This document shows positions 1 to 64,000 of a stretch of 64,000 nt of DNA, one piece after another. Under the pieces are notes generated by a model. That model was not told the origin of the DNA. It saw only the letters and a list, made by a program, of their open reading frames with translations, and did no database searches. The DNA comes from Mycolicibacterium sp. (GTDB taxonomy: Bacteria > Actinomycetota > Actinomycetes > Mycobacteriales > Mycobacteriaceae): assembly GCA_020637165.1 (NCBI GenBank), contig JACJWN010000003.1, positions 186,001-250,000 on the forward strand. Reading direction: 5' to 3'. The number at the start of each line of letters is the position of its first letter. The stretch's first letter is position 1. Position numbers and translations under genes: made by a program.

Positions 1-10
1 GTTTTGCGCC

Positions 11-1096
11 ATGAAGCAGTCCTCACGACGCCCGGGCCGGTGGATGGCCGTGGCCGTCTCAGCAGTCGCGGGCGCCAGCGCCGTGGCGATCACCATACCG
101 AACGCGGCCCTAGCAGACCCAGCGCCGCCACCGCCGCCGCCCAGCACCACCGCGGCTCCGGCCCCAGCCCCGGCTCCCGCGGATACTCCGGCTCCGGCTC
201 CGGCTCCCGCGGATGCCCCGGCCCCAGCTCCGGCTCCCGCGGATGCCCCGGCTCCGGCTCCGGCTCCCGCGGATGCCCCGGCTCCGGCTCCGGCTCCCGC
301 GGATGCCCCGGCCCCAGCCCCGGCTCCCGCGGATGCTCCCGCCCCCGCACCGGCGCCTGTGGATCCCAACGAACCGGCTCCGGCCCCAGCCGCGCCGGCT
401 GATCCCAACGCACCGGCCCCTGCCCCGGCAGACCCGAACGCCGGCCGGGTCGAGAACGCCTCCGGCGGCTTCAGCTACGTCCTGCCCGCCGGCTGGGAGG
501 TCGCCGACGCGTCCCGGCTGAGCTACGGCCAGGCGCTGCTGCTCAAGCAGACCGGCCCGGCGCCGCTGCCCGGCCAGCCCGCACCGACGGCCAACGACAC
601 GAGCATCCTGCTGGGCCGGCTCGATCTGAAGCTGTTCGCCGGGGCCGAGGCGGACAACACCAAGGCCGCGATCCGACTGGCCTCGGACATGGGCGAGTTC
701 TTCATGCCCTTCCCCGGATCCCGCATCAACCAGCAGACCACCCCGCTGCAGGCCGGCGACATGCCCGGGTCGGCGTCGTCCTACACCGTCAAGTTCACCG
801 ACACGGCCAAGCCGAACGGCCAGATCTGGGCAGGTGTCGTGGGTACCCCGGGCACCCAGCGCAACCAACCCACCGACCGGTGGTTCGTGGTGTGGCTGGG
901 AACCGCCAAGGATCCCGTCGACGCCGCTGCCGCCAAGGCGCTGGCCGAGTCGATCCGGCCTTACACGCCTCCGCCGCCGCCGCCCGCGCCGGAACCCGAC
1001 CCCAACGCCCCGGCGGTTCCGCCGCCTCCGGGTGACCGCGTCGGCGTTCCCATCCCGGTTGTGACACCGGTTCCGGAGATGATGCCGCCGGCCTGA
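11..1096 (+). CDS. apa: Alanine/proline-rich secreted antigen Apa (fibronectin attachment protein)
   Basis: Secreted cell-wall-associated glycoprotein family (45/47 kDa antigen, FAP) that binds host fibronectin. The protein has 361 residues. A Sec signal peptide covers about residues 1-36 (basic [10 protein letters not shown], hydrophobic stretch, cleavage near ALADP). A Pro/Ala-rich low-complexity region follows to about residue 145, containing six tandem decapeptides ADxPAPAPAP. A folded domain of about 150 residues comes next, and the end is again Pro-rich. The folded domain holds [11 protein letters not shown], which contains the RWFV segment tied to fibronectin binding in the family, followed by [12 protein letters not shown]. 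The next gene matches the Rv1861 type, as in M. tuberculosis. Only 10 nt of upstream sequence is present, so the promoter lies outside the window. The family is O-mannosylated on Thr near Pro; here almost all repeat Thr are replaced by Ala. Confidence 0.93.
179..358 (+). repeat. Six 30-bp tandem repeats inside apa
   Basis: Six consecutive in-frame 30-bp units encode AD(T/A)PAPAPAP. The first copy has Thr and the other five have Ala. The unit length is a multiple of three, so copy-number change would alter protein length without a frameshift. Units differ mainly by cca/ccg and gct/gcc synonymous changes. Confidence 0.95.
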
Positions 1097-1209
1097 CCCG
1101 GATCACCGCCGGAACGTGGCCCTTTCGGCGTGCGAATCGTTACCATCGCGCGATATACCGGAAGGACACGGCCGGTGGTCGCCGGGCGTGAGGCACCGGA
1201 GGAGGTCCG

Positions 1210-1506
1210 ATGGACATCATGGCGGCAACCGAGTTACTGGCCCGTTCGTCCACGCTGACCAGCGTGGGCTGGATCGGCTACATCATCATCGGCGCGCTGG
1301 CGGGATGGATCGCCGGCAAGCTCGTCAAAGGCGGCGGCTCGGGCCTGCTGATGAACATCGTGATCGGGGTGATCGGCGCTCTGATCGGCGGATTCCTGCT
1401 GAGCTACTTCCTGGACACCGCGGCCGGCGGGTGGTGGTTCACCCTGTTCACCGCGATCCTGGGGTCGGTGATCCTCCTGTGGATCGTCGGAAAGGTTCGC
1501 AGCTAG
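1210..1506 (+). CDS. GlsB/YeaQ/YmgE-family small membrane protein (Rv1861 type)
   Basis: Small integral membrane protein of 98 residues from the transglycosylase-associated / GlsB-YeaQ family. These proteins are linked to general stress, but no enzymatic activity is established for them. Three hydrophobic helices are visible: about 20-37 ([20 protein letters not shown]), 47-68 with Gly-rich [11 protein letters not shown], and 74-95 ending VGKVRS. The spacing of Gly residues is typical of the family. GGAGG about 6 nt upstream of the ATG is a strong ribosome binding site and supports this start. It sits between apa and adhA exactly as Rv1861 does in M. tuberculosis. Confidence 0.88.
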
Positions 1507-1564
1507 AACTCTCCGCCGAACCGTTGCGCTGGCCGCCGGTCCCCGGTCCCGGCACGATGGAGAC

Positions 1565-2578
1565 ATGACCGGTTCGATGCGTGCCTGGCGGGTCCGGCGT
1601 CCCGGGCCGGTTAGCGCTGGGCCGATGGAGTTCGACGATCAGGTGCCGGTCCCCGAACCCGGGCCGGGCGAACTGCTGGTCGCCGTTCGCGCCTGCGGCG
1701 TGTGCCGCACCGACCTGCACGTCGCCGAGGGGGATCTCCCGGTGCACCGGCGCGGGGTCATCCCCGGACATGAGGTGGTCGGCGACGTGGTCGCCCTCGG
1801 CCCGGGCGCGGGCGGCTTCGCGGTGGGCGATCGGGTGGGTGTCGCGTGGCTGCGGCACACCTGCGGGGAGTGCGTCTACTGCCGCCGAGGTGCAGAGAAC
1901 CTGTGCCCGCAGTCCCGCTACACCGGATGGGACGCCGACGGCGGATACGCCGACTTCGCGACCGTCGCCGCGGACTTCGCCTACCGGCTGCCAGGCGGGT
2001 ACACCGATGCCGAACTGGCCCCACTGCTGTGCGCTGGGATCATCGGCTACCGCTCGCTGATGCGTGCGGAACTCCCGCCGGGCGGTCGGCTCGGACTGTA
2101 CGGCTTCGGTGGCAGCGCCCATATCACCGCGCAGGTCGCCCTTGCCCGCCGAGCAGAGGTCCACGTCATGACCCGGGGGGCGCAGGCACGGGAACTCGCC
2201 CTGGCCCTGGGGGCGGCCTCGGCCCAGGGGGCAGCCGATCCTCCTCCGGTCAAATTGGATTCGGCGATCCTGTTCGCCCCGGTCGGCGACCTGGTTCTAC
2301 CGGCGCTGGAGGCGCTGGACCGGGGCGGCACGCTGGCCGTCGCCGGCATCCACCTCAGCGACATCCCGCCGCTGAACTACCAACGCCACCTGTTCCAAGA
2401 GCGTCAAGTGCGCTCAGTCACCTCCAACACCCGTGCCGATGGTAGGGAGTTTCTCGATTTCGCCGGCCGGCACCACATCGAGGTGACGACGCCGCAATAC
2501 CGATTGACTGACGCCGACCGGGCGCTGACCGACCTTTCCGAGGGCAGGATCGCCGGGGCCGCCGTGCTCGTGCCGTAG
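1565..2578 (+). CDS. adhA: Zinc-dependent alcohol dehydrogenase AdhA
   Basis: Medium-chain NAD(P)-dependent alcohol dehydrogenase of 337 residues, the Rv1862 homologue. The catalytic zinc cysteine is in [10 protein letters not shown] (about residue 45), and the GHE motif follows at about 68. The structural zinc site is a four-cysteine cluster [15 protein letters not shown] at about residues 100-114. The Rossmann nucleotide-binding loop is [10 protein letters not shown]. The start ATG is 58 nt after the previous gene. A weak -10-like CACGAT ends 6 nt before it, so a leaderless mRNA is possible. The physiological alcohol is unknown. Confidence 0.88.
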
Positions 2579-2610
2579 GCTGCGGAGCGCCTGGTGCGTG
2601 TCCCCTAAGA

Positions 2611-3237
2611 TCAAGCGACCTCCGTGCCTGAAGTCAGCGCCGGAAAGGTGGCCTCAAGATGCGCGCGGAAGCGAGCCAGGTCGCCTTCAACGTCCGGGTT
2701 CTTCATTACGTCGTGGGCCGAGAAGGTCGGCAGCGCCGTCATGCCGAAGAACCTCAGGTTCAGGTGCATCGGCCAAAGGAGGTCGTCCACCGTTCGCTGT
2801 TCAAAGAACGCGGCGTTGGGGTTCCCGAACGCGTCACGAGGCGCGTTGAACGTCAGCGAGAGCATGTAGCGCGTGTCGGTGAGCGCGCCGCCAAGTCCGT
2901 AGAGGTGATCTTGACCGGGGCCTCGGCGGCCATCGCCCTGGCACAGACGCCCGTCCATCCCGGCCGTGTAGACCTCGTCCATGTACTTCTTGAGGGACCA
3001 CGGTGTCCCCATCCAGTTCACCGGGAACTGCATCACGAGGGCGTCCGCCCATTGGTGCCGTGCAACCTCAGTCTCGACATCCCAGCCTTTCGACACCTCG
3101 GTGAACTCGACCTGGTAGCCACGGCGCTCAAGGTGTTCTCGCATGAGCGCGGCAAAGGTCCCATTCAGCCGCCCCTTCGCGAAGGGATACGGCTGGTGGC
3201 CATTGATGATCAATACCTTCTTCAAGCTGTCCTCCAT
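2611..3237 (-). CDS. Flavodoxin-fold NAD(P)H:quinone oxidoreductase (MdaB type)
   Basis: FMN/FAD-dependent quinone reductase of the NQO/MdaB flavodoxin-like family, 208 residues. It opens with the first beta strand KKVLIINGHQPYPFAKGRLN, whose GHxPYxFxxGxLN loop binds flavin. The motifs VMQFPVNWMGTPWSLKKYMD and LYGLGGALTD... are characteristic of the family. A TTG codon four residues in (LKKVL, at 3225), preceded by GGAGG, is an alternative start. It is divergent from an HxlR-family regulator across a 108-bp AT-rich region with two inverted repeats, the usual layout of a quinone/thiol-stress sensor controlling its own reductase. The pair is absent from the matching H37Rv interval as I recall it, so it may be an insertion. 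Confidence 0.87.
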   Translation of the reverse strand: MEDSLKKVLIINGHQPYPFAKGRLNGTFAALMREHLERRGYQVEFTEVSKGWDVETEVARHQWADALVMQFPVNWMGTPWSLKKYMDEVYTAGMDGRLCQGDGRRGPGQDHLYGLGGALTDTRYMLSLTFNAPRDAFGNPNAAFFEQRTVDDLLWPMHLNLRFFGMTALPTFSAHDVMKNPDVEGDLARFRAHLEATFPALTSGTEVA

Positions 3238-3285
3238 TGGTTCGTGAGTTCAGTGGGCGCGGTGGTTCGCCAACCGCGCCAGAAT

Positions 3286-3314
3286 CTAGTTGACAGATTT
3301 CCATAGTCAACTAG
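3286..3314. promoter_or_regulatory. Perfect 9-bp inverted repeat, candidate HxlR operator
   Basis: CTAGTTGAC (3286-3294) and GTCAACTAG (3306-3314) are exact reverse complements separated by 11 nt. The site lies between the divergent quinone reductase and HxlR genes, in a markedly AT-rich patch of an otherwise GC-rich window. Dimeric HxlR regulators bind such repeats, so assignment to the neighbouring regulator is inferred. Confidence 0.7.
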
Positions 3315-3315
3315 T

Positions 3316-3328
3316 TTACTTTTAGTAA
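3316..3328. promoter_or_regulatory. Second inverted repeat TTACT-ttt-AGTAA
   Basis: A 5-bp perfect inverted repeat with a 3-nt centre starts 2 nt after the larger palindrome and 18 nt before the HxlR start codon. It may be a second operator half or overlap the -10 region of the regulator. Confidence 0.45.
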
Positions 3329-3345
3329 CCTTGAGGGGAGGGTTC

Positions 3346-3738
3346 ATGGAAGCCCGGATCGAGAGCGATGACTGTGGCCGGAAGATCGCTGTTGAGCCCT
3401 GCACAGAGCCATGCGCGATCGAGCGGGGCATGCGCGTGCTCGGCGGGAAGTGGACCGGATCAATCCTGTGGCACCTCAAGGACGAGCCCGTCAGGTTCAA
3501 CGACCTCGCCCGAATGGTCGGTGGGGCGAGCAAGAAGATGATTGCGGAGCGGTTGACGCACCTCGAAGCCCACGGTCTGATCGACCGGCGCGTGCTCGAG
3601 ACGCGGCCGCTTGGCGTTGCCTACCAGATGACGACCAAAGGACAGACCGCATTACGCTTCCTCGAGGAGCTGCGTCGGTGGTCGGAGGAAGAGCTGGGCC
3701 CGACCGACGGCAAACCTGCCGACGACGAAACGACATGA
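3346..3738 (+). CDS. HxlR-family transcriptional regulator
   Basis: DNA-binding regulator of 130 residues with one winged-helix HxlR domain. The family signature is present: PCTEPCAIERGMRVLGGKW, then LKDEPVRFNDLARMVGGASKKMIAERLTHLEAHGLI (recognition helix) and the wing RRVLETRPLGVAYQMTTKG. Cysteines near residues 20-26 could be redox sensors, as in YodB/HypR/QorR-type members. The ATG at 3346 is preceded by GAGGGGAGGG and is preferred over the TTG at 3331. It is divergent from the quinone reductase at 2611-3237 and probably represses it through the palindromes between them. Confidence 0.9.
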   Translation: MEARIESDDCGRKIAVEPCTEPCAIERGMRVLGGKWTGSILWHLKDEPVRFNDLARMVGGASKKMIAERLTHLEAHGLIDRRVLETRPLGVAYQMTTKGQTALRFLEELRRWSEEELGPTDGKPADDETT

Positions 3739-3818
3739 CCTGGGGCCTGGCCCGTAGCCGTTCCGGGTGGGGCTGGCAATGTCGGGCGGATTCACCGTGG
3801 CGGGATGTGCCCGAGTCT

Positions 3819-4583
3819 CTACGAGGACAAGTGCCAGACCAGGGCTGCGGCCAGCGCGCCCATGCCGTTGAGGGACCAGTGCAGGGCGATCGGCGCGATG
3901 ATGCTGCCACTGCGCCGACGCAGCCAGGTGAAGACGAAGCCGGCGGCAGCGGTCGCCAGGACCGCGCCGACGATACCGGCCACCATTCCGAAGACCCCAC
4001 CGCCCAGGATCCGGGTGAACCCGACGTTGCCGCTGGTCAGTCCCAGCGAGGAGGCGATGTGCCACAGTCCGAACAGCAGGGAGCCGGCGGCGGCGACACC
4101 GCGGAAGCCCCAGGCCCGGTCCAGGGCTCCGTGCAACACCCCCCGAAACGCGAGTTCCTCGGGGATCACGGTCTGCAACGGAATGATGATCATCGAGGCC
4201 ACCACCGCCCCGGAGATCGTCGAGTAGCGGTCGTTGAGGAACATCGGCCGGGTCCAGGGCAGCAGTGCGCCCACCGCGACCACCGTCAGCACCAGACCGA
4301 CGGCGGCAAGCGCGTAGCCGGCACCGGATCGCCAGTGCTCGCGGCCGAGGCCGAGCTCCGCCCAGCCCAGACCGCGCGCCCGCACCAGCGCCAGCAAGCC
4401 CACGGCGGCGACCGGGACCATCACAACTGCGGCCCAGGGTGTAGTGAAGTGCGCGACAAGGTTGGTGATGGCCAGTACCACGATCACCACGCCGATATCG
4501 ACGTAGACCCGCAGGTGGTGCAGCGCTGACAGTTGCGCCAGCACGGGGTGGTGGTGCGCGACGGCGGCGCTCTGATCGGGCAT
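3819..4583 (-). CDS. CPBP-family intramembrane metalloprotease
   Basis: Polytopic membrane protein of 254 residues with the CPBP/Abi (type II CAAX-processing-like) protease motifs: PEELAFRGVLHG supplies the EExxxR motif, FGLWHI the FxxxH motif, and HWSLNG the HxxxN motif. The Glu and His residues of these motifs are the presumed metal ligands. About seven hydrophobic helices surround the motifs. The natural substrate in mycobacteria is unknown. The gene stands alone, divergent from the CoA-transferase at 4697. Confidence 0.87.
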   Translation of the reverse strand: MPDQSAAVAHHHPVLAQLSALHHLRVYVDIGVVIVVLAITNLVAHFTTPWAAVVMVPVAAVGLLALVRARGLGWAELGLGREHWRSGAGYALAAVGLVLTVVAVGALLPWTRPMFLNDRYSTISGAVVASMIIIPLQTVIPEELAFRGVLHGALDRAWGFRGVAAAGSLLFGLWHIASSLGLTSGNVGFTRILGGGVFGMVAGIVGAVLATAAAGFVFTWLRRRSGSIIAPIALHWSLNGMGALAAALVWHLSS

Positions 4584-4696
4584 AACTCCGTAATGCTACG
4601 CGGGCGCAGAACATTCCATTAGTACATGTGTTCGGGGTCACGGCCAGGGTTAAGCGACGCGGGCTAAGCTCGGCGCCGGAGGACGGGAGGCCCGGA

Positions 4697-7069
4697 TTGA
4701 CCGACAGCGAGCCCCTGCTGGCTTCCGTGCGGGTTCTGGACCTGTGTGACGACCGTTCCGACGGCGTCACCCGCCTGCTCGCCGACCTCGGCGCCGACGT
4801 GCTCAAGATCGAGCCGCCCGGGGGCGGCCCGGCGCGGACGGCGCTGCCGACCCTGGACGGGGTGAGCATTCCGTTCGCACTGCACAACGCCAACAAACGC
4901 GCCGCGGTGCTCGACCCCGCCGATGAGGCCGACCGGCGCCGATTTCTCGATCTGGCCGCTGGGGCCGACATCGTCGTCGACAGCGGTCAGCCCGGTGGGG
5001 CCGCCGCGTACGGGGCCTCGTGCGAGGACCTCGCGGACCGGTTCGGGCACCTGGTGACGATGACGGTCACCGATTTCGGCGCCGACGGGCCGCGGGCCGG
5101 CTGGCAGGCCACCGATCCGGTGCTCTACGCCATGTCGACCGCGCTGTCGCGATCCGGGCCGACCACCGGCACCCCGGTGCTTCCCCCGGACGGTATCGCC
5201 TCGGCCACCGCGGCGGTTCAGGCGGCGTGGGCGGTTTTGGTCGCCTACTTCAACCGGTTGCGTTGCGGAGCGGGCGACTACATCGACTTCGCCCGATTCG
5301 ACGCGGTGGTGCTGGCGTTGGACGCGCCGTTCGGCACCCAGGGCCAGGCCGCGATCGCGCGGTCGAAGGGTCCGCGCTGGCGTGGCCGGCCCAAGAACCA
5401 GGACCTCTACCCGATCTTCGGCTGCCGCGACGGTTTCGTCCGGATCTGCGTGCTCTCGCCCCGCCAGTGGCACGGGATGCGGGCCTGGCTCGGTGAGCCC
5501 GCGCGGTTCCAGGATCCGCGGTTTGACAGCATTGCCGCGAGGGTGGCGGCCTTCGACGACCTCGGCGGCCTGATCGCCGGGCTGTGCGCAGAGTCGACGA
5601 TGGATCAACTCGTTGCCGAGGGACAGGCGCACGGCGTTCCCGTCGCGGCCGTCCTGACGCCGTCCGACGCCCTGGAGTCCGAGCATCTGCGCGAGGTCGC
5701 CGCGCTGGCCGACACCGAGTTGGCCCCCGGGGTGCGTACCCGGGTGCCGGCGGGTTACTGGACGGTCGACGGCCACCGGGTCGGCTATCGCACGCCGGCA
5801 CCGCGACTCGGCAGCAGCGAGCCGCAGTGGTGCGCGCCGCGATTCGACCCCGAACCCACCGGGCCGGTGGGTGCACCCCCGCTGGAGGGCATCCGGGTAC
5901 TGGACCTCGGGATCATCGTGGCCGGCGGTGAACTCAGCCGGCTCTTCGGCGACCTCGGCGCCGAAGTCCTCAAGGTGGAGAGCGCCGCCTATCCGGACGG
6001 CCTGCGCCAGAAGCGCCCGGGTCAGGCCATCAGCGAATCCTTCGCCCGGGCGCACCGTAACCACCTCGGCCTTGGTCTGGAGCTCCGTACCGCGGACGGT
6101 GCGGCCCTGTTCGAGCGACTGGTCATGGTCTCCGACGCGGTCTTCGCCAACTTCAAGCCGGGAACACTTGCCGGACTGGGGTTTCCGTATCCCCGGCTGC
6201 GGCAGCTCAACCCGGCGTTGGTACTCGCCGAGAGCAGCGCTTTCGGGGACACCGGCCCGTGGAGTGGGCGGATGGGGTACGGACCGCTGGTGCGAGCCAG
6301 CACCGGTGTGACTCGGCTGTGGACCTCCGAGCAGGACGACACGGCCAACGCCCGCCATCCGTTCTATGACGCGACGACGATCTTCCCCGACCACGTCGTG
6401 GGGCGGATCAGCGCGATCGGGGCCCTGGCCGGGCTGATCCGCCGCCGGCGCACCGGCTCCGGTTCCCGGATCCACGTCTCGCAGGCCGAAGCCGTCATCA
6501 ACCAGCTCGACACCCGCTACGTCATGCTGGCAGCCGAGGCCCATCACGGCGACGTGCGCGAAGACCGTTCGGTGAACCTGGTTCTGGAATGCGCCGGTGA
6601 GGACGAGTGGTGCGTGGTGTCGCTGAACGGTGACGGCGACGGCCGTGCCCTGGCGGCGGCGGTCGGCGCCGGCGATGATCCCGACCTGGTCGCGGCGCTG
6701 TCGCGGTGGGCGAAGGGGCACAGTCCGGTCGAGGTTGCCGAGCGGCTGCAGGCCGTCGGAATTCCGGCCGGCCCGATGCAGCGGGCCGATGAGGTCCTGA
6801 CCGACCCGCAGCTGACGTACCGCCGCGTGCTGACCGAGATGGCCCATCCGTGTTTCGAGGTGACGCTGCCGGCCGAGGCCGGTCCCGCTCCCTACCGCAA
6901 CATCCCGCCGGCACGGCAGTGTCCGGCCCCGCTGCCCGGCGCGGACACCCGCCGGATCTGCCGCGACGTGCTGGCGATGAGTGCTCAGGAGACCGACCGG
7001 CTGATCGCCGCAGGAGTGCTGTTCGCCGCGGCGGACGACCCGGCGGGAGCCGCCAGAGAGGGAGAGTAG
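4697..7069 (+). CDS. Tandem-domain CaiB/BaiF family III CoA-transferase (Rv1866 type)
   Basis: Fusion of two family III CoA-transferase domains, about 790 residues; single-domain members are near 400. Domain 1 spans about residues 8-390 (VRVLDLCDD, then LGADVLKIEPPGGG). Domain 2 starts near 400 with IRVLDLGIIVAGGELSRLFG and LGAEVLKVES. The catalytic Asp position is kept in domain 1 (GDYIDFARFDA, about residue 196) but is His in domain 2 (SRIHVSQAEA, about residue 593). The TTG start at 4697 follows GGACGGGAGG; a GTG at 4628 in the same frame is the alternative. The stop is 2 nt before the aldehyde dehydrogenase ATG, so the two are an operon. The acyl substrate is unknown; a role in acyl-CoA or sterol metabolism is inferred from neighbours. 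Confidence 0.9.
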   Translation: MTDSEPLLASVRVLDLCDDRSDGVTRLLADLGADVLKIEPPGGGPARTALPTLDGVSIPFALHNANKRAAVLDPADEADRRRFLDLAAGADIVVDSGQPGGAAAYGASCEDLADRFGHLVTMTVTDFGADGPRAGWQATDPVLYAMSTALSRSGPTTGTPVLPPDGIASATAAVQAAWAVLVAYFNRLRCGAGDYIDFARFDAVVLALDAPFGTQGQAAIARSKGPRWRGRPKNQDLYPIFGCRDGFVRICVLSPRQWHGMRAWLGEPARFQDPRFDSIAARVAAFDDLGGLIAGLCAESTMDQLVAEGQAHGVPVAAVLTPSDALESEHLREVAALADTELAPGVRTRVPAGYWTVDGHRVGYRTPAPRLGSSEPQWCAPRFDPEPTGPVGAPPLEGIRVLDLGIIVAGGELSRLFGDLGAEVLKVESAAYPDGLRQKRPGQAISESFARAHRNHLGLGLELRTADGAALFERLVMVSDAVFANFKPGTLAGLGFPYPRLRQLNPALVLAESSAFGDTGPWSGRMGYGPLVRASTGVTRLWTSEQDDTANARHPFYDATTIFPDHVVGRISAIGALAGLIRRRRTGSGSRIHVSQAEAVINQLDTRYVMLAAEAHHGDVREDRSVNLVLECAGEDEWCVVSLNGDGDGRALAAAVGAGDDPDLVAALSRWAKGHSPVEVAERLQAVGIPAGPMQRADEVLTDPQLTYRRVLTEMAHPCFEVTLPAEAGPAPYRNIPPARQCPAPLPGADTRRICRDVLAMSAQETDRLIAAGVLFAAADDPAGAAREGE

Positions 7070-7071
7070 TC

Positions 7072-8514
7072 ATGACTGTCAAGACCCCGCCACAGCTGTT
7101 CATCGACGGGGAGTTCCGCATCGCGGACAAGGCCGAGCCGGTGCTGGAGGCGGCGACCGGTGAGCTGCTCGGCGATGGCGGCAGCGCCACCGAGGCCGAT
7201 ATCGACGCCGCGGTCGCCGCGGCCCGGGCGGCACTGCCGGAGTGGTCGTTGGCATCCCCGGACCACCGCGCCGCTGTCCTGCGGGCCTTCGCCGCGGCGT
7301 TGCGCAAACGCGCGAACGCCACCGACGAACTGGTGACCCGCGAGAACGGGATGCCGATGTCGTTGTCCCGCAGCGCCAACGGACTCTTCCCGGCGGCGCT
7401 GATGGGCTACTACGCGAAGCTGGTCACCTCGACTCCGATCGAAGAGGTGCGGCCCAGCGCGACCGGTCACACCATCGTGCGCCGGGAACCGGTCGGCGTC
7501 GTCGCGGCGATCGTGCCGTGGAACTACCCGCAGGCGCTCGCCGCCTTCAAGATCGCCCCCGCACTTGCCGCGGGCTGCACGGTGGTGCTCAAGGCCTCGC
7601 CCGAAACTGCTTTGGACGCCATGGTTTTCGCCGAGGCGGCCCTCGAGTGCGGTCTTCCGGCGGGCGTGCTCAACGTGGTTCCCGGTGCCACGGAAGCCGG
7701 GGCACACCTGGTCTCGCACCCGGGGGTGGACAAGGTCAGCTTCACCGGATCAACGGCGGTGGGGCGCATCATCGGGGAGACCTGCGGCCGGCTGTTGCGC
7801 CCGGTGACGCTGGAACTCGGCGGGAAGTCGGCGGCGATCATTCTCGACGACGCCGACCTGTCGGCCACCATCGAGGGCCTGCGATCGGTGTCGTTCATCA
7901 ACAACGGCCAGACCTGTTTCCTCGGCTCGCGGATTTTGGCGCCGCGGTCCCGCTACGGCGAGGTCGTCGACGCGCTGGCCGCCCTGGTCCACTCGATGAC
8001 GGTCGGCGATCCCCTAGACACCGCCACCGACATCGGGCCGGTGGTCAGTGCCCGGCAGCGCGACCGGGTGCTGGGCTACATCGAGGCCGGAAAGGACAGC
8101 GGGGCCAAGCTCGTTGTCGGCGGGGGCGTACCGCGTGATCAGCCGCGCGGCTGGTTCGTCTCGCCGACGGTGTTCGCCGACGTCGACAACTCCGACCGGA
8201 TCGCCCAGGAGGAGATCTTCGGACCCGTCCTGGCGGTCATCCCCTATGACAGCGACGAGCAGGCCGTTGCCCTGGCCAACGACAGCGAGTTCGGCCTGGC
8301 GGGCACGGTCTGGTCGACCGATACCGACCGGGCCACCGAGGTGGCGCGAGAGATCCGGACGGGAACGGTCGGCGTCAACGACTATCAGCTGGACATCAAT
8401 GCGCCGTTCGGCGGTGTGAAGGCCAGCGGTATCGGCCGTGAACTCGGTCCGGAGGGCCTGGAGGAGTTCTTCGAGCTCAAGTCGATCTACCGGACCGGAC
8501 CCGTCGGCGGTTGA
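7072..8514 (+). CDS. NAD(P)-dependent aldehyde dehydrogenase
   Basis: ALDH-superfamily enzyme of 480 residues oxidising an aldehyde to its acid. Visible motifs are VAAIVPWNYPQ (N-terminal nucleotide region), FTGSTAVGRIIG (the NAD-binding glycine turn), LELGGKSAAII (general-base Glu) and NNGQTCFLGSRI (catalytic Cys, about residue 282), with EEIFGPVLAVIPY near the C terminus. The ATG at 7072 has GAGGGAG 6-12 nt upstream, and earlier in-frame starts inside the CoA-transferase are not needed. It is co-transcribed with the CoA-transferase (2-nt gap). The pairing suggests an aldehyde-to-acid-to-CoA route. The substrate cannot be read from the sequence. Confidence 0.92.
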   Translation: MTVKTPPQLFIDGEFRIADKAEPVLEAATGELLGDGGSATEADIDAAVAAARAALPEWSLASPDHRAAVLRAFAAALRKRANATDELVTRENGMPMSLSRSANGLFPAALMGYYAKLVTSTPIEEVRPSATGHTIVRREPVGVVAAIVPWNYPQALAAFKIAPALAAGCTVVLKASPETALDAMVFAEAALECGLPAGVLNVVPGATEAGAHLVSHPGVDKVSFTGSTAVGRIIGETCGRLLRPVTLELGGKSAAIILDDADLSATIEGLRSVSFINNGQTCFLGSRILAPRSRYGEVVDALAALVHSMTVGDPLDTATDIGPVVSARQRDRVLGYIEAGKDSGAKLVVGGGVPRDQPRGWFVSPTVFADVDNSDRIAQEEIFGPVLAVIPYDSDEQAVALANDSEFGLAGTVWSTDTDRATEVAREIRTGTVGVNDYQLDINAPFGGVKASGIGRELGPEGLEEFFELKSIYRTGPVGG

Positions 8515-8595
8515 GGGATTCCGAGAAAGGGGTTCCTCCTGCGCCGCGACAACCGGCTCCGCAGGTGACCGGCCGGCGATCCCGCCGGTGCTAAA

Positions 8596-8609
8596 TTGAC
8601 ACCTGTCAA
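8596..8609. promoter_or_regulatory. Palindrome TTGACA-cc-TGTCAA, candidate operator
   Basis: An exact 6-bp inverted repeat with a 2-nt centre lies 15 nt before the thiolase-like gene, in a 109-nt gap. TTGACA also matches a -35 hexamer, so a repressor bound here could block the promoter. TetR-family regulators of acyl-CoA genes in mycobacteria use sites of this general form; no regulator gene is adjacent. Confidence 0.5.
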
Positions 8610-8623
8610 AGAAAGGGTCGCCG

Positions 8624-10108
8624 ATGAGTCTGGATCCGCGCACGCCGGTGATCGTCGGCGTAGGTCAGGTCAACCAGCGCGATGAGGCACCTGAGGTGGA
8701 GCCTGTCGACCTGATGGCCTTGGCCGCCCGGGAGGCAGTCGACCCGCGGGTGTTCCGGGCGCTCGATTCGATCCGGGTGGTGAACCTGCTTTCCTGGCGC
8801 TATCGGGATCCGGGTCTGCTGCTCGGCCGGCGGATCGGGAGCCCCGACGCGGCCACCGTCTACACCGGCATCGGCGGGAACACCCCGCAGTCGCTGCTCA
8901 ACCAGACCTGTCTGGACATCCGGCAAGGCCGCGCCGATGCCGTGCTGCTCGCCGGCGGCGAAACCTGGCGAACCCGGATGCGGCTGCGGGCCAGGGGATT
9001 GCGACCGGATTGGACCCGACAGGACGACACGGTGCCGGTGCCGCCGGGGGGCCAGGGCAGTGTGCCGATGTCGGCCCCCGGCGATGAGCGCATCGGCCTG
9101 GATCGCCCGTCCTACGTCTATCCCATGTTCGACGAGGCGCTGCGGATCGCCGAGGGGATGTCGGTTGAGGACCACCGCCGGCGCATCGGCGAGTTGTGGG
9201 CACAGTTCAGTGCCGTGGCCCAGACCAACCCGCACGCCTGGAGTCGCGAGGCATTGACGGCCGACCAGATCGTCCGGCCGGGTCCGGAAAACAGAATGAT
9301 CAGCTGGCCCTATCCCAAGCTGATGAATTCCAACAACATGGTCGACCAGGCGGCCGCGGTGGTGCTGTGCTCAGTCGAGAAGGCGACCTATCTGCAGATC
9401 CCCCGGGACGCCTGGGTCTTCCCGCACGCCGGCACCGACTCACACGACACCTATGACATCTCCGAACGCGACGAGTTCCATCGCTGCCCGGCTATCCGCA
9501 TCGGCGGGCGGCGCGTGCTCGAGTTGGCCGGGGCCGGGGTCGACGACCTCGACTACATCGACGTCTACTCCTGCTTCCCCTCGGCGGTGCAGGTGGCGGC
9601 CCGCGAGATCGGCCTCCCGATCGGGGATCCCGACCGGCCGCTCACGGTCACCGGCGGACTGACCTTCGCCGGCGGCCCCTGGAACAACTACGTCATGCAC
9701 TCGATCGCGACGATGGTCGAACGCTTGCGCGAAAATCCCTCTGCCCGTGGACTTGTCACCGCCAACGGCGGGTATCTCACCAAGCACAGCTTCGGGGTCT
9801 ACAGCGCCACCCCGCCGGCCCAGGACTTTCGCTGGGAGGACGTCCAGGACGAGGTCGACCGCGAGCCGACCCGCACGGCCCTGGCGGAGTGGGACGGTGT
9901 CGGCACCGTCGAGTCCTGGACGACTCCCTATGACCGGGACGGCAATCCGGAGAAGGCGTTCCTGTCGGTGCGCACGCCCGACGGGGCCCGGACCCTCGCG
10001 GTGATCACCGATCCCGGAGAGGCGGCGGTCACCATCGTCGAGGACATCGGAGGCATCCCAGTGCGAGTGCATGCCGATGGAACCGCGAGCCTCAAGACGC
10101 ACGGCTAG
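8624..10108 (+). CDS. Thiolase-like acetyl-CoA acetyltransferase-family protein (Rv1867 type)
   Basis: Protein of 494 residues with the thiolase fold, matching the M. tuberculosis Rv1867 family in length and position. The N-terminal half shows TPVIVGVGQVNQRDEAP and DAVLLAGGETWRTR. The second half shows VDDLDYIDVYSCFPSAVQVAAR, TGGLTFAGGPWNNY and GLVTANGGYLTKHSFGVYS. The nucleophilic Cys of classical thiolases (CxSG context) is not evident, and the C-terminal CxG region reads ANGGYLTKHS. The biochemical role may therefore differ from canonical beta-ketothiolysis, possibly SCP2-thiolase-like lipid handling. AAAGGG lies about 7 nt upstream of the ATG. A palindrome overlapping a possible -35 precedes it. 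Confidence 0.8.
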   Translation: MSLDPRTPVIVGVGQVNQRDEAPEVEPVDLMALAAREAVDPRVFRALDSIRVVNLLSWRYRDPGLLLGRRIGSPDAATVYTGIGGNTPQSLLNQTCLDIRQGRADAVLLAGGETWRTRMRLRARGLRPDWTRQDDTVPVPPGGQGSVPMSAPGDERIGLDRPSYVYPMFDEALRIAEGMSVEDHRRRIGELWAQFSAVAQTNPHAWSREALTADQIVRPGPENRMISWPYPKLMNSNNMVDQAAAVVLCSVEKATYLQIPRDAWVFPHAGTDSHDTYDISERDEFHRCPAIRIGGRRVLELAGAGVDDLDYIDVYSCFPSAVQVAAREIGLPIGDPDRPLTVTGGLTFAGGPWNNYVMHSIATMVERLRENPSARGLVTANGGYLTKHSFGVYSATPPAQDFRWEDVQDEVDREPTRTALAEWDGVGTVESWTTPYDRDGNPEKAFLSVRTPDGARTLAVITDPGEAAVTIVEDIGGIPVRVHADGTASLKTHG

Positions 10109-10150
10109 TCGAGCGCCGCTTCACCGTCGGCAAGGCCACCCCTTCATGAC

Positions 10151-10186
10151 AGCAGGCCTGCCGCCCGCGAGGGCGACAGGCCTGCT
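10151..10186. terminator. Bidirectional hairpin terminator
   Basis: AGCAGGCCTG (10151-10160) pairs perfectly with CAGGCCTGCT (10177-10186). After one mismatch the stem continues for five more base pairs and closes with a GCGA (GNRA) tetraloop. It lies between the convergent thiolase-like gene and fbpC. It has no U-tract, as is common for mycobacterial terminators. Confidence 0.8.
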
Positions 10187-10199
10187 GGTTGACGAATCC

Positions 10200-11255
<1,056 letters not shown>

Positions 11256-11364
11256 TCAAACACCGCTGGTCGAGCCCGGAAGGAACGCGACGCGGTGTGC
11301 CCAGTCGCAGTTGCGCAACGATCAGGTCACGCGCTGAAACACGCTCGGGAGGAGGCTATTCCGT

Positions 11365-12786
11365 CTACTGCGGAGTATCCAGGCCAACCGTGGCGTCATG
11401 CGCGGCGGCAACCTCGCGCGTCCGCTCGCGGCGCTCGTCGATCGCCTGGCTGAGATCCTGCAGCAGGTCTGGCTTGCGAAACACCAAGTGCTCCAAGGTA
11501 TCGCGATCGACGCGCAGAACCGTGACCTCGCCGACCGCGTAGCCGTTGCCCATGACGGGTTCGCGGGTAAGGGCGGTCTGGCCGAGGAAGTCGCCCTCGT
11601 GCAGAGTGGCGACGGGCAGGTACTCGCCGTTACTGCCACCGACGACCATGCGAACGCGGCCCTTGATCACGAAGGACATTTTGGTCGGCACCTCGCCGCT
11701 GCGCTGCATCACCTCCTCGGAGCCGAAACGCACGATGTCGACCTTGGGCAGCAGGGTTTCCAGTTCCGTGCTGCTCGCCCGCAGGATCGGGGCGATCTTG
11801 CGCAGCGCCTCGGCGCGCCGGGCCGGGGTCGAGAAATCGTCCTCCAGGTTGTCGAGCCGGAGGCCGGCGCGGCGGGACGCGTACCAGAGCCAGCGCCGGA
11901 AGGTCGACTGTGCGGCGACGCCGTCGGCGGGGGAGCGCAGCGGGATGCTCACCGTGTAATCGGTGCTGGAAGTCGCATTGGCCACCGGGCGGCCGTCCGG
12001 ATGGACCTGCGGCAGATCCAGTGCGGTCTCGCTCAGCAGTGTGCAGACCGCATCCGGCGCATCAGTGCCGGCGAACTTGACGTCCACGGTGATGGTGTGG
12101 CCGCCGGCAGGTCGGCTGAGATTGGAAAACGCCTGACCGGCCAGTACCGAGTTGGGGATGATCTCCAGTCCGCTGCCGGTGTTGATGTGCGTGGCCCGCC
12201 AGTTGACTTCAACCACCCGGCCGCTGGCCGAGGTGGTCTTCACCCAGTCTCCGAGCTGGAACGGCTGCTCGAACAGGAGCAACAGCCCGGAGATGATCTG
12301 GCCGACCGAGTTCTGCAACGTCAGGCCCAGCACGATGGAACTGATGCCCAGGGCGGTGAAGAGACCACCGACGTTGGCGCCCCACACGTAAGCGAAGATC
12401 ATCGCCACCCCGACGGCGATGATGCCGAACCGGGCCACGTCGATGAAGATCGACGGCATCCGGCGCCGCCAACTGCCGGCCGGGGCGCTGTCGAAGACCG
12501 TGGCGCTGACACCGGACAACACCATGATCAGCACGAGAATGCCGAACACCGTCGCGAGCAGCCGAACCCCGGTGGTCTCCACCGAGATCGACGTGGTCTT
12601 GAACATCAGCAGAAGCAGTGCTCCCAACGGTACGACGTAGCTCCGCAGCAGCCCGACCGGTTTGGCCAGGAAGTTTCCGCGCCGGCTCAGCGACTGCTGC
12701 AGCTCGGTCAGCACTACCAGCAGCGTCGGCAGTCCGACGGCGATGATCACCGACCAGTAGAACCACGGCGCCCCGAGGACACTCAT
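11365..12786 (-). CDS. MscS-family mechanosensitive channel with C-terminal cyclic-nucleotide-binding-like domain
   Basis: Membrane protein of 473 residues resembling M. tuberculosis Rv2434c. Four hydrophobic segments occupy about residues 5-150. The MscS pore/beta domain follows with ALGISSIVLGLTLQNSVGQI and SGLLLLFEQPFQLGDWV, GRVVEVNWRATHI and IIPNSVLAGQAF. A cNMP-binding fold covers about 330-450 (MSFVIKGRVRMVVGG, FLGQTALT). In the phosphate-binding cassette the usual GE...R is replaced: LGQTAL, then PVMGNGYAV with no Arg. Binding of cAMP in the usual way is therefore doubtful. Its ATG overlaps the stop of the upstream cyclase gene (ATGA), so the two are translationally coupled. The likely role is ion or osmolyte efflux gated by tension and by a signal from the partner. 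Confidence 0.88.
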   Translation of the reverse strand: MSVLGAPWFYWSVIIAVGLPTLLVVLTELQQSLSRRGNFLAKPVGLLRSYVVPLGALLLLMFKTTSISVETTGVRLLATVFGILVLIMVLSGVSATVFDSAPAGSWRRRMPSIFIDVARFGIIAVGVAMIFAYVWGANVGGLFTALGISSIVLGLTLQNSVGQIISGLLLLFEQPFQLGDWVKTTSASGRVVEVNWRATHINTGSGLEIIPNSVLAGQAFSNLSRPAGGHTITVDVKFAGTDAPDAVCTLLSETALDLPQVHPDGRPVANATSSTDYTVSIPLRSPADGVAAQSTFRRWLWYASRRAGLRLDNLEDDFSTPARRAEALRKIAPILRASSTELETLLPKVDIVRFGSEEVMQRSGEVPTKMSFVIKGRVRMVVGGSNGEYLPVATLHEGDFLGQTALTREPVMGNGYAVGEVTVLRVDRDTLEHLVFRKPDLLQDLSQAIDERRERTREVAAAHDATVGLDTPQ

Positions 12787-15002
12787 CGCTGGTCCTCCGA
12801 CAGCCGCCACGCCGGTTCCTCGTGATCGTCGACGGTGATGGCACCGGCCGGCGCGTACTGCCGGGTGTCGCGGGTGACTTCGTAGACCTTCTGGGTGACG
12901 TAGACACCGGGTTGTGCCGCTCCGCGCCGAATCGACGATGCCAGGTGCACCGCCCCGCCCCAGAGGTCGTAGACGAGGCCGGCCCGTCCGATCAGTCCGC
13001 TGGTGACCGCCCCTGTGTCAATACCCGCACGCAACCGGATGTTGTGCCCGGTCTCGGCGTTGAACCGGCTGACGATGCGCTGCATGTCGAGGGCGAAATC
13101 GACCGTGCGGTGAATGTTGTCCAGCCGTGGCACCGTGAGTCCGCAGCTGGCCAGATACCCGTTGTGGGTGTTGCGCACCCGCTCGACACCGTGGGTCTCG
13201 GCCGCGGCGTCGAACTGGTGCACGAGCTTGTTGATGACCTCCAGTGACTTTTCGGCGTCAAGGTCTCCGGACAACTCGTCCAGGCCGATCAGGTCGGCGT
13301 AGAGGACGGTGACATCCTGGTGGTCCTCGGCGATGCTCTGCTCGCCGCCGCGATACCGCTGGACCACTTTCTCCGGCATCAACGACAACAGCAACCGATC
13401 GTTCTCCTGCTGCTGCTGGGTCAGTAACTGGTCCTTGATCGCCAGGCTTCTGCTCATCTCGTTGAATGCCACCGTGAGGTCGCCGAACTCGTCGCCGGAG
13501 GCCACCGGCAGCGTCACGTCATAGTCGCCGGTGCTGATCTTCTCGGCTCCGGCCTCGAGCCGCTTGATCGGACGTACGAACAATTTGGCCCACACCATCG
13601 CCAACAGACAGGCCACGAAGATGACTAGGACGGTGGCGCGAACCAGGCGATGACCGAACGCAGACTCGGGCGCGAAAGCCTCCCCGGAGTCGATCGAGGC
13701 GATGATGACCCAGTCCAGGCCCTTCAGATTCAGTGGGGCGTAGGCATGCAGGGCCCGGCGGCCGAGGTAGTTGGTGGCGATCAAGGTGCCGGTCTCACCC
13801 CGTCGCGCGGCCTCGGTGGCTTTGGTGCCGACCGGCTGTATGAGAACGGTCGTGCCTTCCTTGATCGCCCTGTCGGCCACCTCCGGCGGCGTCCCGGCGG
13901 CGATGACCTCGCGGCGGTAGGCCTCAGGGTCTTCGAGGAACAACCGGGAGTCCGAGCGCATCAGATTGTCGGGGCCGACCACGAAAGTCTCCCCGGTGCG
14001 TCCCATCCCCGCCTGCTCCCAGCCGCGGTTGTCGGTAACCAGGTTGGTGATGATGGACGCCGGGTAGCCGACCGCCAACACGCCCGTCGCCCGGCCGGGT
14101 GCACCGATCGGAACCAGAATCCAGGCCATCGGCTGGGGCGAGGGCAGATAGTCGGCGAAGTCGGTGCTGGCGACATAGTCGACGTCGTTGGATGCCATCG
14201 CCCTGCGGAAGGCATCCGGAAGGTATCCCTCGCCGCGGTAGGGGCCGGTGAGGACGTTCATCCCCAACTCGACACCCTTGTCTGCGCTGTAGACGACATC
14301 GCCCACGGCGTTGATCAGGAACACGTCGATGAACCCCGCTCCGCGGGCGACGTCTCGGAAGTACTTGTTGTAGCGGGCGTTGGCCTCAGACCAGGCGCTG
14401 CCGTCACCCGCGTCGTCCACCTCGACGGCCTTCTTGGCCTCCGGGAAGGGGACGGTGTAGGTGGCCTGCAGGTACCGGGCGGCGTTCGAGGTGGGCATCA
14501 GGGCGGTGACGTCGACGCCGTTCTCGGCCGCCTCGGCGAACCGGCGGTCATAGAAGTCGGTGAGCGACTTACTCTGCGCCGGGGTGATGGTGGCATCGGA
14601 GAGCTCACCGAAGCCCGCGTCGAACGCCCTGAGGGCCTCACTCAGGGTGCTCCCGCGGGACAATATCTGCATTGAACCCCGCAGATCGGACAACCCGAGC
14701 TCGAGCACTTGGGACTGAGCCTGCCGAATGCCGGTCAGGCGCTCGAACACCGCGGCCCGCAGGGAGGTTCGGCCGGACTCGAATCCGATGCCGCCCGCGA
14801 CAGCGGTGGCCAGGATTGTCATCGCCAACAGCATCAGCATCAGCTTGGACTGGATGCTGACCCGATCGAACAGGCTGCGCTTGGCCTTGCGGCGTCGCAA
14901 CTTCTCGGCCAGCGGCGACCGCGCGTGCGGCGCCTTGGGGTTTTCGGGCCCCATGGGGTCGGGCACTGTCGGGTCCTCGGCGGTCTCTTGCGGTGCCGAC
15001 AT
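12783..15002 (-). CDS. Cache-HAMP class III nucleotidyl cyclase homologue with degenerate active site (Rv2435c type)
   Basis: Receptor-type cyclase of 739 residues. TM1 is at about 51-72; an extracytoplasmic double-Cache sensor covers roughly 75-440; TM2 is near 447-468; a HAMP linker runs about 470-520 (FVRPIKRLEAGAEKISTGDY); a helix QQQQENDRLLLSLMP follows; and a class III cyclase domain spans about 560-730. The first metal Asp is present (VLYADLIGLDELS), but the second is Asn (VRNTHNGYLASCG where families have GD). The transition-state Asn/Arg region YDxWGDxVNxAxR reads YDLWGGAVHLASSIR. cAMP synthesis by the homodimer is therefore uncertain. AAAGGAA precedes the ATG. It overlaps the MscS/CNBD gene by four bases. 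Confidence 0.88.
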   Translation of the reverse strand: MSAPQETAEDPTVPDPMGPENPKAPHARSPLAEKLRRRKAKRSLFDRVSIQSKLMLMLLAMTILATAVAGGIGFESGRTSLRAAVFERLTGIRQAQSQVLELGLSDLRGSMQILSRGSTLSEALRAFDAGFGELSDATITPAQSKSLTDFYDRRFAEAAENGVDVTALMPTSNAARYLQATYTVPFPEAKKAVEVDDAGDGSAWSEANARYNKYFRDVARGAGFIDVFLINAVGDVVYSADKGVELGMNVLTGPYRGEGYLPDAFRRAMASNDVDYVASTDFADYLPSPQPMAWILVPIGAPGRATGVLAVGYPASIITNLVTDNRGWEQAGMGRTGETFVVGPDNLMRSDSRLFLEDPEAYRREVIAAGTPPEVADRAIKEGTTVLIQPVGTKATEAARRGETGTLIATNYLGRRALHAYAPLNLKGLDWVIIASIDSGEAFAPESAFGHRLVRATVLVIFVACLLAMVWAKLFVRPIKRLEAGAEKISTGDYDVTLPVASGDEFGDLTVAFNEMSRSLAIKDQLLTQQQQENDRLLLSLMPEKVVQRYRGGEQSIAEDHQDVTVLYADLIGLDELSGDLDAEKSLEVINKLVHQFDAAAETHGVERVRNTHNGYLASCGLTVPRLDNIHRTVDFALDMQRIVSRFNAETGHNIRLRAGIDTGAVTSGLIGRAGLVYDLWGGAVHLASSIRRGAAQPGVYVTQKVYEVTRDTRQYAPAGAITVDDHEEPAWRLSEDQR

Positions 15003-15036
15003 CGGGTTCCTTTCGGTCGACCCCAGCGAGGGTAAC

Positions 15037-15486
15037 TTGTCCGATGTGCGGGATCCGTACGACGTGCGGCGCTTCGTCGAAGCTCAGGACGGCTGCTACG
15101 AGCAGGTGTGCGACGAACTGCGGTCCGGACGCAAACTGGGCCACTGGATCTGGTTCATCTTCCCGCAGTTGAGTGGCCTGGGCAGCAGTCCGACCGCGCT
15201 GCGTTACGGAATCAGTTCGCTGGCCGAAGCCCGGGCTTACCTGGCTCACCCGGTTCTGGGCCCACGGTTGCGGGAGTGCGCCCGGTTGCTCAGCCATATC
15301 CGGGGCCGCTCGATAACGGAGATCCTCGGCTGGCCCGATGACCTCAAGGTGCGCTCGTCGATGACGCTGTTCGCGGCGGCGGCCGACTCCGCTGCCAAGT
15401 CTCGCACCGATTTCCAGGCCGTGCTGGACAAGTATTACGAAGGCCGGCCGGACACCCGGACGCTGCAGATGCTCAACGCGGGCTGA
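15037..15486 (+). CDS. DUF1810 family protein
   Basis: Soluble protein of 149 residues with the DUF1810 signature: DPYDVRRFVEAQDGCYEQV, GHWIWFIFPQLSGLG, then LAHPVLGPRLRECARLL, DDLKVRSSMTLFAAAA and YYEGRPDTRTLQML. No biochemical function is established for the family. The TTG at 15037 is preceded by GCGAGGG and was chosen; a GTG at 15046 is also plausible. It is divergent from the cyclase gene with only 34 bp between starts, so the two promoters must overlap the coding regions. Its 3' end overlaps the convergent alpha-amylase gene by 14 bp. Confidence 0.85.
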   Translation: MSDVRDPYDVRRFVEAQDGCYEQVCDELRSGRKLGHWIWFIFPQLSGLGSSPTALRYGISSLAEARAYLAHPVLGPRLRECARLLSHIRGRSITEILGWPDDLKVRSSMTLFAAAADSAAKSRTDFQAVLDKYYEGRPDTRTLQMLNAG

Positions 15487-16795
15487 GCACCAGCCAGCCG
15501 TGCGGTGGCACCACCACGGCTTCGACCATCTCCGGCGGGGGAGCGCCCGCACCCGCCAGGATCTCAGCGGGAGCCCCGTAGAGTTCGGTCACCGGCAACG
15601 GCATCGGGGAGTCGTCGATGTTGAGCGCCACGATCAGCGCGTGCTCGCCGCAGTGGCTGCGGTAGACGTAGCCCCGATTGTCCAGGCGAAGAGTCTCGGT
15701 CCGGGCCTCGTGCAGCCACGGATGCCGACGGCGCAACCCGATCAGATGGCGATGCAGGTTCAGCCAATCGCCGGCGGCCCCGTCGGTGCTCGCCGGCGGG
15801 GCGCCGAACTCGGGCCGCACCGCGTCGTCGCCGCCGGCGCGGTCCTCCTTGACGCCGCGGTACCCGAGTTCGTCACCGGCATAGATGGTGGGAACGCCGC
15901 CGACGGTGAACAACGTCACCAGGGCGTGGCCGAGGTGCTCCGGATCCGCCAACTTGCTGGCGATGCGGGTGACGTCATGGTTTCCGACGAAGGTCAGTGG
16001 CGCGAAGGTGTCGAGAAATCCGTTGTGCCGCCGCAGCGCCCAGTCCAATTCGTGGAAGTTGCCGTCGTTGAGGCTGCTCCAGATCGCCTTCCACAGTTCG
16101 TACTGGGTCACCGAGTCCGCGCTCGAGGCCTCGACGAACGCGCTGTAGTCACCGTGAATCATCTCGGCGACGAACCAGGCGTCCGGAAACTCCCGGCGGA
16201 CCCGCGGAAGCACTGCGGCCCAGAATGAATCCGGGACGGCATAGGCGGCGTCCAGGCGCCATCCGGCGGCGCCGCGGCCGAGCCAGTGCGTCATCACCTC
16301 GACGGTGTAGTCGGCGACGTGCGGATTGCGGTGGTTGAGTGTGACCAGGTCGGCATGGCCCTCGAAAGTGTGGAAGCGTCCTGGTCGGCCGCGGAACCAT
16401 CTTGCGGCGTCCTCACCGTCGCCCTCGACCGCATCGCGGTACCGGGGAAAATCGGGGCCGACGTGGTTGAAGACCCCGTCCAGCAGCACCCGAAGACCGC
16501 GCCGACGCGCCTCGTCGACGAGCCGGTCGAAATCGGCGTCATCGCCCAACCGTGGGTCGATCCGGAAGTGATCGGTGGTGTCGTAGCCGTGGGTACGCGC
16601 GGCGAACACCGGCCCCAGGGCGATCCCCGAGACGCCGAGTTCGACGGCGTGGTCGAGCCAGTCGACCAACCGAGCCAACCGATGCTCGGCCAGGGCGGGT
16701 GGTGTGGCGGACGGGAAGGCGCCGACGAATCCGAGGGGATAGACCTGCCACCAGATCGCGTGGCGCACCCAGTCCGGCCCATTTGATCCCGGCAC
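15473..16795 (-). CDS. GH13 alpha-amylase family glycosidase
   Basis: Glycoside hydrolase family 13 enzyme of 440 residues with a (beta/alpha)8 barrel. It opens with HAIWWQVYPLGFVGAF. The family motifs are LLDGVFNHVG (region I), GWRLDAAYAV with nucleophile Asp (II), WFVAEMIHGDY with acid/base Glu (III), and FVGNHDVTR with the transition-state Asp (IV), followed by VGGVPTIYAGDELGY. No signal peptide is seen, so it should act in the cytoplasm on glycogen-, maltose- or trehalose-type glucans. The GTG start at 16795 is preceded by TACAGT 8 nt away, fitting a leaderless transcript. The in-frame upstream extension runs through repeats and an opposing gene and is not used. Confidence 0.86.
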   Translation of the reverse strand: MPGSNGPDWVRHAIWWQVYPLGFVGAFPSATPPALAEHRLARLVDWLDHAVELGVSGIALGPVFAARTHGYDTTDHFRIDPRLGDDADFDRLVDEARRRGLRVLLDGVFNHVGPDFPRYRDAVEGDGEDAARWFRGRPGRFHTFEGHADLVTLNHRNPHVADYTVEVMTHWLGRGAAGWRLDAAYAVPDSFWAAVLPRVRREFPDAWFVAEMIHGDYSAFVEASSADSVTQYELWKAIWSSLNDGNFHELDWALRRHNGFLDTFAPLTFVGNHDVTRIASKLADPEHLGHALVTLFTVGGVPTIYAGDELGYRGVKEDRAGGDDAVRPEFGAPPASTDGAAGDWLNLHRHLIGLRRRHPWLHEARTETLRLDNRGYVYRSHCGEHALIVALNIDDSPMPLPVTELYGAPAEILAGAGAPPPEMVEAVVVPPHGWLVLSPR

Positions 16796-16824
16796 GGTTG
16801 CCCACTGTACGCAGTGGCCGGGCA

Positions 16825-16869
16825 CCGATGGATCCGGTACCGATGGACCCCGTACCGATGGACACCGTC
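16825..16869. repeat. Three 15-bp direct repeats upstream of the thioesterase gene
   Basis: Three adjacent 15-bp units with consensus ccgatggayccggta (16825-16839, 16840-16854, 16855-16869) lie in the short divergent promoter region between the amylase and the thioesterase. The third copy is more diverged at its 3' end. Expansion here would alter promoter spacing. Confidence 0.8.
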
Positions 16870-16894
16870 GCTGGCATCGTGTTCTAGTGCAGGA

Positions 16895-17521
16895 GTGCTG
16901 GAGTTCCCCGTCGAGGACTGGTCGGCAGAGGACATCGCGCGGCTGCGCGGTATCTACGAACCGCTCGCCGAATCGGTGCGTGACCTCGTCGACGCGGCCA
17001 TCCGCACCGAGGCCGACGCCGAGACCGTCGCTGCGGTCAAGCGTGATGTCGACGCCGTCGTGGCGCGGCTGCGGGAGCGTCAGATCGACGGCGCGTTCGG
17101 GGCCCGGAACACCGCATCGGGGCAGAGCCTGGCGTGGGGCAACGCCGTCATCGGGATTCGCAACGCCCTGGCACCGCCGGTGCGCACCCGCCGCGACGAG
17201 CAGTCCGGACGGGTCTCGGCGGACTTCCGTCTGGGTGCGGCGTACGAGGGGCCGCCCGGACACGTCCACGGCGGGGTTTCGGCGCTGATCCTCGACCACC
17301 TGCTGGGCGAGGCCGCCAGCCCCGACGGCAAACCCCGTTTCACCGGCAGCATCACCGTCCGGTATGTGCGCGCCACCGCTCTCGGACCGCTGCGGGCGGA
17401 AGCGATCCGCACCCGGACCGAGGGCGTCAAAACCTACTGCACCGGCCATATCTCGGACGCCGAGGGCATCACTGTGGAAGCCGAGGGTGTCTTCATCGCG
17501 CCGCGCTGGCTGCGCGACTGA
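16895..17521 (+). CDS. PaaI-type hotdog-fold thioesterase
   Basis: Predicted acyl-CoA thioesterase of about 208 residues. The first half is helical. The hotdog domain is in the second half, with the diagnostic loop GPPGHVHGGVSALILDHLLGE (HGG motif) followed by GKPRFTGSITVRYVRATALG and KTYCTGHISDAEGITVEAEGVFI. The GTG at 16895 starts VLEFPVEDW. AGGAG lies directly against it, so the exact start is uncertain. It is followed 31 nt later by an EthD-like gene and then enoyl-CoA hydratase on the same strand, which suggests a lipid or aromatic acyl-CoA context. Confidence 0.84.
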   Translation: MLEFPVEDWSAEDIARLRGIYEPLAESVRDLVDAAIRTEADAETVAAVKRDVDAVVARLRERQIDGAFGARNTASGQSLAWGNAVIGIRNALAPPVRTRRDEQSGRVSADFRLGAAYEGPPGHVHGGVSALILDHLLGEAASPDGKPRFTGSITVRYVRATALGPLRAEAIRTRTEGVKTYCTGHISDAEGITVEAEGVFIAPRWLRD

Positions 17522-17552
17522 TGCTGCAGGGACTCGCAGGAGAGGACGTGCG

Positions 17553-18263
17553 ATGGAGAAGGTGATCGTCGCATTGCGGTCGGTGAGTGCCGACGACGGG
17601 CTCGCGGAGCGATTGTGCGGACCGGTCGCCGCCGAGCTGCTCACCCTCGATCTGCCCGGGGTGACGGTCAACGTTCGTGACGCCCCGGTGCGTGAGTCGC
17701 TGATGACGTTGACGACCCTGGATCCGCCGGTGGTGGCACTGGTGAGCCTCTGGGCCGACCAGCACTATGGCGAACCGGTTCGTCGGGCCCTCGATCTGCT
17801 GGCGGGAGAGGCCGACTTGCTGGCCGGGTACCTGGTCACCGAATCGGTGCCGATGGCGCCGCCGGCCTGCCCGCCGGGGCAGCGCGTCGCCGGCCTCGCC
17901 AACATCGCCCTGTTACGCCGCCCGGCTCAGATGGACGAGCCCACTTGGCTGACCCGCTGGCTGAGCGATCACACACCGGTGGCGATCGCCACCCAGTCGA
18001 CCTTCGGCTACGTGCAGAACTATGTGGTGCGCCCGCTGACCGCGGATGCCCCGCCGGTGTCGGCGATCGTCGAGGAGATGTTTCCGATCGAGGCGGTGGG
18101 CAGCCTGCACGCCTTCTTCGGCACTGCCGACGACGCCGACCTCGCCGAGCGGATGGGCCGGATGATCGCCAGCACCGCCGCGTTCGGCGCCAACGAGAAC
18201 ATCGACACCATCGGCACCGGGCGGTACGTGTTCCGCAGCCCGTTCGGCGACCGGCCGACATAG
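17553..18263 (+). CDS. EthD/dimeric alpha-beta barrel-like protein
   Basis: Cytoplasmic protein of 236 residues built from two halves, each resembling a ferredoxin-like dimeric alpha-beta barrel: LLAGYLVTESVPMAP in the first, then GLANIALLRRPAQMDEPTWLTRWLSDHTPVA and TQSTFGYVQNYVVRPL in the second. This resembles EthD-domain proteins in mycobacteria, but no catalytic motif is recognisable. GGAGAGGAC precedes the ATG at 17553. Its stop lies 10 nt before the enoyl-CoA hydratase start. Confidence 0.68.
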   Translation: MEKVIVALRSVSADDGLAERLCGPVAAELLTLDLPGVTVNVRDAPVRESLMTLTTLDPPVVALVSLWADQHYGEPVRRALDLLAGEADLLAGYLVTESVPMAPPACPPGQRVAGLANIALLRRPAQMDEPTWLTRWLSDHTPVAIATQSTFGYVQNYVVRPLTADAPPVSAIVEEMFPIEAVGSLHAFFGTADDADLAERMGRMIASTAAFGANENIDTIGTGRYVFRSPFGDRPT

Positions 18264-18273
18264 GCTGGCGCAA
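18261..18273 (+). promoter_or_regulatory. Leaderless -10 element of the enoyl-CoA hydratase gene
   Basis: TAGGCT (18261-18266) is 7 nt before the GTG at 18274, with no Shine-Dalgarno between. It overlaps the stop codon of the preceding gene. Confidence 0.6.
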
Positions 18274-19026
18274 GTGCCCCTCGGAATCGCCGACGACAAC
18301 CGCATCCGCACGCTCACCCTCAACAGGCCCGATGCCCTCAACGCCTTCAACGAGGCGCTCTACGACGCCACCGCCGAGGCCCTGAGCGCTGCCGCCGAGG
18401 ACCCGACTGTCGCCGTCGTAGTGATCACCGGGGCGGGTCGCGCGTTCAGCGCCGGCCAGGATCTCACCGAGATGCAGGCCCGGATCACCGATCCGGCCTT
18501 CACCCCCGGCAGGCACGGCTTCCCCGGACTGATCGAGGCGTTGACCGCCTTCCCCAAACCGCTGATCTGTGCGGTCAACGGTGTGGGTCTGGGCATCGGA
18601 ACGACCATCTTGGGCTTCGCGGACCTGGCGTTCATGTCGGCCACCGCGCGGCTGAAGTGTCCCTTCACCAGCCTCGGCGTGGCGCCCGAGGCAGCGTCGT
18701 CGTATCTGCTGCCCCGGCTGATCGGGCGGCAGAACGCGGCCTGGCTGCTGATGTCCTCGGAGTGGGTCGACGCCGCCGAAGCGCTTCGGATGGGCCTGGT
18801 CTGGAAGGTGTGCGAACCCGACGAGTTGATGCCACAGGTCCGCCGGCACGCCGAAATCCTTGCCGCCAAGCCGATCTCGAGCCTGATCGCGGTCAAGCAG
18901 ACGATTGCCGAGCCGACCCGCAACGGGATCGCCGCGGCAAGTGCCCGGGAGAACGGGTACTTCGCGAGGTTGATGGGGGAGCGGGCCAACGCCGAGGCGT
19001 TAGCCGAGTTCCATCGCGGGCGTTAG
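18274..19026 (+). CDS. Enoyl-CoA hydratase/isomerase family protein
   Basis: Crotonase-fold protein of 250 residues acting on acyl-CoA thioesters. The oxyanion-hole segments are VVITGAGRAFSAGQDLTEM (about residue 50-68) and AVNGVGLGIGTTI (about 100-112). The position of the classical catalytic Glu pair is altered: FTSLGVAPEAASSYLLPRL carries one acidic residue, so it may be an isomerase or other crotonase rather than a strict hydratase. The GTG start is leaderless-type. It ends 9 nt before the DHA2 transporter gene. Confidence 0.88.
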   Translation: MPLGIADDNRIRTLTLNRPDALNAFNEALYDATAEALSAAAEDPTVAVVVITGAGRAFSAGQDLTEMQARITDPAFTPGRHGFPGLIEALTAFPKPLICAVNGVGLGIGTTILGFADLAFMSATARLKCPFTSLGVAPEAASSYLLPRLIGRQNAAWLLMSSEWVDAAEALRMGLVWKVCEPDELMPQVRRHAEILAAKPISSLIAVKQTIAEPTRNGIAAASARENGYFARLMGERANAEALAEFHRGR

Positions 19027-19035
19027 GAACCCGTC

Positions 19036-21060
19036 ATGGTGACAGCGTCGGGGACGGGGCCCGATCCGGAGTCGCTGGCCGCGGCGATCAGCCCGCAACG
19101 GCGTAACGCGATCTTCGCCGCGATCCTGCTGGGCATGCTGCTTGCCGCGTTGGACCAGACCATCGTGGCGACGGCGCTTCCGACCGTGGTGGCCGACCTC
19201 GGCGGTGCGGGTCACCAGTCCTGGGTGGTCACCAGCTACCTGCTGGCCTCGACGATCACCACAGCGATAGTCGGCAAGCTCGGTGACCTGTTCGGCCGCA
19301 AAGCCGTGTTCGAGGTGTCGATCCTGTTCTTCTTCGCTGGGTCGGTGTTGTGCGGGATGTCCACCACGATGACCACTTTGGTGGCTTCGCGGACGCTGCA
19401 GGGCATCGGGGGCGGGGCGGTCATGGTGACCGCGATGGCGGTGATCGGCGAGGTGATCCCGCTGCGGGAGCGCGGCCGCTACCAGGGCGCTCTCGGGGCG
19501 GTCTTCGGAGTGACCACCGTGATCGGCCCATTGCTCGGGGGCTTCTTCACCGATCATCTGTCCTGGCGCTGGGCGTTTTGGATCAACGTGCCGGTGGCCC
19601 TGGTGGTTCTGGTCGTCGCGGCCCTGACGATCCCGTCGCTGCCCCGCGCCGGGCGGGCGGTGATCGACTATCCGGGGATCCTGCTGATGGGTGTGGGGGC
19701 CACCGGACTGACCCTGGCCACCAGTTGGGGCGGCAGCACCTACCCGTGGTCCTCGCCGGTGATCCTCGGACTCTTCGTCGGCTCGGCCGTGGCCCTGGCG
19801 GCATTCGTGCGGGTGGAGTTGCGCGCGGCCGAGCCGGTGCTGCCGATCCGGCTCTTCGCCAGCCCGGTGTTCACGGTGTGCTGCGGCCTGAGCTTCGTCG
19901 TGGGCTTCGCGATGCTGGGAGCTCTGACCTTCCTGCCGACGTTCATGCAGTTCGTCGACGGGGTCTCGGCCACCGAGTCGGGCCTGCGCACCCTGCCGAT
20001 GGTCATCGGCCTGTTGATCACCTCGATCGGCAGCGGTGCCCTGGTGGGACGCACCGGGCGCTACAAGATCTTCCCGGTGATCGGTACCGCCGTCATGGCC
20101 CTCGGATTCGTTCTGCTGTCGCAGATGACCGCGGCCACCCCGATGTGGCGACAGTCGCTGTACCTGTTCGTCCTGGGCACCGGCATCGGTTTGTGCATGC
20201 AGGTGCTGATTCTCACCGTGCAGAACACCGTCGACTTCGCCGATCTCGGAGTGGCCACCTCGGGAGTGACGTTCTTCCGCACCATCGGCAGCTCGTTCGG
20301 CGCGGCGATCTTCGGGTCGCTGTTCGCCAACTTCCTCGAAGACCGGATCGGACCCGCGCTTGCCGCCGGCGGCGCGCCGGCGGTGGCCGCGGAATCCCCG
20401 CAGGTCTTGCATCGGCTACCTGAGGCCATGGCGGCCCCGATCGTCGCCGCCTACGCCGACGCGATCGGCCGGGTATTCCTCTTCGCCGCCCCGGTCGCGC
20501 TGGTGGGGTTTGTTCTGGCGCTGTTGCTCAAGGAGGTTCCGCTGCGGGAGGTCGACACGGCGGCGGTGGACCTCGGCGAGGGTTTCGCCATGCCGTCGGC
20601 GGAGAACTCCGAGGAGATCCTGGAGGTCTCGGTGGGCAGGATGATGCGCGACTCGCCCGAGTTGCGATTGCGATCCCTGGTGAGCCGCCCGGGTTGCCGC
20701 CTCGACATCGGCCGGCTGTGGGCCTTGCTCCAGATCTACCGCAACAGGCGGGTCTTCGGATCGGCACGGCTGACCGATATCGCCGCCCGGTTGCGGGTGC
20801 CCGCGGAGGTGCTCGCGCCCGCCTTCGACCGGGTGGTCGCCGACGGTTACGCGCTGCACGCCGGCGACGAACTCTGGCTGACCCAGGCCGGGCTGCGCGA
20901 GGTCGATGCCGTCTCCAGCGTCATCGTCGCCGGGATCGTGCACAAGCTGGAGGCCTCGCCCGGCTTCTCGGGGCGGCCGGACCGCCTTGCGGTCGAGGCG
21001 GCATTGGAGCGCATCGCGCATCGCATCCTGGTGCAGCGGGAGTGGGATCGCGCCGGTTAG
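19036..21060 (+). CDS. DHA2-family (14-TMS) MFS drug exporter with C-terminal winged-helix-like extension (Rv1877 type)
   Basis: Proton-coupled multidrug exporter family (EmrB/QacA), 674 residues. The membrane part covers about residues 25-510: [16 protein letters not shown] in TM1, the motif A loop [37 protein letters not shown], and the motif C region [21 protein letters not shown]. The last 150 residues are soluble and include a winged-helix-like segment ([35 protein letters not shown]). Length, position and extension fit Rv1877. AGGA about 7 nt upstream of the ATG serves as ribosome binding site. Substrates are unknown. Confidence 0.9.
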
Positions 21061-21088
21061 GCACACTGAACCGGCGGCCGAGTGCGGC

Positions 21089-21101
21089 TAGCATCGCAGA
21101 C
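21089..21101 (+). promoter_or_regulatory. Leaderless -10 element in front of the glnA3 mini-ORF
   Basis: TAGCAT (21089-21094) is followed by exactly 7 nt and then the ATG at 21102. Transcription would start on that A, making the mini-ORF the first thing translated. Confidence 0.65.
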
Positions 21102-21167
21102 ATGCGCCGAATCGGGGAGTTCGCCTCCGGGAGTTTCGCTGAGGACGCCGACCGGGGTCTGGTATGA
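21102..21167 (+). CDS. Leaderless 21-residue mini-ORF coupled to glnA3
   Basis: A 21-codon ORF (MRRIGEFASGSFAEDADRGLV) begins at the predicted transcription start. Its TGA overlaps the glnA3 ATG (ATGA, 21164-21167). glnA3 has no Shine-Dalgarno of its own, so translation of the mini-ORF probably delivers ribosomes to it. The peptide has no long run of one amino acid, so classic attenuation is not obvious. Alternatively, an upstream frameshift could make it an N-terminal extension; no sign of that is seen. Confidence 0.6.
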   Translation: MRRIGEFASGSFAEDADRGLV

Positions 21168-22483
21168 CGCCGCCGCAGGTGACCGACGAGGTCGTGATCG
21201 GGACGATCGTCAACGCCGCCGGGTTGACGCTGGCCAAGGTGGTCGATGCCGCAGCGGTCGGCAGGTTCACCGAGCCGGGATTGGGCGCGAGTCCGACCTG
21301 GCACGGCTTCGCCATCGACCGGGCCGGCATCGCCTTCACCGAAGCGATCAGTGTGGTCGGCGATGAGAGGTTGCGGATCGACCGGCATGCGATGCGGGTG
21401 ATCGACGACGGACTGGCGTGGGCTCCGGCCTCCTTCTTCGACCAGGACGGCAATCCGGTGCCCGCCTGCACCCGGGGCACACTGGGCCGTCTCGAGTCCC
21501 GGCTGGAGCAGGATGGCCTACAGGCCCGGATCGGCCACGAGATCGAGTTCCTGCTCGTCGATGCGGCCGGAGAGCGGGTCCCCGGCGAATTGTGGGCACA
21601 GTACGGGCTGGCCGGGGTGCTCGAACACGAGGGTTTCGTCCGCGACGTGATGGCCGCCATGGACAGGGCGGGCGTCGGCGTCGAACAGTTCCATCCGGAG
21701 TACGGGGTGAACCAGTTCGAGATGTCGCTGGCGCCGGCCTCCCCGGTGGCCGCGGCCGACCAACTGGTTTTGGCCCGGATTCTGATCGGCAGGGTGGCCC
21801 GCCGCCACGGCCTGCGCATCAGCCTGTCCCCGGTGCCGTTCGCCGGCAGCGTGGGATCCGGCGCCCATCAGCATTTCTCGCTCTATCGCGGCGGCGCCCC
21901 GCTGTTCTCGGGCGGGCACGGCCCGCACGGACTGACACCCGAGGGTATGGCCGCCATCGGGGGAGTGGTCTCGGGTGTGGCCGAGGCGCTGCTGATCTTC
22001 GCCGGTTCGGTCGTGTCGGGGCAGCGGATGCGGCCGGGGAACTGGGCCGGCGCCTATACCTGCTGGGGGACCGAGAACAGGGAGGCCGCGGTGCGGTTCC
22101 TGCCCAGAACCCTCGGAAACCCCCACGGCGCCAACGCCGAGGTGAAGGTCATCGATCCTTCGGCCAACCCTTATCTGGCCAGCGCCGCGATCCTGGGCCT
22201 TGCGCTCGACGGCATCGAACACCGTGCCGAGCTCCCGCCGGAGGTGACCGTGGACCCGCACACGCTGTCGCAGACCGAACGGGACGCCGCCGGTGCCGTG
22301 CAGTTGTCCCACGATCAGGCCGATGCCCTTGCAGCACTGGACGGTTCGCACCGCCTACGCGGAATCCTCGGTGACCCCGTCGTCGACGCGCTGGTGGCGG
22401 TGCGCCGCTACGAGCAGCAGAACTACGCGGGCCTGACCGCCGCCGACGCGGCCGACAAGTTCCGGATGGCCTGGAGTCTGTGA
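21164..22483 (+). CDS. glnA3: Glutamine synthetase family protein GlnA3
   Basis: ATP-dependent ligase of the glutamine synthetase fold, 439 residues, matching GlnA3 (Rv1878) by position and features. Visible are the metal-site strands IGHEIEFLLVDAAGE and EQFHPEYGVNQFEMSLAP, the ATP/metal loop VGSGAHQHFSLYRGG, and the substrate Arg region NREAAVRFLP, followed by NAEVKVIDPSANPYLASAA. The adenylylation Tyr context of GlnA1 is absent. GlnA2-4-type paralogues in actinobacteria act on other amines or polyamines, so glutamine synthesis should not be assumed. It overlaps the amidohydrolase gene by GTGA, consistent with joint expression. Confidence 0.9.
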   Translation: MTPPQVTDEVVIGTIVNAAGLTLAKVVDAAAVGRFTEPGLGASPTWHGFAIDRAGIAFTEAISVVGDERLRIDRHAMRVIDDGLAWAPASFFDQDGNPVPACTRGTLGRLESRLEQDGLQARIGHEIEFLLVDAAGERVPGELWAQYGLAGVLEHEGFVRDVMAAMDRAGVGVEQFHPEYGVNQFEMSLAPASPVAAADQLVLARILIGRVARRHGLRISLSPVPFAGSVGSGAHQHFSLYRGGAPLFSGGHGPHGLTPEGMAAIGGVVSGVAEALLIFAGSVVSGQRMRPGNWAGAYTCWGTENREAAVRFLPRTLGNPHGANAEVKVIDPSANPYLASAAILGLALDGIEHRAELPPEVTVDPHTLSQTERDAAGAVQLSHDQADALAALDGSHRLRGILGDPVVDALVAVRRYEQQNYAGLTAADAADKFRMAWSL

Positions 22484-23595
22484 CGGCCCGCCGGGTACTC
22501 GACGAACACATAGCAACGCTGCGCCTCATCGACAATCACGTCCACGGCTATTGGCCGGGCGAGGTGGACCGTGGACGTTTCGAGAACGGCCTCAACGAGG
22601 CCAACACCGGTCCGCTGGCCGAATTCGACTCCGGTTTCGACACCCAACTCGGCTTCGCGGTGCGGGCGCACTGCGCTCCGTTGCTGGGACTGCCGCCGCA
22701 CGCGGACCCGCAGTCCTACTGGGCAAGGCGCAGCACGCTGACCGCAACCGAACTGGCTCGGCTGTTCCTCACCGCCGCCGGGGCGAGCCACTGGCTGGTG
22801 GACACCGGCCTGCCCGACGTCGCCGGCCCGGCCGAGATGGCGGGTGTCTCGGGAGCTGCCGCCCACGAGATCGTCCGACTCGAGCAGGTCGCCGTGCAGG
22901 CGGCCGCGCAGGACGACGGCTATGCCGACAGCTTCCGGGAAATACTCTGGGACAGAGGCACTTCGGCGGTTGCGACCAAGACCGTTCTGGCCTACAGGGG
23001 TGGTTTCGAGGGCGACCTGTCGGAGCCCTCCGGCGCGGAGGTGGCGGCCGCGGCACGCAGTTGGCGCGAGGCGGGCGCCACCCGGTTGACCGACCGGGTG
23101 CTGCTGCGCTTCGGCTTGCACGAGGCGCTGCGGCTGGATAAGCCGCTGCAGTTCCACGTCGGCCTCGGTGATCGGGATTGTGATCTGCACCGCACCAATC
23201 CGCTTCTACTGCTGGACTTTTTGCGCTCGCACCGGGAAACGCCGATCGTGTTGTTGCACTGCTACCCCTACGAACGCGAGGCCGGCTACCTCGCCCAGGC
23301 GTTCAACAACGTCCACCTCGACATCGGGCTGAGCGTCAACCACCTCGGGGCGCGGGCGGCGACCTTCATCGGCCGCACCCTGGAACTGGCCCCGTTCCGC
23401 AAGATTCTCTATTCCTCCGATGCCTTCGGCCCGCCGGAGTTGCACTATCTCGGCGCGCGGCTGTGGCGGACGGCGATCGCGGAGGTGCTCAGCGGATTCG
23501 TCGACCGCGCGGAGTGGTCGACGGATAACGCACTCCGCGTCGCAGGACTGATCGGCCGCGGCAATGCCGAACGGGTCTACCGCCTGTCTGGGTAG
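22480..23595 (+). CDS. Amidohydrolase-2 family protein (Rv1879 type)
   Basis: Metal-dependent TIM-barrel hydrolase of 371 residues. LRLIDNHVHGYWPGE carries the N-terminal HxH metal site; FHVGLGDRDCDL and IVLLHCYPYEREAGYL supply later His residues, and KILYSSDAFGPPELH gives the C-terminal catalytic Asp. The GTG start sits in a GTGA overlap with glnA3. The pairing glutamine-synthetase-like plus amidohydrolase suggests formation and breakage of gamma-glutamyl or other amide bonds in one pathway (inference). In many actinobacteria the two activities are fused into one protein. Confidence 0.88.
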   Translation: MTARRVLDEHIATLRLIDNHVHGYWPGEVDRGRFENGLNEANTGPLAEFDSGFDTQLGFAVRAHCAPLLGLPPHADPQSYWARRSTLTATELARLFLTAAGASHWLVDTGLPDVAGPAEMAGVSGAAAHEIVRLEQVAVQAAAQDDGYADSFREILWDRGTSAVATKTVLAYRGGFEGDLSEPSGAEVAAAARSWREAGATRLTDRVLLRFGLHEALRLDKPLQFHVGLGDRDCDLHRTNPLLLLDFLRSHRETPIVLLHCYPYEREAGYLAQAFNNVHLDIGLSVNHLGARAATFIGRTLELAPFRKILYSSDAFGPPELHYLGARLWRTAIAEVLSGFVDRAEWSTDNALRVAGLIGRGNAERVYRLSG

Positions 23596-23598
23596 GGT

Positions 23599-23614
23599 AC
23601 CGCCGGAAGGCGGT
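23599..23614. terminator. Short hairpin between convergent genes
   Basis: ACCGCC and GGCGGT form a perfect 6-bp stem closed by a GGAA (GNRA) tetraloop, in the 30-bp gap between the convergent amidohydrolase and flavin reductase genes. Confidence 0.6.
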
Positions 23615-23625
23615 CGGCAGACCGT

Positions 23626-24132
23626 TCAGGCCTCATGGCCGGCGTCCAGACCGTGCACGTCGGAGTAGGTGAGCAGGGGTGCTGTTCCGGCCGGAACGAC
23701 CCCCGCGACCGGCTCGACGAGATGGCCGACGTGGTCGCCGAGGTCGAGGCGGTCGAGCACCCGCCCGGCGAACCAGCCCGCCGCATCGGTGAGAATCGGC
23801 ACCCCGGCTGGTCCGTCCTCCCACCCGCAGTGGGCGAACTTGTCGATGCGATCACCGGTCTCGGCCCCGAACAGCCCGGCCAATTCCCGATGCCGTTCGG
23901 TCAGTAGGTGAACGGCCAGGTGGTTGGCCCGGCGCGCGACCCGGTAGGTGTGGTTGAGCTTGGACAAGCCGACCAGAAACCGCGGCGGATGGATCGACGC
24001 CTGGCACGCGAAGCCGACCAGACACCCGGAACGCTCGGTGCCGGCGCGGGTGGTGACAACGAACATCGGATAGTCCAGCCGGGCCATCATCCGCTCGAAG
24101 GCCGCGGTGCCGTCGCTGCTGTTGCCGGCCAT
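23626..24132 (-). CDS. Flavin reductase-like FMN-binding protein
   Basis: Protein of 168 residues with the flavin reductase (HpaC/split-barrel) fold: MMARLDYPMFVVTT, CLVGFACQASIHPPRFLVGL (FMN-binding region), NHLAVHLLTERHRELAGLFG and DRIDKFAHCGW. It would use NAD(P)H to reduce flavin or bind F420/FMN. It lies 15 nt downstream of the CYP140 gene on the same strand. It may therefore supply reducing power to the two P450s, although a ferredoxin system would be more conventional. Confidence 0.84.
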   Translation of the reverse strand: MAGNSSDGTAAFERMMARLDYPMFVVTTRAGTERSGCLVGFACQASIHPPRFLVGLSKLNHTYRVARRANHLAVHLLTERHRELAGLFGAETGDRIDKFAHCGWEDGPAGVPILTDAAGWFAGRVLDRLDLGDHVGHLVEPVAGVVPAGTAPLLTYSDVHGLDAGHEA

Positions 24133-24147
24133 CGGAATGGAGGCTTC

Positions 24148-25512
24148 CTAACCCACCACCCGGGCCGGCGCCCCGAGCCGAACCGGAAGCCGGGACCACC
24201 CGCGCAGTACCCGGGTATCGCGGCGGACCCCCTCGCCGGCGAGTTGCGCGTCGGGGAAGTGGGTGAAGAAGCGTCGCAATCCCGCCTCGCCCTCGGCTCG
24301 GGCCAGCGCCGCTCCCAGGCAGAAGTGCCGGCCCCCGGAGAACGCCAGATGCCGGCCCGCGTTGGCCCGCCGGACGTCGAATCGGTCCGGGTGGGCGAAC
24401 ACGGCGGGGTCCCGGTTGGCGGCGGCCAGACAGATGACGACAACCTCGCCGCGCCGCACCGGCTTTCCGGCGACCTCGGTGTCACAGCGGGCCACTCGTG
24501 CGGTGAGTTGGACGGGGGAGTCCAGTCGCAGGATCTCCTCGACGGCGTTGGCCCACAACGACGGGTCGTCGGCGAGCAGGGCCAGTTGATCCGGAGAGTC
24601 CAGCAGCATGCGGATCCCGTTGCCCAACAGGTTGACCGTGGTCTCGAACCCCGCCGCCAGCACCAGGCCGGCGACCGCCCGCAACTCGGTGCCGTCCAGC
24701 CGGATACCGTCCTGGGAGACCTCGATGAGTTGGCTCATCAGATCCGCGCCGGGCTGTGCCTGCAATCTCGCCAGGTGCGCCTCCAGCCAGCGGCCGAAGC
24801 CGTCCAGGCCGCGCTGGACACTCTGGAACTGGGCGAAACTCAGCCCGAAATCCAGACTGGGGGCAGCCAGTTCGCCGAACTCCAGCACCAGGGGACGGTC
24901 GGACTCGGGCACCCCGAGGATGTCGCTGATGATCGCGACCGGAAGCTGGGAGCAGTACCGGTCGACGATGTCGACCACTTCCGGCGCGGCGTCGAGCCGT
25001 TCGAGCAGCGTCGCGGCGGTCCGTTCGACCCCCTCGCGCAGTCCGGCGACCGCGCGCGATGTGAACACCGCCGAGACGGTCTTGCGGTAGCGGGTGTGCT
25101 CGGGGGGTTCGACGGCCAGCAAAGACGGGGGCCGAAGCGGATGTAGGACGTCGGTTCGGGTGCGCTCCTCGAGCCAGCGTAGAGGTCGGGGCAGGCTGGC
25201 CCCGAGGACGATGACCCGGAAGTCCTCGGACCGCAACAGCTCATGGGCGACCGCGTGATCGACCGTCAGATGGCTCAGCCGGCCGGAGACCAGTGGGCCC
25301 CGGCCGCGGAGTTCCTCGTAGAAGCCGAACGGGTCGGCCCGCAACGCGGGGTCGGCCATCAGCCTGGCCTGCGGATCGCCGCGGCGGGCCGAGGCGCGGG
25401 CCACCGAACGCACGACGCCGTGCAGCGCCAGCCAATTGAGTCGCTGCTTGATATCGGTGCGTGTTATGGCGCTGGGTCTGACGGCGCTGGGTGTCATGCG
25501 GCTGGATGTCAT
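24148..25512 (-). CDS. cyp140: Cytochrome P450, CYP140 family
   Basis: Soluble bacterial cytochrome P450 of 454 residues, positioned like Rv1880c (cyp140). The heme Cys is in FSGGRHFCLGAALARAEG, the I-helix oxygen-activation motif is LVLAAGFETTVNLLG, and the K-helix ExxR is EEILRLDSPVQL. The N-terminal 45 residues (SSRMTPSAVRPS..., WLALHGVVRSVARASARRG) precede the first P450 helix. Its ATG at 25512 overlaps the stop of the CYP124 gene (ATGA), so the two P450s are translationally coupled. The substrate of CYP140 is unknown. Confidence 0.9.
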   Translation of the reverse strand: MTSSRMTPSAVRPSAITRTDIKQRLNWLALHGVVRSVARASARRGDPQARLMADPALRADPFGFYEELRGRGPLVSGRLSHLTVDHAVAHELLRSEDFRVIVLGASLPRPLRWLEERTRTDVLHPLRPPSLLAVEPPEHTRYRKTVSAVFTSRAVAGLREGVERTAATLLERLDAAPEVVDIVDRYCSQLPVAIISDILGVPESDRPLVLEFGELAAPSLDFGLSFAQFQSVQRGLDGFGRWLEAHLARLQAQPGADLMSQLIEVSQDGIRLDGTELRAVAGLVLAAGFETTVNLLGNGIRMLLDSPDQLALLADDPSLWANAVEEILRLDSPVQLTARVARCDTEVAGKPVRRGEVVVICLAAANRDPAVFAHPDRFDVRRANAGRHLAFSGGRHFCLGAALARAEGEAGLRRFFTHFPDAQLAGEGVRRDTRVLRGWSRLPVRLGAPARVVG

Positions 25513-26792
25513 ACGGGGGCGGTCCAGCTGACCGGCAGGGTCTTGATGCCGTGGATGAACGAGGACAACAGCATCGACGGGGTACCGCTGACCGCGATAT
25601 CGGGTATGCGCTCGCGTAGCTCTTCGAAGACCACCGCGATCTCCCGGCGGGCGAGGTTGGCGCCCAGGCAGAAATGCGTTCCACCGCCGCCGAACCCGAC
25701 ATGGTGATTGGGTGTGCGGGTCACGTCGAACAGCCACGGATTGTCGAACTTGGTTTCGTCGCGGTTGGCCGAGGCGTACCACATGGTCACCTTGTCGCCC
25801 GCTGCGATCGTCACGCCCCCGACCTCGACGTCGCGGGTTGTGGTTCGGCGCATGTAGACCACCGGCGAGGCCCAGCGGACGATCTCCTCGACGGCGGTCG
25901 GGGTGTGGGTGGCGAAATCGTTCCACCAGATCTCGCGCTGCTCGGGGTAACGGGTCAGTGCCAGGACCCCGTGACTGATCGCGTTGCGGGTGGTCTCGTT
26001 GCCGGCGATGGCGAGCAGGATGAAGAAGGAGGCGATCTCCGATGAGCTCAACCGTTCGCCGTCGACCTCGGCGGCCACCAGAGCCGTGGTGAGGTCGTCG
26101 CGCGGGTGGGCCCGGCGGTCCTCGGCCAGGGCGGTCGCGTAACCGCCGATGTCGATGGCGACCTTCATGAATTCCTCGAAGTCCGTGGTCAGGTCGGGAT
26201 CACCGAAGCCGAGGATGATGTTGGTCCAGTGGAAGATCTGCTGGTGGTCGGCTTCGGGAATGCCCATCATGTCGCAGATCACCTGCAGCGGAAGCGGTCC
26301 GGACAGCTCCGAGACCAGATCCCCGTGGCCGTCGGGATGGTTGGAGACCATGCCGGTCACAAGCCGCCTGGCCCGCTCGCGGACCGACTCCTCGGTGCGC
26401 GCCACCACCCTGGGGGTGAAGGCGCTGCGGACGATATTGCGTAGCCGGGCGTGCCGGGGATCGTCCAGGGCGATCATCGAGCCGAAGTACTCGGCCACCT
26501 CGGGAGCCTGGTCGGCGATGGTGATATTCGGGTAGGAGCTGAAGATCTCCGGGTGGCGGCTGGCGAAGTGGACGTCGTCGAACCTCATCAGGGCCCAATG
26601 ACCCGGGCCGGTCTCGAATCCCTCCCACTCGATCTCGTTGACGAAGGTGACCGGGGCCTCCCGCCGCAGGGTGGCGAAGGCCCCGTCGCGGTAGGCGTCG
26701 TCACGGGCCCAGAAGTCCAGCGTTCCCATCTCGATCTCGCCGAGCGGTACGTGCGGCGGCGCCTGGCCGTTGACGAGTGTCGGGATGCCCAT
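25509..26792 (-). CDS. cyp124: Cytochrome P450, CYP124 family (methyl-branched lipid omega-hydroxylase)
   Basis: P450 of 427 residues very close to M. tuberculosis CYP124 (Rv2266): PDIFSSYPNITI-type helix B region, AEYFGSMIALDDPRHARLR, and QIFHWTNIILGFGDPDL. The heme Cys lies in GFGGGGTHFCLGANLARRE, the I-helix reads FFILLAIAGNETTRNA, and ExxR is in VEEIVRWASP. CYP124 hydroxylates the terminal carbon of methyl-branched lipids and also oxidises sterol side chains. It follows the SRPBCC gene by 36 nt and overlaps CYP140. In H37Rv cyp124 is far from cyp140, so this arrangement is different. Confidence 0.93.
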   Translation of the reverse strand: MGIPTLVNGQAPPHVPLGEIEMGTLDFWARDDAYRDGAFATLRREAPVTFVNEIEWEGFETGPGHWALMRFDDVHFASRHPEIFSSYPNITIADQAPEVAEYFGSMIALDDPRHARLRNIVRSAFTPRVVARTEESVRERARRLVTGMVSNHPDGHGDLVSELSGPLPLQVICDMMGIPEADHQQIFHWTNIILGFGDPDLTTDFEEFMKVAIDIGGYATALAEDRRAHPRDDLTTALVAAEVDGERLSSSEIASFFILLAIAGNETTRNAISHGVLALTRYPEQREIWWNDFATHTPTAVEEIVRWASPVVYMRRTTTRDVEVGGVTIAAGDKVTMWYASANRDETKFDNPWLFDVTRTPNHHVGFGGGGTHFCLGANLARREIAVVFEELRERIPDIAVSGTPSMLLSSFIHGIKTLPVSWTAPV

Positions 26793-26828
26793 GAATCCAC
26801 CCTAGAGGCCGATGGACCGGTGCAGCGG

Positions 26829-27287
26829 TCAGTCCTGTTCGACGACTTTTTTGATGCGTTCCAGGGTGGTGCGCATATCCCGAACATTGCGCCGGCCGCG
26901 CAGGTATCCGGCGAACATCCAGAACACCCTGACCGGAAGTGACTGGTTGAGCCGGAACGACTCGGTGACGTCGGTGCCGTCGCCGGCGGGGGTCAACCGG
27001 TAATGCCAGTTGTTGACGGCCTGGTCTCCCGGTCCGAGCACGGCGAAACCGAACTCCCGGCCCGGCTCGCATGCGGTCACACGGCAGGTGGTCCAGTAGA
27101 CCGGCCCGATCTCGTTGCGCCGGACGTGCCCACGGAACTTGGCGCCCAATTCGGGTCCGGTGGCCCCGTCGAGCCATTCGGCTTCGAACACCTCGGGGGA
27201 GAAGCGGCCGGTGTTGCGGACGTCCGCGATGAGATCCCAGATCTTCTGGGCAGGGGCGAACATATGCACCGTCACTGAGCCTTCCAT
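26829..27287 (-). CDS. SRPBCC (START-like) family protein, Rv1883c type
   Basis: Lipid-binding START/polyketide-cyclase fold of 152 residues: VTVHMFAPAQKIWDLIADVRNTGRF opens the domain, with RVTACEPGREFGFAVLG and NNWHYRLTPAGDGTDVTESF in the central sheet and a C-terminal helix RTTLERIKKVVEQD. Such proteins bind hydrophobic ligands. First in a likely operon with CYP124, CYP140 and a flavin reductase, it could present a lipid to the P450s (inference). It corresponds to Rv1883c in the conserved order. No strong ribosome binding site is seen before the ATG. Confidence 0.85.
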   Translation of the reverse strand: MEGSVTVHMFAPAQKIWDLIADVRNTGRFSPEVFEAEWLDGATGPELGAKFRGHVRRNEIGPVYWTTCRVTACEPGREFGFAVLGPGDQAVNNWHYRLTPAGDGTDVTESFRLNQSLPVRVFWMFAGYLRGRRNVRDMRTTLERIKKVVEQD

Positions 27288-27352
27288 GAGCCGAGTGTAT
27301 GCCTGCCCGGCCGGACGGTTCGGGCCCGGCTGCGCGGGGTAACAGCCGGGGG

Positions 27353-27365
27353 TAGCGTCGCGGTC
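27353..27365 (+). promoter_or_regulatory. Leaderless -10 element of the second SRPBCC gene
   Basis: TAGCGT (27353-27358) is 7 nt before the GTG at 27366; no Shine-Dalgarno lies between. Confidence 0.6.
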
Positions 27366-27806
27366 GTGGGCATCGCGCTGAGACCACCGGTCGCCGTTGT
27401 CGACCGGTTCATCGCCGCGCCGCCGCAGCAGGTGTGGCGACTTCTGGTCGACGTCGGGGAGTGGCCGCGATGGGGTCCGTCGGTGCGCCGGGCCGAGCTG
27501 CACGGGGGAGCCCAAGAGCTGAGCGCCGGAGCGCGGGGCACGGTGTGGACCCGAGCCGGGGTGCGGCTGCCGTTCACCGTCACCGAGTTCGAACCCGGCC
27601 GCCGGTGGAACTGGACCGTGGCGGGAGTGCCCGCCACCGGCCATCAGGTCAGCGTTGCCGAGCAGGGCTGCCTTGCGAGCTTCGACGTGCCCTGGTGGGC
27701 CATGGCCTACCTGCCGGTGTGCGCGGCCGCGCTGGCCAGGATCGACCGTTTGGTCGGCCGGCCCGCAGGTCCCGATCCGGTAGGGCCCGATCAGGGCCGG
27801 CAGTAG
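27366..27806 (+). CDS. SRPBCC family protein
   Basis: Second START-like ligand-binding protein (146 residues), divergent from the first with 78 nt between starts. It shows VAVVDRFIAAPPQQVWRLL, DVGEWPRWGPSVRRAEL and FTVTEFEPGRRWNWTVAG, the typical entry and cavity strands. The C-terminal helix is unusual: WWAMAYLPVCAAALARIDRL. The ligand is unknown. The 3' end overlaps the convergent chorismate mutase gene by 16 bp. Confidence 0.84.
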   Translation: MGIALRPPVAVVDRFIAAPPQQVWRLLVDVGEWPRWGPSVRRAELHGGAQELSAGARGTVWTRAGVRLPFTVTEFEPGRRWNWTVAGVPATGHQVSVAEQGCLASFDVPWWAMAYLPVCAAALARIDRLVGRPAGPDPVGPDQGRQ

Positions 27807-28330
27807 GAACGCGTAGCGGCGTCGAGTGCCTGGCGGTAGAGCGGGTCGAGCGCCCGGGCCCCATTTACCGCCGCCTTCGCCGCGTCCAGCTCGATCGAGC
27901 AGTCCGCAGACCGCAGCACGGGCAACTGCGCGGCGATCTCGGCGACCATTCGGTGGTTGAGGGCGTCGATCCCTGTCCGCGAGGTCGACAGATCGGGTGC
28001 CGTCGCCGGCGCGGCGGCCGGGTTCAACTTCCACCAGGCGAACCGGCTGTACTGAATGGCCTCGGTGGCGTTGATCTGATCGGTGAACAGGGTCCTCACG
28101 TAGTCCACCGGGACCCCGTCGGACTCGGCCTCGGCCCCGACGGCGGCGAGGACCTGATGCACGCGCGCCGTATCGGTGATCGGCCCGCCGTTGATCCATT
28201 TGCTGGCAGCGACCGGGTCCGCGGCCTGCAGCCGTTCGGCCGCCGTGTCGATGAGCTGATAAAGCGGCATAACCGGCTGATCGCCGGGCTCGGCGATGGC
28301 GGCAGGGGCCGACACCATGGCGAGAACCAA
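27791..28330 (-). CDS. Secreted chorismate mutase, AroQ-gamma class (Rv1885c type)
   Basis: Exported all-helical enzyme converting chorismate to prephenate outside the cytoplasm. The 179-residue product retains residues used by the M. tuberculosis secreted mutase: Arg in AAERLQAADP, Lys in AASKW, Arg in DTARVHQ, Thr/Glu in ATEAIQYSRF and Arg in TSRTGIDALN. Two Cys (SADCSIE, SYCRP) could form the family disulfide. The only standard start that keeps a leader is a TTG at 28330, giving a short signal peptide VLAMVSAPAAIAEP. The frame stays open upstream, into the end of the protease gene (TALKAAGAALV), so the true start may be a CTG near 28360. It lies 26 nt after the serine protease stop and is probably co-expressed with it. 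Confidence 0.85.
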   Translation of the reverse strand: MVLAMVSAPAAIAEPGDQPVMPLYQLIDTAAERLQAADPVAASKWINGGPITDTARVHQVLAAVGAEAESDGVPVDYVRTLFTDQINATEAIQYSRFAWWKLNPAAAPATAPDLSTSRTGIDALNHRMVAEIAAQLPVLRSADCSIELDAAKAAVNGARALDPLYRQALDAATRSYCRP

Positions 28331-28356
28331 TGCGGCCCCCGCCGCCTTGAGAGCGG

Positions 28357-29442
28357 TCAGCCCACCGGCCCCTTGGTCAGAACCAGAGGAACGGTGCGGG
28401 GGTTACCGGCGCGGTCGATCCAGGACAGCATGATCGTGTCGCCGGGTCGGCGCTGATCCATCAGGTTGGACAGATCGGCGGCCGAGTTGACCGGAATCCC
28501 GTCGACGGCGGTGATCAGGTCACCGCCGAACAACCCGGCCTGGCTCGCGGGCGTATCGGGCAGAACCTGCCGGACGATGGCGCCGGGCGGACCGCCGAGC
28601 CGCGGCGCATCAGCGATCCCCACGCCGATGAAGGCGGTGTCGCCGAGGTGGATCGCGGGCGAGGGGACGCCCGAGCGGATCTGGTTGGCGATGCCCATCG
28701 CCCGGTCGATCGGGATGGCGAAGCCTTCCCCGCCGGTGACGCCGCCCATGCGGTAGGTCAGGGTCGCGGCCACCGTCACGCCGACCACCTGTCCGGCGCT
28801 GTTGACCAGCGGGCCTCCGGAGTCGCCCGGCCGTATGTTGGCCGCCACCCGGATCAGGTCGTACAACTCCCGCGAACCGCCGCCGGACTCGTCGGAGGCG
28901 CGGACGCTGGCACCGAGCTGGGTCACCGCACCCGGGGCGTAGGACGGCGGGGCGCCCGGACCGTTGGAGTTGCCGATGGCCGCGATCGGGTCGCCGACGG
29001 CCACCGACGAGGAGGTGCCGAGGTTGGCGGTCGGCAGTCCGCCCGCACCGCGCAAGCGGATCAGGGCGATGTCGCTGGCGCGATCGAATCCGATGACGTC
29101 GACCGCATAGGAGACGCTGTTGGCCAGGCTCAAGGCGGTGATTTCGGTGGCGCCCTCGATGACGTGGTTGTTGGTCAACACCTCACCACTGGGGTCGATG
29201 ACGATTCCGGTGCCGTTGCCGACGGCGCCCTGATAGCTCAGCGATGTGTTGATGTCGACGAGCCCGGGTACCACCTGGCTGAGCAGAGCAGACTGATCCA
29301 GCGGGGCCCGCGGCGCCGGAGGGAGCTCGGGAGCAGCGGTGCCGGGTGCGGCGAACAGGCCGGCGAGCAGGGTCAACGTCGCAAGCGCACCGGCCAGCCG
29401 GCGCGCCCGACGGACCGCATGACGCGGTGACAGTAGAGCCAT
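28357..29442 (-). CDS. pepA: Secreted trypsin-like serine protease with PDZ domain (PepA/HtrA type)
   Basis: Exported S1C protease of 361 residues close to M. tuberculosis PepA. A signal peptide (RRLAGALATLTLLAGLFAAPGTAAP) is followed by SALLSQVVPGLVDINTSLSY. The catalytic triad is His in VLTNNHVIEG, Asp in FDRASDIALIRL, and Ser in RPGDSGGPLVNS. The PDZ domain occupies the last 95 residues (APRLGGPPGAIVRQVLPDTP, FGGDLITAVDGIPV). The ATG at 29442 is preferred; a GTG at 29466 lies in frame. It probably functions in the envelope in quality control or processing. Followed by the secreted chorismate mutase. Confidence 0.88.
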   Translation of the reverse strand: MALLSPRHAVRRARRLAGALATLTLLAGLFAAPGTAAPELPPAPRAPLDQSALLSQVVPGLVDINTSLSYQGAVGNGTGIVIDPSGEVLTNNHVIEGATEITALSLANSVSYAVDVIGFDRASDIALIRLRGAGGLPTANLGTSSSVAVGDPIAAIGNSNGPGAPPSYAPGAVTQLGASVRASDESGGGSRELYDLIRVAANIRPGDSGGPLVNSAGQVVGVTVAATLTYRMGGVTGGEGFAIPIDRAMGIANQIRSGVPSPAIHLGDTAFIGVGIADAPRLGGPPGAIVRQVLPDTPASQAGLFGGDLITAVDGIPVNSAADLSNLMDQRRPGDTIMLSWIDRAGNPRTVPLVLTKGPVG

Positions 29443-29546
29443 GACATCAACTTTGCCTGAAAACACCGCAAAAAGGCACTCCGCTTCGGCCGAAAATTCG
29501 CAAATATCCGTTCTGACGGCTGGCCCGGTCCGCGACTGAGGCCGCG

Positions 29547-30263
29547 ATGACCGGCCCGCCGGTGCTGCCGGGGCGCGGCCCGGGCGGCCTTCGGGAGACG
29601 TTGCTCACAACCACGGCGGGCTCTGCCCCGAGATCGCCGGTAACATCCGAAGGGGTGGAGAGCGTCGCGGACGTCCTAGGCCGACTTGACCTCCTGGAAC
29701 GTGAGGTTCACCTCCGCAACCGGGCGGCCATCGCCCTGATCGCCGCGGCCCTGCTGATATCGCTTGTGCTCGGTGTGGGCTTCGTTGTGACGCACCGCAT
29801 CTACGATCTCCGCGGCGCCGCTATGAGGCCCGTCGATCCGCTGAGCGACGCGCAGAGCAGGCAGCAGGTGCTGGAACCGGCCCGCCAATTCGTGGCGGCC
29901 GGTCTGCAGTCCCCGTCGGCGAGCTATCTGTTGATGTCGTGCACCAACGATGAGGAGCCGCTGTATCAGGGATCCGTCTACCTGAACTTCGACGTTCCCA
30001 GCATCACCGAGACGCCCGCATACTTCCGTCGCATCGCCGCGGCAATGACCGCCCGGGGTTGGCACGAGGGGCTCGCGCCCAATCGCCACCCCGGGGGGCG
30101 CACCCTGGCCAAGGACGGGGTGACCGCCGTGTACTACCGCAGCCCCGATATTCAAGACCGAGGCGTGCTGGAGATCAACGGGGAGTGCCGCAACATGACC
30201 GACCACAGTCTCGACACGATCGGTTTCGTCGACGTCACCGAGCAACTGGGCGGCAAGAACTGA
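29547..30263 (+). CDS. Single-pass membrane protein of unknown function
   Basis: I do not recognise this family. The 238-residue ORF has one transmembrane helix at about 60-82 (AIALIAAALLISLVLGVGFVV), followed by a soluble extracytoplasmic domain: QQVLEPARQFVAAGLQSPSASY, LMSCTNDEEPLYQGSVYLNF and RGWHEGLAPNRHPGGRTLAKD. That domain has two Cys and resembles small mycobacterial membrane-anchored proteins. The first 36 residues are low-complexity, and a GTG at 29655 (VESVADVLGRLDLLE) after GAAGGG is a credible later start. It is divergent from pepA. Confidence 0.65.
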   Translation: MTGPPVLPGRGPGGLRETLLTTTAGSAPRSPVTSEGVESVADVLGRLDLLEREVHLRNRAAIALIAAALLISLVLGVGFVVTHRIYDLRGAAMRPVDPLSDAQSRQQVLEPARQFVAAGLQSPSASYLLMSCTNDEEPLYQGSVYLNFDVPSITETPAYFRRIAAAMTARGWHEGLAPNRHPGGRTLAKDGVTAVYYRSPDIQDRGVLEINGECRNMTDHSLDTIGFVDVTEQLGGKN

Positions 30264-30330
30264 CGGCCCCCTGGTCTCCGGACGCCGCCGAGCATGTTGC
30301 AGCGGATCCCGGCTACCCGCCCGAGGCTGT

Positions 30331-30477
30331 GTTCGTCGCGGTGCGTTTTGGATCTTGCAGACCGGAACGGCCTGCTCGGTCCTTTTCTACAGCCAAATCA
30401 CCGATCCAGCGGCGCTGCTACTCGGTGGTTTCGTGATGGCCGCCTTCGGCTCGGTAATGCTGGGCGGCCGAAATTAG
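30331..30477 (+). pseudogene. Possible remnant of a membrane-protein C terminus
   Basis: In the 285-bp gap before the ferredoxin one frame reads VRRGAFWILQTGTACSVLFY then SQITDPAALLLGGF and VMAAFGSVMLGGRN, ending in TAG at 30475-30477. The hydrophobic periodic pattern looks like two transmembrane helices, but there is no ATG/GTG start or ribosome binding site upstream in this frame. It may be a decayed gene end. Chance hydrophobic translation cannot be excluded. Confidence 0.35.
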
Positions 30478-30535
30478 GGACTTTGGTCCCCGGCGTGGCG
30501 GGACCTTCTCCGTGTCTGGTACGGCGAGTCACAGA

Positions 30536-30548
30536 TAGACTGCGACCT
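30536..30548 (+). promoter_or_regulatory. Leaderless -10 element of the ferredoxin gene
   Basis: TAGACT (30536-30541) is 7 nt before the ATG at 30549, with no ribosome binding site. Confidence 0.65.
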
Positions 30549-30887
30549 ATGGCTTATGTGATCACCAGCGCGTGTGTCGATGTCAAGCACAAGTCCTGCG
30601 CCGCCGAATGCCCGGTGGACTGCATCTACGAGGGCGACCGGACGATGTACATCAATGCCGAGGAGTGCGTCGACTGCGGCGCCTGCCGGTTGCTGTGCGA
30701 GGTCGACGCCATTTACCACGAGGACGACCTCCCGGAGAGCGAGCGCAAGTTCCTCGCCGATAACGCCGCCTTCTTCGCCGAGACCCTGCCCGGCCGCAGC
30801 GCCCCGCTGGGGACGCCGGGAAGTGCCACCGACCTCGGACCGGTGGGGGTGGACACTCCCATGGTCGCCGGACTGCCGCGCAAGTAG
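30549..30887 (+). CDS. Seven-iron ferredoxin (FdxA-like)
   Basis: Small electron carrier of 112 residues. The N-terminal cluster ligands are C-x7-C-x3-CPVDC (residues 9-25), as in 3Fe-4S/4Fe-4S ferredoxins. The second set is CVDCGACRLLC, C-x2-C-x2-C-x3-C. The Pro that normally follows the last Cys is Glu here (CEVDAIY), which is unusual and could change cluster environment. A 40-residue tail after the core (PGRSAPLGTPGS...) extends beyond the typical FdxA. It may serve the P450s encoded 4 kb away, but nothing in the sequence proves the pairing. Confidence 0.9.
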   Translation: MAYVITSACVDVKHKSCAAECPVDCIYEGDRTMYINAEECVDCGACRLLCEVDAIYHEDDLPESERKFLADNAAFFAETLPGRSAPLGTPGSATDLGPVGVDTPMVAGLPRK

Positions 30888-30890
30888 GTC

Positions 30891-31253
30891 TCAGGCCGAC
30901 GGTTCGGCCGCGGCGAACTCGCAGAAGGCCGTGTAGGCGCGGGCGCCGTAGACAGTGGCGGGACCGCCCTGCATGAGGATCGCGACGCCGATGGCCTCAG
31001 CGGCCTCCTTGGTGGTGGCCCCGGCGCGGGCCGCACCGCGGGCGTGCGAGGCGATGCAGCCGTCGCAGCCGTGCACCACGCCGATGGTCATCGCCATGAG
31101 CTCCTTGATCTTGGTTGGCAGCGCGCCGTCGGCCAAAGCGGCACCGCTGAGCTCGTTGAACGCCCGGTAGACGTCGGGGATCTCCTGCCGCAACGCCCGA
31201 TGCTGGGGGCGCAGGTCGTTGAGGACGTCGTGGTTGTGCCCGTGTTCGCTCAT
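30891..31253 (-). CDS. Carboxymuconolactone decarboxylase/AhpD-like protein
   Basis: All-helical AhpD-like protein of 120 residues. It has the redox-active CxxC plus His motif GVVHGCDGCIASHARGA, typical of alkylhydroperoxidase-like proteins, so a peroxidase or thiol-redox role is likely rather than decarboxylation. The N-terminal segment is His-rich (MSEHGHNHDVLNDL). The ATG at 31253 was chosen over the longer frame from 31316 because homologues begin near here. Convergent with the ferredoxin gene, stops 3 nt apart. Confidence 0.87.
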   Translation of the reverse strand: MSEHGHNHDVLNDLRPQHRALRQEIPDVYRAFNELSGAALADGALPTKIKELMAMTIGVVHGCDGCIASHARGAARAGATTKEAAEAIGVAILMQGGPATVYGARAYTAFCEFAAAEPSA

Positions 31254-31387
31254 GCCGGGAATTGTAGGGGCCCAGCAACTCCGGGCTGGTACCTGTCCGG
31301 GCTGATGTTTCGTCACCGACCACCGGTGGTACGCCGCGTCAGCATCTACACTGCAATTTGCTGTAGACCACGACGGGACAGGGAGCC

Positions 31388-32143
31388 ATGGCCAGAGCAG
31401 TTCGACGGGCGCTAGCCGCTGCTGGGATCGCAGTCGTCACGCTGGTGGCGGCGGCGCCCACGAGCGCGGCGGCCCTGGCCCCGTCGGTCGCTGACGGGGT
31501 GGTGGCGTCGGTGCAACCGGTGAACGGCTCGACCGTCGGCGTGGCGCACCCGATCATCGTCACGTTCACCGGTCCGGTCGCTGACCGCGCGGCCGCCGAA
31601 CGGGGCATCACGGTCACCGCACCGACCGATATGACCGGCCGGTTCGAGTGGCGTGCCGACAACGTGGTGGCGTGGGTGCCCGACGAGTTCTGGCCGGCCC
31701 ACTCCCACATCACACTGATGGCCGGGGGGCAGCGGCGCAGCTTCGGCACCGGGTCGACCGTGCTCGCCGTCGGCAGCCTCTCAAACCACACCTTCACGGT
31801 GAGCATCGACGGGGTCATCATGCGTCAGATGCCGGCATCGATGGGCAAGCCGAGGTTCCCGACACCCGTGGGCTCGTTCACCGTGCTGGAGAAGGCCAAG
31901 TCGATCATCATGGACTCCCGCACCATCGGCATTCCGCTGAGCGACCCCGAGGGTTACAAGCTGACTGTTGCCGACGCGGTGCGGATCACCTGGGGCGGGG
32001 TGTACGTCCATTCCGCGCCCTGGTCGGTCGGTTCCCAGGGCTACGCCAACGTCAGCCACGGCTGCATCAACCTCAGTCCCAACAACGCGCTGTGGTACTT
32101 CAACCAGGTGGGCATCGGTGACCCCGTGGTCATCAACTGGTGA
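31388..32143 (+). CDS. ldtA: L,D-transpeptidase, LdtA type
   Basis: Exported peptidoglycan cross-linking enzyme that makes 3-3 bridges. The 251 residues match the length of M. tuberculosis LdtA (Rv0116c). It has a signal peptide (residues 1-29), an Ig-like domain (VASVQPVNGSTVGVAHPIIV to about 125), and a YkuD catalytic domain. The active-site signature is HSAPWSVG then GYANVSHGCINLS, with catalytic Cys in SHGC. The Pro-rich linkers of LdtB are absent. ATG follows GACAGGGAGCC. Carbapenem-sensitive enzymes of this class help shape the mycobacterial cell wall. Confidence 0.92.
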   Translation: MARAVRRALAAAGIAVVTLVAAAPTSAAALAPSVADGVVASVQPVNGSTVGVAHPIIVTFTGPVADRAAAERGITVTAPTDMTGRFEWRADNVVAWVPDEFWPAHSHITLMAGGQRRSFGTGSTVLAVGSLSNHTFTVSIDGVIMRQMPASMGKPRFPTPVGSFTVLEKAKSIIMDSRTIGIPLSDPEGYKLTVADAVRITWGGVYVHSAPWSVGSQGYANVSHGCINLSPNNALWYFNQVGIGDPVVINW

Positions 32144-32155
32144 GTTGGATCCCGG

Positions 32156-32731
32156 CTACTTCGGGTGCGTCGCGGCGAAGTCGATGGTGACTTCGTCGGC
32201 CACCTTGAGCGAACCCATGAAAAGCGAGTAGGGCTTCACGCCGAAGTCGCTCTGGGTCAGCTTCACCTGTGTCGACAGCCCCCAGACCGCGCCACGATCC
32301 TCGATGGTCAGATCGACCACCTGGGGGCGTGCGGTTCCATGGATCTCCACCGATCCGCTGAGCCGGTAGCCCTGCGCGGTCCGGGAGATATCGGAGGTCT
32401 CGAAGCGAATCTGCGGAAACTTTTTGGCATCCAACGACTTCAGCGCATTGGAGCGGGCCACACCCTTCTCCGGTCCGGCCAGGGGGGTGACGCCCCCTTC
32501 ACCGGTGAGGACCTCCAACGAATCCACCACGACGTTCAGTTCCGCGCTGATCGGCTCGCCGCCCTCCCACTGCACCGTTGCCGTCCAGGAGCGCATGGCG
32601 ATGGTCAGCCGGTGGCCCATCTTGGCAGCCCGGCCGGCCACGCCGGTGAGAATGCGCAGTTCGCCGGAATCGGCATCAAGCGACCAACTCGAGGATCCAC
32701 CGGACCTCGAGGAACCATTGGACTCTGTCAT
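32156..32731 (-). CDS. YceI family protein
   Basis: Lipocalin-like YceI-fold protein of 191 residues, with no signal peptide in this copy. Typical strands are WSLDADSGELRILTGVAGRA, LNVVVDSLEVLTGEGG, SLDAKKFPQIRFETSDISRT and GYRLSGSVEIHGTARPQVV. YceI proteins bind polyisoprenoid or amide lipids. TACGAT on the minus strand ends 6 nt before the ATG, so the mRNA is probably leaderless. Convergent with ldtA, 12 nt apart. Confidence 0.85.
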   Translation of the reverse strand: MTESNGSSRSGGSSSWSLDADSGELRILTGVAGRAAKMGHRLTIAMRSWTATVQWEGGEPISAELNVVVDSLEVLTGEGGVTPLAGPEKGVARSNALKSLDAKKFPQIRFETSDISRTAQGYRLSGSVEIHGTARPQVVDLTIEDRGAVWGLSTQVKLTQSDFGVKPYSLFMGSLKVADEVTIDFAATHPK

Positions 32732-32782
32732 CGGCCCATCGTATCGGTCTGCCGGGGCGGGCCCGCGCTCCCGGCGCGCCGA

Positions 32783-33397
32783 CTAACCGGCCGGGGTCGA
32801 GGTCGTGGCGGTCACGGTGACGGTCGTGGTGGACACCGTCGGGGTCCCCGGAGAAGAGGTTTCCGCAGAAGAGGTTTCCGCGGAGGAGCTCTCCTCGGAG
32901 GAGGTTTCAGGAGTCGAGGACGCCCCGGAGAATCCCGGCTCGCGGAACTCCACCCAGGAATCCCGGTAGAGGACGGTATCGCCGTCGGAGACCAGGAGCA
33001 TCTCCGGGGAAACCGCGTAGGTGACCCCTTCGTTGGTGGCGACGATCGAGCCGTCCGAGGCGCGGCCCGCCGATACCGTTAAAGACGAGTTGTCGCTGAG
33101 CCTGACCCCTCGGTACTCGAGTTGGCCGTCGGGACCGACGCAGATCGTGACGAGCGCGCGCGACGTGCGGCCAAAGGCCATCAGGGTCTGGCCCTCATCG
33201 CAGCGAGCCGCGGAGTCCGTGTAACCCTGGCCGTCACTGGGATAAGCCGAGCTGGATCCGGACGGTGCGGTGGTCGAGGTGGTGGGCTCCGCGCCCGCCT
33301 CGGGTAAACCGCTCTGGGCCATCGCGGTCATAGCGGTGGCGGCGGCCAGAGCAGTCGTGGCGAGAAGGGGGCCTACCGGGCGGGCACGATGAGACAT
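32783..33397 (-). CDS. Secreted protein with Ser/Thr-rich C terminus, unknown function
   Basis: The 204-residue product has a signal peptide (VGPLLATTALAAATAMTAMA, residues 7-36). A small domain of about 110 residues contains a Cys pair (AARCDEGQTLM and LVTICVGPDGQLEY) and strands SSLTVSAGRASDGSIVATNE. The end is a low-complexity tail rich in Ser, Thr and Glu with a repeated (S/T)SxEETSSAE theme. The tail is likely a flexible, possibly O-mannosylated cell-wall spacer. No characterised family is recognised. GAGGA lies directly before the ATG. Confidence 0.72.
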   Translation of the reverse strand: MSHRARPVGPLLATTALAAATAMTAMAQSGLPEAGAEPTTSTTAPSGSSSAYPSDGQGYTDSAARCDEGQTLMAFGRTSRALVTICVGPDGQLEYRGVRLSDNSSLTVSAGRASDGSIVATNEGVTYAVSPEMLLVSDGDTVLYRDSWVEFREPGFSGASSTPETSSEESSSAETSSAETSSPGTPTVSTTTVTVTATTSTPAG

Positions 33398-33444
33398 TCC
33401 TCAAGCCAACCATCTTCAGACCCGAATCCCGTGCTGCCGCCCCG

Positions 33445-33706
33445 GTGTTTCGGCGCCGTTTCGTAATCTCGGGTGATGCAGACATGCACACCGGGGGCAG
33501 CGCCGGAAACGGCAGGCGGCAGTACTACGGTGTGCGCCGGACGCGGCTGATCGACTAGATCACCGGCCACTTCGGCGGCGAGGACCTCGGCTCGATCGCC
33601 CCGCTGCTTCCGCCGGCCGGCTTCGGATTCTCCTCGGCGCCGCCGACCCCGCAGATCGTGGCGGTGGCCACCACCATCGACCTTTCCGACTCAGTCGTCA
33701 TCTGAG
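33445..33706 (+). pseudogene. Amber-interrupted coding remnant
   Basis: A + strand frame from about 33445 to the TGA at 33704-33706 is read through a single TAG at 33556-33558. On both sides almost every codon ends in G or C, as in real genes of this genome. The reading is RRFVISGDADMHTGG, then RRQYYGVRRTRLID, stop, ITGHFGGEDLGSIAPLLPP, AGFGFSSAPPTPQIV and TIDLSDSVVI. No start codon with a ribosome binding site is obvious, and I do not recognise the family. The end overlaps the convergent ANTAR gene by 16 bp. Either a decayed C terminus or a gene with a suppressed amber codon. Confidence 0.5.
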
Positions 33707-34497
33707 GCCGGCCGGAAGGCGCGGCTCAGAACCGCCCACAGTAGCCGCGCGGCCTTTCGGGCCCGCTCGTCGGGGGCTATCGGCGCGGCGTTGCCCGGTT
33801 GTTCGGCCGGGGTGCGCCCGACGTGCTCGACCAGGGCGACGGCAAGTACCCGCAGTTTGACGTTGGACTCGTGGCTGGCCCGACGCAGGGTGGCCCAAGC
33901 TTCGTCCGCGTCGCAACGCAAGCACGCCATCACCATTCCCTTGGCCTGCTCGATCGCGCCGCGGGACTGCAGCACCGCGAGCATGTCGGCGACATCATTG
34001 CCCTCCTGCGCGGCTGAGGTCATCAGCGCCGCGGAGATGAGTTGTTCGTAGCCGACCAGGGTGGCCATCGTGCCGGCATCGGCCGGCCGGTTCAGTAGGC
34101 AGGACAGCACAACAGTCTCGTCGGAGCGCCAGATCCCGGGCACGGATGCCGCGCCCTTGGCGGACCGCACCTGATCGTCGTGACCGGATACCCGGTCGAT
34201 AATGGAATCCGCCGTCAGCGCCGGCCAGCGGTCATCGGACCACAGCTCAAGGCTCAACACCGGAACCTGGTACTCGGCGGCGTCGACGGCTGGGCCGCCG
34301 AGGCCGGAGAGTTGCGCTGCGAGGTAGGCGCTGCCGAACCCGCATGAGGCGTACTCCGTGGCACCGCCGGTTCTGGGGTGGACGGTGACGGCGAGCGCGA
34401 CGGCATCGGGCAGGTCGTGTTGCACCCGTTCAAGGATGCGGTCGAACAACTGGTGGTGTGCGGACTCCGCGCGGGGGTGGAAGGGCGGGACGGGCAC
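33691..34497 (-). CDS. GAF-like and ANTAR domain regulator
   Basis: Predicted RNA-binding antiterminator of 268 residues. The N-terminal 150 residues look like a degenerate GAF sensor (DAVALAVTVHPRTGGATEYA, VPVLSLELWSDDRW). The ANTAR domain spans about 165-225 and contains the signature LQSRGAIEQAKGMVMACLRCDADEAWATLRRASHE. A basic tail ends RARKAARLLWAVLSRAF. ANTAR proteins bind paired hairpins in target mRNA leaders. The GTG start is preceded by AAGGAG, which lies inside the last codons of the STAS gene, so the two are translationally linked. No ANTAR target hairpins were found in this window. Confidence 0.85.
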   Translation of the reverse strand: MPVPPFHPRAESAHHQLFDRILERVQHDLPDAVALAVTVHPRTGGATEYASCGFGSAYLAAQLSGLGGPAVDAAEYQVPVLSLELWSDDRWPALTADSIIDRVSGHDDQVRSAKGAASVPGIWRSDETVVLSCLLNRPADAGTMATLVGYEQLISAALMTSAAQEGNDVADMLAVLQSRGAIEQAKGMVMACLRCDADEAWATLRRASHESNVKLRVLAVALVEHVGRTPAEQPGNAAPIAPDERARKAARLLWAVLSRAFRPASDDD

Positions 34498-34505
34498 CGG
34501 GGCAC

Positions 34506-34817
34506 CTACTCCTTCGTCACGACGGTCGCAACCCGGTCCAGGCCGGAGATCCTCAGCAGCGTCTTGATATTCCCGGAGGGCCTGATCATCAAGGTCAGCG
34601 TGGTCGTGGCGGCAACCGAGAACAGCGCACCCACCGCGGTGCTGTCGCAGTAACTCACCTCGGTTAGGTCGATGGTCAGCGCATCCGAGCCGTTGCAGGC
34701 CTTGGTCATCGCGGTGCGGAACTCCTCGACGTTGGCCAGGTCGATATCCCCGGAGGCGACCACCAGTGCCGGCCGGTTCGCGGCGGCGGGAGTGACGGCG
34801 AACCAGGCGTGTTTCAT
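34506..34817 (-). CDS. STAS-domain anti-sigma factor antagonist
   Basis: Single-domain STAS protein of 103 residues of the RsbV/SpoIIAA type. The phosphorylatable Ser is in the conserved loop DLTEVSYCDSTAVGALFSV. ATG overlaps the stop of the upstream HATPase gene (ATGA). In partner switching the unphosphorylated STAS protein binds the kinase and frees a sigma factor; phosphorylation by the kinase reverses this. Its partner should be the adjacent protein at 34814-35791. No sigma factor gene is in the window. Confidence 0.88.
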   Translation of the reverse strand: MKHAWFAVTPAAANRPALVVASGDIDLANVEEFRTAMTKACNGSDALTIDLTEVSYCDSTAVGALFSVAATTTLTLMIRPSGNIKTLLRISGLDRVATVVTKE

Positions 34818-35791
34818 GAGTGCAACTCCTTGAGCATGGAGACGGTGGTTCCTTCTGCCGTGGTGCTCAGCTCAACCGAATCGACCAGGGCGTTGATCAG
34901 GGGAAGTCCATGACCGCGATGTCCTGGCGACTCCGGGGCCGGTTTCCACACGCCGGTGTCGGACACCGTAAGCCGCAGCCGGTTCCCGGTGAGAGCGGCG
35001 GTGAGCGTAATCATCACGCTGCGGTCCGCACCGACCACAGCGTGCTCGGTCGCGTTGGCGGCGGCCTCGCCGGCGGCGAGCACCAGATCTGCGCCGGACT
35101 CGGGGTCGACGTCGGCTGCGGCCAACCATCGGCGCAAGCGCCCCCGGCTCACCGCGAGATTCGACGCCTCGGCGGGAAGGGTGATCCGCAGCGGCTCCGG
35201 CGGGTGGCGGTAGAGCACCACCGCCACGCCCTGCTCGCCGGCACCCAACATGCGGGCGATCACCTCTTCGGCCAATTGCTCGGTGCCCAACGATTCGCAG
35301 CTGTCCAGGGCCATGACCGCCGAGCCCACGGAGCCGGCGGACATCAGCACTGTGGCGCCCGGGGGCAGTTTCTCCACCTGCACCCGGCCCTCGGCGTGCT
35401 CGAGCAGCTGCGGTGTGGCGTCCGGAACCGCGACGGCGGTGTCGGAGTCGCCATGGGTGCGGTAACTGATCGTCGTGGCGTCGATGACGGCGCACAACGC
35501 AGAGACGGTCGATTCCTTCACATCCTCAAGACTGCGCACCGGGTCCCCGGTCTCGAGCAGCGCGCTGCGGGCGGCCGAACGGCAGCGGTCAGCCGACTCG
35601 GGGTCGGTGCATCGGCCCACGAGAATGCCGGTGCGACCGTTGCCCAGCATGGCCACCTCGTGCCAGTACCCTGGGTGATCGGCTGAGGAGTATCGCACCG
35701 AGAAGGAGTGCGGGGCGGGCACGGAAAAACCGTCACACCCGGGCCTCCCGGCCCGGACGCCGGACTCGGACCCGAGCCCTTTTCCCACCAT
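34814..35791 (-). CDS. SpoIIE-like (degenerate) phosphatase fused to RsbW-type HATPase anti-sigma kinase
   Basis: Protein of 325 residues with two regions. Residues about 28-185 follow the PP2C/SpoIIE fold (HSFSVRYSSADHPGYWHEVA, VEKLPPGATVLMSAGSVGSA). However, the metal ligands are missing: WYD reads WHE and the GDVxGHG loop reads GRCTDPES. Residues about 200-325 are an HATPase_c kinase: N-box AAGEAAANATEHA, G1 VSDTGVWKP, G2 RGHGLPLINAL. The kinase half should phosphorylate the STAS partner, while the phosphatase half is probably only a sensor or scaffold. First gene of a three-gene operon with STAS and ANTAR. Confidence 0.83.
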   Translation of the reverse strand: MVGKGLGSESGVRAGRPGCDGFSVPAPHSFSVRYSSADHPGYWHEVAMLGNGRTGILVGRCTDPESADRCRSAARSALLETGDPVRSLEDVKESTVSALCAVIDATTISYRTHGDSDTAVAVPDATPQLLEHAEGRVQVEKLPPGATVLMSAGSVGSAVMALDSCESLGTEQLAEEVIARMLGAGEQGVAVVLYRHPPEPLRITLPAEASNLAVSRGRLRRWLAAADVDPESGADLVLAAGEAAANATEHAVVGADRSVMITLTAALTGNRLRLTVSDTGVWKPAPESPGHRGHGLPLINALVDSVELSTTAEGTTVSMLKELHS

Positions 35792-35894
35792 TTCAGTCCT
35801 CTTTGCCTGGCTGATCGCCGCAGCTTAGCAAGGAAACCGTGAGCTTTTTGCGCGTGCCTGGCCCGTTTGCCCGAGAGCGCCGATGGCGAACCGC

Positions 35895-35906
35895 TACGCT
35901 CTGGGC
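35895..35906 (+). promoter_or_regulatory. Leaderless -10 element for the secreted protein at 35907
   Basis: TACGCT (35895-35900) ends 6 nt before the ATG at 35907 and decides that start over the in-frame ATG at 35883. Confidence 0.55.
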
Positions 35907-36350
35907 ATGTTGCGCCACATGGTCATCGCGGCCGTCCTCGCCGGCGGCGCCTTGGGAGCTGCCCCGTCCGCCGTTGCCGACGGAACCCAGCGGACGTACC
36001 CCGGTGATGTCCCCGGCATGAACTACGAGGCGCACCTGAGCGCGCCGTGTTACCGGTGGGACCGGTTCATCTTCGGCCGTGGCCCAGGGGGACAAGCGCT
36101 CGCGTGCCACTTCATCGCGGGTCAGTCCTATGTGGGCATGGACCGGCCGCCCGAGGGTACCGGCTTCTGGGTGGTTTCGCCGAAGCTGTATGGCGTACAG
36201 GAAGTCGGGTCCGCGTGCCCCGGTTCGCAGGCGGCGGCGCAGTCGCCCGATGGGCTCCCGATGCTGTGCCTGGGCGCTCAGGGTTGGCAGCCCGGCTTCC
36301 TGCGCAATGGCCCCTGGGGCAACGGCAGCCAGTTCGACCGGGTCGGCTGA
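35907..36350 (+). CDS. Small secreted protein of unknown function
   Basis: The 147-residue product begins with a signal peptide (MLRHMVIAAVLAGGALGAAPSAVADG). The mature part of about 120 residues contains four Cys (APCYRWDRF, ALACHFIAGQ, GSACPGSQ, PMLCLGAQGW), enough for two disulfides, and many Gly/Trp. This pattern is common among mycobacterial secreted proteins without known function. An in-frame ATG at 35883 would add eight residues before the signal. Confidence 0.72.
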   Translation: MLRHMVIAAVLAGGALGAAPSAVADGTQRTYPGDVPGMNYEAHLSAPCYRWDRFIFGRGPGGQALACHFIAGQSYVGMDRPPEGTGFWVVSPKLYGVQEVGSACPGSQAAAQSPDGLPMLCLGAQGWQPGFLRNGPWGNGSQFDRVG

Positions 36351-36362
36351 CGGTAGGCGCCG

Positions 36363-37496
36363 TCAGACGGCTTCGGCCGCCTCGTTGAATGCGTTGAGCC
36401 GGCCGGTGGCATCGAGGTACTCCTGCACCCACCGTTCGATGACGGCGGCGCTCTTCTCCACTCGGGAAAGTTGGCCCACCACCTGGCCGACCGGGTTGAA
36501 TGCGACGTCAACCGTCTCGTCCGGGTAGCGGCTGGTGGCCGCGACGGCCATCCCTGAGACCATGTACTGCAGCGGCATCCCGAGCGGCTCGGGGTTGCCG
36601 GCCGTCTGCCATGCCTCGGTCCAGTCGTTGCGCAACATGCGGCACGGCTTGCCGGTGAACGAGCGGCTGCGCACCGTGTCGCGGCTGGTCGCCTTCGCGT
36701 ATGCGGCCTGCTGGACGGGGGTGTTCTGGGCCTCCTCGACCATCAGCCACTGCGACCCCGACCACGCCCCCTGGCAGCCCATGGCCAGCGCGGCGGCGAT
36801 CTGATAACCGCTGCCGATCCCGCCGGCGGCCAGCACCGGTCGCGGCGCCACCTCCCGGACCACCTGCGGCCACAACACGATCGAACCCACGTCGCCGCAG
36901 TGACCGCCGCCCTCCCCGCCCTGGGCGATGATGATGTCGACGTCGGCCTCGGCGTGCTTGCGGGCCTGGGCGGGAGACCCGCACAGGGCGGCGACCTTGC
37001 GCCCGCTGGAGTGGATGTGAGCGATCATCTCGGCCGGCGGGGTGCCCAGCGCATTGGCGATCAACGCGACTTTGGGGTGTCGCAGCGCCACCTCGACCTG
37101 AGGGGTCGCCGTTGCCTCCGTCCACCCGAGCAACTGCAGTGCGTTCGAATCGGCGTCGTCGGTCGGCACCCCGTGGTCGGAGAGGATCTTCTTGGCGAAG
37201 TCCAGATGCTGCCGGGGGACCATTTTTCGCAGCATGTCGGCGAGTTCCTCACTGGACATGTTCGCGTCCATGCCCTCGTAGGAGTTGGGGATCACGATAT
37301 CGACGCCGTAGGGGTGCTCGCCGATGCGCTCGTCGATCCAGTTGAGTTCGATCTCGAGCTGATCGGGAGTGAAGCCGACCGCGCCCAGTACGCCAAAGCC
37401 GCCCGCCTTGCTGACCGCCAGCACCACATCCCGACAGTGGGTGAAAGCGAAGATGGGGAACTCGATGCCGAGTTCGTCGCAGAGAGGTGTGTGCAT
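36363..37496 (-). CDS. Nitronate monooxygenase family protein (Rv1894c type)
   Basis: FMN-dependent TIM-barrel oxygenase of the 2-nitropropane dioxygenase family, 377 residues, matching Rv1894c in position and length. Features: MHTPLCDELGIEFPIFAFTH, KAGGFGVLGAVGF, DIIIAQGGEGGGHCGDVGS (phosphate-binding Gly loop), APRPVLAAGGIGSGYQIAAA, and ALAMGCQGAWSGSQWL. The usual catalytic His is plausibly the one in GGHCGDVGS. It may detoxify nitronates such as propionate 3-nitronate; the substrate is not proven. Upstream is a small membrane protein gene on the same strand. Confidence 0.88.
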   Translation of the reverse strand: MHTPLCDELGIEFPIFAFTHCRDVVLAVSKAGGFGVLGAVGFTPDQLEIELNWIDERIGEHPYGVDIVIPNSYEGMDANMSSEELADMLRKMVPRQHLDFAKKILSDHGVPTDDADSNALQLLGWTEATATPQVEVALRHPKVALIANALGTPPAEMIAHIHSSGRKVAALCGSPAQARKHAEADVDIIIAQGGEGGGHCGDVGSIVLWPQVVREVAPRPVLAAGGIGSGYQIAAALAMGCQGAWSGSQWLMVEEAQNTPVQQAAYAKATSRDTVRSRSFTGKPCRMLRNDWTEAWQTAGNPEPLGMPLQYMVSGMAVAATSRYPDETVDVAFNPVGQVVGQLSRVEKSAAVIERWVQEYLDATGRLNAFNEAAEAV

Positions 37497-37548
37497 GGCC
37501 GGCTCCTCGGGACGGAAAAACTGAAACGTGTTCCAGTTGGTTTCGAGT

Positions 37549-38007
37549 CTAGCCGCCGACCAGCCAGATCACGAGGAATGTCACCACGGCGACGAGGCAG
37601 AGCAGGTGATCGCCCAGGATCGCCTGGGCCAGTCGGATCTGTTCACCTTCCGGGTCAGTCCGTCGGCCCAGACGGGCGGCATTGGGCACTGTGCGCAGCA
37701 GTGCCAGCAGGATGGGGCCGCCCGCGAGCACCCCGGACAGGGCCATCAGCCAAGCGGGCCTGATCCCGCGCGTTGCTTCAAAGGCCAACGCCGCGAGCAG
37801 AATTCCCATCACCGCGGGGATCAGAGCGCTCATCGGCCGTGAGGTTGTCGTCGCCCGGCGGTAATAGCCGCAGATCGATTCCAGTGCGGACGTGGCCCCT
37901 TCCTTTCCGCCGCGGCCCCAACGGGCGATCTGGGTGTCGAAGATGAGGTCCATCCACAGCACCGCCAGCAGGAAGCCCGCGCAGGCCGTCATGATGTGAA
38001 CCGTCAT
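37549..38007 (-). CDS. Four-helix membrane protein of unknown function
   Basis: Integral membrane protein of 152 residues with four hydrophobic helices: near residues 4-22 (IMTACAGFLLAVLWMDLIFD), 58-76 (ALIPAVMGILLAALAFEATR), 80-100 (AWLMALSGVLAGGPILLALL) and 128-148. A cytoplasmic or periplasmic loop GRGGKEGATSALESICGYYR separates the first two. The ATG at 38007 has GGAGG 4 nt upstream and is preferred over the ATG at 38037. The family is unknown to me. It precedes the nitronate monooxygenase by 52 nt and may share its transcript. Confidence 0.75.
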   Translation of the reverse strand: MTVHIMTACAGFLLAVLWMDLIFDTQIARWGRGGKEGATSALESICGYYRRATTTSRPMSALIPAVMGILLAALAFEATRGIRPAWLMALSGVLAGGPILLALLRTVPNAARLGRRTDPEGEQIRLAQAILGDHLLCLVAVVTFLVIWLVGG

Positions 38008-38077
38008 CCGTCCTCCAGGTAGGAGTAGATTGGACATTGCCCTCAACGTAGAGGGTCGCCGATGAATGAGGTGTTCC

Positions 38078-38437
38078 ATGGCAACTCTCGAAGGAATTAC
38101 TCTCACGCGATCGGCCAGGGCCGCGATCAGTGCGGCCGCCGTGTCGGGGGCACTTCTTGCCGGTGGCTTCGCCACCGCCCCAGTCGTGTCGGCCGACCCG
38201 GTTCCGGTGCCATCGGCTCCCTGCTACAACGGCGTCTTTCCGCTGAATCCCTACGTAGACAATTGCGCGCTGCCGGGACGCCCGCGGCGCACGCTGGGAT
38301 CCGCCCCGGATCAGACCGCGCTGCTCAACTGCAACATCGGCAGCGATGCCCTAAGGGCGCAGTGTCTCTCGCTCTACGTCAACGGCGGCTACGGCTGGTA
38401 TCCCGGCGCCGTCCTGGTTCCCGGGTACCATCCGTGA
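38078..38437 (+). CDS. Small secreted protein of unknown function
   Basis: Product of about 119 residues with an N-terminal signal peptide (ARAAISAAAVSGALLAGGFA, cleavage near VSADP). The mature part of about 80 residues has four Cys (APCYNGV, VDNCALPGR, LNCNIG, AQCLSLY) and a Gly/Tyr-rich end NGGYGWYPGAV. The ATG at 38078 is preceded by GAGGTG at good spacing and is preferred over the ATG at 38066. Function unknown; probably disulfide-bonded and envelope-located. Confidence 0.72.
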   Translation: MATLEGITLTRSARAAISAAAVSGALLAGGFATAPVVSADPVPVPSAPCYNGVFPLNPYVDNCALPGRPRRTLGSAPDQTALLNCNIGSDALRAQCLSLYVNGGYGWYPGAVLVPGYHP

Positions 38438-38513
38438 CGCCGGCGCCCGCTGAGCCCCTCACCGGGCCGTAGCCGCCCCGGGCCGGTATGCGGGGCCCCT
38501 CGCGGGTGCCGGG

Positions 38514-38527
38514 TAGCCTGACGCCCC
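38514..38527 (+). promoter_or_regulatory. Leaderless -10 element of the SDR gene
   Basis: TAGCCT (38514-38519) lies 8 nt before the ATG at 38528; no Shine-Dalgarno intervenes. Confidence 0.55.
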
Positions 38528-39268
38528 ATGGGACGCGTAGACGACAAGGTGGCACTGATCAGCGGCGGCGCCCGGGGGATGGGTGCCGCCGACGCCCGCA
38601 TGCTGGTGGCCGAGGGCGCCAAGGTGGTGATCGGCGACATCCTCGACGAGCAGGGTACGGCGCTGGCCGAGGAGTTGGGCGAGGCGGCCCACTACGTGCA
38701 CCTCGACGTGACCAGCGCCGAGGACTGGAAGTTCGCCGTCGACACCGCCGTACAAACCTTCGGCAAGCTCGATGTTCTGGTCAACAACGCCGGCATCGCC
38801 CAGGCGGCACCGCTGAAGACGGTGGACATGACCCGCTGGCAGAAGGTCCTCGACGTCAACCTGACCGGCCCGATGCTGGGCATCAAGGCCGTCATCGAGC
38901 CGATGGTCGCCGCCGGTGGGGGATCCATCATCAATATCTCCTCGATCGAGGGTCTGCGGGGTGCTGTTTGGATGCACAGCTACGTTGCGTCGAAGTGGGG
39001 TCTGCGCGGGCTGACCAAATCGGCCGCCCTGGAACTGGCCCCGGAGAAGATCCGGGTCAACTCGATCCATCCCGGTTTCATCCGGACCCCGATGACCAAG
39101 CACCTGCCCGACAACATCGTTTCGGCGCCGATGGGCCGACCTGGGAAACCCGAGGAGGTCGCGACCTTCGTGGTGTTCCTCGCCAGCGACGAGTCCTCGT
39201 TCTCCACCGGTGCGGAGTATGTAGTAGACGGCGGCTTGGTGACCGACGTGCCGCACCGCTCGATGTGA
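38528..39268 (+). CDS. Short-chain dehydrogenase/reductase, hydroxysteroid dehydrogenase-like (FabG3 type)
   Basis: Classical SDR of 246 residues. The NAD(H) motif is ALISGGARGMGAADAR, followed by GDILDE (Asp, NAD preference), NNAGIAQ, and SSIEGLRG with catalytic Ser. The active site YVASKWGLRGLTKS has Tyr and Lys in YxxxK. PGFIRTPM and SFSTGAEYVVDGG complete the family pattern. The closest type I recall is M. tuberculosis FabG3 (Rv2002), a 20-beta-hydroxysteroid dehydrogenase. A steroid substrate is likely but not shown. Leaderless-type start. Confidence 0.88.
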   Translation: MGRVDDKVALISGGARGMGAADARMLVAEGAKVVIGDILDEQGTALAEELGEAAHYVHLDVTSAEDWKFAVDTAVQTFGKLDVLVNNAGIAQAAPLKTVDMTRWQKVLDVNLTGPMLGIKAVIEPMVAAGGGSIINISSIEGLRGAVWMHSYVASKWGLRGLTKSAALELAPEKIRVNSIHPGFIRTPMTKHLPDNIVSAPMGRPGKPEEVATFVVFLASDESSFSTGAEYVVDGGLVTDVPHRSM

Positions 39269-39290
39269 CTGGGGGCTCGATGTGACTGGG
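39258..39290. repeat. 17-bp tandem duplication across the SDR stop codon
   Basis: GCTCGATGTGACTGGGG is repeated head-to-tail (39258-39274 and 39275-39291, last base different). The unit contains the terminal ATG TGA of the gene, so the stop context is duplicated downstream. Confidence 0.85.
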
Positions 39291-39300
39291 TTCAGCCCCC
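39271..39300. terminator. Inverted repeat between SDR and HAD genes
   Basis: GGGGGCT (39271-39277) and AGCCCCC (39294-39300) are perfect complements with a 16-nt loop, in the 23-bp gap of the convergent pair. The right arm covers the end of the HAD gene. Confidence 0.5.
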
Positions 39301-40113
39301 TTTGCGCCGCCCGCGCAACGTCATCCCGCTGAAGGCCGCGGCGAGGGCGGCCCGGCCCAGGGCCGGCAGATGGCCGAGTGCGTCGGCCGGTCCGCGCCGG
39401 CCGCCCGCGCTGACGTGCAGTACCGGCCATCCCCGAGCGGCGGCCATCGCCGCCAGCCCCGGCCGCGGGTTGACCGGACGCGGGTGGCCGACGAGTTCCA
39501 TCAGCGCGGCGTCCTCGTCGCCGTCGGCGTAGAAGTAACTCCTCCTCAATTCGACGTCGCGCTCGCCGCAGAACCGCTGCACCGCAGCGGCTTTCTGGCG
39601 CCCCCAGATGATCGGTGTGGCGATCCGGCCGGTCAGCAGCCCGTCGGCGTCCAACTCAAAGGTGTTGCACAGCACATCGTCGATTCCCAGTGCGCGGGCG
39701 ACCGGTTCGGCGTGAATGGTCAGCGCCGAGGAACTGACCACCAGGGTGTGGCCGCGATCGCGGTGGGCACCGATGATCTGGCGCATCAGCGGATAGACCT
39801 TGGGGGCCACCTGCTCGGCGAATACCCGCTCGCCGACGGCGTCGAGCTCGGCGAGCGACTCACCACGTAAATAGCCCGCGGCGCGCACCAGCAGGCGCTC
39901 GAACTGCATGCGGCCCAGTTTGTAGCGCAGCGATGCCTCCACCACACCCAGCACCTCGCCAATGCGGGCCTGGCCGCGGCGCAGCCGGTCGCCGGCGTGT
40001 GCAGCGGCGGTGAAGCCGGCGACGAGCGTGCCGTCGAGGTCGAAGAAGGCCCCGACGGCCGGTCCGGGGGGACTTGCCGCGATCGCGGCCAGCGGGTCGG
40101 ACACCGGGTTCAC
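39292..40113 (-). CDS. HAD-IB family phosphatase
   Basis: Phosphoserine-phosphatase-like hydrolase of 273 residues: motif I FFDLDGTLVAGFTA (nucleophile Asp), motif II LVVSSSALTIHAEP, motif III Lys in GRQKAAAVQRF, motif IV YADGDEDAALMELVG. Helical caps FERLLVRAAGYLRGESLAEL and a C-terminal extension GHLPALGRAALAAAFSGMTL match HAD-IB proteins that accompany acyltransferases. The ATG overlaps the stop of the DMT transporter gene by four bases. Substrate unknown. Confidence 0.86.
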   Translation of the reverse strand: MNPVSDPLAAIAASPPGPAVGAFFDLDGTLVAGFTAAAHAGDRLRRGQARIGEVLGVVEASLRYKLGRMQFERLLVRAAGYLRGESLAELDAVGERVFAEQVAPKVYPLMRQIIGAHRDRGHTLVVSSSALTIHAEPVARALGIDDVLCNTFELDADGLLTGRIATPIIWGRQKAAAVQRFCGERDVELRRSYFYADGDEDAALMELVGHPRPVNPRPGLAAMAAARGWPVLHVSAGGRRGPADALGHLPALGRAALAAAFSGMTLRGRRKGG

Positions 40114-41018
40114 GGCCGCAGGCCCTTTGCGCTCCGGGCCGAGACCTCGGCTTCGAGTTCCTCCTCGTAGGCGCCCTCGTCGCGGCCCAGTGCGATGGTG
40201 GCGGCCGCCATCACGGCAAGGGCGATCCCCAGAACGACGGCGGTTGGCGGGGTCACCGCGAGATGCTCTCCCAGGACGATCTGACCGAGCAGGACGGCCA
40301 CCACCGGCTCCAGCACCAGCATCGCGGGTACCGACGCCCGCAGCGATCCGGCGTGGAACGCCGACTGCTGCAACAGGGTGGCGACCACTCCGACCAGCGC
40401 CAGAACGTAGGCGACCGGCGAGGCCAGCAGTCGTGCCGGGGCCCCCTCGGCGACGGTGTTCATGACGATCTTGGTCAGCACCGCCACCACGCCGAACAGC
40501 ACACCGACCGCGGTGGCCAGCAGCAGGGCGCGCCGCCAGCCGGACAGCCGGCTCGCCACCGGCACGGTGCCGAGGGCTAGCGCCATCGCGACGGCCGCCA
40601 CGGCCACGGCAGGCCGCTCCGATCCCTCGTAGTCACCGGGAGCGGCCCGCGCCAGAGCGACGAACACCCCGAGTGCCAGCGTGAGCAGCAGGGCCCAGCC
40701 CCATTCCGTCCGAGTCACCCGGCGGTTGGCGAGCCGGGCGCTGAGCGGGAGGGCGAACAGCAACGCCGAAACCAGCAGGGGGGCGACGAAGAGCAGTGAG
40801 CCGAAGGCCAGCGCGATCGCCTGGAACACGTACCCGGTGACGGCCGCGCCGGTGCCCGCCCACCACAGCGGCCGGCGCAGCAGCGTGGTCACCATCACGG
40901 TGCTGACGCCCTGGTGGTCGGGGACGTCCATGGTCGCCCGCTGCCGCACCACGATGCCGATGGCGATGAACACCGCGCTGGCCAGCGCGGCGGCCACTAC
41001 GAGGGCGTGCTCGAACAA
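40110..41018 (-). CDS. DMT (EamA-like) superfamily membrane transporter
   Basis: Integral membrane protein of 302 residues with about ten hydrophobic helices in two halves, as in the drug/metabolite transporter superfamily: ALVVAAALASAVFIAIGIVV, FQAIALAFGSLLFVAPLLVS, and in the second half ATLLQQSAFHAGSLRASVPA with VLEPVVAVLLGQIVLGE. The C-terminal tail is charged (EGAYEEELEAEVSARSAKG). Mycobacterial genes of this kind sometimes pair with phosphatases; here it overlaps the HAD gene (ATGA). The transported compound is unknown. Confidence 0.84.
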   Translation of the reverse strand: MFEHALVVAAALASAVFIAIGIVVRQRATMDVPDHQGVSTVMVTTLLRRPLWWAGTGAAVTGYVFQAIALAFGSLLFVAPLLVSALLFALPLSARLANRRVTRTEWGWALLLTLALGVFVALARAAPGDYEGSERPAVAVAAVAMALALGTVPVASRLSGWRRALLLATAVGVLFGVVAVLTKIVMNTVAEGAPARLLASPVAYVLALVGVVATLLQQSAFHAGSLRASVPAMLVLEPVVAVLLGQIVLGEHLAVTPPTAVVLGIALAVMAAATIALGRDEGAYEEELEAEVSARSAKGLRP

Positions 41019-41114
41019 GGTCGCTGTCCCTTCGGCGTCGGTGGCCCGCGGTCCGGTGCCCCTGACGAATGTAGGTCACCGGGACCTGGCCGGGGCGCGC
41101 CTGCGCGATCCGTG

Positions 41115-43835
41115 TCAGTCCACCCGAACAAGGGCGGGCTCGCCGCCGTATCCGGTGACCCGCACCCAGCCCGGCCTGGGCCCGCCGGGCAGCACCCGGC
41201 CGTGGATCTCCGCGGTCTCATGGGGGAAGACCGTCACGTAGTTGTCGTCGTACTCGATCGGCAGGATCTCGTCGGAATCGGGGGAGGTGAGCAGCTCCGC
41301 CCGGCAGAAGAACGCGAGATTCGGGGTCGGGTTGCTCAGCCGGACGGTGACCTCTCCGTCGGTGCCCCCGGCGCGCGCGGAGATGTCCATCCGCGGCCTG
41401 GCGATGGTGTTCAGTGCGGTCATATCGGCCCAGCTGACCTGGGTGGTGGCGAAGGCGGTGTCGTTCTCCGGCGATCCGAGGTCGTCGATCTGCCGCGATT
41501 GCCAGTAGACGTTCTCGGTCAATCTGGTTCCGTCGTTGTTCAGCAGCTCGGCGCGAACGAAGAACACCGGCGAATCGGGCGGGCCGGCTCCCAGCGTGAG
41601 TGCGGCGGTGACCCCGCCGGACTCGACGTCGATGTTCTCGGCCCGGCGATCGTCGCGGACCCGCCCGGAGACGTCGTAGACCCGCACCCGCACCCGCAGG
41701 CCCTTGCGATCGTCGGGACCCTGGTTGACAACGCGCACATGGGCCCGTCGGTGCTCGCCGGTGGCGTAGGAGTCGAACACCACCGACAGCGGGCGCAAAC
41801 CCTTCTTGGCGCCGTAGTAGGCCCCGCCCGGCCGCAGGTAGTAATCGAAGATATTGCCGAAGAACGACGGCCAGTGACTGTTGAGCATCCAGTAGACCGT
41901 CATCTTGTGGCTGTCCCAGCCGTTGGCGGCGAAGGACTCGAACTGGGCCCGGGTCGACTCGTAGTGGGCGAGTTGAGCCTTGTCCGCAAACATCTCGGCG
42001 CTGGTTGAGGGGCCGTATCGCAGGTCGATCACCCGCCGGATGCTGGTCAGCCCGGAGTTGCCCGGATTCGCGCCGGCGTGGAAGTACCAGGTGTCGTTGA
42101 TCGGCCACAGCTTGTCCGGGGGGATGAACGACCGCAGGCTGGCGAACGGCGGGATGTGCTCGTTGTCGCCCTGCTCGGCGCTGGATCCACGAGCCGCGCG
42201 GTAACGGCCGGAGAACCAGTAGGACGGCGGGCGCCAGGTGTAGGGGCCGGCCATCTCGATCCCGTCCCACAGTGGGGTGCCGTCGGAATCGCGGGCGAAG
42301 GAGGAGACGGTGTCGACGATCGCGTTGGGCCAGTGCAGATCCTCCAGAATCCGCCGATACTCGCGTCGAACGTCATCCGGCGGCCGGCCGTCGCTGCCGT
42401 TGGCCCAGAGGAACACCGAGGCGTGCGGGCGCAGCATTGCGATCTGGGAGGCCAGGCTGTCCCGGGCGACGCGGCGATCCTCGTCGTCCCACTGCTGCCA
42501 TCGCTCCCACTGGTTGCAGCACATCCACCCGTACATCAGCGGTATGCCCATCTCGTCGGCCATCTCGACGAAGCGGGCCGAGGCGATCTTTGATTCCAGC
42601 CGCAGCATGTTGACCCCGAGATCCCGGGCGTAGCGCAGGATGGCGGCGTCGCGCTCCGGGTCGTAGGTGTAGAGCAGATCCGGGGTGTAGGTGGCGCCGC
42701 GGACCAGGTAGTCCCGGCCGTTGACCCGAAGGAAGAAATCGCCGTCGCCGTCGGCGTCGCGTTCTCCGCTGATGGTGCGGATGCCGAAACGCAGAGCCGA
42801 CGTCGCGGTCGGGACGCGGTTCTGCAGGAAGTCCAGCTGGAGGTCGTAGAGATCGGGCCGGCCCAGGGTGTAGGGCCACCACAGGTCCGGGCCGTCGATG
42901 GTCAGTTGCCCGAATTCGTCGGGGGAGTAGGCGATTTCGCGCCGTTCTCCGGGTCTCAGTGACACCGCTTGCTCGACCCGGACGGGGTCCTTGCCCTCGC
43001 GGGTGATCGTAGCCCGCAGGACTCCGTGAGCCGGCACCTCCGAGTGGTTGCGGACGTCGGCATACACGGTCAGCCGGGCGCTGTCGGTGGCCGGCAGTGG
43101 CAGGTCGGTGGTCACCGTTGCCGGGCCGATGCCCACCTGGCCGAAGGCTCGCAGGTGCACCTGCTTCCAGACTCCGGCGTTGCGGTCGGAGACGAAGGAG
43201 ACCCCTTCCCGGTGGCCGAGGTAGCGCCAGTTGATCCAGTCGTACCAGCTGTCGGCCAGTTCGACGCCGTCGAGGTCCTGGATCGTCCGTTCCGGAGTGA
43301 CCTTCACCGCCAGCGTGTTCACAGCGACCGCGGTGACTGCCGGGGTCACATCGAGTTGATGGTCGGTGTACATGCCGACGACCCGGTCGCTGTCTGCGAT
43401 GCGACGGCCGTTGAGCCAGATCTCGGCCCGGTAGTTGATGCCGGGAAAGTCCAGCAGGTAGGTGGCGAAGCCCGCGGGAGCGCTGAAGGTGGTGCGGTAC
43501 CACCAATCCTGCAGATAGAGGTCCTGGGGAACCTCGGTGAGCAGGTTCATCCCGTAGTAGAGGTTCGGGTAGACACCGGCGTCCTGCAGGATCCCCAACA
43601 CCGTGGCCGGCATCCTGGGGACGGCGGTCCAGGAAGTGTCGTCATAACCCGCGGTGGAGATCGCGGCGCCATCGGCGGGCAGGCCGGTCGCAGAGGTGAG
43701 TTTCCAGCCCCCGGACAACTCGACGTCCTGCCCGGCGGGCGGGGTGAGCGGGCTGGGCGGGGTGAAACCCCGGTAATCACCGGCGCACACCACCAGCAGC
43801 ACGATCGCGGAGATCGCCAGCCAGGTCCTCGCCAC
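41115..43835 (-). CDS. GH2-family exo-beta-D-glucosaminidase-like glycosidase
   Basis: Large glycoside hydrolase of about 906 residues, membrane-anchored or secreted by VARTWLAISAIVLLVVCAG. It has an N-terminal sugar-binding domain (TTFSAPAGFATYLLDFPGI, NYRAEIWLNGRRIADSDRV), immunoglobulin-like domains, and a TIM barrel beginning GVNMLRLESKIASARFVEM. ANGSDGRPPDD matches the general-acid segment of actinomycete exo-glucosaminidases (CsxA type), which use Asp here; the nucleophile is probably Glu in DNEHIPPFASLRSF. A C-terminal beta domain follows. The GTG at 43835 was chosen; a TTG at 43877 would add 14 residues. Likely acts on glucosamine-containing polysaccharide such as chitosan. Confidence 0.84.
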   Translation of the reverse strand: MARTWLAISAIVLLVVCAGDYRGFTPPSPLTPPAGQDVELSGGWKLTSATGLPADGAAISTAGYDDTSWTAVPRMPATVLGILQDAGVYPNLYYGMNLLTEVPQDLYLQDWWYRTTFSAPAGFATYLLDFPGINYRAEIWLNGRRIADSDRVVGMYTDHQLDVTPAVTAVAVNTLAVKVTPERTIQDLDGVELADSWYDWINWRYLGHREGVSFVSDRNAGVWKQVHLRAFGQVGIGPATVTTDLPLPATDSARLTVYADVRNHSEVPAHGVLRATITREGKDPVRVEQAVSLRPGERREIAYSPDEFGQLTIDGPDLWWPYTLGRPDLYDLQLDFLQNRVPTATSALRFGIRTISGERDADGDGDFFLRVNGRDYLVRGATYTPDLLYTYDPERDAAILRYARDLGVNMLRLESKIASARFVEMADEMGIPLMYGWMCCNQWERWQQWDDEDRRVARDSLASQIAMLRPHASVFLWANGSDGRPPDDVRREYRRILEDLHWPNAIVDTVSSFARDSDGTPLWDGIEMAGPYTWRPPSYWFSGRYRAARGSSAEQGDNEHIPPFASLRSFIPPDKLWPINDTWYFHAGANPGNSGLTSIRRVIDLRYGPSTSAEMFADKAQLAHYESTRAQFESFAANGWDSHKMTVYWMLNSHWPSFFGNIFDYYLRPGGAYYGAKKGLRPLSVVFDSYATGEHRRAHVRVVNQGPDDRKGLRVRVRVYDVSGRVRDDRRAENIDVESGGVTAALTLGAGPPDSPVFFVRAELLNNDGTRLTENVYWQSRQIDDLGSPENDTAFATTQVSWADMTALNTIARPRMDISARAGGTDGEVTVRLSNPTPNLAFFCRAELLTSPDSDEILPIEYDDNYVTVFPHETAEIHGRVLPGGPRPGWVRVTGYGGEPALVRVD

Positions 43836-43937
43836 GATGCCTGATCTTGGCAGAGCCTGCGGGGCGGGCACTGGCAACAGTCACGGTGGGGGCCGACATG
43901 CGATCTTCACGGATGGGCTGAAACCCCAACGGAGGTC

Positions 43938-43949
43938 TAGGCTTGTGCC
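43938..43949 (+). promoter_or_regulatory. Leaderless -10 element of the GNAT fusion gene
   Basis: TAGGCT (43938-43943) is 6 nt before the ATG at 43950. Confidence 0.6.
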
Positions 43950-44609
43950 ATGACCGATCAGGACCGTGCCGTTACTCGCCGCGCCATCGCCGATGCTCTA
44001 CTGACAGCGCTGGAGCGGCGCCATGAAGTCCTCGATGCCATCGTGGAGTCCGCCGACCGCGAGTCCGCGGTCGAGGCCGTCACCGCGCTGCTGGGCAAGT
44101 CCCGGGTCGGGGCGGAGGCGGTGATGGGTATGTCGTTCGACCAGCTCACCAAGGAGTCGCGGCGCCAGATCGCCGCCGAACTGGATGACCTCAACAGCCA
44201 GCTCAGCTTCACCGTCAGCGAGCGGCCCGCGAGCGCCGACGACACCCTGCGGCTGCGGCCCTTCTCCGACCACGCCGATCGCGATCTCTTCGGTGCCCGC
44301 ACCGAGGAGATCGGTGCCGCCGGCGACGGGTCCGGATCGCCGGCCGGCAACCTCGATGACGAGATCACCTCGGCGCGCAATCGTCTGCGCGCCGAGGAGG
44401 CGGCCTGGTTCGTCGCCCTCGACGGCGAGGAGAAGGTCGGGCTGGTGTTCGGTGAACTCGCCGGCGGCGAGGTGAATGTCCGGATCTGGATCCACCCCAC
44501 CCATCGCAAGAAGGGCTACGGGACCGCGGCCCTGCGCAAGTCAAGGTCCGAACTGGCTGCCGTGTTTCCGGCTGTCCCGCTGGTGGTGCGCGCGCCCGGC
44601 GGCTTCTGA
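43950..44609 (+). CDS. GyrA-like helical domain fused to a GNAT acetyltransferase
   Basis: The 219-residue protein has two parts. Residues about 10-85 (RRAIADALLTALERRHEVLD, AVTALLGKSRVGAEAVMGMS, FDQLTKESRRQIAAELDDLN) resemble the coiled-coil tower region of DNA gyrase subunit A, where helix segments read like AxAxLxMxLxxLT...RxxIxxEL. Residues about 95-219 are a GNAT fold with acetyl-CoA motif A: VNVRIWIHPTHRKKGYGTAALRKS. It may be an N-acetyltransferase targeted by a GyrA-like oligomerisation or binding domain. The stop is 3 nt before the MpaB-family gene. Substrate unknown. Confidence 0.75.
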   Translation: MTDQDRAVTRRAIADALLTALERRHEVLDAIVESADRESAVEAVTALLGKSRVGAEAVMGMSFDQLTKESRRQIAAELDDLNSQLSFTVSERPASADDTLRLRPFSDHADRDLFGARTEEIGAAGDGSGSPAGNLDDEITSARNRLRAEEAAWFVALDGEEKVGLVFGELAGGEVNVRIWIHPTHRKKGYGTAALRKSRSELAAVFPAVPLVVRAPGGF

Positions 44610-44612
44610 GGG

Positions 44613-45857
44613 GTGGCAGCGGTTCCGGCGGCCTTCAGGTATCCGGAGGCCCGCACGGGCACCGGGCATGCTCGGATCCGGGACCGGGTGTTGCGGCTGA
44701 GCGGCGTCGACCTTTTCCCCACCGATGACGTCGCCGCGGCGTTCATCAGTGGCCTCACCGAAGGGGACCCGGTCGCGGAGCGGTTCGTGGCCGAGACCTA
44801 TCACGGTGAACTCGGCGCCCGGAAGGCTCGCGAACTCGTTGAGCAGGCCCTTCAGGTGGGCATCGACAACGTCGGTGAGGTGCCGGAGTCGCTGCGGGAG
44901 CTTCTCGAGGACTTCGAGAACATCCCGGACTGGGTGGACACCGACCTGGTCGAGGAGGGTGCGGCGGTCTGGCGTAGGTGGGCCTATGCGCTCGGCGCGG
45001 TCGGAAACGCCGGGACCATGGACACCTACACCGAAAGCTGGCTGGCGCTGCCGCTGTCGCTGTCGGGCGGCTACGCCGGCGACCGGGCGCTGCATCGCTA
45101 TATGGAGACCTCCCGGTGGTGGATCGAGGTGAGCAGCCCCGGAGCGGTGTTGCGGCCGGGTTCTGTCGCCAGGGCCATCTCGCTGCACGTGCGGGTCATG
45201 CACGTCAGTGTCCGCGCCCGGGTCAAAGAGCACCCGGAATGGGACTTCGAGCGGCTGGGCCTGCCGATCAGCCAGTCGGCGATGCTGCTCACCCTGCTGG
45301 GGGGCAGCGTCGCACCGGCGCTGGGCCTGACCGCGCTGGGGTTTCTCACCTCACCCCGGGAGATGCGCGCGGTGCTGCATTTCAACCGGTACTGCGGACA
45401 TCTCGTCGGTGTGCGCTGCGAGGGCTATTTCCCGGAGACCGTGTTGGACGCGTGGCGCATTCTGTTCATGGCCGACTCGGCCCGCAGCTATGACTCGGCA
45501 CAGACCGGCGCAGAACTCGTCGAGTCCTTCGTTCCGGCCTTCGCCCCGAAACCGGGCCAACGCGGGCTGAACCGGCTGCGCGCCGGCTACCACTACCGGG
45601 TGCAGGCCGGCTATTCCGGCTTGTTCATGCTGCCGTGGAATCGAAAGCGCTATGACCTGCCCTCTCCGGCACCGGGGATGGCGCTGCTGCTACTGCGGGC
45701 GCCGTTGATCGCGGGGGTGGAAGTCGCCCGCCGGGTGATTCCCGGTGTGGACCGGCGCTGGCAGCGCTTCGCCCTGCGGAGGTGGGAGCGGTGGTACCGC
45801 TGGCAGTCCGGGGGGAAAGACGCCGAGTTCGAGGCGGCGGTTCCGCTGCGCCGATAG
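44613..45857 (+). CDS. MpaB/DUF2236-family oxygenase-like protein
   Basis: Helical protein of 414 residues of the DUF2236 family, which includes heme-dependent rubber-cleaving Lcp and MpaB. Visible segments: [75 protein letters not shown] (candidate proximal His), and [20 protein letters not shown]. No signal peptide. The GTG start is 3 nt after the GNAT stop, so the genes form an operon. Its substrate is unknown; family members oxidise hydrophobic substrates. Confidence 0.82.
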
Positions 45858-45868
45858 TCTGCAACCCG
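45855..45868 (+). promoter_or_regulatory. Leaderless -10 element of cinA
   Basis: TAGTCT (45855-45860) overlaps the previous stop codon and lies 8 nt before the ATG at 45869. Confidence 0.6.
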
Positions 45869-47140
45869 ATGAGCGCGCGCGCAGGAATCCTGGTGACCGG
45901 GACCGAGGTGCTGACCGGCCGGGTCGCCGACCGCAACGGTCCGTGGGTGGCCGATCGGCTGCTCGAGCTGGGCGTCGAGTTGGCCCACCTCACGATCTGC
46001 GGAGACCGTTTCGCCGATATCGAGGCCCAGTTGAGGTTTCTGCGCTCCGAGGGTGTGGACCTGATCGTGACGACCGGCGGCCTCGGTCCGACCGCCGACG
46101 ATATGACCGTCGCCGCGGTCGCCAGCTTCTGTGGTCTCGAACTCGTGCTGGACGAGGCGATGGAGGCCAGGATCGGCGAGATCGTGGCCAGATGGATGGC
46201 TCGTTTCCCGGACGTCGACGCCGAGGCGCTCCGCGCCGCCAATCGCAAACAGGCGATGGTGCCCGTCGGCGCCGAGGTGCTCGATCCGGTCGGAACCGCG
46301 CCCGGTGTGGTCGTGCCAGGTGAACCCACGGTGGTGGTGCTCCCGGGGCCGCCCAAGGAATTGCAGGGGATGTGGGCGGCGGCGGTGTCCGCCGACGCGG
46401 TGCGGCAGGCCCTGGCCGGACGCACGGTGTACCGGCAGGAGACCGTCCTGATGTTCGGGGTGGCGGAGTCGGGCCTGGCCGAAACGCTGCGCGAGGCAGA
46501 ACGGCTGGTGACCGGTTTCGAAGAGCTGGAGATCACCACCTGTCTGCGGCGGGGCGAACTCGAGGTGGTCACCCGCTACGAACCCGGCGGGGAGCCGACT
46601 TACCGCTCGCTGCTGGAACTCCTGCGGCAGCGGCACGGCGCCGCGATCTTCTCCGAGGACGGCTCGGGAATCGATGAACAGGTGGCCGGGCTGCTGGCGG
46701 GCCGGCGGATCGCCACCGCGGAATCGTGTACCGCGGGGATGCTGGCCGCGCGGCTGGCCGACCGGCCGGGTTCGTCCGCCTACCTCGTCGGCGGGGTGGT
46801 CGCCTACGCCAACGAGGCGAAGGTGGCCCTGCTCGGTGTGGATGCCGCGCTGATCGCCGAGCACGGGGCCGTGTCGGCCGAGGTTGCCGAGGCGATGGCA
46901 GCCGGGGCATTGCGTCGGTTCGACGCCGACACCGCGGTCGCCATCACCGGGGTGGCCGGGCCCGGCGGCGGCACCGAGGACAAGCCGGTAGGCACGGTGT
47001 GGTTCTGCTTGGCGCTGAGCGACGGACAGGCGGTGACCCGGTGTGTCCGGGTACCGGGCGGGCGCGCCGATGTCAGGGAACGCTCGACAACGGTGGCGAT
47101 GCACATGCTGCGCCGCGCGCTGACCGGCGCCACACCCTGA
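45869..47140 (+). CDS. cinA: Competence/damage-inducible protein CinA homologue (nicotinamide-nucleotide amidohydrolase)
   Basis: Two-domain protein of 423 residues. Residues 1-170 form a MoCF-biosynthesis domain ([51 protein letters not shown]) with ADP-ribose/NMN pyrophosphatase-like function in the family. Residues about 265-420 form the CinA C-terminal PncC-type NMN deamidase ([54 protein letters not shown]). In mycobacteria CinA is linked to NAD recycling and tolerance of NAD-adduct drugs such as isoniazid; katG, which activates isoniazid, is 8 kb downstream as in H37Rv. The start is leaderless-type. Confidence 0.93.
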
Positions 47141-47154
47141 AGGGCTTCCGGCCG

Positions 47155-47949
47155 TCAGCCGGGGGCCAGGGCAGCCCGCTCGACGGGGAAGTCGAAATAG
47201 GTGTCTGGGTAGGGCTCTCCGACGCCGGCCGGGGCGTAGGTGAAGTGCCACCATTCCTTGTCGTAGTTGACGAATCCCTGCCGTTGCAGGCCCTCGAGGA
47301 GCAGTAGCCTGTTCTTGGCCTGATCGCCGCCGATACGCGGGTCTGCGGTGTTGGCAAGGGTGTCGAAACAGTCGAAGCCGGTGCCCATGTCGATCGAGTC
47401 GTCCGGGAACCGGCGGTCCTGCGGGGCGGCGCAGTCCACCAGCGGTTGGCCGGGAATGTACGAAGCGGCCGGGCCAGCGGTCGCGGACAGGGGGACAAGG
47501 GTCACGTCCAATGTGCTGCCGCGGCTGTGGCCGGACCGCTCGGCGATGTAGCCGTCGTCGAACAGCACGGACTTGTCGACGCGGGGGGAGAACTCAGCTT
47601 TCATACGTTGATCGGCCAGGTTCTCCGCCCAGGCCACGAAGTCGTCCACCGCCCGCTGCGGCCGGTAGCAGTCGTAGACCTTCAGGCTGTAGCCGTCTTC
47701 GAGGAAGTCCTGCTGGGCTCGCCGCAGAGCCTCCGCGGCCGGGCGGGTGAGGATGCACAGGGGCTCCCGGTACCCGTCTACCGGCTCACCGGTGAAGTTG
47801 TGCGGGGTGATGTAGCGGATGTCGGCGAGGATGCTCGCGGCGATATCCTGCAGCACGACGAATTCCTCGGGAGCGGCCGGCGGTGCGCCCGCGGCGGCCT
47901 GCGGAGCGCTGAGCAGCAGGGCGGCGGCAACTGCCCCGAACCTGCGCAT
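47155..47949 (-). CDS. Secreted D-alanyl-D-alanine dipeptidase (VanX/Ddp type, M15D)
   Basis: Zinc dipeptidase of 264 residues cleaving D-Ala-D-Ala. A signal peptide is visible (RRFGAVAAALLLSAPQAAAG), so it acts in the envelope. The zinc ligands are His and Asp in SGHSRGSTLDVTL and His in DKEWWHFTY, whose Glu is the catalytic base. The substrate Arg is in KVYDCYRPQRAVDDF. Cysteines in LCILTRP, YDCYRP, VDCAAP and FDCFDT could pair. The ATG follows the agmatinase stop immediately (TGAATG), so both are one transcript. A role in peptidoglycan recycling or D-Ala-D-Ala turnover is inferred. Confidence 0.88.
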   Translation of the reverse strand: MRRFGAVAAALLLSAPQAAAGAPPAAPEEFVVLQDIAASILADIRYITPHNFTGEPVDGYREPLCILTRPAAEALRRAQQDFLEDGYSLKVYDCYRPQRAVDDFVAWAENLADQRMKAEFSPRVDKSVLFDDGYIAERSGHSRGSTLDVTLVPLSATAGPAASYIPGQPLVDCAAPQDRRFPDDSIDMGTGFDCFDTLANTADPRIGGDQAKNRLLLLEGLQRQGFVNYDKEWWHFTYAPAGVGEPYPDTYFDFPVERAALAPG

Positions 47950-48993
47950 TCAGTCGGCCAGCGGGGAGGGCGGCCCGGGTTTGCCGTTCGCGGCGTCGCG
48001 GCGGCGTGCGGCCATCCCGGCAAGCGCCTCGAACACCACGCGGTGGGCGGCGTTGACGGTCAGCTCGGCGTGGTCGTAGGCGGGTGCCACCTCGACCACG
48101 TCGACACCGGCGACATCGTGTTCGTAGCAGAGCTGGCGCACCATCCTCAGCAGGTCCGCGCTGGTGATCCCACCGGGCTCCGGCGTTCCGGTGCCGGGGG
48201 CGTGGGCGGGGTCCAGGACGTCGATGTCGACCGAGACGTAGAGCTTGTCGGCCTTGGCGAGCGCCTCGCCGACGGCCCGGCGCATAACTTCCTTGAAGCC
48301 GTGGTCCCAGATCTCCTGCATGGTGTGCCAGGTCATGCCCTGGTCCTGCATCCATTCGAAGGTGTCCTGGGGCGGCCAGTAGCCGCGCAGACCCACCTGG
48401 ACGAAGTGGGTGCCCGGCACGGCACCGGATTCGATGAGCCGGCGCATCGGGGTGCCATGGCTGGCCAGGTTGCCCTCGATGATGTCAGCGGTGTCGGCGT
48501 GGGCGTCGAAGTGGACGATCCCGACGTTGCCGTAGCCGTGCACGTCGGCGACCGCCGTGGCCGCCGGCCAGGTGATCGAATGGTCGCCGCCGAGAATCAC
48601 CGGGACGATGCCGCGAGAGGCGATGGCGTGCACCCGTTCCCGGATGTTGGCGTGGGACCGTTCGGTCTGGCCGTGCGGGCAGTAGGCGTCGCCGAAGTCC
48701 ACCACCTCCAGCCAGTCGAAGATCTCCAGACCGAGGTCCAGGTGGTAGGTCCCCGGTTCGTAGGCGGTGGCGCGGATGGCGCGGGGACCGAAACGTGCGC
48801 CCGGCCGGTTGGTGGTGCCCACATCGAAGGGCGCCCCGATGACAGCCACGTCGGGCTTCCAGGAGTCGAGTTGCTCGGGCTCGGTCAGGAACGGCCGATG
48901 CCCGAAGGAGACCATCCCCGAGTAGGCAATTTCGAGTTGCTCTGCCATGCCCGGCGGGAGGTCACGGGAGGGCCGGTGGTGGTCGCCGCTCAT
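47950..48993 (-). CDS. speB: Agmatinase/ureohydrolase family protein
   Basis: Manganese-dependent ureohydrolase of 347 residues. Metal ligand motifs are all present: LGGDHSITWPAA (His), VHFDAHADTADI (Asp-His-Asp), and SVDIDVLDPAHAPGTGTPEPGG (Asp/Asp). Agmatinase would yield putrescine and urea, but guanidinobutyrase or guanidinopropionase activity is also possible, since substrate loops cannot be distinguished by eye. The first 45 residues are an extension before IAYSGMVSFGHRPFL. First gene of a two-gene unit with the dipeptidase. Confidence 0.88.
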   Translation of the reverse strand: MSGDHHRPSRDLPPGMAEQLEIAYSGMVSFGHRPFLTEPEQLDSWKPDVAVIGAPFDVGTTNRPGARFGPRAIRATAYEPGTYHLDLGLEIFDWLEVVDFGDAYCPHGQTERSHANIRERVHAIASRGIVPVILGGDHSITWPAATAVADVHGYGNVGIVHFDAHADTADIIEGNLASHGTPMRRLIESGAVPGTHFVQVGLRGYWPPQDTFEWMQDQGMTWHTMQEIWDHGFKEVMRRAVGEALAKADKLYVSVDIDVLDPAHAPGTGTPEPGGITSADLLRMVRQLCYEHDVAGVDVVEVAPAYDHAELTVNAAHRVVFEALAGMAARRRDAANGKPGPPSPLAD

Positions 48994-49058
48994 CAGACTG
49001 ACATTACCGCCCGGGACACCGACGGGAGGGGCGTCAACGGCAGCCCGCCGTGGTCAGC

Positions 49059-49475
49059 TCAGTCTTGACCCGGCACGGGATCAGCGTCGGCCGCCCCGCC
49101 GAGTGGGGGATCCAGCAGGTACTCGGCCCGGTTCCCGCCGCGTCGGCGAGCCCGGTGCACCGCCGTGACGGCCAATGCGATCACCTCATCGGGCATAGCC
49201 GAGGGTGACTGGGAATATCGTCGAGATCAGACGCCCGGACATCGGGTTGACGCAGACCACGCAACCGGCAGCCAACAACAGCGAGCCCAGCACCACGGTG
49301 GTGATGGACTGAGCCCGGGTCGGCCACCGATAACCCAACCACGGTACGACCAGCGCCGCACAGGCCAGCGGTATGGAGGCAAGTAGTGCCCTGCCCCTGG
49401 AATCGTGCTGGCGGCCGGGTTGGCGGCGGCCAGCAGCGGCGGCAGGCTGAGTAGGAAAATACAGCCCGCCACCAA
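49059..49475 (-). pseudogene. Frameshifted small membrane-protein gene
   Basis: In the 569-bp gap between the agmatinase and methyltransferase genes, three pieces in different minus-strand frames read like one gene. They are VAGCIFLLSLPPLLAAANPA (near 49470-49400), LASIPLACAALVVPWLGYRW then SITTVVLGSLLLAAGCVVCV up to a TGA at 49186, and VIALAVTAVHRARRRGGNRA to TGA at 49059. The first two are transmembrane-like, the third is basic and Pro/Gly/Asp-rich. Two frameshifts would be needed to restore one ORF. It may be a decayed membrane gene (H37Rv has membrane genes here), or two short overlapping genes. The rest of the gap (48994-49058 and 49476-49562) shows nothing clear. Confidence 0.5.
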
Positions 49476-49562
49476 CCCGCATCACGGTCCGTTGGTGGCC
49501 AATGGTGGTCAACCTCGAGGTGATCACTTAGTACCGATCGGGCATGCCGCCGGCGATGAGTT

Positions 49563-50162
49563 TCACCGGGCCGTCCGGTGCACCGATACCGCGTAGTCCC
49601 CACCGGCGAACGGCGTGCGCGCCCAGGTGGCCCACCGGCCCGCCGCCACCAGACCGGCCGCCGCCGCCAGGTCGTCGTAGCGCTGCAACGGAAGCCGGTC
49701 GGCCCGGATGCTGAAGCCGGCCACCAACACACCGCCGGGGGCCAGCCGGGCGGACAGGTTGGACAACACCTGTCCCTCGGTGTCCGGTTCGGTGAAGATC
49801 ATCACGTTGCCGGCCAGCAGCACTAGGTCGACGGCGTCGGGGAGCTGATCGTCAACCCGGCTCAGATCCGCCAGGTCGGCGGTGATCCAGCTCAGTTCGG
49901 GGGCTTTGGCGCGGGCCGTGCCGAGCATGGCCTCGTCGGCGTCGACCCCGACGACGGCGAATCCTCGCCGGGCGAGTTCGATGGCCACCCGCCCGGTGCC
50001 GCAGCCGGCGTCGAGGACCGACCGTCCGCCGGATTCGGCGAGCAGTGACTCCACCAGGTCTGCCTCGCCGTGGATGTTCTGCCCGGCGGCGGCCATGGAC
50101 TCCCAGCGGCTGTCGTAGACCTCACCGCGCGGCGATTCGGTCCGTTGCCAGCGGGTGCTCAC
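49563..50162 (-). CDS. Class I SAM-dependent methyltransferase
   Basis: Rossmann-fold methyltransferase of 199 residues: SAM motif I SVLDAGCGTGRVAIELAR, acidic loop VVGVDADEAMLG, motif II ITADLADLS and AVDLVLLAGNVMIF. The N-terminal RGEVYDSRWESMAAAGQNIHGEAD resembles other small actinobacterial methyltransferases. GTG start. It lies 18 nt downstream of yaaA on the same strand. Substrate unknown. Confidence 0.88.
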   Translation of the reverse strand: MSTRWQRTESPRGEVYDSRWESMAAAGQNIHGEADLVESLLAESGGRSVLDAGCGTGRVAIELARRGFAVVGVDADEAMLGTARAKAPELSWITADLADLSRVDDQLPDAVDLVLLAGNVMIFTEPDTEGQVLSNLSARLAPGGVLVAGFSIRADRLPLQRYDDLAAAAGLVAAGRWATWARTPFAGGDYAVSVHRTAR

Positions 50163-50180
50163 ACAACCATCCTTGCACCG

Positions 50181-50927
50181 TCAGGGATCGACCATGACAG
50201 TCAGGTGGTTGCCATCTTGTTCGACCCGCATACCGGCCCGACCGGCGACGGCGGCGACTGCAGCGGCGTCGTCGGGTTCGGAGGTTGACGTGGCCAGCGC
50301 CCGGGCCAACCGGCCTTTATGCGCCTTGTTGAAATGGGTGACCTTTGTTCGCCGCCCGTCGGGATGCTCGGTGATGACGTCGACACGGACCGCGTCACCG
50401 AGCCGACCGAGGCCGACGTAGGCCGCTGAGCGCAGATCGACCACGAGATCGCGGCCGGCCAATTCGGCCAGCACAGGTTCGAGAACCGGTCTCCAGCGGG
50501 TGGCCAGGCCTGGGCGGCCGGGCAGTTTGGATGACGCCGAAAGGCGGTAGGCCGGAATGTGGTCACCGGCGCGCAGGAGCCCGAACAGCGCCGAGCCGAT
50601 CGCGAGGCGCGCGTAGGCGCGGGTTGCCGCCGCGCCGCGCAGTGATCCGACGTCCAGTGCGTCGTAGAGCACCCCGGTGTAGCGGCTGATGGCCGGCAGC
50701 GTCGGCGACTTACGCAAGGATGCGTTGCGTTCGATCTCGGCGTCCTGGGCCGCGGAGATCCCCAGCGCCCGCCGGCACGCCGGGGGATCTGAGGCGAGAT
50801 CGACCAGTTCGGAGACCAAATCCGCGCGCAGCGCCGAGCATTCGGGCCAACCCAAGTCCGGCAGACGCAGTGGGGAGCCGTCGCCCCCGACGCGCTTGGT
50901 TTCCGACGGGGGCAGCAGCACGATCAC
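50181..50927 (-). CDS. yaaA: Peroxide stress protein YaaA
   Basis: Protein of 248 residues of the YaaA/DUF328 family, which in E. coli limits free intracellular iron during hydrogen peroxide stress and binds DNA. Family signatures: VLLPPSETKRVGGDG, RYTGVLYDALDVGSL, and KVTHFNKAHKGRLARALA near the C terminus. The GTG start is preceded by TAGCGT 7 nt upstream on the minus strand (50940-50935), so the mRNA is probably leaderless. The katG and furA genes lie 5 kb away, making this a peroxide-related neighbourhood. Confidence 0.88.
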   Translation of the reverse strand: MIVLLPPSETKRVGGDGSPLRLPDLGWPECSALRADLVSELVDLASDPPACRRALGISAAQDAEIERNASLRKSPTLPAISRYTGVLYDALDVGSLRGAAATRAYARLAIGSALFGLLRAGDHIPAYRLSASSKLPGRPGLATRWRPVLEPVLAELAGRDLVVDLRSAAYVGLGRLGDAVRVDVITEHPDGRRTKVTHFNKAHKGRLARALATSTSEPDDAAAVAAVAGRAGMRVEQDGNHLTVMVDP

Positions 50928-50954
50928 GATTCAGACGCTAACCCGCCGGGTGGG

Positions 50955-51683
50955 TCACGGGTCACCGAACCCTGCCGAGGTGAGAATCCGGCGGCCGGCC
51001 GGTGCGGTGACGAAGTCGACGAACCGGCTTGCCAGGCCGAGATCGTGGGAGTCCTCCAGAACCGCGATCCGATAGATGTTGGGCATTCCGGCCGCCTCGG
51101 GAAGTGGCACGGCCGTCACCCTGTCGCCGGCCGCGCGGACGTCGGTGCGATAGACCAGTCCGGCATCGGCCTGCCCACTGGTCACCTTGTTCAGAACGTC
51201 GGTGACCGATGACTCCTCACTGACCGGATCCAACCGGACGCCGGTCTCGTCCCGCAACCGCGGTAGCGAGGAACCGCAGGGCACCTGGACCGCGCATACC
51301 ACCAGGGATACATCGTCGAGATCTCGAATGGACTCGATCGACTTCGGGTTACCCGGCGCAACCGCGATCGTGAGGACGTTGGAGGCGAAAGGGACCGGCG
51401 GGCCGGCGAGCAGGCCGGCCCGGGCGGCCCGGTCCATCGTCGGTGTGTCGGCGGTGGCCAACACGTCGGCGGCGGCGCCCTGGGTCAGCTGACTGAGCAG
51501 GGTCGCCGAGCCCGCGGTCGACAGTTCCACGGCGGATCCGGGATCCGCCTGGGTGAAGGCCCCGGCGAGATCGGTGAACGCCGCCTGGAGGGAGGCGGCG
51601 GCGAAAACGACCAGCTGCCGCTCGGGTGGCGCGGCACCGCAGCCGGCGAGCACCACGACCAGCAGTGCCGCGAGGATCCGCAC
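50955..51683 (-). CDS. modA: Molybdate ABC transporter substrate-binding lipoprotein ModA
   Basis: Periplasmic-type binding lipoprotein of about 242 residues for molybdate or another oxyanion. The lipobox LLVVVLAGC is near the N terminus. The core is typical ModA: LVVFAAASLQAAFTDLAGAF, AGSATLLSQLTQGAAADVLA, SVTDVLNKVTSGQADAGLVY, and AEGxPN-type loop EAAGMPNIYRIAVL. The GTG at 51683 is preceded at 7 nt by TAGCAT (minus strand 51696-51691), so it is preferred over the ATG at 51692. No modB or modC is adjacent, so the permease and ATPase must be elsewhere. Confidence 0.88.
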   Translation of the reverse strand: MRILAALLVVVLAGCGAAPPERQLVVFAAASLQAAFTDLAGAFTQADPGSAVELSTAGSATLLSQLTQGAAADVLATADTPTMDRAARAGLLAGPPVPFASNVLTIAVAPGNPKSIESIRDLDDVSLVVCAVQVPCGSSLPRLRDETGVRLDPVSEESSVTDVLNKVTSGQADAGLVYRTDVRAAGDRVTAVPLPEAAGMPNIYRIAVLEDSHDLGLASRFVDFVTAPAGRRILTSAGFGDP

Positions 51684-51729
51684 GGCAAGCATGCTATCCG
51701 CGGCCGCCCGCCCGGGGCGGTGCGAATCA

Positions 51730-52248
51730 TCAGTAGGGCGGCAGCTGGCCGTTTCCAGATTGGCCGGCCAGGCCGTTGAGGACGTCGAGGCTGTGCCGCA
51801 GCTGGAGCTGCGACAACCATGGCGCGTTCTGGCCCGGCGGGGGAGCGTTGGTCACCGTCCAGGTCTGGCATCCGTTGGTTTTGAAAGCGACGTCGGTCGG
51901 GGCGATCGTGACCGTCTGGGGTTGTTTGGTGAGCGCGTTCTCGACGGTGGTGTCCTCGGCGCCGATCCGCCGCCAGTAACAGGTGTCACCGGGCAGCGGG
52001 CCGGGGGACGTATAGACGCCCGGGAGAACATCGGCGCCCACGGTGAAGGTGCCGTCGTGATCCATAGCGGCCGGACCGGGCTCGGCGCCGATCTCGTGGG
52101 GCTCTGCCGGTGCGGGGGGCGGGACCTCAGGCCCGGGGGAGGGCGAGGGCGTGACCGGATCGGCGTTCGCCGAGGGCACAACTACGACTGGAAGAGCCGC
52201 AACGCAGAGAACCAGGACCATCCTCGTCATCAGCACCCGCACGGTCAC
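51730..52248 (-). CDS. Secreted protein, Rv1906c homologue
   Basis: The 172-residue product has a signal peptide (residues 1-29, ending VVVPSANADP) and a Pro-rich linker. The conserved domain has GTFTVGADVLPGVYTSPGPL, TCYWRRIGAEDTTVENAL, TVTIAPTDVAFKTNGCQTW, and a C-terminal LQLRHSLDVLNGLAGQ. This matches Rv1906c, also upstream of katG in H37Rv. The TCYWxR and NGCQxW cysteines are likely paired. Function unknown; the fold recurs in several secreted actinobacterial proteins. Confidence 0.8.
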   Translation of the reverse strand: MTVRVLMTRMVLVLCVAALPVVVVPSANADPVTPSPSPGPEVPPPAPAEPHEIGAEPGPAAMDHDGTFTVGADVLPGVYTSPGPLPGDTCYWRRIGAEDTTVENALTKQPQTVTIAPTDVAFKTNGCQTWTVTNAPPPGQNAPWLSQLQLRHSLDVLNGLAGQSGNGQLPPY

Positions 52249-52280
52249 CGAGGGTACGCGGTCGCGAACCGCTGACGAGG

Positions 52281-52709
52281 TCAGGCGGTCTTGCGGAGCA
52301 AGGGAAGCAGCATGCGCCGACGCTTGAGGACCGCGTCGTCGAACTGGTGCTCGGCTTCAGCGACCGAGTCGATGACGGGCAGGGTCTCGATGCGACGGCC
52401 CAACCGCCGGGTGACTACCTCGCCGGGAACCAGTGCCCAACTCACGCCGGCCGCCTCGCAACGTTCATCCACGGCGTCCAGGAGGTCGGCGGGCTTGGGG
52501 GTGAACGCCGTCACGCCGCTGAGATCGAGGACGAACAGGGTGTCGGACAGCACGAAGCGTGCCACATAGTCGGAGATGGGGCCGAGGTTGCGGGCGTCGA
52601 TCCGGCCGCTGACAGTCACCACCGTGGCGCCATGCCGACTGTGACCGCGAATATGGGCGCCCTGATAGTCCGCCGCGGGATTGCCGTAGCGCGAGGTGAA
52701 GCTGGTCAT
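52281..52709 (-). CDS. STAS-domain protein (Rv1904 type)
   Basis: STAS-fold protein of 142 residues: ATVVTVSGRIDARNLGPISD opens the domain and LFVLDLSGVTAFTPKPADLL is the usual D-S loop. Here the DSSG sequence carrying the regulatory Ser is replaced by AFTPKP, so phosphorylation by a kinase of the RsbW type is unlikely. The C-terminal helices end VLKRRRMLLPLLRKTA. In H37Rv Rv1904 occupies this part of the map. No HATPase partner is adjacent; the other STAS operon in this window is 18 kb away. Confidence 0.8.
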   Translation of the reverse strand: MTSFTSRYGNPAADYQGAHIRGHSRHGATVVTVSGRIDARNLGPISDYVARFVLSDTLFVLDLSGVTAFTPKPADLLDAVDERCEAAGVSWALVPGEVVTRRLGRRIETLPVIDSVAEAEHQFDDAVLKRRRMLLPLLRKTA

Positions 52710-52915
52710 GGTGTCCGCCCCTCATGTCGACTGTTTCGACCGCTGACCGCCGAATAACGGCCGCACCACAGACGTTATGACGTAACTCTAAGGCGCCCGG
52801 GTGTGGTGTTTAAATCTCTGGTGAGAATGAATTTGCGCCGCTCAGGCACCGGCGCGATCATCTCGGTTCGGTTGCCGCGCGGTCCTGCCGCGGCGGTGAT
52901 GTCAGACCGTTCTCA

Positions 52916-52927
52916 TACCGTGTGGTC
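52916..52927 (+). promoter_or_regulatory. Leaderless -10 element of the Mrr-type nuclease gene
   Basis: TACCGT (52916-52921) is 6 nt before the GTG at 52928 and supports that start over the GTG at 52922. Confidence 0.55.
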
Positions 52928-53572
52928 GTGCGGGAGGAATCCGACTCGGCGGCCGTGGCCCTCAAGTGGGTGGGTGTCTGGTGTGCGGCGACGGCTTTGC
53001 TGGCTTACCTGGGTTGGGTCAGTGGAGCGCCGTGGTGGGTGCCCGTCGCGCTGAGCGTCCCGGCCCTTCTGGCCTCCGTGCGGCGGTGGTTCTCGGCCTG
53101 GCTGCGACAGCGCCACGAGGTTCGGCGCGATGCGCTCTACCGGGCCACCGGGCAGGCGGCCGTCGATGCCATGGCCGGGGTGGATTTCGAGCACTACGTG
53201 GCCGCGGTGCTGCGTGGGGCCGGTTTCACCGTGGAGGTGACCAGGGCCACCGGGGATTTCGGGGTGGATTTGATCGCGGTTCGAGACGGTGTGCGGACGG
53301 CGGTGCAGTGCAAGCGTCAGTCCCGGGCGGTCAGCGGTGCTGCGATTCAGCAAGTGGTCGCCGGCGCCGCCGTCCACGACTGCACGGCGACGATGGTGGT
53401 GACCAACCACTCCTACACCCGGGCCGCCGCACAACTGGCTGAAGTGCACGGCTGCGTGCTGGTCGACCGGGTCCGGCTGGCGCGATTGGCGCGTCTGCGC
53501 GGGGCCCGCGCGGTCTTACGCAATTCTGACCCTCCGCGTTCCGCCGTGGCGCCGGCCGAGTTGGCTCAATAG
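52928..53572 (+). CDS. Membrane-anchored Mrr-type restriction endonuclease-like protein
   Basis: The 214-residue protein has two N-terminal transmembrane helices (WVGVWCAATALLAYLGWV and WWVPVALSVPALLASV) and a cytoplasmic PD-(D/E)XK nuclease domain from about 75 to 190. The catalytic core is FEHYVAAVLRGAGFTVEVTR, GDFGVDLIAVRDGVRTAVQC-K, with Asp and the QxK variant in VQCKRQ, and a trailing VVAGAAVHDCTATMVVTNHS. Mrr domains cut methylated DNA, but membrane-anchored actinobacterial versions have no established target. No methyltransferase or specificity gene is adjacent. Confidence 0.84.
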   Translation: MREESDSAAVALKWVGVWCAATALLAYLGWVSGAPWWVPVALSVPALLASVRRWFSAWLRQRHEVRRDALYRATGQAAVDAMAGVDFEHYVAAVLRGAGFTVEVTRATGDFGVDLIAVRDGVRTAVQCKRQSRAVSGAAIQQVVAGAAVHDCTATMVVTNHSYTRAAAQLAEVHGCVLVDRVRLARLARLRGARAVLRNSDPPRSAVAPAELAQ

Positions 53573-53610
53573 CCTCGGGGCATCCGACGGTCGGTTCTGG
53601 AGGTGCGGCC

Positions 53611-54108
53611 ATGAAAAGATCCCTGATGCTCGTGTTGACAATCCTGGCGGTGACACTCGGTCTTTCGGCGATGGGCCTGTCGCGACCAGCCACCGCGGTC
53701 GCCGACGACCTGAACTTCAGCGGGACCACGCTGAGCGGAGCACCGTTCAATGGGGCGAGCCTGCAGGGCAAGCCCGCTGTGCTGTGGTTCTGGACGCCGT
53801 GGTGCCCGTTCTGCAATCAGGAGGCGCCCAGCGTCAGTGCGGTCGCGGCCGCCAACCCCGGTGTGACTTTCGTCGGGGTGGCAACGCGGGCCGACGTCGC
53901 CGCGATGCAGGGTTTCGTCTCCAAATACAACCTGAACTTCACCAACCTCAACGACGCCGACGGGTCCATCTGGGCGAAGTTCAAGGTGCCGTGGCAACCC
54001 GCCTACGTGTTCCTGCGCCCGGACGGCTCCTCGACGTTCGTCAACAACCCGACCTCGGCGATGTCGCAGCAGGAGCTCACCGACCGGGTGCGTGCATTGA
54101 TGTCCTAA
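53611..54108 (+). CDS. mpt53: Secreted thioredoxin-fold protein MPT53 (DsbE-like)
   Basis: Exported disulfide oxidoreductase of 165 residues, almost identical in motif order to M. tuberculosis MPT53 (Rv2878c). A signal peptide ends near TAVADD. The domain shows TTLSGAPFNGASLQGKPAVL then WFWTPWCPFCNQEAP with the active CPFC, followed by ATRADVAAMQGFVSKYNLNF and a cis-Pro loop WQPAYVFLRPDG. GGAGGTG precedes the ATG. The ccdA gene follows 4 nt later and supplies electrons across the membrane. In H37Rv the same pair is Rv2878c-Rv2877c, far from katG. Confidence 0.93.
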   Translation: MKRSLMLVLTILAVTLGLSAMGLSRPATAVADDLNFSGTTLSGAPFNGASLQGKPAVLWFWTPWCPFCNQEAPSVSAVAAANPGVTFVGVATRADVAAMQGFVSKYNLNFTNLNDADGSIWAKFKVPWQPAYVFLRPDGSSTFVNNPTSAMSQQELTDRVRALMS

Positions 54109-54112
54109 CCCC

Positions 54113-54976
54113 GTGAACAGTGAGTTGCTCGGCCTGGCATTCGCCGCCGGGACCGTGGCGGGCCTGAACCCCTGCGGGTTCGCGATGCTGCCGGCCTACC
54201 TGACCCTGGTGGTCAACCGGGACGGGAATGGCAAACGTGCGGCCGTCGGCAGGGCGCTGGCTGCGACGGCCGCGATGACCCTGGGCTTCCTCGCGGTGTT
54301 CGGCTCGTTCGGGCTGCTGACGGTGGCGGTGGCCTCCGCGGTGCAGCGCCATTTGCCCTACGCGACGCTGGCGGTCGGGGCGGCACTGATTGCTGCCGGA
54401 ATCTGGCTGCTGGCCGGGCGGACGTTGCCCGGACTGAACAGCACACCGCTGCTGCGCTCGAGCTCACGGTGGGTTCCCACGGCGCGGCTGGGTTCGATGG
54501 TCGGTTACGGGGCGGGATACGCGATCGCCTCGCTGACCTGCACGATCGGTCCGTTCCTGGCGGTTACCGGCAGCAGCCTGCGCAGCGGATCGGCGCTGAC
54601 GACCGTCCTGGTCTACGTGGCCTATGCGCTCGGTCTTGCGTTGGTGGTGGGTGTGCTGGCCGTTGCGGTGGCGCTGGCCAGTGCCACGATGGTCGAGCGG
54701 ACGCGGCGCATCCTGCCGTACGTCAACCGGATCAGCGGTCTGGTGCTGATTCTGGTGGGTCTCTACGTGGCCTACTACGGATGGTTCGAGTTGCGTCTGT
54801 TCGTGGGCGCCGGCGGCGCCACCGACCCGGTGATCGACGCCGCGGGACGGGTTCAGCGTGCGCTGGCGGGTTGGGTGTACCGCAACGGGGCGTGGCCGTG
54901 GCTGCTGACGTTGGCGGCACTGGCCGTCCCGGCGGTATTCAGCCTCGCCGCACGCCGGCGTCGCCGAGCTCGGTGA
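54113..54976 (+). CDS. ccdA: CcdA/DsbD-family thiol-disulfide transmembrane protein (Rv2877c type)
   Basis: Membrane protein of 287 residues with at least six hydrophobic helices. The redox Cys pair appears in the LNPCGFAMLPAYLTLVV motif of helix 1 and in IASLTCTIGPFLAV of the second repeat half. It would carry electrons from cytoplasmic thioredoxin to exported MPT53. GTG start, 4 nt after the mpt53 stop, so co-transcribed. The last 25 residues are basic (AARRRRRAR). Confidence 0.9.
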   Translation: MNSELLGLAFAAGTVAGLNPCGFAMLPAYLTLVVNRDGNGKRAAVGRALAATAAMTLGFLAVFGSFGLLTVAVASAVQRHLPYATLAVGAALIAAGIWLLAGRTLPGLNSTPLLRSSSRWVPTARLGSMVGYGAGYAIASLTCTIGPFLAVTGSSLRSGSALTTVLVYVAYALGLALVVGVLAVAVALASATMVERTRRILPYVNRISGLVLILVGLYVAYYGWFELRLFVGAGGATDPVIDAAGRVQRALAGWVYRNGAWPWLLTLAALAVPAVFSLAARRRRRAR

Positions 54977-54990
54977 GCGGGCACCGCGGA

Positions 54991-55003
54991 TATGATTCGT
55001 CCT
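54991..55003 (+). promoter_or_regulatory. Leaderless -10 element for the gene at 55004
   Basis: TATGAT (54991-54996), a near-perfect SigA -10, is 7 nt before the ATG at 55004 and decides that start over the in-frame ATG at 54992. Confidence 0.6.
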
Positions 55004-55294
55004 ATGTCGATTCGCAACCACAGGTCGGTTCGTGCCTGGTTCGGCGCCGCCGCGGCGGTTCTCTCGGTCGCCGGCGTACCGGCCGCCATCGTCACCATCG
55101 AGCCCAGCGGAGAGGCCCGGGCCGACGTCTGTGCGTCGGCGGGACGCCGCGTCACGGTCAGCGGCTGCGCCAGCCTGTCCGACGTCATGGCCCCATACGT
55201 TGTTCCCCCGGACGCCTACGCGCCGATCACCCCGAACGCCAGCGCCTGCGTGGGCTGGAACGGGCGCTGGGTCAGCGCGAGCGGCTGCAGTTAA
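55004..55294 (+). CDS. Small secreted protein of unknown function
   Basis: Product of 96 residues. A signal peptide covers about residues 1-40 (AWFGAAAAVLSVAGVPAAIV, then SGEARADVC). The mature part of about 55 residues contains four Cys in two similar units, ADVCASAGRRVTVSGCASL and SACVGWNGRWVSASGCS, suggesting an internal duplication with two disulfides. No family recognised. Convergent with katG across a strong terminator. Confidence 0.7.
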   Translation: MSIRNHRSVRAWFGAAAAVLSVAGVPAAIVTIEPSGEARADVCASAGRRVTVSGCASLSDVMAPYVVPPDAYAPITPNASACVGWNGRWVSASGCS

Positions 55295-55306
55295 AGGCCC
55301 GAACGG

Positions 55307-55344
55307 CAAGAAACCCGCGGAGCAGATGCCCCGCGGGTTTCTTG
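55307..55344. terminator. Strong bidirectional hairpin between the small secreted gene and katG
   Basis: CAAGAAACCCGCGG (55307-55320) and CCGCGGGTTTCTTG (55331-55344) form a perfect 14-bp stem with a 10-nt loop. On the + strand the stem ends in TTTCTTG and on the minus strand likewise in TTTCTTG, giving weak U-runs for both directions. Confidence 0.88.
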
Positions 55345-55372
55345 TGTTTGCCGACCTCTTGTCAGCCCCGAA

Positions 55373-57622
55373 CTACCGGGCCAGGTCGAACCGGTCGTTG
55401 TCCATCACCTTCGCCCACGCCGCGACGAAGTCGTTGACGAACTTCTCCTTGGCGTCGTCCTGGGCGTAAACCTCGCCCACTGCGCGCAACTGCGAATTCG
55501 AGCCGAAGACCAGATCGACCCGGCTGCCGGTCCAGCGCTGCTTGCCGCTGGCACGGTCAGTACCGACGAACGTGCCGTCGTCCTTGGGCGACGGGGCCCA
55601 CTCAGTGCCCATGTCGAGCAGGTTGACGAAGAAATCGTTGCTCAGCGTCCCTGGCCGGTCGGTGAGCACCCCGAGCTCGGATCCTTGGAAATTGGTACCC
55701 AGCACCCGCAGACCGCCGATCAGCACGGTCATCTCCGGAGCCGACAGGCCCAGCAGGTTCGCCCGGTCGAGCAACTGGAACTCTGCCGGCATCTCGCTGC
55801 CCTTGCCGCGGTAGTTGCGGAATCCGTCGGCCTTGGGCTCCAGGTACGAGAAGGACTCGACGTCGGTCATCTCCTGGGTGGCGTCGCCGCGCCCGGGGCT
55901 GAACGGCACCGTCACGGCGAACCCGCCGTCCTTGGCGGCCTTCTCGATTGCGGCCGCGCCGCCGAGAACCACCAGATCGGCGAAGGAGACGTCGATCCCG
56001 GACGATTTCTGGATCTCCTCGAGCTTGCGGATCACCACGGCGAGCTCGTCGGGCTCATTGCACTCCCAGCCTGCCTGCGGCTGCAACCGGATGCGACCGC
56101 CGTTGGCGCCACCCCGCTTGTCGCTGCCTCGGAATGACGACGCCGCCTTCCACGCCGTCGAAACCAGCTGGGGCACCGTCAGACCGGATGCCAGGATCGC
56201 CTCCTTGAGAGCGGCGATGTCCTCGGTGCTGAGCTTGCTCTGACCGGCCGGGACGACGTCCTGCCACAGCAGCGTCTCGCTGGGCACCAGCGGCCCGCGA
56301 TAGCGGGTCACCGGACCCATGTCGCGGTGGATCAGCTTGAACCACGCCTTGGCGAACTCCTCGGCCAGTTCCTGCGGATGATCCAGCCAGCGGCGGGTGA
56401 TCTTCTCGTAGATCGGATCGAACCGCATCGACAAGTCCGTGGTCAGCATCGACGGGTGGGTCTTGCCAGTGCCGAACGCCTCCGGCACCGAGTTCGCCCA
56501 GCCGTCGTGCTTGGGCTTCCACTGATGTGCCCCGGCCGGGCTGGTGGTCAGTTCCCACTCGTTGCCGTAGAGGATCTCCAGGAAGCTGTTGTCCCATTTG
56601 GTGGGGGTGTGGGTCCAGATGACCTCCAGGCCGCTGGTGGCCGCGTCCTTGCCCACCCCGGTGCCGTTGGCGTTCTTCCAGCCCAGTCCCATCTGCTGCA
56701 TCGGCGCGGCCTCGGGCTCGCGGCCCACCAGGGCCGGGTCACCCACGCCGTGGGTCTTGCCGAAGGTGTGGCCGCCCACGATCAGCGCGGCGGTCTCGAC
56801 GTCGTTCATCGCCATCCGTGCGAAGGTCTCGCGGATGTCGATCGCCGCCGCGATCGGGTCCGGATGGCCGTTGGGGCCCTCCGGGTTGACGTAGATCAGG
56901 CCCATCTGGACCGCGGCCAGCGGGTTCTCCAGATCACGCTTCCCGGTGTAGCGGGCGTCGCCGAGCCAGGTGTGCTCCGGGCCCCAGTAGACCTCCTCGG
57001 GCTCCCACTCGTCCTCGCGGCCGAACGCGAAACCGAATGTCTCCAGGCCCATGTCGTCGAGCGCCACGTTGCCGGCGAACACGATCAGGTCGGCCCAGGA
57101 CAGGTTCTTGCCGTACTTCTTCTTGACCGGCCACAGCAACCGGCGAGCCTTGTCCAGGTTGGCGTTGTCCGGCCAGCTGTTGAGTGGTGCGAAACGCTGC
57201 ATCCCATGGCCGGCGCCGCCGCGGCCGTCCTGCACCCGGTAGGTGCCGGCAGCATGCCACGCCATCCGAATGAAGAACGGGCCGTAGTGGCCGAAGTCGG
57301 CGGGCCACCACTCCTGCGAGGACTTCATCACCTCGACGATGTCGGCGCGGACGGCGTCGACATCGAGACCCTGCACCGCCTCGGCGTAGTCGAAGTCACC
57401 GCCCATCGGGTTGATCACGTCGGGGTTGTGCTGCAGCACTTTGAGATTGGGTTGGTTGGGCCACCAGTCCCGGTTTCCGCCACCCTCGACCGGCGGCTTC
57501 ATGACGGGGCATCCACCGGGGCCGCCCTGTCGCTCCTCGTGGAACCGGGCCAAGAGGTTGGCGCGCAGCTCCGACTCGTTCATCGCGTAGATCTGTTCCT
57601 CGTTGGTGACGTCCTCAGTCAC
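55373..57622 (-). CDS. katG: Catalase-peroxidase KatG
   Basis: Heme catalase-peroxidase of 749 residues, cytoplasmic, protecting from hydrogen peroxide and known in M. tuberculosis for activating isoniazid. Distal heme residues are in [13 protein letters not shown] (Arg119, Trp122, His123). The crosslink Tyr and Met are in [11 protein letters not shown] and [16 protein letters not shown]. The proximal His is in [10 protein letters not shown], and the Ser corresponding to Ser315 is kept in [18 protein letters not shown]-terminal second peroxidase domain follows. The GTG at 57622 has GGAAGGAG at 5 nt. It is 29 nt after furA and should be on the furA transcript. Confidence 0.97.
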
Positions 57623-57651
57623 GGGAACTCCTTCCGGTGGATGGGCCGCGC

Positions 57652-58104
57652 TCACGGTTGTGACCGCAGGTTATGCCGATTCGAGCAATCAGGGCAGAAG
57701 CCCCAGTAGATGACCTCGGCTTCGTCAAATTCGAAGCCTTCCGGGATTCCGGAGTCGTCGGCAGTCAGGCAGGGCGCATCTCCGACCGCGCAGTCCACGT
57801 CGCCGATGCTTCCACACGAACGACAGACGACGTGGTGGTGGTTGTCGCCGACGCGGGACTCATAGCGGGCGACCGAGCCTGACGGCTGGATGCGGCGCAG
57901 CAGACCGGCTCCGGTGAGTGCGGCCAGCACGTCGTAGACGGCCTGGCGGGACACCTCCGGAAGGGATGCGCGAACGGCACCGAAGATGGTGTCGGTGTCG
58001 GCATGTGGGCAAGCTTCCACCGCCTCGAGGACCGCGACACGGGGACGGGTCACCCGGAGATCGGCGGAGCGCAACTGCTCGGCGAAATCCGACCCGGAAG
58101 GCAC
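57652..58104 (-). CDS. furA: Ferric uptake regulator family protein FurA
   Basis: Fur-family metalloregulator of 150 residues. The winged helix covers about 1-85 ([40 protein letters not shown]), then [20 protein letters not shown] provides the regulatory His cluster and first CxxC, and [11 protein letters not shown] the second CxxC structural zinc site. In mycobacteria FurA represses its own promoter and katG. The GTG at 58104 coincides with the predicted transcription start, so furA is leaderless. Confidence 0.93.
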
Positions 58105-58110
58105 GCCTCG

Positions 58111-58140
58111 ATCCTGTCGCGTTTTCTGGAATCAGTCAAG
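58111..58140 (-). promoter_or_regulatory. furA promoter with overlapping FurA box
   Basis: On the minus strand TTGACT (58139-58134) and CAGGAT (58116-58111) are separated by 17 nt, and 6 nt separate the -10 from the furA GTG. The AT-rich stretch CTTGACTGATTCCAGAAAAC over the -35 and spacer closely resembles the FurA-binding site of other mycobacteria as I recall it. Confidence 0.75.
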
Positions 58141-58153
58141 TTTTTCTGCTGGG

Positions 58154-58167
58154 TAGGGTGTCACATC
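58154..58167 (+). promoter_or_regulatory. Leaderless -10 element of the MTHFR-like gene
   Basis: TAGGGT (58154-58159) is 8 nt before the GTG at 58168, back to back with the furA promoter. Confidence 0.55.
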
Positions 58168-59055
58168 GTGCCACTCAACACGGTCGCGGTCGAAATGGTG
58201 CCGCCCAACGCCGGTCGCAGCCTTTCGGACCAACTCGACGAGGCCCGCAAGGTCGCCCGGATCTCCGCCGAACTCGGGATCGCGGAAAAGATCGGTCACG
58301 TCATGATCCCCGGCATGATCGCCGAGGACGAGGACCGTCCGGTCGAGATGAAGCCGAAACTCGACGTCCTGGACTACTGGAAACTGATTTCCCCGGAACT
58401 GCCCGGCGTCAAGGGGCTTTGCACCCAGGTGACCGCGTTCTCCGACCAGCCGACCCTGCGGCGGCGACTGGCCGATCTGGTCTCGGCCGGTATGGAGGGC
58501 ATCGCTTTCGTCGGCGTGCCCCGAACCATGAGCGACGGCGAGGGTTGCGGCGTCGCTCCGACCGACGCACTGGACCTCTTTCGGGATCTGGTTCCCAATC
58601 GCGGCGCGATCCTGATCCCCACCCGGGGGGGCGAGGCCGAGCGGTTCGGCTACAAGTGCCGCCAGGGCGCCACCTACGGCATGACGCAGTTGCTGTACTC
58701 CGACGCGATCGTGGGCTTCCTGGCCGAGTTCGCCCGCAACAGCGACGAGCGGCCCGAGATCCTGTTGTCGTTCGGTTTCGTTCCCAAGGTAGAAGGCCGG
58801 GTGGGCCTGATCAACTGGCTCATCCAGGATCCCGGCAACGCCGCCGTCGCCGCCGAACAGGCCTTCGTCAAAGAGCTTGCCGCCGCTGAACCGCCGGTCA
58901 AACGTCGGCTCATCGTGGATCTCTACAAGAGGGTGGTCGACGGCACGGCCGGCCTGGGCTTCCCGTTGAGCATCCACCTCGAGGCCACCTACGGCTACTC
59001 CGGGCCGGCGTTCGATACCTTCGCCGAGATGCTGGACTACTGGTCACCCCGGTGA
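58168..59055 (+). CDS. Methylenetetrahydrofolate reductase-like protein (Rv2172c type)
   Basis: TIM-barrel protein of 295 residues resembling the non-canonical mycobacterial MTHFR of the Rv2172c type. Segments: VAVEMVPPNAGRSLSDQLDE, EKIGHVMIPGMIAEDEDRPV, PKLDVLDYWKLISPELPGV, LSFGFVPKVEGRVGLINWLI, and LGFPLSIHLEATYGYSGPAF. In that family the enzyme uses NADH without bound FAD to reduce methylene-H4folate to methyl-H4folate for methionine synthesis. Divergent from furA with 63 nt between starts. The functional assignment rests on my memory of the family. Confidence 0.72.
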   Translation: MPLNTVAVEMVPPNAGRSLSDQLDEARKVARISAELGIAEKIGHVMIPGMIAEDEDRPVEMKPKLDVLDYWKLISPELPGVKGLCTQVTAFSDQPTLRRRLADLVSAGMEGIAFVGVPRTMSDGEGCGVAPTDALDLFRDLVPNRGAILIPTRGGEAERFGYKCRQGATYGMTQLLYSDAIVGFLAEFARNSDERPEILLSFGFVPKVEGRVGLINWLIQDPGNAAVAAEQAFVKELAAAEPPVKRRLIVDLYKRVVDGTAGLGFPLSIHLEATYGYSGPAFDTFAEMLDYWSPR

Positions 59056-59133
59056 AAAGAGTTCGTTCACCGCGGGTGAGTAGACCGCTGTGACAACAAT
59101 CCCCACCCTCAAAACCCCGGCGAGCACAAGACG

Positions 59134-60105
59134 GTGAAAACCTGGATCGACTTCGACGCGGCACCCGTGTTCACGATCCCGCTGACCCACGTGGTCAACG
59201 GCGTGGACGTCTGCGAAGGGATGCTGATCGAGGGGCCGCAGGGCTGGGGCGAGTTCAGCCCACCGGCAGGTTGTGACGGCCGGCGGGCGGCGCGCCGACT
59301 CACGGCGGCCATCGAGGTCGGAACGGTCGGGTGGCCCGACCCGGTGCGGGGCCGCGTGCCGGTCGCGGTCACGGTCCCGCCGTCGGATCCCGCGGAGGCC
59401 CACCGCTTGGCGGCACAGTCCGGTTGCCGCACGGCTGCGCTACGGGTGGGGGAGGGGTCCCTCAACGATGACCGCGCCCGCCTGGAGGCGGTGCGAGACG
59501 CGCTGGGCCCGTCGGGCTCCATCCGATGCGAGGCACATGGCCGCTGGGACCTCGAGGGCGCGGCGGCGGCGATACCGGTGCTCGAACGTGCCGCCGGCGG
59601 GCTGGAGTTCGTCGAGCAACCCTGCGCCGGACTTGACGATCTCGCGGCGCTGCGTCGCCGGGTCGAAGTACCGGTCGCCGTCGGCCGGTCAATCAGCGAT
59701 GCCGATGACCCGCTGCGGCTGCGGCTGGCTGAGTCCGCCGATCTTGCCGTCCTGAACGTCGCGGCCCTCGGCGGGGTCCGGCGTGCGTTGCGAGTCGCCG
59801 AGAGTGTGGGCCTGCCTTGTGTGGTGGCCGCCGAGGTCCAGAGCAGCATCGGCATCGCGGGCGGACTTGCCCTGGCGGGGGTGCTCGATGACGCCGGCTT
59901 CGCCCACTCCCTCGGCGGCGCCCTGCTGCTGGCCGGGGACGTGGTCAGCGCCGGCCGGTCGCTGATTCCTGTGGAGGGCCGGCTGCCGGTCGCTCCGATG
60001 CCCTCGGCTCCCGACCCGGCCCGGCTGGATCGGTTCACCGCCACCGACCCGGAGACGGTCGCACGCTGGCGCAGGCTGCTCGCCTCGGTACAGCGCTATC
60101 TTTAG
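59134..60105 (+). CDS. MenC-like (o-succinylbenzoate synthase fold) paralogue lacking catalytic residues
   Basis: Enolase-superfamily barrel of 323 residues, aligned throughout to actinobacterial MenC (LIEGPQGWGEFSPPAGCDGR, RVPVAVTVPPSDPA). Key positions are changed. The catalytic KxK appears as ALR (CRTAALRVGEG, about residue 102). The metal DAN triplet is EAH (about 133-135). The ADES metal loop reads VGRS (about 184). The second catalytic Lys in LKVAPLGG reads Asn in LNVAALGG (about 207). Only the middle VEQP Glu is kept (about 160). It should not make o-succinylbenzoate; a true menC is expected elsewhere. GTG start. Confidence 0.82.
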   Translation: MKTWIDFDAAPVFTIPLTHVVNGVDVCEGMLIEGPQGWGEFSPPAGCDGRRAARRLTAAIEVGTVGWPDPVRGRVPVAVTVPPSDPAEAHRLAAQSGCRTAALRVGEGSLNDDRARLEAVRDALGPSGSIRCEAHGRWDLEGAAAAIPVLERAAGGLEFVEQPCAGLDDLAALRRRVEVPVAVGRSISDADDPLRLRLAESADLAVLNVAALGGVRRALRVAESVGLPCVVAAEVQSSIGIAGGLALAGVLDDAGFAHSLGGALLLAGDVVSAGRSLIPVEGRLPVAPMPSAPDPARLDRFTATDPETVARWRRLLASVQRYL

Positions 60106-60158
60106 AAGTGCGCCGCGTAACACCGCGCACAGCCGACGATACGGGTGCGGGATGGTCT

Positions 60159-60266
60159 GGTCACCGAGGCAGTCGTGGTCACAGAGGCAGTCGTGGTCAC
60201 AGAGGCAGTCGTGGTCACAGAGGCAGTCGTGGTCACCAAGGCAGTCGTGGTCATTGAGGTAACTGT
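60159..60266. repeat. 18-bp tandem repeat array, five full copies plus one diverged
   Basis: Unit ggtcacagaggcagtcgt. Copies at 60159-60176, 60177-60194, 60195-60212, 60213-60230 and 60231-60248 differ at no more than two positions; 60249-60266 is diverged. All frames through it remain open, and one + frame would read repeated VVVTEA. It is not a CRISPR array since no spacers separate the units. It lies between the menC-like gene and the 3' end of the HNH gene. Confidence 0.93.
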
Positions 60267-60284
60267 ATCGCTGCCCGGTGTCGG

Positions 60285-61658
60285 CTATCCGGGTTCGTCA
60301 TCCGCGGCGCGAAGGATCTCTTCGGGATGGTGATAGTGGTTGACGCGGTGCTGACCGCGGTCAAGGTGGGGTGGAGGAATCCACTCGGTTCGGTTGTCGC
60401 TGCCGCGCTTTCGGGTGGTCCATCCGGTCGGGGAGTCGTCGACGAGGCGGTTGTCGCACCCGCAAGCCAGGGTGAGTTCGTCGATATCGGTGTTGCCGCC
60501 GTGCTGCCAGTCACGTTCGGCGTGGTGGACCTGACAGCGGTCGGGCGGGGCGGTACAGCCCGGCTTGGTGCATCCCCGCTCCAGTGCGTGTAAAGCAAGG
60601 CGTTGCCCCGCGCTGGCGGTACGCCGCTTACGGCCGTAGTAAAGCTGAACCTCGCGCGGGCTGTGGAAAAGCGCCAGGTAGGGGTGGGCCCCGGCGGCCG
60701 CCATTCGGATGAGGGTCGGGATGGGTAGCTGAGTTCCGCCGCCGGTGTATACACGACCGGCGGCTGCGGACAACTCGGCCAGCGTCGTGGTGGCCACGAT
60801 CGTGACCGGAAGCCCGTTGTGTTGGCCCAGCGTGCCCGACGCCAGCATGGCGCGACACACGGTCTGCAGGGCGTCGTGGCTGCGCTGGGCGGAACTGCGA
60901 GTGTCACCGCTGATCTGCTCCTGGGACGGCACACCGTCGACACACGGCGACTGGTCGTCGGGGTTGGAGTATCCGGGTGCCGCGAGTTTGGCGAACAGAG
61001 CGTCTACGGTGGCCCGCAGTTCGGGGGTGATCCAGCCGGTGAGCCGGCTCATCCCGTCGAGGCCCTGCGGCCCGAGGGTGATGCCGCGTTTGCGGGCGTG
61101 CTCCCGCTCGTCGTCGAGAGTGCCGTCCTGGTCGAGATAACCCAGCAATTGCCGGGCGACCTTGCGAAGTCCCTCCGGAGTCAGGCCGCCCGCGAGTCCG
61201 CCGAGCTGGGATTCGGCGGCCGCCCGCGTTGCCGGGTCGACATCCGCTGGTAGGTGGTCCATGAAGTCACGGATCACCGTGACGTGATCGGTGCCGATGT
61301 CCCCGCGGGCCTGTGCGGCAGCGGTTGCCGGCAGTTCAGGTTCGAGCCGCTCGCCGGTCACGGCCCGCCGCTGCCCGAGCCGGGCGGCCTCGGCGATCCG
61401 CCGGCCGGAATCCGATCCGCTGATTCCCAGCCGCTGCGCCAGCACCGCCCGCCACGATTTGGCCCCCATATCCTTCGCGGTCGCTTGGGATTGCAGGTGC
61501 CCGATCAGCGAGTGCTCGAGAGCGGGCTGGCGGCGCCGGTGGACTTCCAACCGGTCCAGCACCGCCAGCGCCTGCCCGGCGCTCAGTGCGTCGACCTTCA
61601 GCGAGGCCAGTTTGTCCCACAACGCCTCGAGGTCGTCCAGCGCGGCCAAGATCTCCAT
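60285..61658 (-). CDS. DUF222/HNH endonuclease-like protein (13E12 repeat family)
   Basis: Protein of 457 residues. DUF222 helices cover about residues 20-310 (ALEHSLIGHLQSQATAKDMG, LERGITL-type segments). A C-terminal HNH motif follows: CTKPGCTAPPDRCQVHHAER, DIDELTLACGCDNRLVDD, typical of the mycobacterial REP13E12 family, in which multiple genome copies flank phage-like and repeat regions. Endonuclease activity is plausible but not shown. ATG start with no strong ribosome binding site. Adjacent to the 18-bp repeat array. Confidence 0.88.
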   Translation of the reverse strand: MEILAALDDLEALWDKLASLKVDALSAGQALAVLDRLEVHRRRQPALEHSLIGHLQSQATAKDMGAKSWRAVLAQRLGISGSDSGRRIAEAARLGQRRAVTGERLEPELPATAAAQARGDIGTDHVTVIRDFMDHLPADVDPATRAAAESQLGGLAGGLTPEGLRKVARQLLGYLDQDGTLDDEREHARKRGITLGPQGLDGMSRLTGWITPELRATVDALFAKLAAPGYSNPDDQSPCVDGVPSQEQISGDTRSSAQRSHDALQTVCRAMLASGTLGQHNGLPVTIVATTTLAELSAAAGRVYTGGGTQLPIPTLIRMAAAGAHPYLALFHSPREVQLYYGRKRRTASAGQRLALHALERGCTKPGCTAPPDRCQVHHAERDWQHGGNTDIDELTLACGCDNRLVDDSPTGWTTRKRGSDNRTEWIPPPHLDRGQHRVNHYHHPEEILRAADDEPG

Positions 61659-61717
61659 GTATCGAACACTAGTTCGATACCCTGACAGCTTTCAGCCGCC
61701 CAACGCCACGTTGTGGA

Positions 61718-62713
61718 TCAGGGTCTTCCGCCCTCGGGCAGCGCGGCCGACACCGTCCGCATCGCTGTCCGCTTGAGCTTCCCGGCCGCGGCGCCGGCCG
61801 TCGCCGCCAACCTTGATCGGTGTGGCGGATCCAACGACACCGTGTCGCCCTCCGCGATCCGGCCGGGGGCCAGCACCTCGGCGTAGACCCCCAGGCAACG
61901 GCGCGCATGGGCGGCGATGGTTCTGGTGATCGCCGGGTCGCGGGCGAGCTCGGGCTGCTCGTGGGTGGGCATGACACAGCGAATGGTGGGGATCAGCGGA
62001 GCCAGGGTGGCTTGCCCCGCGTGCAGCACGCCGCCGCACCAGCCGAGTTCGGGGTGATCCACATGAACGTTCAAGCCGGTGTCGGGCGACTCGATCAGGA
62101 CAGTGGGCCGGAAGCGCCGGAGATCGAAGTCCGAGTCGGGCGCCAGCGCGGCCATGGTTCGCAACGCCCGGTCGGTGAGCAGGTGCACCGGGTAGGCGTC
62201 GACATAGCTGCCGATCGGGGTGGCATACCGGGTTATCTCGGCGAGCTTGCGCACCGGGAACATCGACAGGTCCGGCAGCGGTTCATCGGGCCCGAGCCCG
62301 AAGATGGTTCGTAAATCGGTCTTGGTGGCCTTCGGGCCGCGGTACTGGTCACGGTCGGCGATCGGCGGCAGCGCTCGCAGTTCGACCTCCCGGTCGAGGC
62401 ATTCCGACAATGCCCGGTGCACCGCCGGATCGGCGCTGGAGATCTCCCGGCCGTCGGGGAGTCCGATAATCACCTCGGGCGCGTTCCCGGGTCCGGCGTT
62501 CGGCGGCGGGGTGTCGGCATATCGGGCTGTGCACCACAACAGCCGGGGCAGCCGCTTGGCGTTGGTGGTGGCGCCCAGTTCGACATCGCGGACCGCCCAG
62601 GTCCGATCAGCATGCAGACCCAATTCGCCGATCTGCGCGCTCGACACCCGTTCGCCCGCCATCGACTTGACCGGGTATCGCCAAATGGAGACGATGCGGC
62701 CGACCTCACCCAT
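61718..62713 (-). CDS. MOSC domain-containing molybdenum cofactor-binding protein
   Basis: Protein of 331 residues. The MOSC N-terminal beta-barrel is at about 1-110 (GRIVSIWRYPVKSMAGERVS, AVRDVELGATTNAKRLP), with the catalytic MOSC domain near 190-310 (RRFRPTVLIESPDTGLNVHV, TIRCVMPTHEQPELARDPAI). MOSC proteins bind Mo cofactor and include the mARC reductases. A conserved Cys occurs in TIRCVMPTHEQ, which may ligate molybdenum. Basic residues at the C terminus. TAGTGT (minus strand 62725-62720) is 6 nt before the ATG, so leaderless expression is probable. Confidence 0.86.
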   Translation of the reverse strand: MGEVGRIVSIWRYPVKSMAGERVSSAQIGELGLHADRTWAVRDVELGATTNAKRLPRLLWCTARYADTPPPNAGPGNAPEVIIGLPDGREISSADPAVHRALSECLDREVELRALPPIADRDQYRGPKATKTDLRTIFGLGPDEPLPDLSMFPVRKLAEITRYATPIGSYVDAYPVHLLTDRALRTMAALAPDSDFDLRRFRPTVLIESPDTGLNVHVDHPELGWCGGVLHAGQATLAPLIPTIRCVMPTHEQPELARDPAITRTIAAHARRCLGVYAEVLAPGRIAEGDTVSLDPPHRSRLAATAGAAAGKLKRTAMRTVSAALPEGGRP

Positions 62714-62846
62714 GACCCGACACTACGCTGACCCGGCACTGGACCCGCATCACCCGATCACCCCCACTGGTTTTGGCCCACACCCCGGCCAGTGCCACTA
62801 TTGATCGTCAACTTTTGCCGCAGCGGAAGGCGCCAGGGCCACAGCG

Positions 62847-63770
62847 ATGTACGACCAAGCCACCGGATGGGATACCGGCACCGACACCCAGGACGTGGGA
62901 AGCCGTATCGACCCGGTACTGGCCCGCAGCTGGCTGCTGGTCAACGGCGCCCAGTACGAAAAGTTCGCGCCCGCCGCGCAATCGCGCGCCGACATCGTCG
63001 TGCTCGACATCGAGGATGCGGTGGCCCCGAAGGGCAAGTCGGCGGCGCGGGAGAACGTGGTGCGCTGGATGGGCGAGGGTAACAACGACTGGGTGCGGGT
63101 GAACGGATTCGGAACCCAATTCTGGGCCGACGACCTCGCGATGCTGGCCGACACCTCTGTCGGCGGGGTGATGCTGGCGATGGTGGAGTCCGTCGACCAC
63201 GTCACCGAGACGGCCAAGCGGCTGCCGAACGTGCCGATCGTCGCCCTCGTCGAAACCGCCCGCGGGCTGGAGCGCATCACTGAGATCGCCTCTGCAAAGG
63301 GCACATTCCGGCTGGCGTTCGGCATCGGTGACTTCCGCCGCGACACCGGATTCGGCGAGAACCCGACGACCCTGGCCTACGCCCGCTCGCGGTTCACTAT
63401 CGCCGCCAAGGCGGCACACCTGCCCGGCGCCATCGACGGCCCTACCGTTGGTTCCAGTGCCCTGAAGCTCAGCGAGGCGACCGCTGTGTCAGCGGAGTTC
63501 GGCATGACGGGCAAGATCTGCCTGACCCCCGACCAGTGCCCCAACGTCAACGAGGGACTCTCCCCGTCGCAGGAGGAGATCAGCTGGGCAAAGGAGTTCT
63601 TCGCCGAATACGAGCGCGACGGTGGGGAGATCCGCAATGGTTCGGATCTGCCGCGTATCGCCCGCGCCACCAAGATCCTCAACCTGGCCCGCTCCTACGG
63701 AATCGAGGTCTCGGAGTTCGACGACCAGGCGGTACACGTACCGGCACCGTCGGACACCTATCACTACTGA
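62847..63770 (+). CDS. HpcH/HpaI aldolase/citrate lyase beta-like protein (CitE-like CoA-ester lyase)
   Basis: TIM-barrel CoA-ester lyase family protein of 307 residues resembling H37Rv Rv3075c-type CitE paralogues. Visible segments: RSWLLVNGAQYEKFAPAAQS, DIVVLDIEDAVAPKGKSAAR, VPIVALVETARGLERITEIA (metal Glu), and FRLAFGIGDFRRDTGF (metal Asp). Substrates of this family include malyl-, citramalyl- and citryl-CoA. The true substrate is not readable. The ATG at 62847 lacks a strong ribosome binding site. Confidence 0.86.
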   Translation: MYDQATGWDTGTDTQDVGSRIDPVLARSWLLVNGAQYEKFAPAAQSRADIVVLDIEDAVAPKGKSAARENVVRWMGEGNNDWVRVNGFGTQFWADDLAMLADTSVGGVMLAMVESVDHVTETAKRLPNVPIVALVETARGLERITEIASAKGTFRLAFGIGDFRRDTGFGENPTTLAYARSRFTIAAKAAHLPGAIDGPTVGSSALKLSEATAVSAEFGMTGKICLTPDQCPNVNEGLSPSQEEISWAKEFFAEYERDGGEIRNGSDLPRIARATKILNLARSYGIEVSEFDDQAVHVPAPSDTYHY

Positions 63771-63825
63771 GGCGGTCCGGCGTTCAGACCCCTCAACCAA
63801 GCCGGCGGACCACAGTCCGAGAGTT

Positions 63826-64000
63826 ATGACGGCCTGGCACGGCCTCGGTGGGGCGGTGCAATCCCGGCGGCTGAGCCGCCGGTTCGGCACTGTGGTCGTG
63901 GACATCTCCTCTGCGCGTCTACGACAGATCACCGCCGTAGGGTTCGCCGGCGAACAGGAACGCATCGACCTCGGTTTCGCCCTAATGCGGACAATATTGT
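63826..64000 (+). CDS. Partial ORF of unknown function at the window edge
   Basis: An ATG at 63826 opens a frame that runs off the window after 58 codons (MTAWHGLGGAVQSRRLSRRF, then VVVDISSARLRQITAVGF, and DLGFALMRTIL). Codon third positions are GC-rich, as expected for genes here. Start not confirmed by a clear ribosome binding site. No family recognised from this fragment. Confidence 0.4.
   Translation, partial: MTAWHGLGGAVQSRRLSRRFGTVVVDISSARLRQITAVGFAGEQERIDLGFALMRTIL

What the first reader, a model, noticed from the sequence alone, without database searches (positions are those of the whole stretch)
11365..15002. Coupled Cache-HAMP pseudo-cyclase and MscS channel with an atypical cyclic-nucleotide domain
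Seen: a receptor-type class III cyclase gene overlaps (ATGA) an MscS channel gene with a C-terminal cNMP-binding fold. The cyclase keeps only the first metal Asp (YADLIG). The second is Asn (THNGYL), and the transition-state region reads WGGAVHLASS rather than WGDxVNxAxR. The channel's phosphate-binding cassette also lacks the GE and Arg that hold cAMP (LGQTAL, PVMGNGYAV). Known: H37Rv has a similar pair, Rv2435c/Rv2434c. Inference: both members have lost canonical cAMP chemistry together. The pair may be a signalling unit in which an extracytoplasmic ligand is passed to a tension channel by protein contact or another nucleotide.
Basis: partly seen in the sequence, partly recalled or inferred. 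Interest (0 to 1): 0.82.

Follow-up and report, generated by a model that had tools for sequence, protein, structure and literature searches.

The report
Dead cyclase receptor paired with channel
Mycobacteria and some related bacteria carry a two-gene unit in which a surface receptor that looks like a cAMP-making enzyme, but lacks parts needed to make cAMP, is found beside an ion-channel gene, which suggests that the receptor talks to the channel in some other way.

Summary
The window encodes a dCache-HAMP-cyclase-fold receptor (12783-15002, -) and a YnaI-like MscS channel with a C-terminal cyclic-nucleotide-binding fold (CNBD; 11365-12786, -), overlapping by ATGA. The substitutions are old family traits. 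Of 154 distinct channel-linked cyclase domains none has the complete catalytic set. Controls: the 30 best orthologues of the genome's own canonical cyclase are invariant at six catalytic positions; eight unlinked actinobacterial cyclases and two full-length Sinorhizobium relatives are canonical. The CNBD glutamate survives in 1 of 149 channels. Receptor and channel occur in the same 50 of 60 genomes of the genus and the same 19 of 150 of a second family. In 139 measured pairs they overlap or lie within 65 bases. Two other classes carry cyclase-channel-cyclase triples. Low dN/dS argues against decay. Best reading: a receptor-operated channel whose receptor is a pseudo-cyclase. Direct contact is inferred, not shown; my coevolution test had no power. 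Correction: unlinked MscS-CNBD channels also lack the canonical Arg, so only the Glu loss is specific. Kind: new variant of MscS-CNBD (bCNG-like) channels.

The parts
12783..15002 (-). dCache-HAMP-cyclase-fold receptor gene (pseudo-cyclase), 739 aa
   Evidence: 154 distinct linked cyclase domains
11365..12786 (-). MscS/YnaI-type channel gene with C-terminal CNBD, 473 aa
12783..12786 (-). ATGA start/stop overlap of the two genes
   Evidence: in 139 related pairs the median distance is -4 bases (range -8 to 65) and 59 have the same 4-base overlap, taking the nearest start codon before the first conserved Trp
13683..14795 (-). probable extracytoplasmic double-Cache sensor, about residues 70-440, between two long helices that hold the membrane spans
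   Evidence: PF02743 41.8 bits, below the cut-off of 45; model helices 50-116 and 444-489
13443..13586 (-). HAMP domain, residues 473-520
   Evidence: PF00672 55.1 bits; low model confidence in this part
12861..13331 (-). class III cyclase fold, residues 558-714, catalytically incomplete
   Evidence: PF00211 100.9 bits; fold matches 5o5l and Rv1625c 4p2f
13293..13295 (-). D570, first metal Asp, kept here (Asp in 120 of 154 linked domains)
13161..13175 (-). R610 (for Lys) to N614 (for the second metal Asp)
12933..12968 (-). D679 kept (adenine Asp); H686 and S690 replace the transition-state Asn and Arg
12268..12768 (-). channel membrane helices, including the pore helix (model helices from residue 7 to 173)
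12112..12312 (-). MscS beta-domain, residues 159-225
   Evidence: PF00924 66.6 bits
11479..11733 (-). CNBD, residues 352-436
11536..11583 (-). non-canonical phosphate-binding cassette, residues 402-417 (GQTALTRE...)
   Evidence: Glu in 1 of 149 channels; R408 in 139 of 149

Best explanation
The two genes encode a receptor-operated channel. A dCache-like domain outside the membrane senses a ligand that is not yet known. HAMP and the following helix relay this to a dimer of cyclase folds that no longer makes a cyclic nucleotide. The cyclase folds then change the state of the CNBD-like collar of a YnaI-type MscS channel made from the next gene, most likely by touching it. Shown here: the architecture, the constant gene pairing, the family-wide lack of a complete catalytic set, the near-complete loss of the CNBD glutamate, and purifying selection. 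Inferred: lack of activity, membrane topology, ligand sensing, physical contact and gating.
For: Co-occurrence: cyclase and channel in the same 50 of 60 genomes of the window's genus, both missing from the same 10, and in the same 19 of 150 genomes of a second family. Of 155 distinct channels, 150 have the cyclase beside them by script; 3 of the other 5 lie at contig ends and 2 are misses of the script that searches show to be paired. In 139 measured pairs the gap is -8 to 65 bases, median -4. All six catalytic positions canonical in 0 of 154 linked domains; both metal Asp in 3 of 154. Controls: six positions invariant in 30 of 30 canonical orthologues (the best 30 of 62 places, own copy included); unlinked full-length relatives P0003 and P0004 canonical, with no channel in the 14 kb held around each; the eight unlinked actinobacterial catalytic domains found read canonical at the printed motifs. 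In the pseudo family the former Asn and Arg positions drift (median ranks 108 and 133 of 170). dN/dS in the cyclase domain 0.10-0.15 and in the CNBD 0.11-0.23 against four near relatives. In two other classes the same channel lies between two cyclases; all four first and all five second cyclases read there lack D1, Asn and Arg.
Against: No direct sign of contact: cyclase-CNBD mutual information does not exceed the dCache-CNBD control, and the test cannot tell intra- from inter-protein pairs. No ORF held matches both models, so no fused form was seen (there was no search made for fusions alone). R610 and D679 stay conserved in the Mycobacterium-like rows, so the pocket may still bind a nucleotide; over all 77 rows D679 ranks only 46 of 170. 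Some members come near to canonical: L086 (D2, Asn, Arg and the CNBD Glu kept; D1 is Glu and the Lys is Gln), L161 (D1, D2 and Asn kept, Arg lost), L024 (Asn lost). Arg stands next to the expected cassette place (column 414) in 14 of 149 channels, none of them with the Glu. Residue loss is not proof of inactivity.
Confidence: 0.5

Rival explanations
1. The channel's CNBD binds cAMP made by other cyclases, or a nucleoside or another nucleotide; the pseudo-cyclase only modulates this.
Against: The phosphate-cassette Glu is absent in 148 of 149. The exact co-occurrence with the receptor is not explained if the ligand comes from elsewhere.
Confidence: 0.22
2. The cyclase is still active with unusual chemistry and makes a local cyclic nucleotide for the neighbouring channel.
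For: D570, D679 and R658 are kept. Some mycobacterial cyclases with substituted substrate residues are active (recalled, not looked up). MSMEG_3578, which PMC3961136 pairs with Rv2435, is still listed as an adenylyl cyclase gene (PMC7739888, passage).
Against: The Asn and Arg positions drift, and the metal positions vary. Lineages differ in what they lost: D1 in all nine cyclases of the triple loci, mostly D2 (with D1 in some) in the rest.
Confidence: 0.1
3. The pseudo-cyclase forms a heterodimer with an active cyclase encoded elsewhere and regulates that enzyme.
For: Class III domains work as dimers (recalled). Loci of two other classes hold two cyclase genes around the channel.
Against: In the triples neither partner could supply a full site: none of the nine has D1, Asn or Arg. 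It does not explain the tie to the channel. A Cya-like cyclase was not found in G055, which is 99% complete and holds two pairs, though other cyclases may be there.
Confidence: 0.1
4. Two drifting or decaying genes kept together only by operon inheritance.
For: In G046 one copy has both genes broken (L151).
Against: dN/dS about 0.1-0.2 between near relatives and persistence across several classes.
Confidence: 0.03

Closest known systems
bCNG channels (MscS-superfamily channels with a C-terminal CNBD; Caldwell 2010 and Malcolm 2012, seen only as reference entries in PMC4560390; their content is recalled)
   Same: MscS pore and beta-domain followed by a CNBD
   Different: Phosphate cassette without the GE glutamate; a receptor gene constantly beside it; cAMP gating not known
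Receptor-type class III adenylyl cyclases with dCache-HAMP (Sinorhizobium plasmid proteins P0003 and P0004; 34.5% and 33.8% identity over 89% of the query)
   Same: Whole architecture and order of domains
   Different: Those read canonical at all catalytic positions and keep a downstream KGKGK segment; no channel found in the DNA held beside them
Rv2435c/Rv2434c of M. tuberculosis and MSMEG_3578 of M. smegmatis
   Same: Rv2435c is described as an adenylate cyclase with a double Cache domain (PMC4822843, passage); the reverse primer for MSMEG_3578 printed in PMC3961136 reads LHNGYL on its complement when I translate it by hand
   Different: Sequences of these genes were not compared here
YnaI, low-conductance MscS homologue
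   Same: Best Foldseek match 9h95_A, E 1.2e-12; extra membrane helices before the pore
   Different: YnaI has no CNBD (recalled)
KCNH/EAG channels whose CNBD homologue does not use cyclic nucleotides (recalled)
   Same: A CNBD fold used as a regulatory module without cAMP
   Different: Unrelated pore; no receptor encoded beside it

Membership tests
Class III nucleotide cyclase (active) | Class III fold | tested here: met
   PF00211 100.9 bits; 5o5l TMt 0.84
Class III nucleotide cyclase (active) | Both metal-binding Asp | tested here: not met
   D570 kept, second is N614
Class III nucleotide cyclase (active) | Transition-state Asn and Arg | tested here: not met
   H686 and S690
Class III nucleotide cyclase (active) | Substrate Lys/Asp pair of adenylyl cyclases | tested here: not met
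   Lys is R610; Asp D679 kept
Class III nucleotide cyclase (active) | cNMP synthesis | not testable with these tools
   needs an assay
dCache_1 sensor | Pfam dCache_1 above cut-off | tested here: inconclusive
   41.8 bits against 45; Sinorhizobium relative 45.5
bCNG (MscS-CNBD channel) | MscS beta-domain plus C-terminal CNBD | tested here: met
   PF00924 and PF00027 above cut-offs
bCNG (MscS-CNBD channel) | Canonical phosphate cassette (Glu and Arg) | tested here: not met
   neither present here; Glu in 1 of 149 family channels
bCNG (MscS-CNBD channel) | Gating by cyclic nucleotide | not testable with these tools
   needs electrophysiology
MscS mechanosensitive channel | Gating by membrane tension | not testable with these tools
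   fold only

The most novel reading that the evidence does not exclude
A bacterial ligand-gated channel made of two separate proteins: a dCache receptor whose dead cyclase domain, once an enzyme, now works as a lever that binds the CNBD homologue of an MscS-type channel and opens or closes it without any second messenger. Adjacency of enzyme and CNBD effector was kept while cAMP was cut out of the circuit.
Probability: 0.35. Interest if true: 0.8.

Novelty: new variant of a known kind. Interest (0 to 1): 0.6.

Why it matters
If right, a protein still listed as an adenylyl cyclase in mycobacteria (MSMEG_3578 in PMC7739888, passage) is not one, and counts of mycobacterial cyclases would drop by at least one per genome that has the pair. 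It would also add a receptor-operated member to the MscS superfamily and give a case in which a second-messenger pathway was replaced by another link while gene neighbourhood and folds stayed. The claim is directly testable in laboratory strains.

Tried and rejected

Recent decay of the pair: not supported, dN/dS about 0.1-0.2. Single copies do decay: in G046, L151 has both genes in pieces and L153 has the cyclase in pieces beside an unbroken channel.

Active heterodimer of the two cyclases in the triples: rejected on residues.

Order of events: the tree of 35 rows puts the first cyclases of triples, the second ones and the Sinorhizobium pair each together, but the fork that places the canonical Sinorhizobium pair is not starred (94/92) and several end branches are long. 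Whether catalysis was lost once or more than once is open.

Wider gene neighbourhood: neighbours beyond the pair are shared by many Mycobacterium loci; I saw no third gene that follows the pair, but made no full test.

Literature: ten searches. Among the listings and the passages opened, none described the pair as a receptor-channel unit; most listed papers were not opened. PMC2447327 (2004) holds Rv2435c 10 times and Rv2434c 3 times by the listing, but only its abstract and references are held for reading, so it may already note the neighbourhood and the missing residues. Seen: PMC2447327 outline with abstract; PMC3961136, PMC4822843, PMC3938503, PMC11205783, PMC7739888 and PMC10066036 passages; PMC4560390 and PMC3386975 reference entries; PMC9433096 a find without hits; the rest search listings.

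Rows dropped: one search uses cyclase hits that cover the catalytic domain and are not identical in their last 250 residues; one search uses 149 of 155 channels (those reaching the CNBD end); one search keeps 140 pairs with both genes full length; one search measures 139 of the 140 alignment rows (one row is the window itself). Near-copies remain among 'distinct' rows. Alignments A3 and A4 for the models hold 98 and 77 chosen rows of these. Of 213 plasmid records with a channel match five were fetched and four read; of 23 with a cyclase match two were read.

Caveat: in the L004-like paralogues (L004, L148, L154, L155, L156) one residue is inserted beside the second metal position, so that column is unsure; they have Gln for D1 and Ala for the adenine Asp in any case. 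Weak matches of the channel profile (under 22 bits) beside unlinked cyclases lie in other reading frames over the cyclase genes and were not taken as channels.
Full report

The substitutions are real and are family traits. I gathered relatives from species genomes (stretches in 30, 40, 42, 43). In the 98 paired loci (own locus included) the motif that should read K..GD.Y mostly reads R..HNGYLASCG or close to it; the second metal position is Asp in 4. Over 154 distinct linked cyclase domains: first metal position D in 120, E in 16, other in 18; second metal position N in 108, D in 11, other in 35; Lys position R in 142, K in 4; transition-state Asn N in 55; Arg R in 42; adenine Asp D in 144. 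None of 154 has all six, none has D1, D2, N and R together, and 3 have both metal Asp. Nearest to canonical are L161 (Arg lost), L024 (Asn lost) and L086 (D1 is Glu, Lys is Gln).

Controls. The 30 best of 62 places found with the genome's own canonical Cya-like cyclase, in the same genus, are invariant at the six positions. Eight unlinked actinobacterial cyclases found by the full-length profile match it in the catalytic part only and read canonical at the motifs printed; their loci hold about 1.5 kb on each side. The closest unlinked relatives with the whole dCache-HAMP-cyclase architecture that I found lie on Sinorhizobium plasmids (23 plasmid records matched; two read, 34.5% and 33.8% identity over 89% of the query). 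Both read canonical, and no channel of this family is encoded in the 14 kb held around each. In 246 genomes of the phylum every match that covered most of the model lay in a channel locus, except one G211 piece on another contig of a genome that also has a channel locus cut by a contig start; the other matches covered the catalytic part only, or in one case (L248) the sensor part.

Selection. Against four near relatives dN/dS is 0.10-0.15 in the cyclase domain, 0.11-0.17 in dCache and 0.11-0.23 in the CNBD. In samples of 30 rows from the first 62 of alignment A4 the former Asn and Arg rank 108 and 133 of 170 for conservation, D1 and D2 73 and 65, R610 38 and D679 8 (medians). In the whole 77-row alignment D1, D2, Asn and Arg rank 101, 91, 100 and 125, D679 46, and W681, G682 and R610 are among the nine most conserved columns. 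The canonical set ranks these positions 13 to 39 of 170, but it is less diverged (62-79% identity) than the pseudo set (42-91%), so the comparison is rough. The picture is a protein that kept its fold and lost constraint on catalysis.

The channel domain. In 149 channels the phosphate-cassette Glu is present once (L086); the usual sequence is G-[QL]-T-[AT]-L-T-R-[EQ], with R408 in 139, and E358 and G376 in 149. An Arg stands at column 414, beside the expected place, in 14 of 149, and none of these has the Glu. Four unlinked MscS-CNBD channels from rhizobial and Caballeronia plasmids, read out of 213 records, keep the Glu but none has an Arg where the cAMP-binding one should be, by eye; no cyclase of this family lies in the 11 kb held around each. 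So the Glu loss goes with the linked family; the Arg loss does not discriminate.

The pairing. Cyclase and channel are in the same 50 of 60 genomes of the genus and missing from the same 10. In a second family they are in the same 19 of 150. Over the phylum the channel profile matched 20 of 396 genomes at the chosen limit, and the weakest of these matches cover only part of the profile. Of 155 distinct channels in held DNA the script found a neighbouring cyclase for 150 (one of them, L132, only downstream, at a contig start); L049, L078 and L221 end at contig borders, L105 is paired, and L177 lies at the place of L194, which is paired. In 139 measured pairs the distance is -8 to 65 bases, median -4, and 59 show a 4-base overlap; the start codon was taken as the nearest one before the first conserved Trp. 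No ORF held matches both models.

Deeper relatives. Four genomes of two other classes (G363, G143; G090, G754) carry cyclase-channel-cyclase on one strand; G211 has the channel and the second cyclase at a contig start and a cyclase piece on another contig. All four first cyclases lack D1, Asn and Arg and keep the Lys, and three keep D2; all five second cyclases read lack D1, Asn, Arg, the Lys and the adenine Asp. The tree groups first, second and outgroup cyclases apart; where the canonical Sinorhizobium enzymes attach is unresolved.

How it may work. From the domain types both C-terminal domains should face the cytoplasm. A receptor signal could pass from dCache through HAMP to the cyclase-fold dimer and from there to the CNBD of the channel. 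Contact is the simplest link once cyclic-nucleotide chemistry is gone on both sides, but it is an inference. My attempt to detect it by coevolution failed for lack of power. A ligand other than cAMP in the CNBD remains a serious rival: a CNBD protein that holds guanosine is known (6hyq title), and R610 and, in Mycobacterium-like rows, D679 of the pseudo-cyclase stay conserved.

What is known. The held passages treat Rv2435c and MSMEG_3578 as adenylate cyclases (PMC3961136, PMC4822843, PMC7739888). A 2024 paper calls Rv2434c a possible membrane protein in cAMP signalling (PMC11205783, passage). The 2004 survey PMC2447327 names both genes, but its body could not be read. MscS channels with a CNBD are known as bCNG. 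I therefore file this as a new variant of a known kind, with the family-wide pseudo-cyclase link as the new part as far as ten searches of this library show.

One search was made to verify the counts; it raised the unlinked canonical controls from six to eight, gave the residues of all nine triple cyclases, and replaced a loose '98 of 98' by the counts above.

Noticed in passing
L150 (G000:C23:129249-132763), about 53 kb before the window on the same contig: A second, diverged pair in the same genome: cyclase 42% and channel 39% identical to the window pair, also non-canonical (Q for the first Asp, A for the adenine Asp).
   Followed up: partly
L108 3357-5877 (cyanobacterial MAG): A Tll0287-like sensor with a weak HAMP match (21.9 bits, cut-off 25) and no output domain (295 aa) lies 22 bases upstream of an MscS-CNBD channel gene that keeps the GE glutamate. 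This may be an independent receptor-plus-channel pair in which the receptor stops at HAMP. Only one locus seen.
   Followed up: partly
L138, L139, L140, L199: Cyclase-channel-cyclase triples on one strand in two classes outside that of Mycobacterium.
   Followed up: yes
L151 and L153 (G046): Copies in which the cyclase is in several ORFs; in L151 the neighbouring channel is broken too, in L153 it is in one ORF.
   Followed up: no
window 10200-11240 (-) and 15473-16885 (-): Downstream a gene that looks by eye like an antigen-85 mycolyltransferase and upstream one that looks like an alpha-amylase; each has a match in 47 of 69 relative loci (L039-L107).
   Followed up: partly
window 46845-46939 (+): ARAGORN calls a 95-base tRNA-Pro with anticodon AGG, long for tRNA-Pro; may be a false call.
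   Followed up: no
PMC10066036 passage: A phage-resistant M. smegmatis isolate carried D113G in MSMEG_3578 together with an lsr2 mutation and one other; probably incidental.
   Followed up: no
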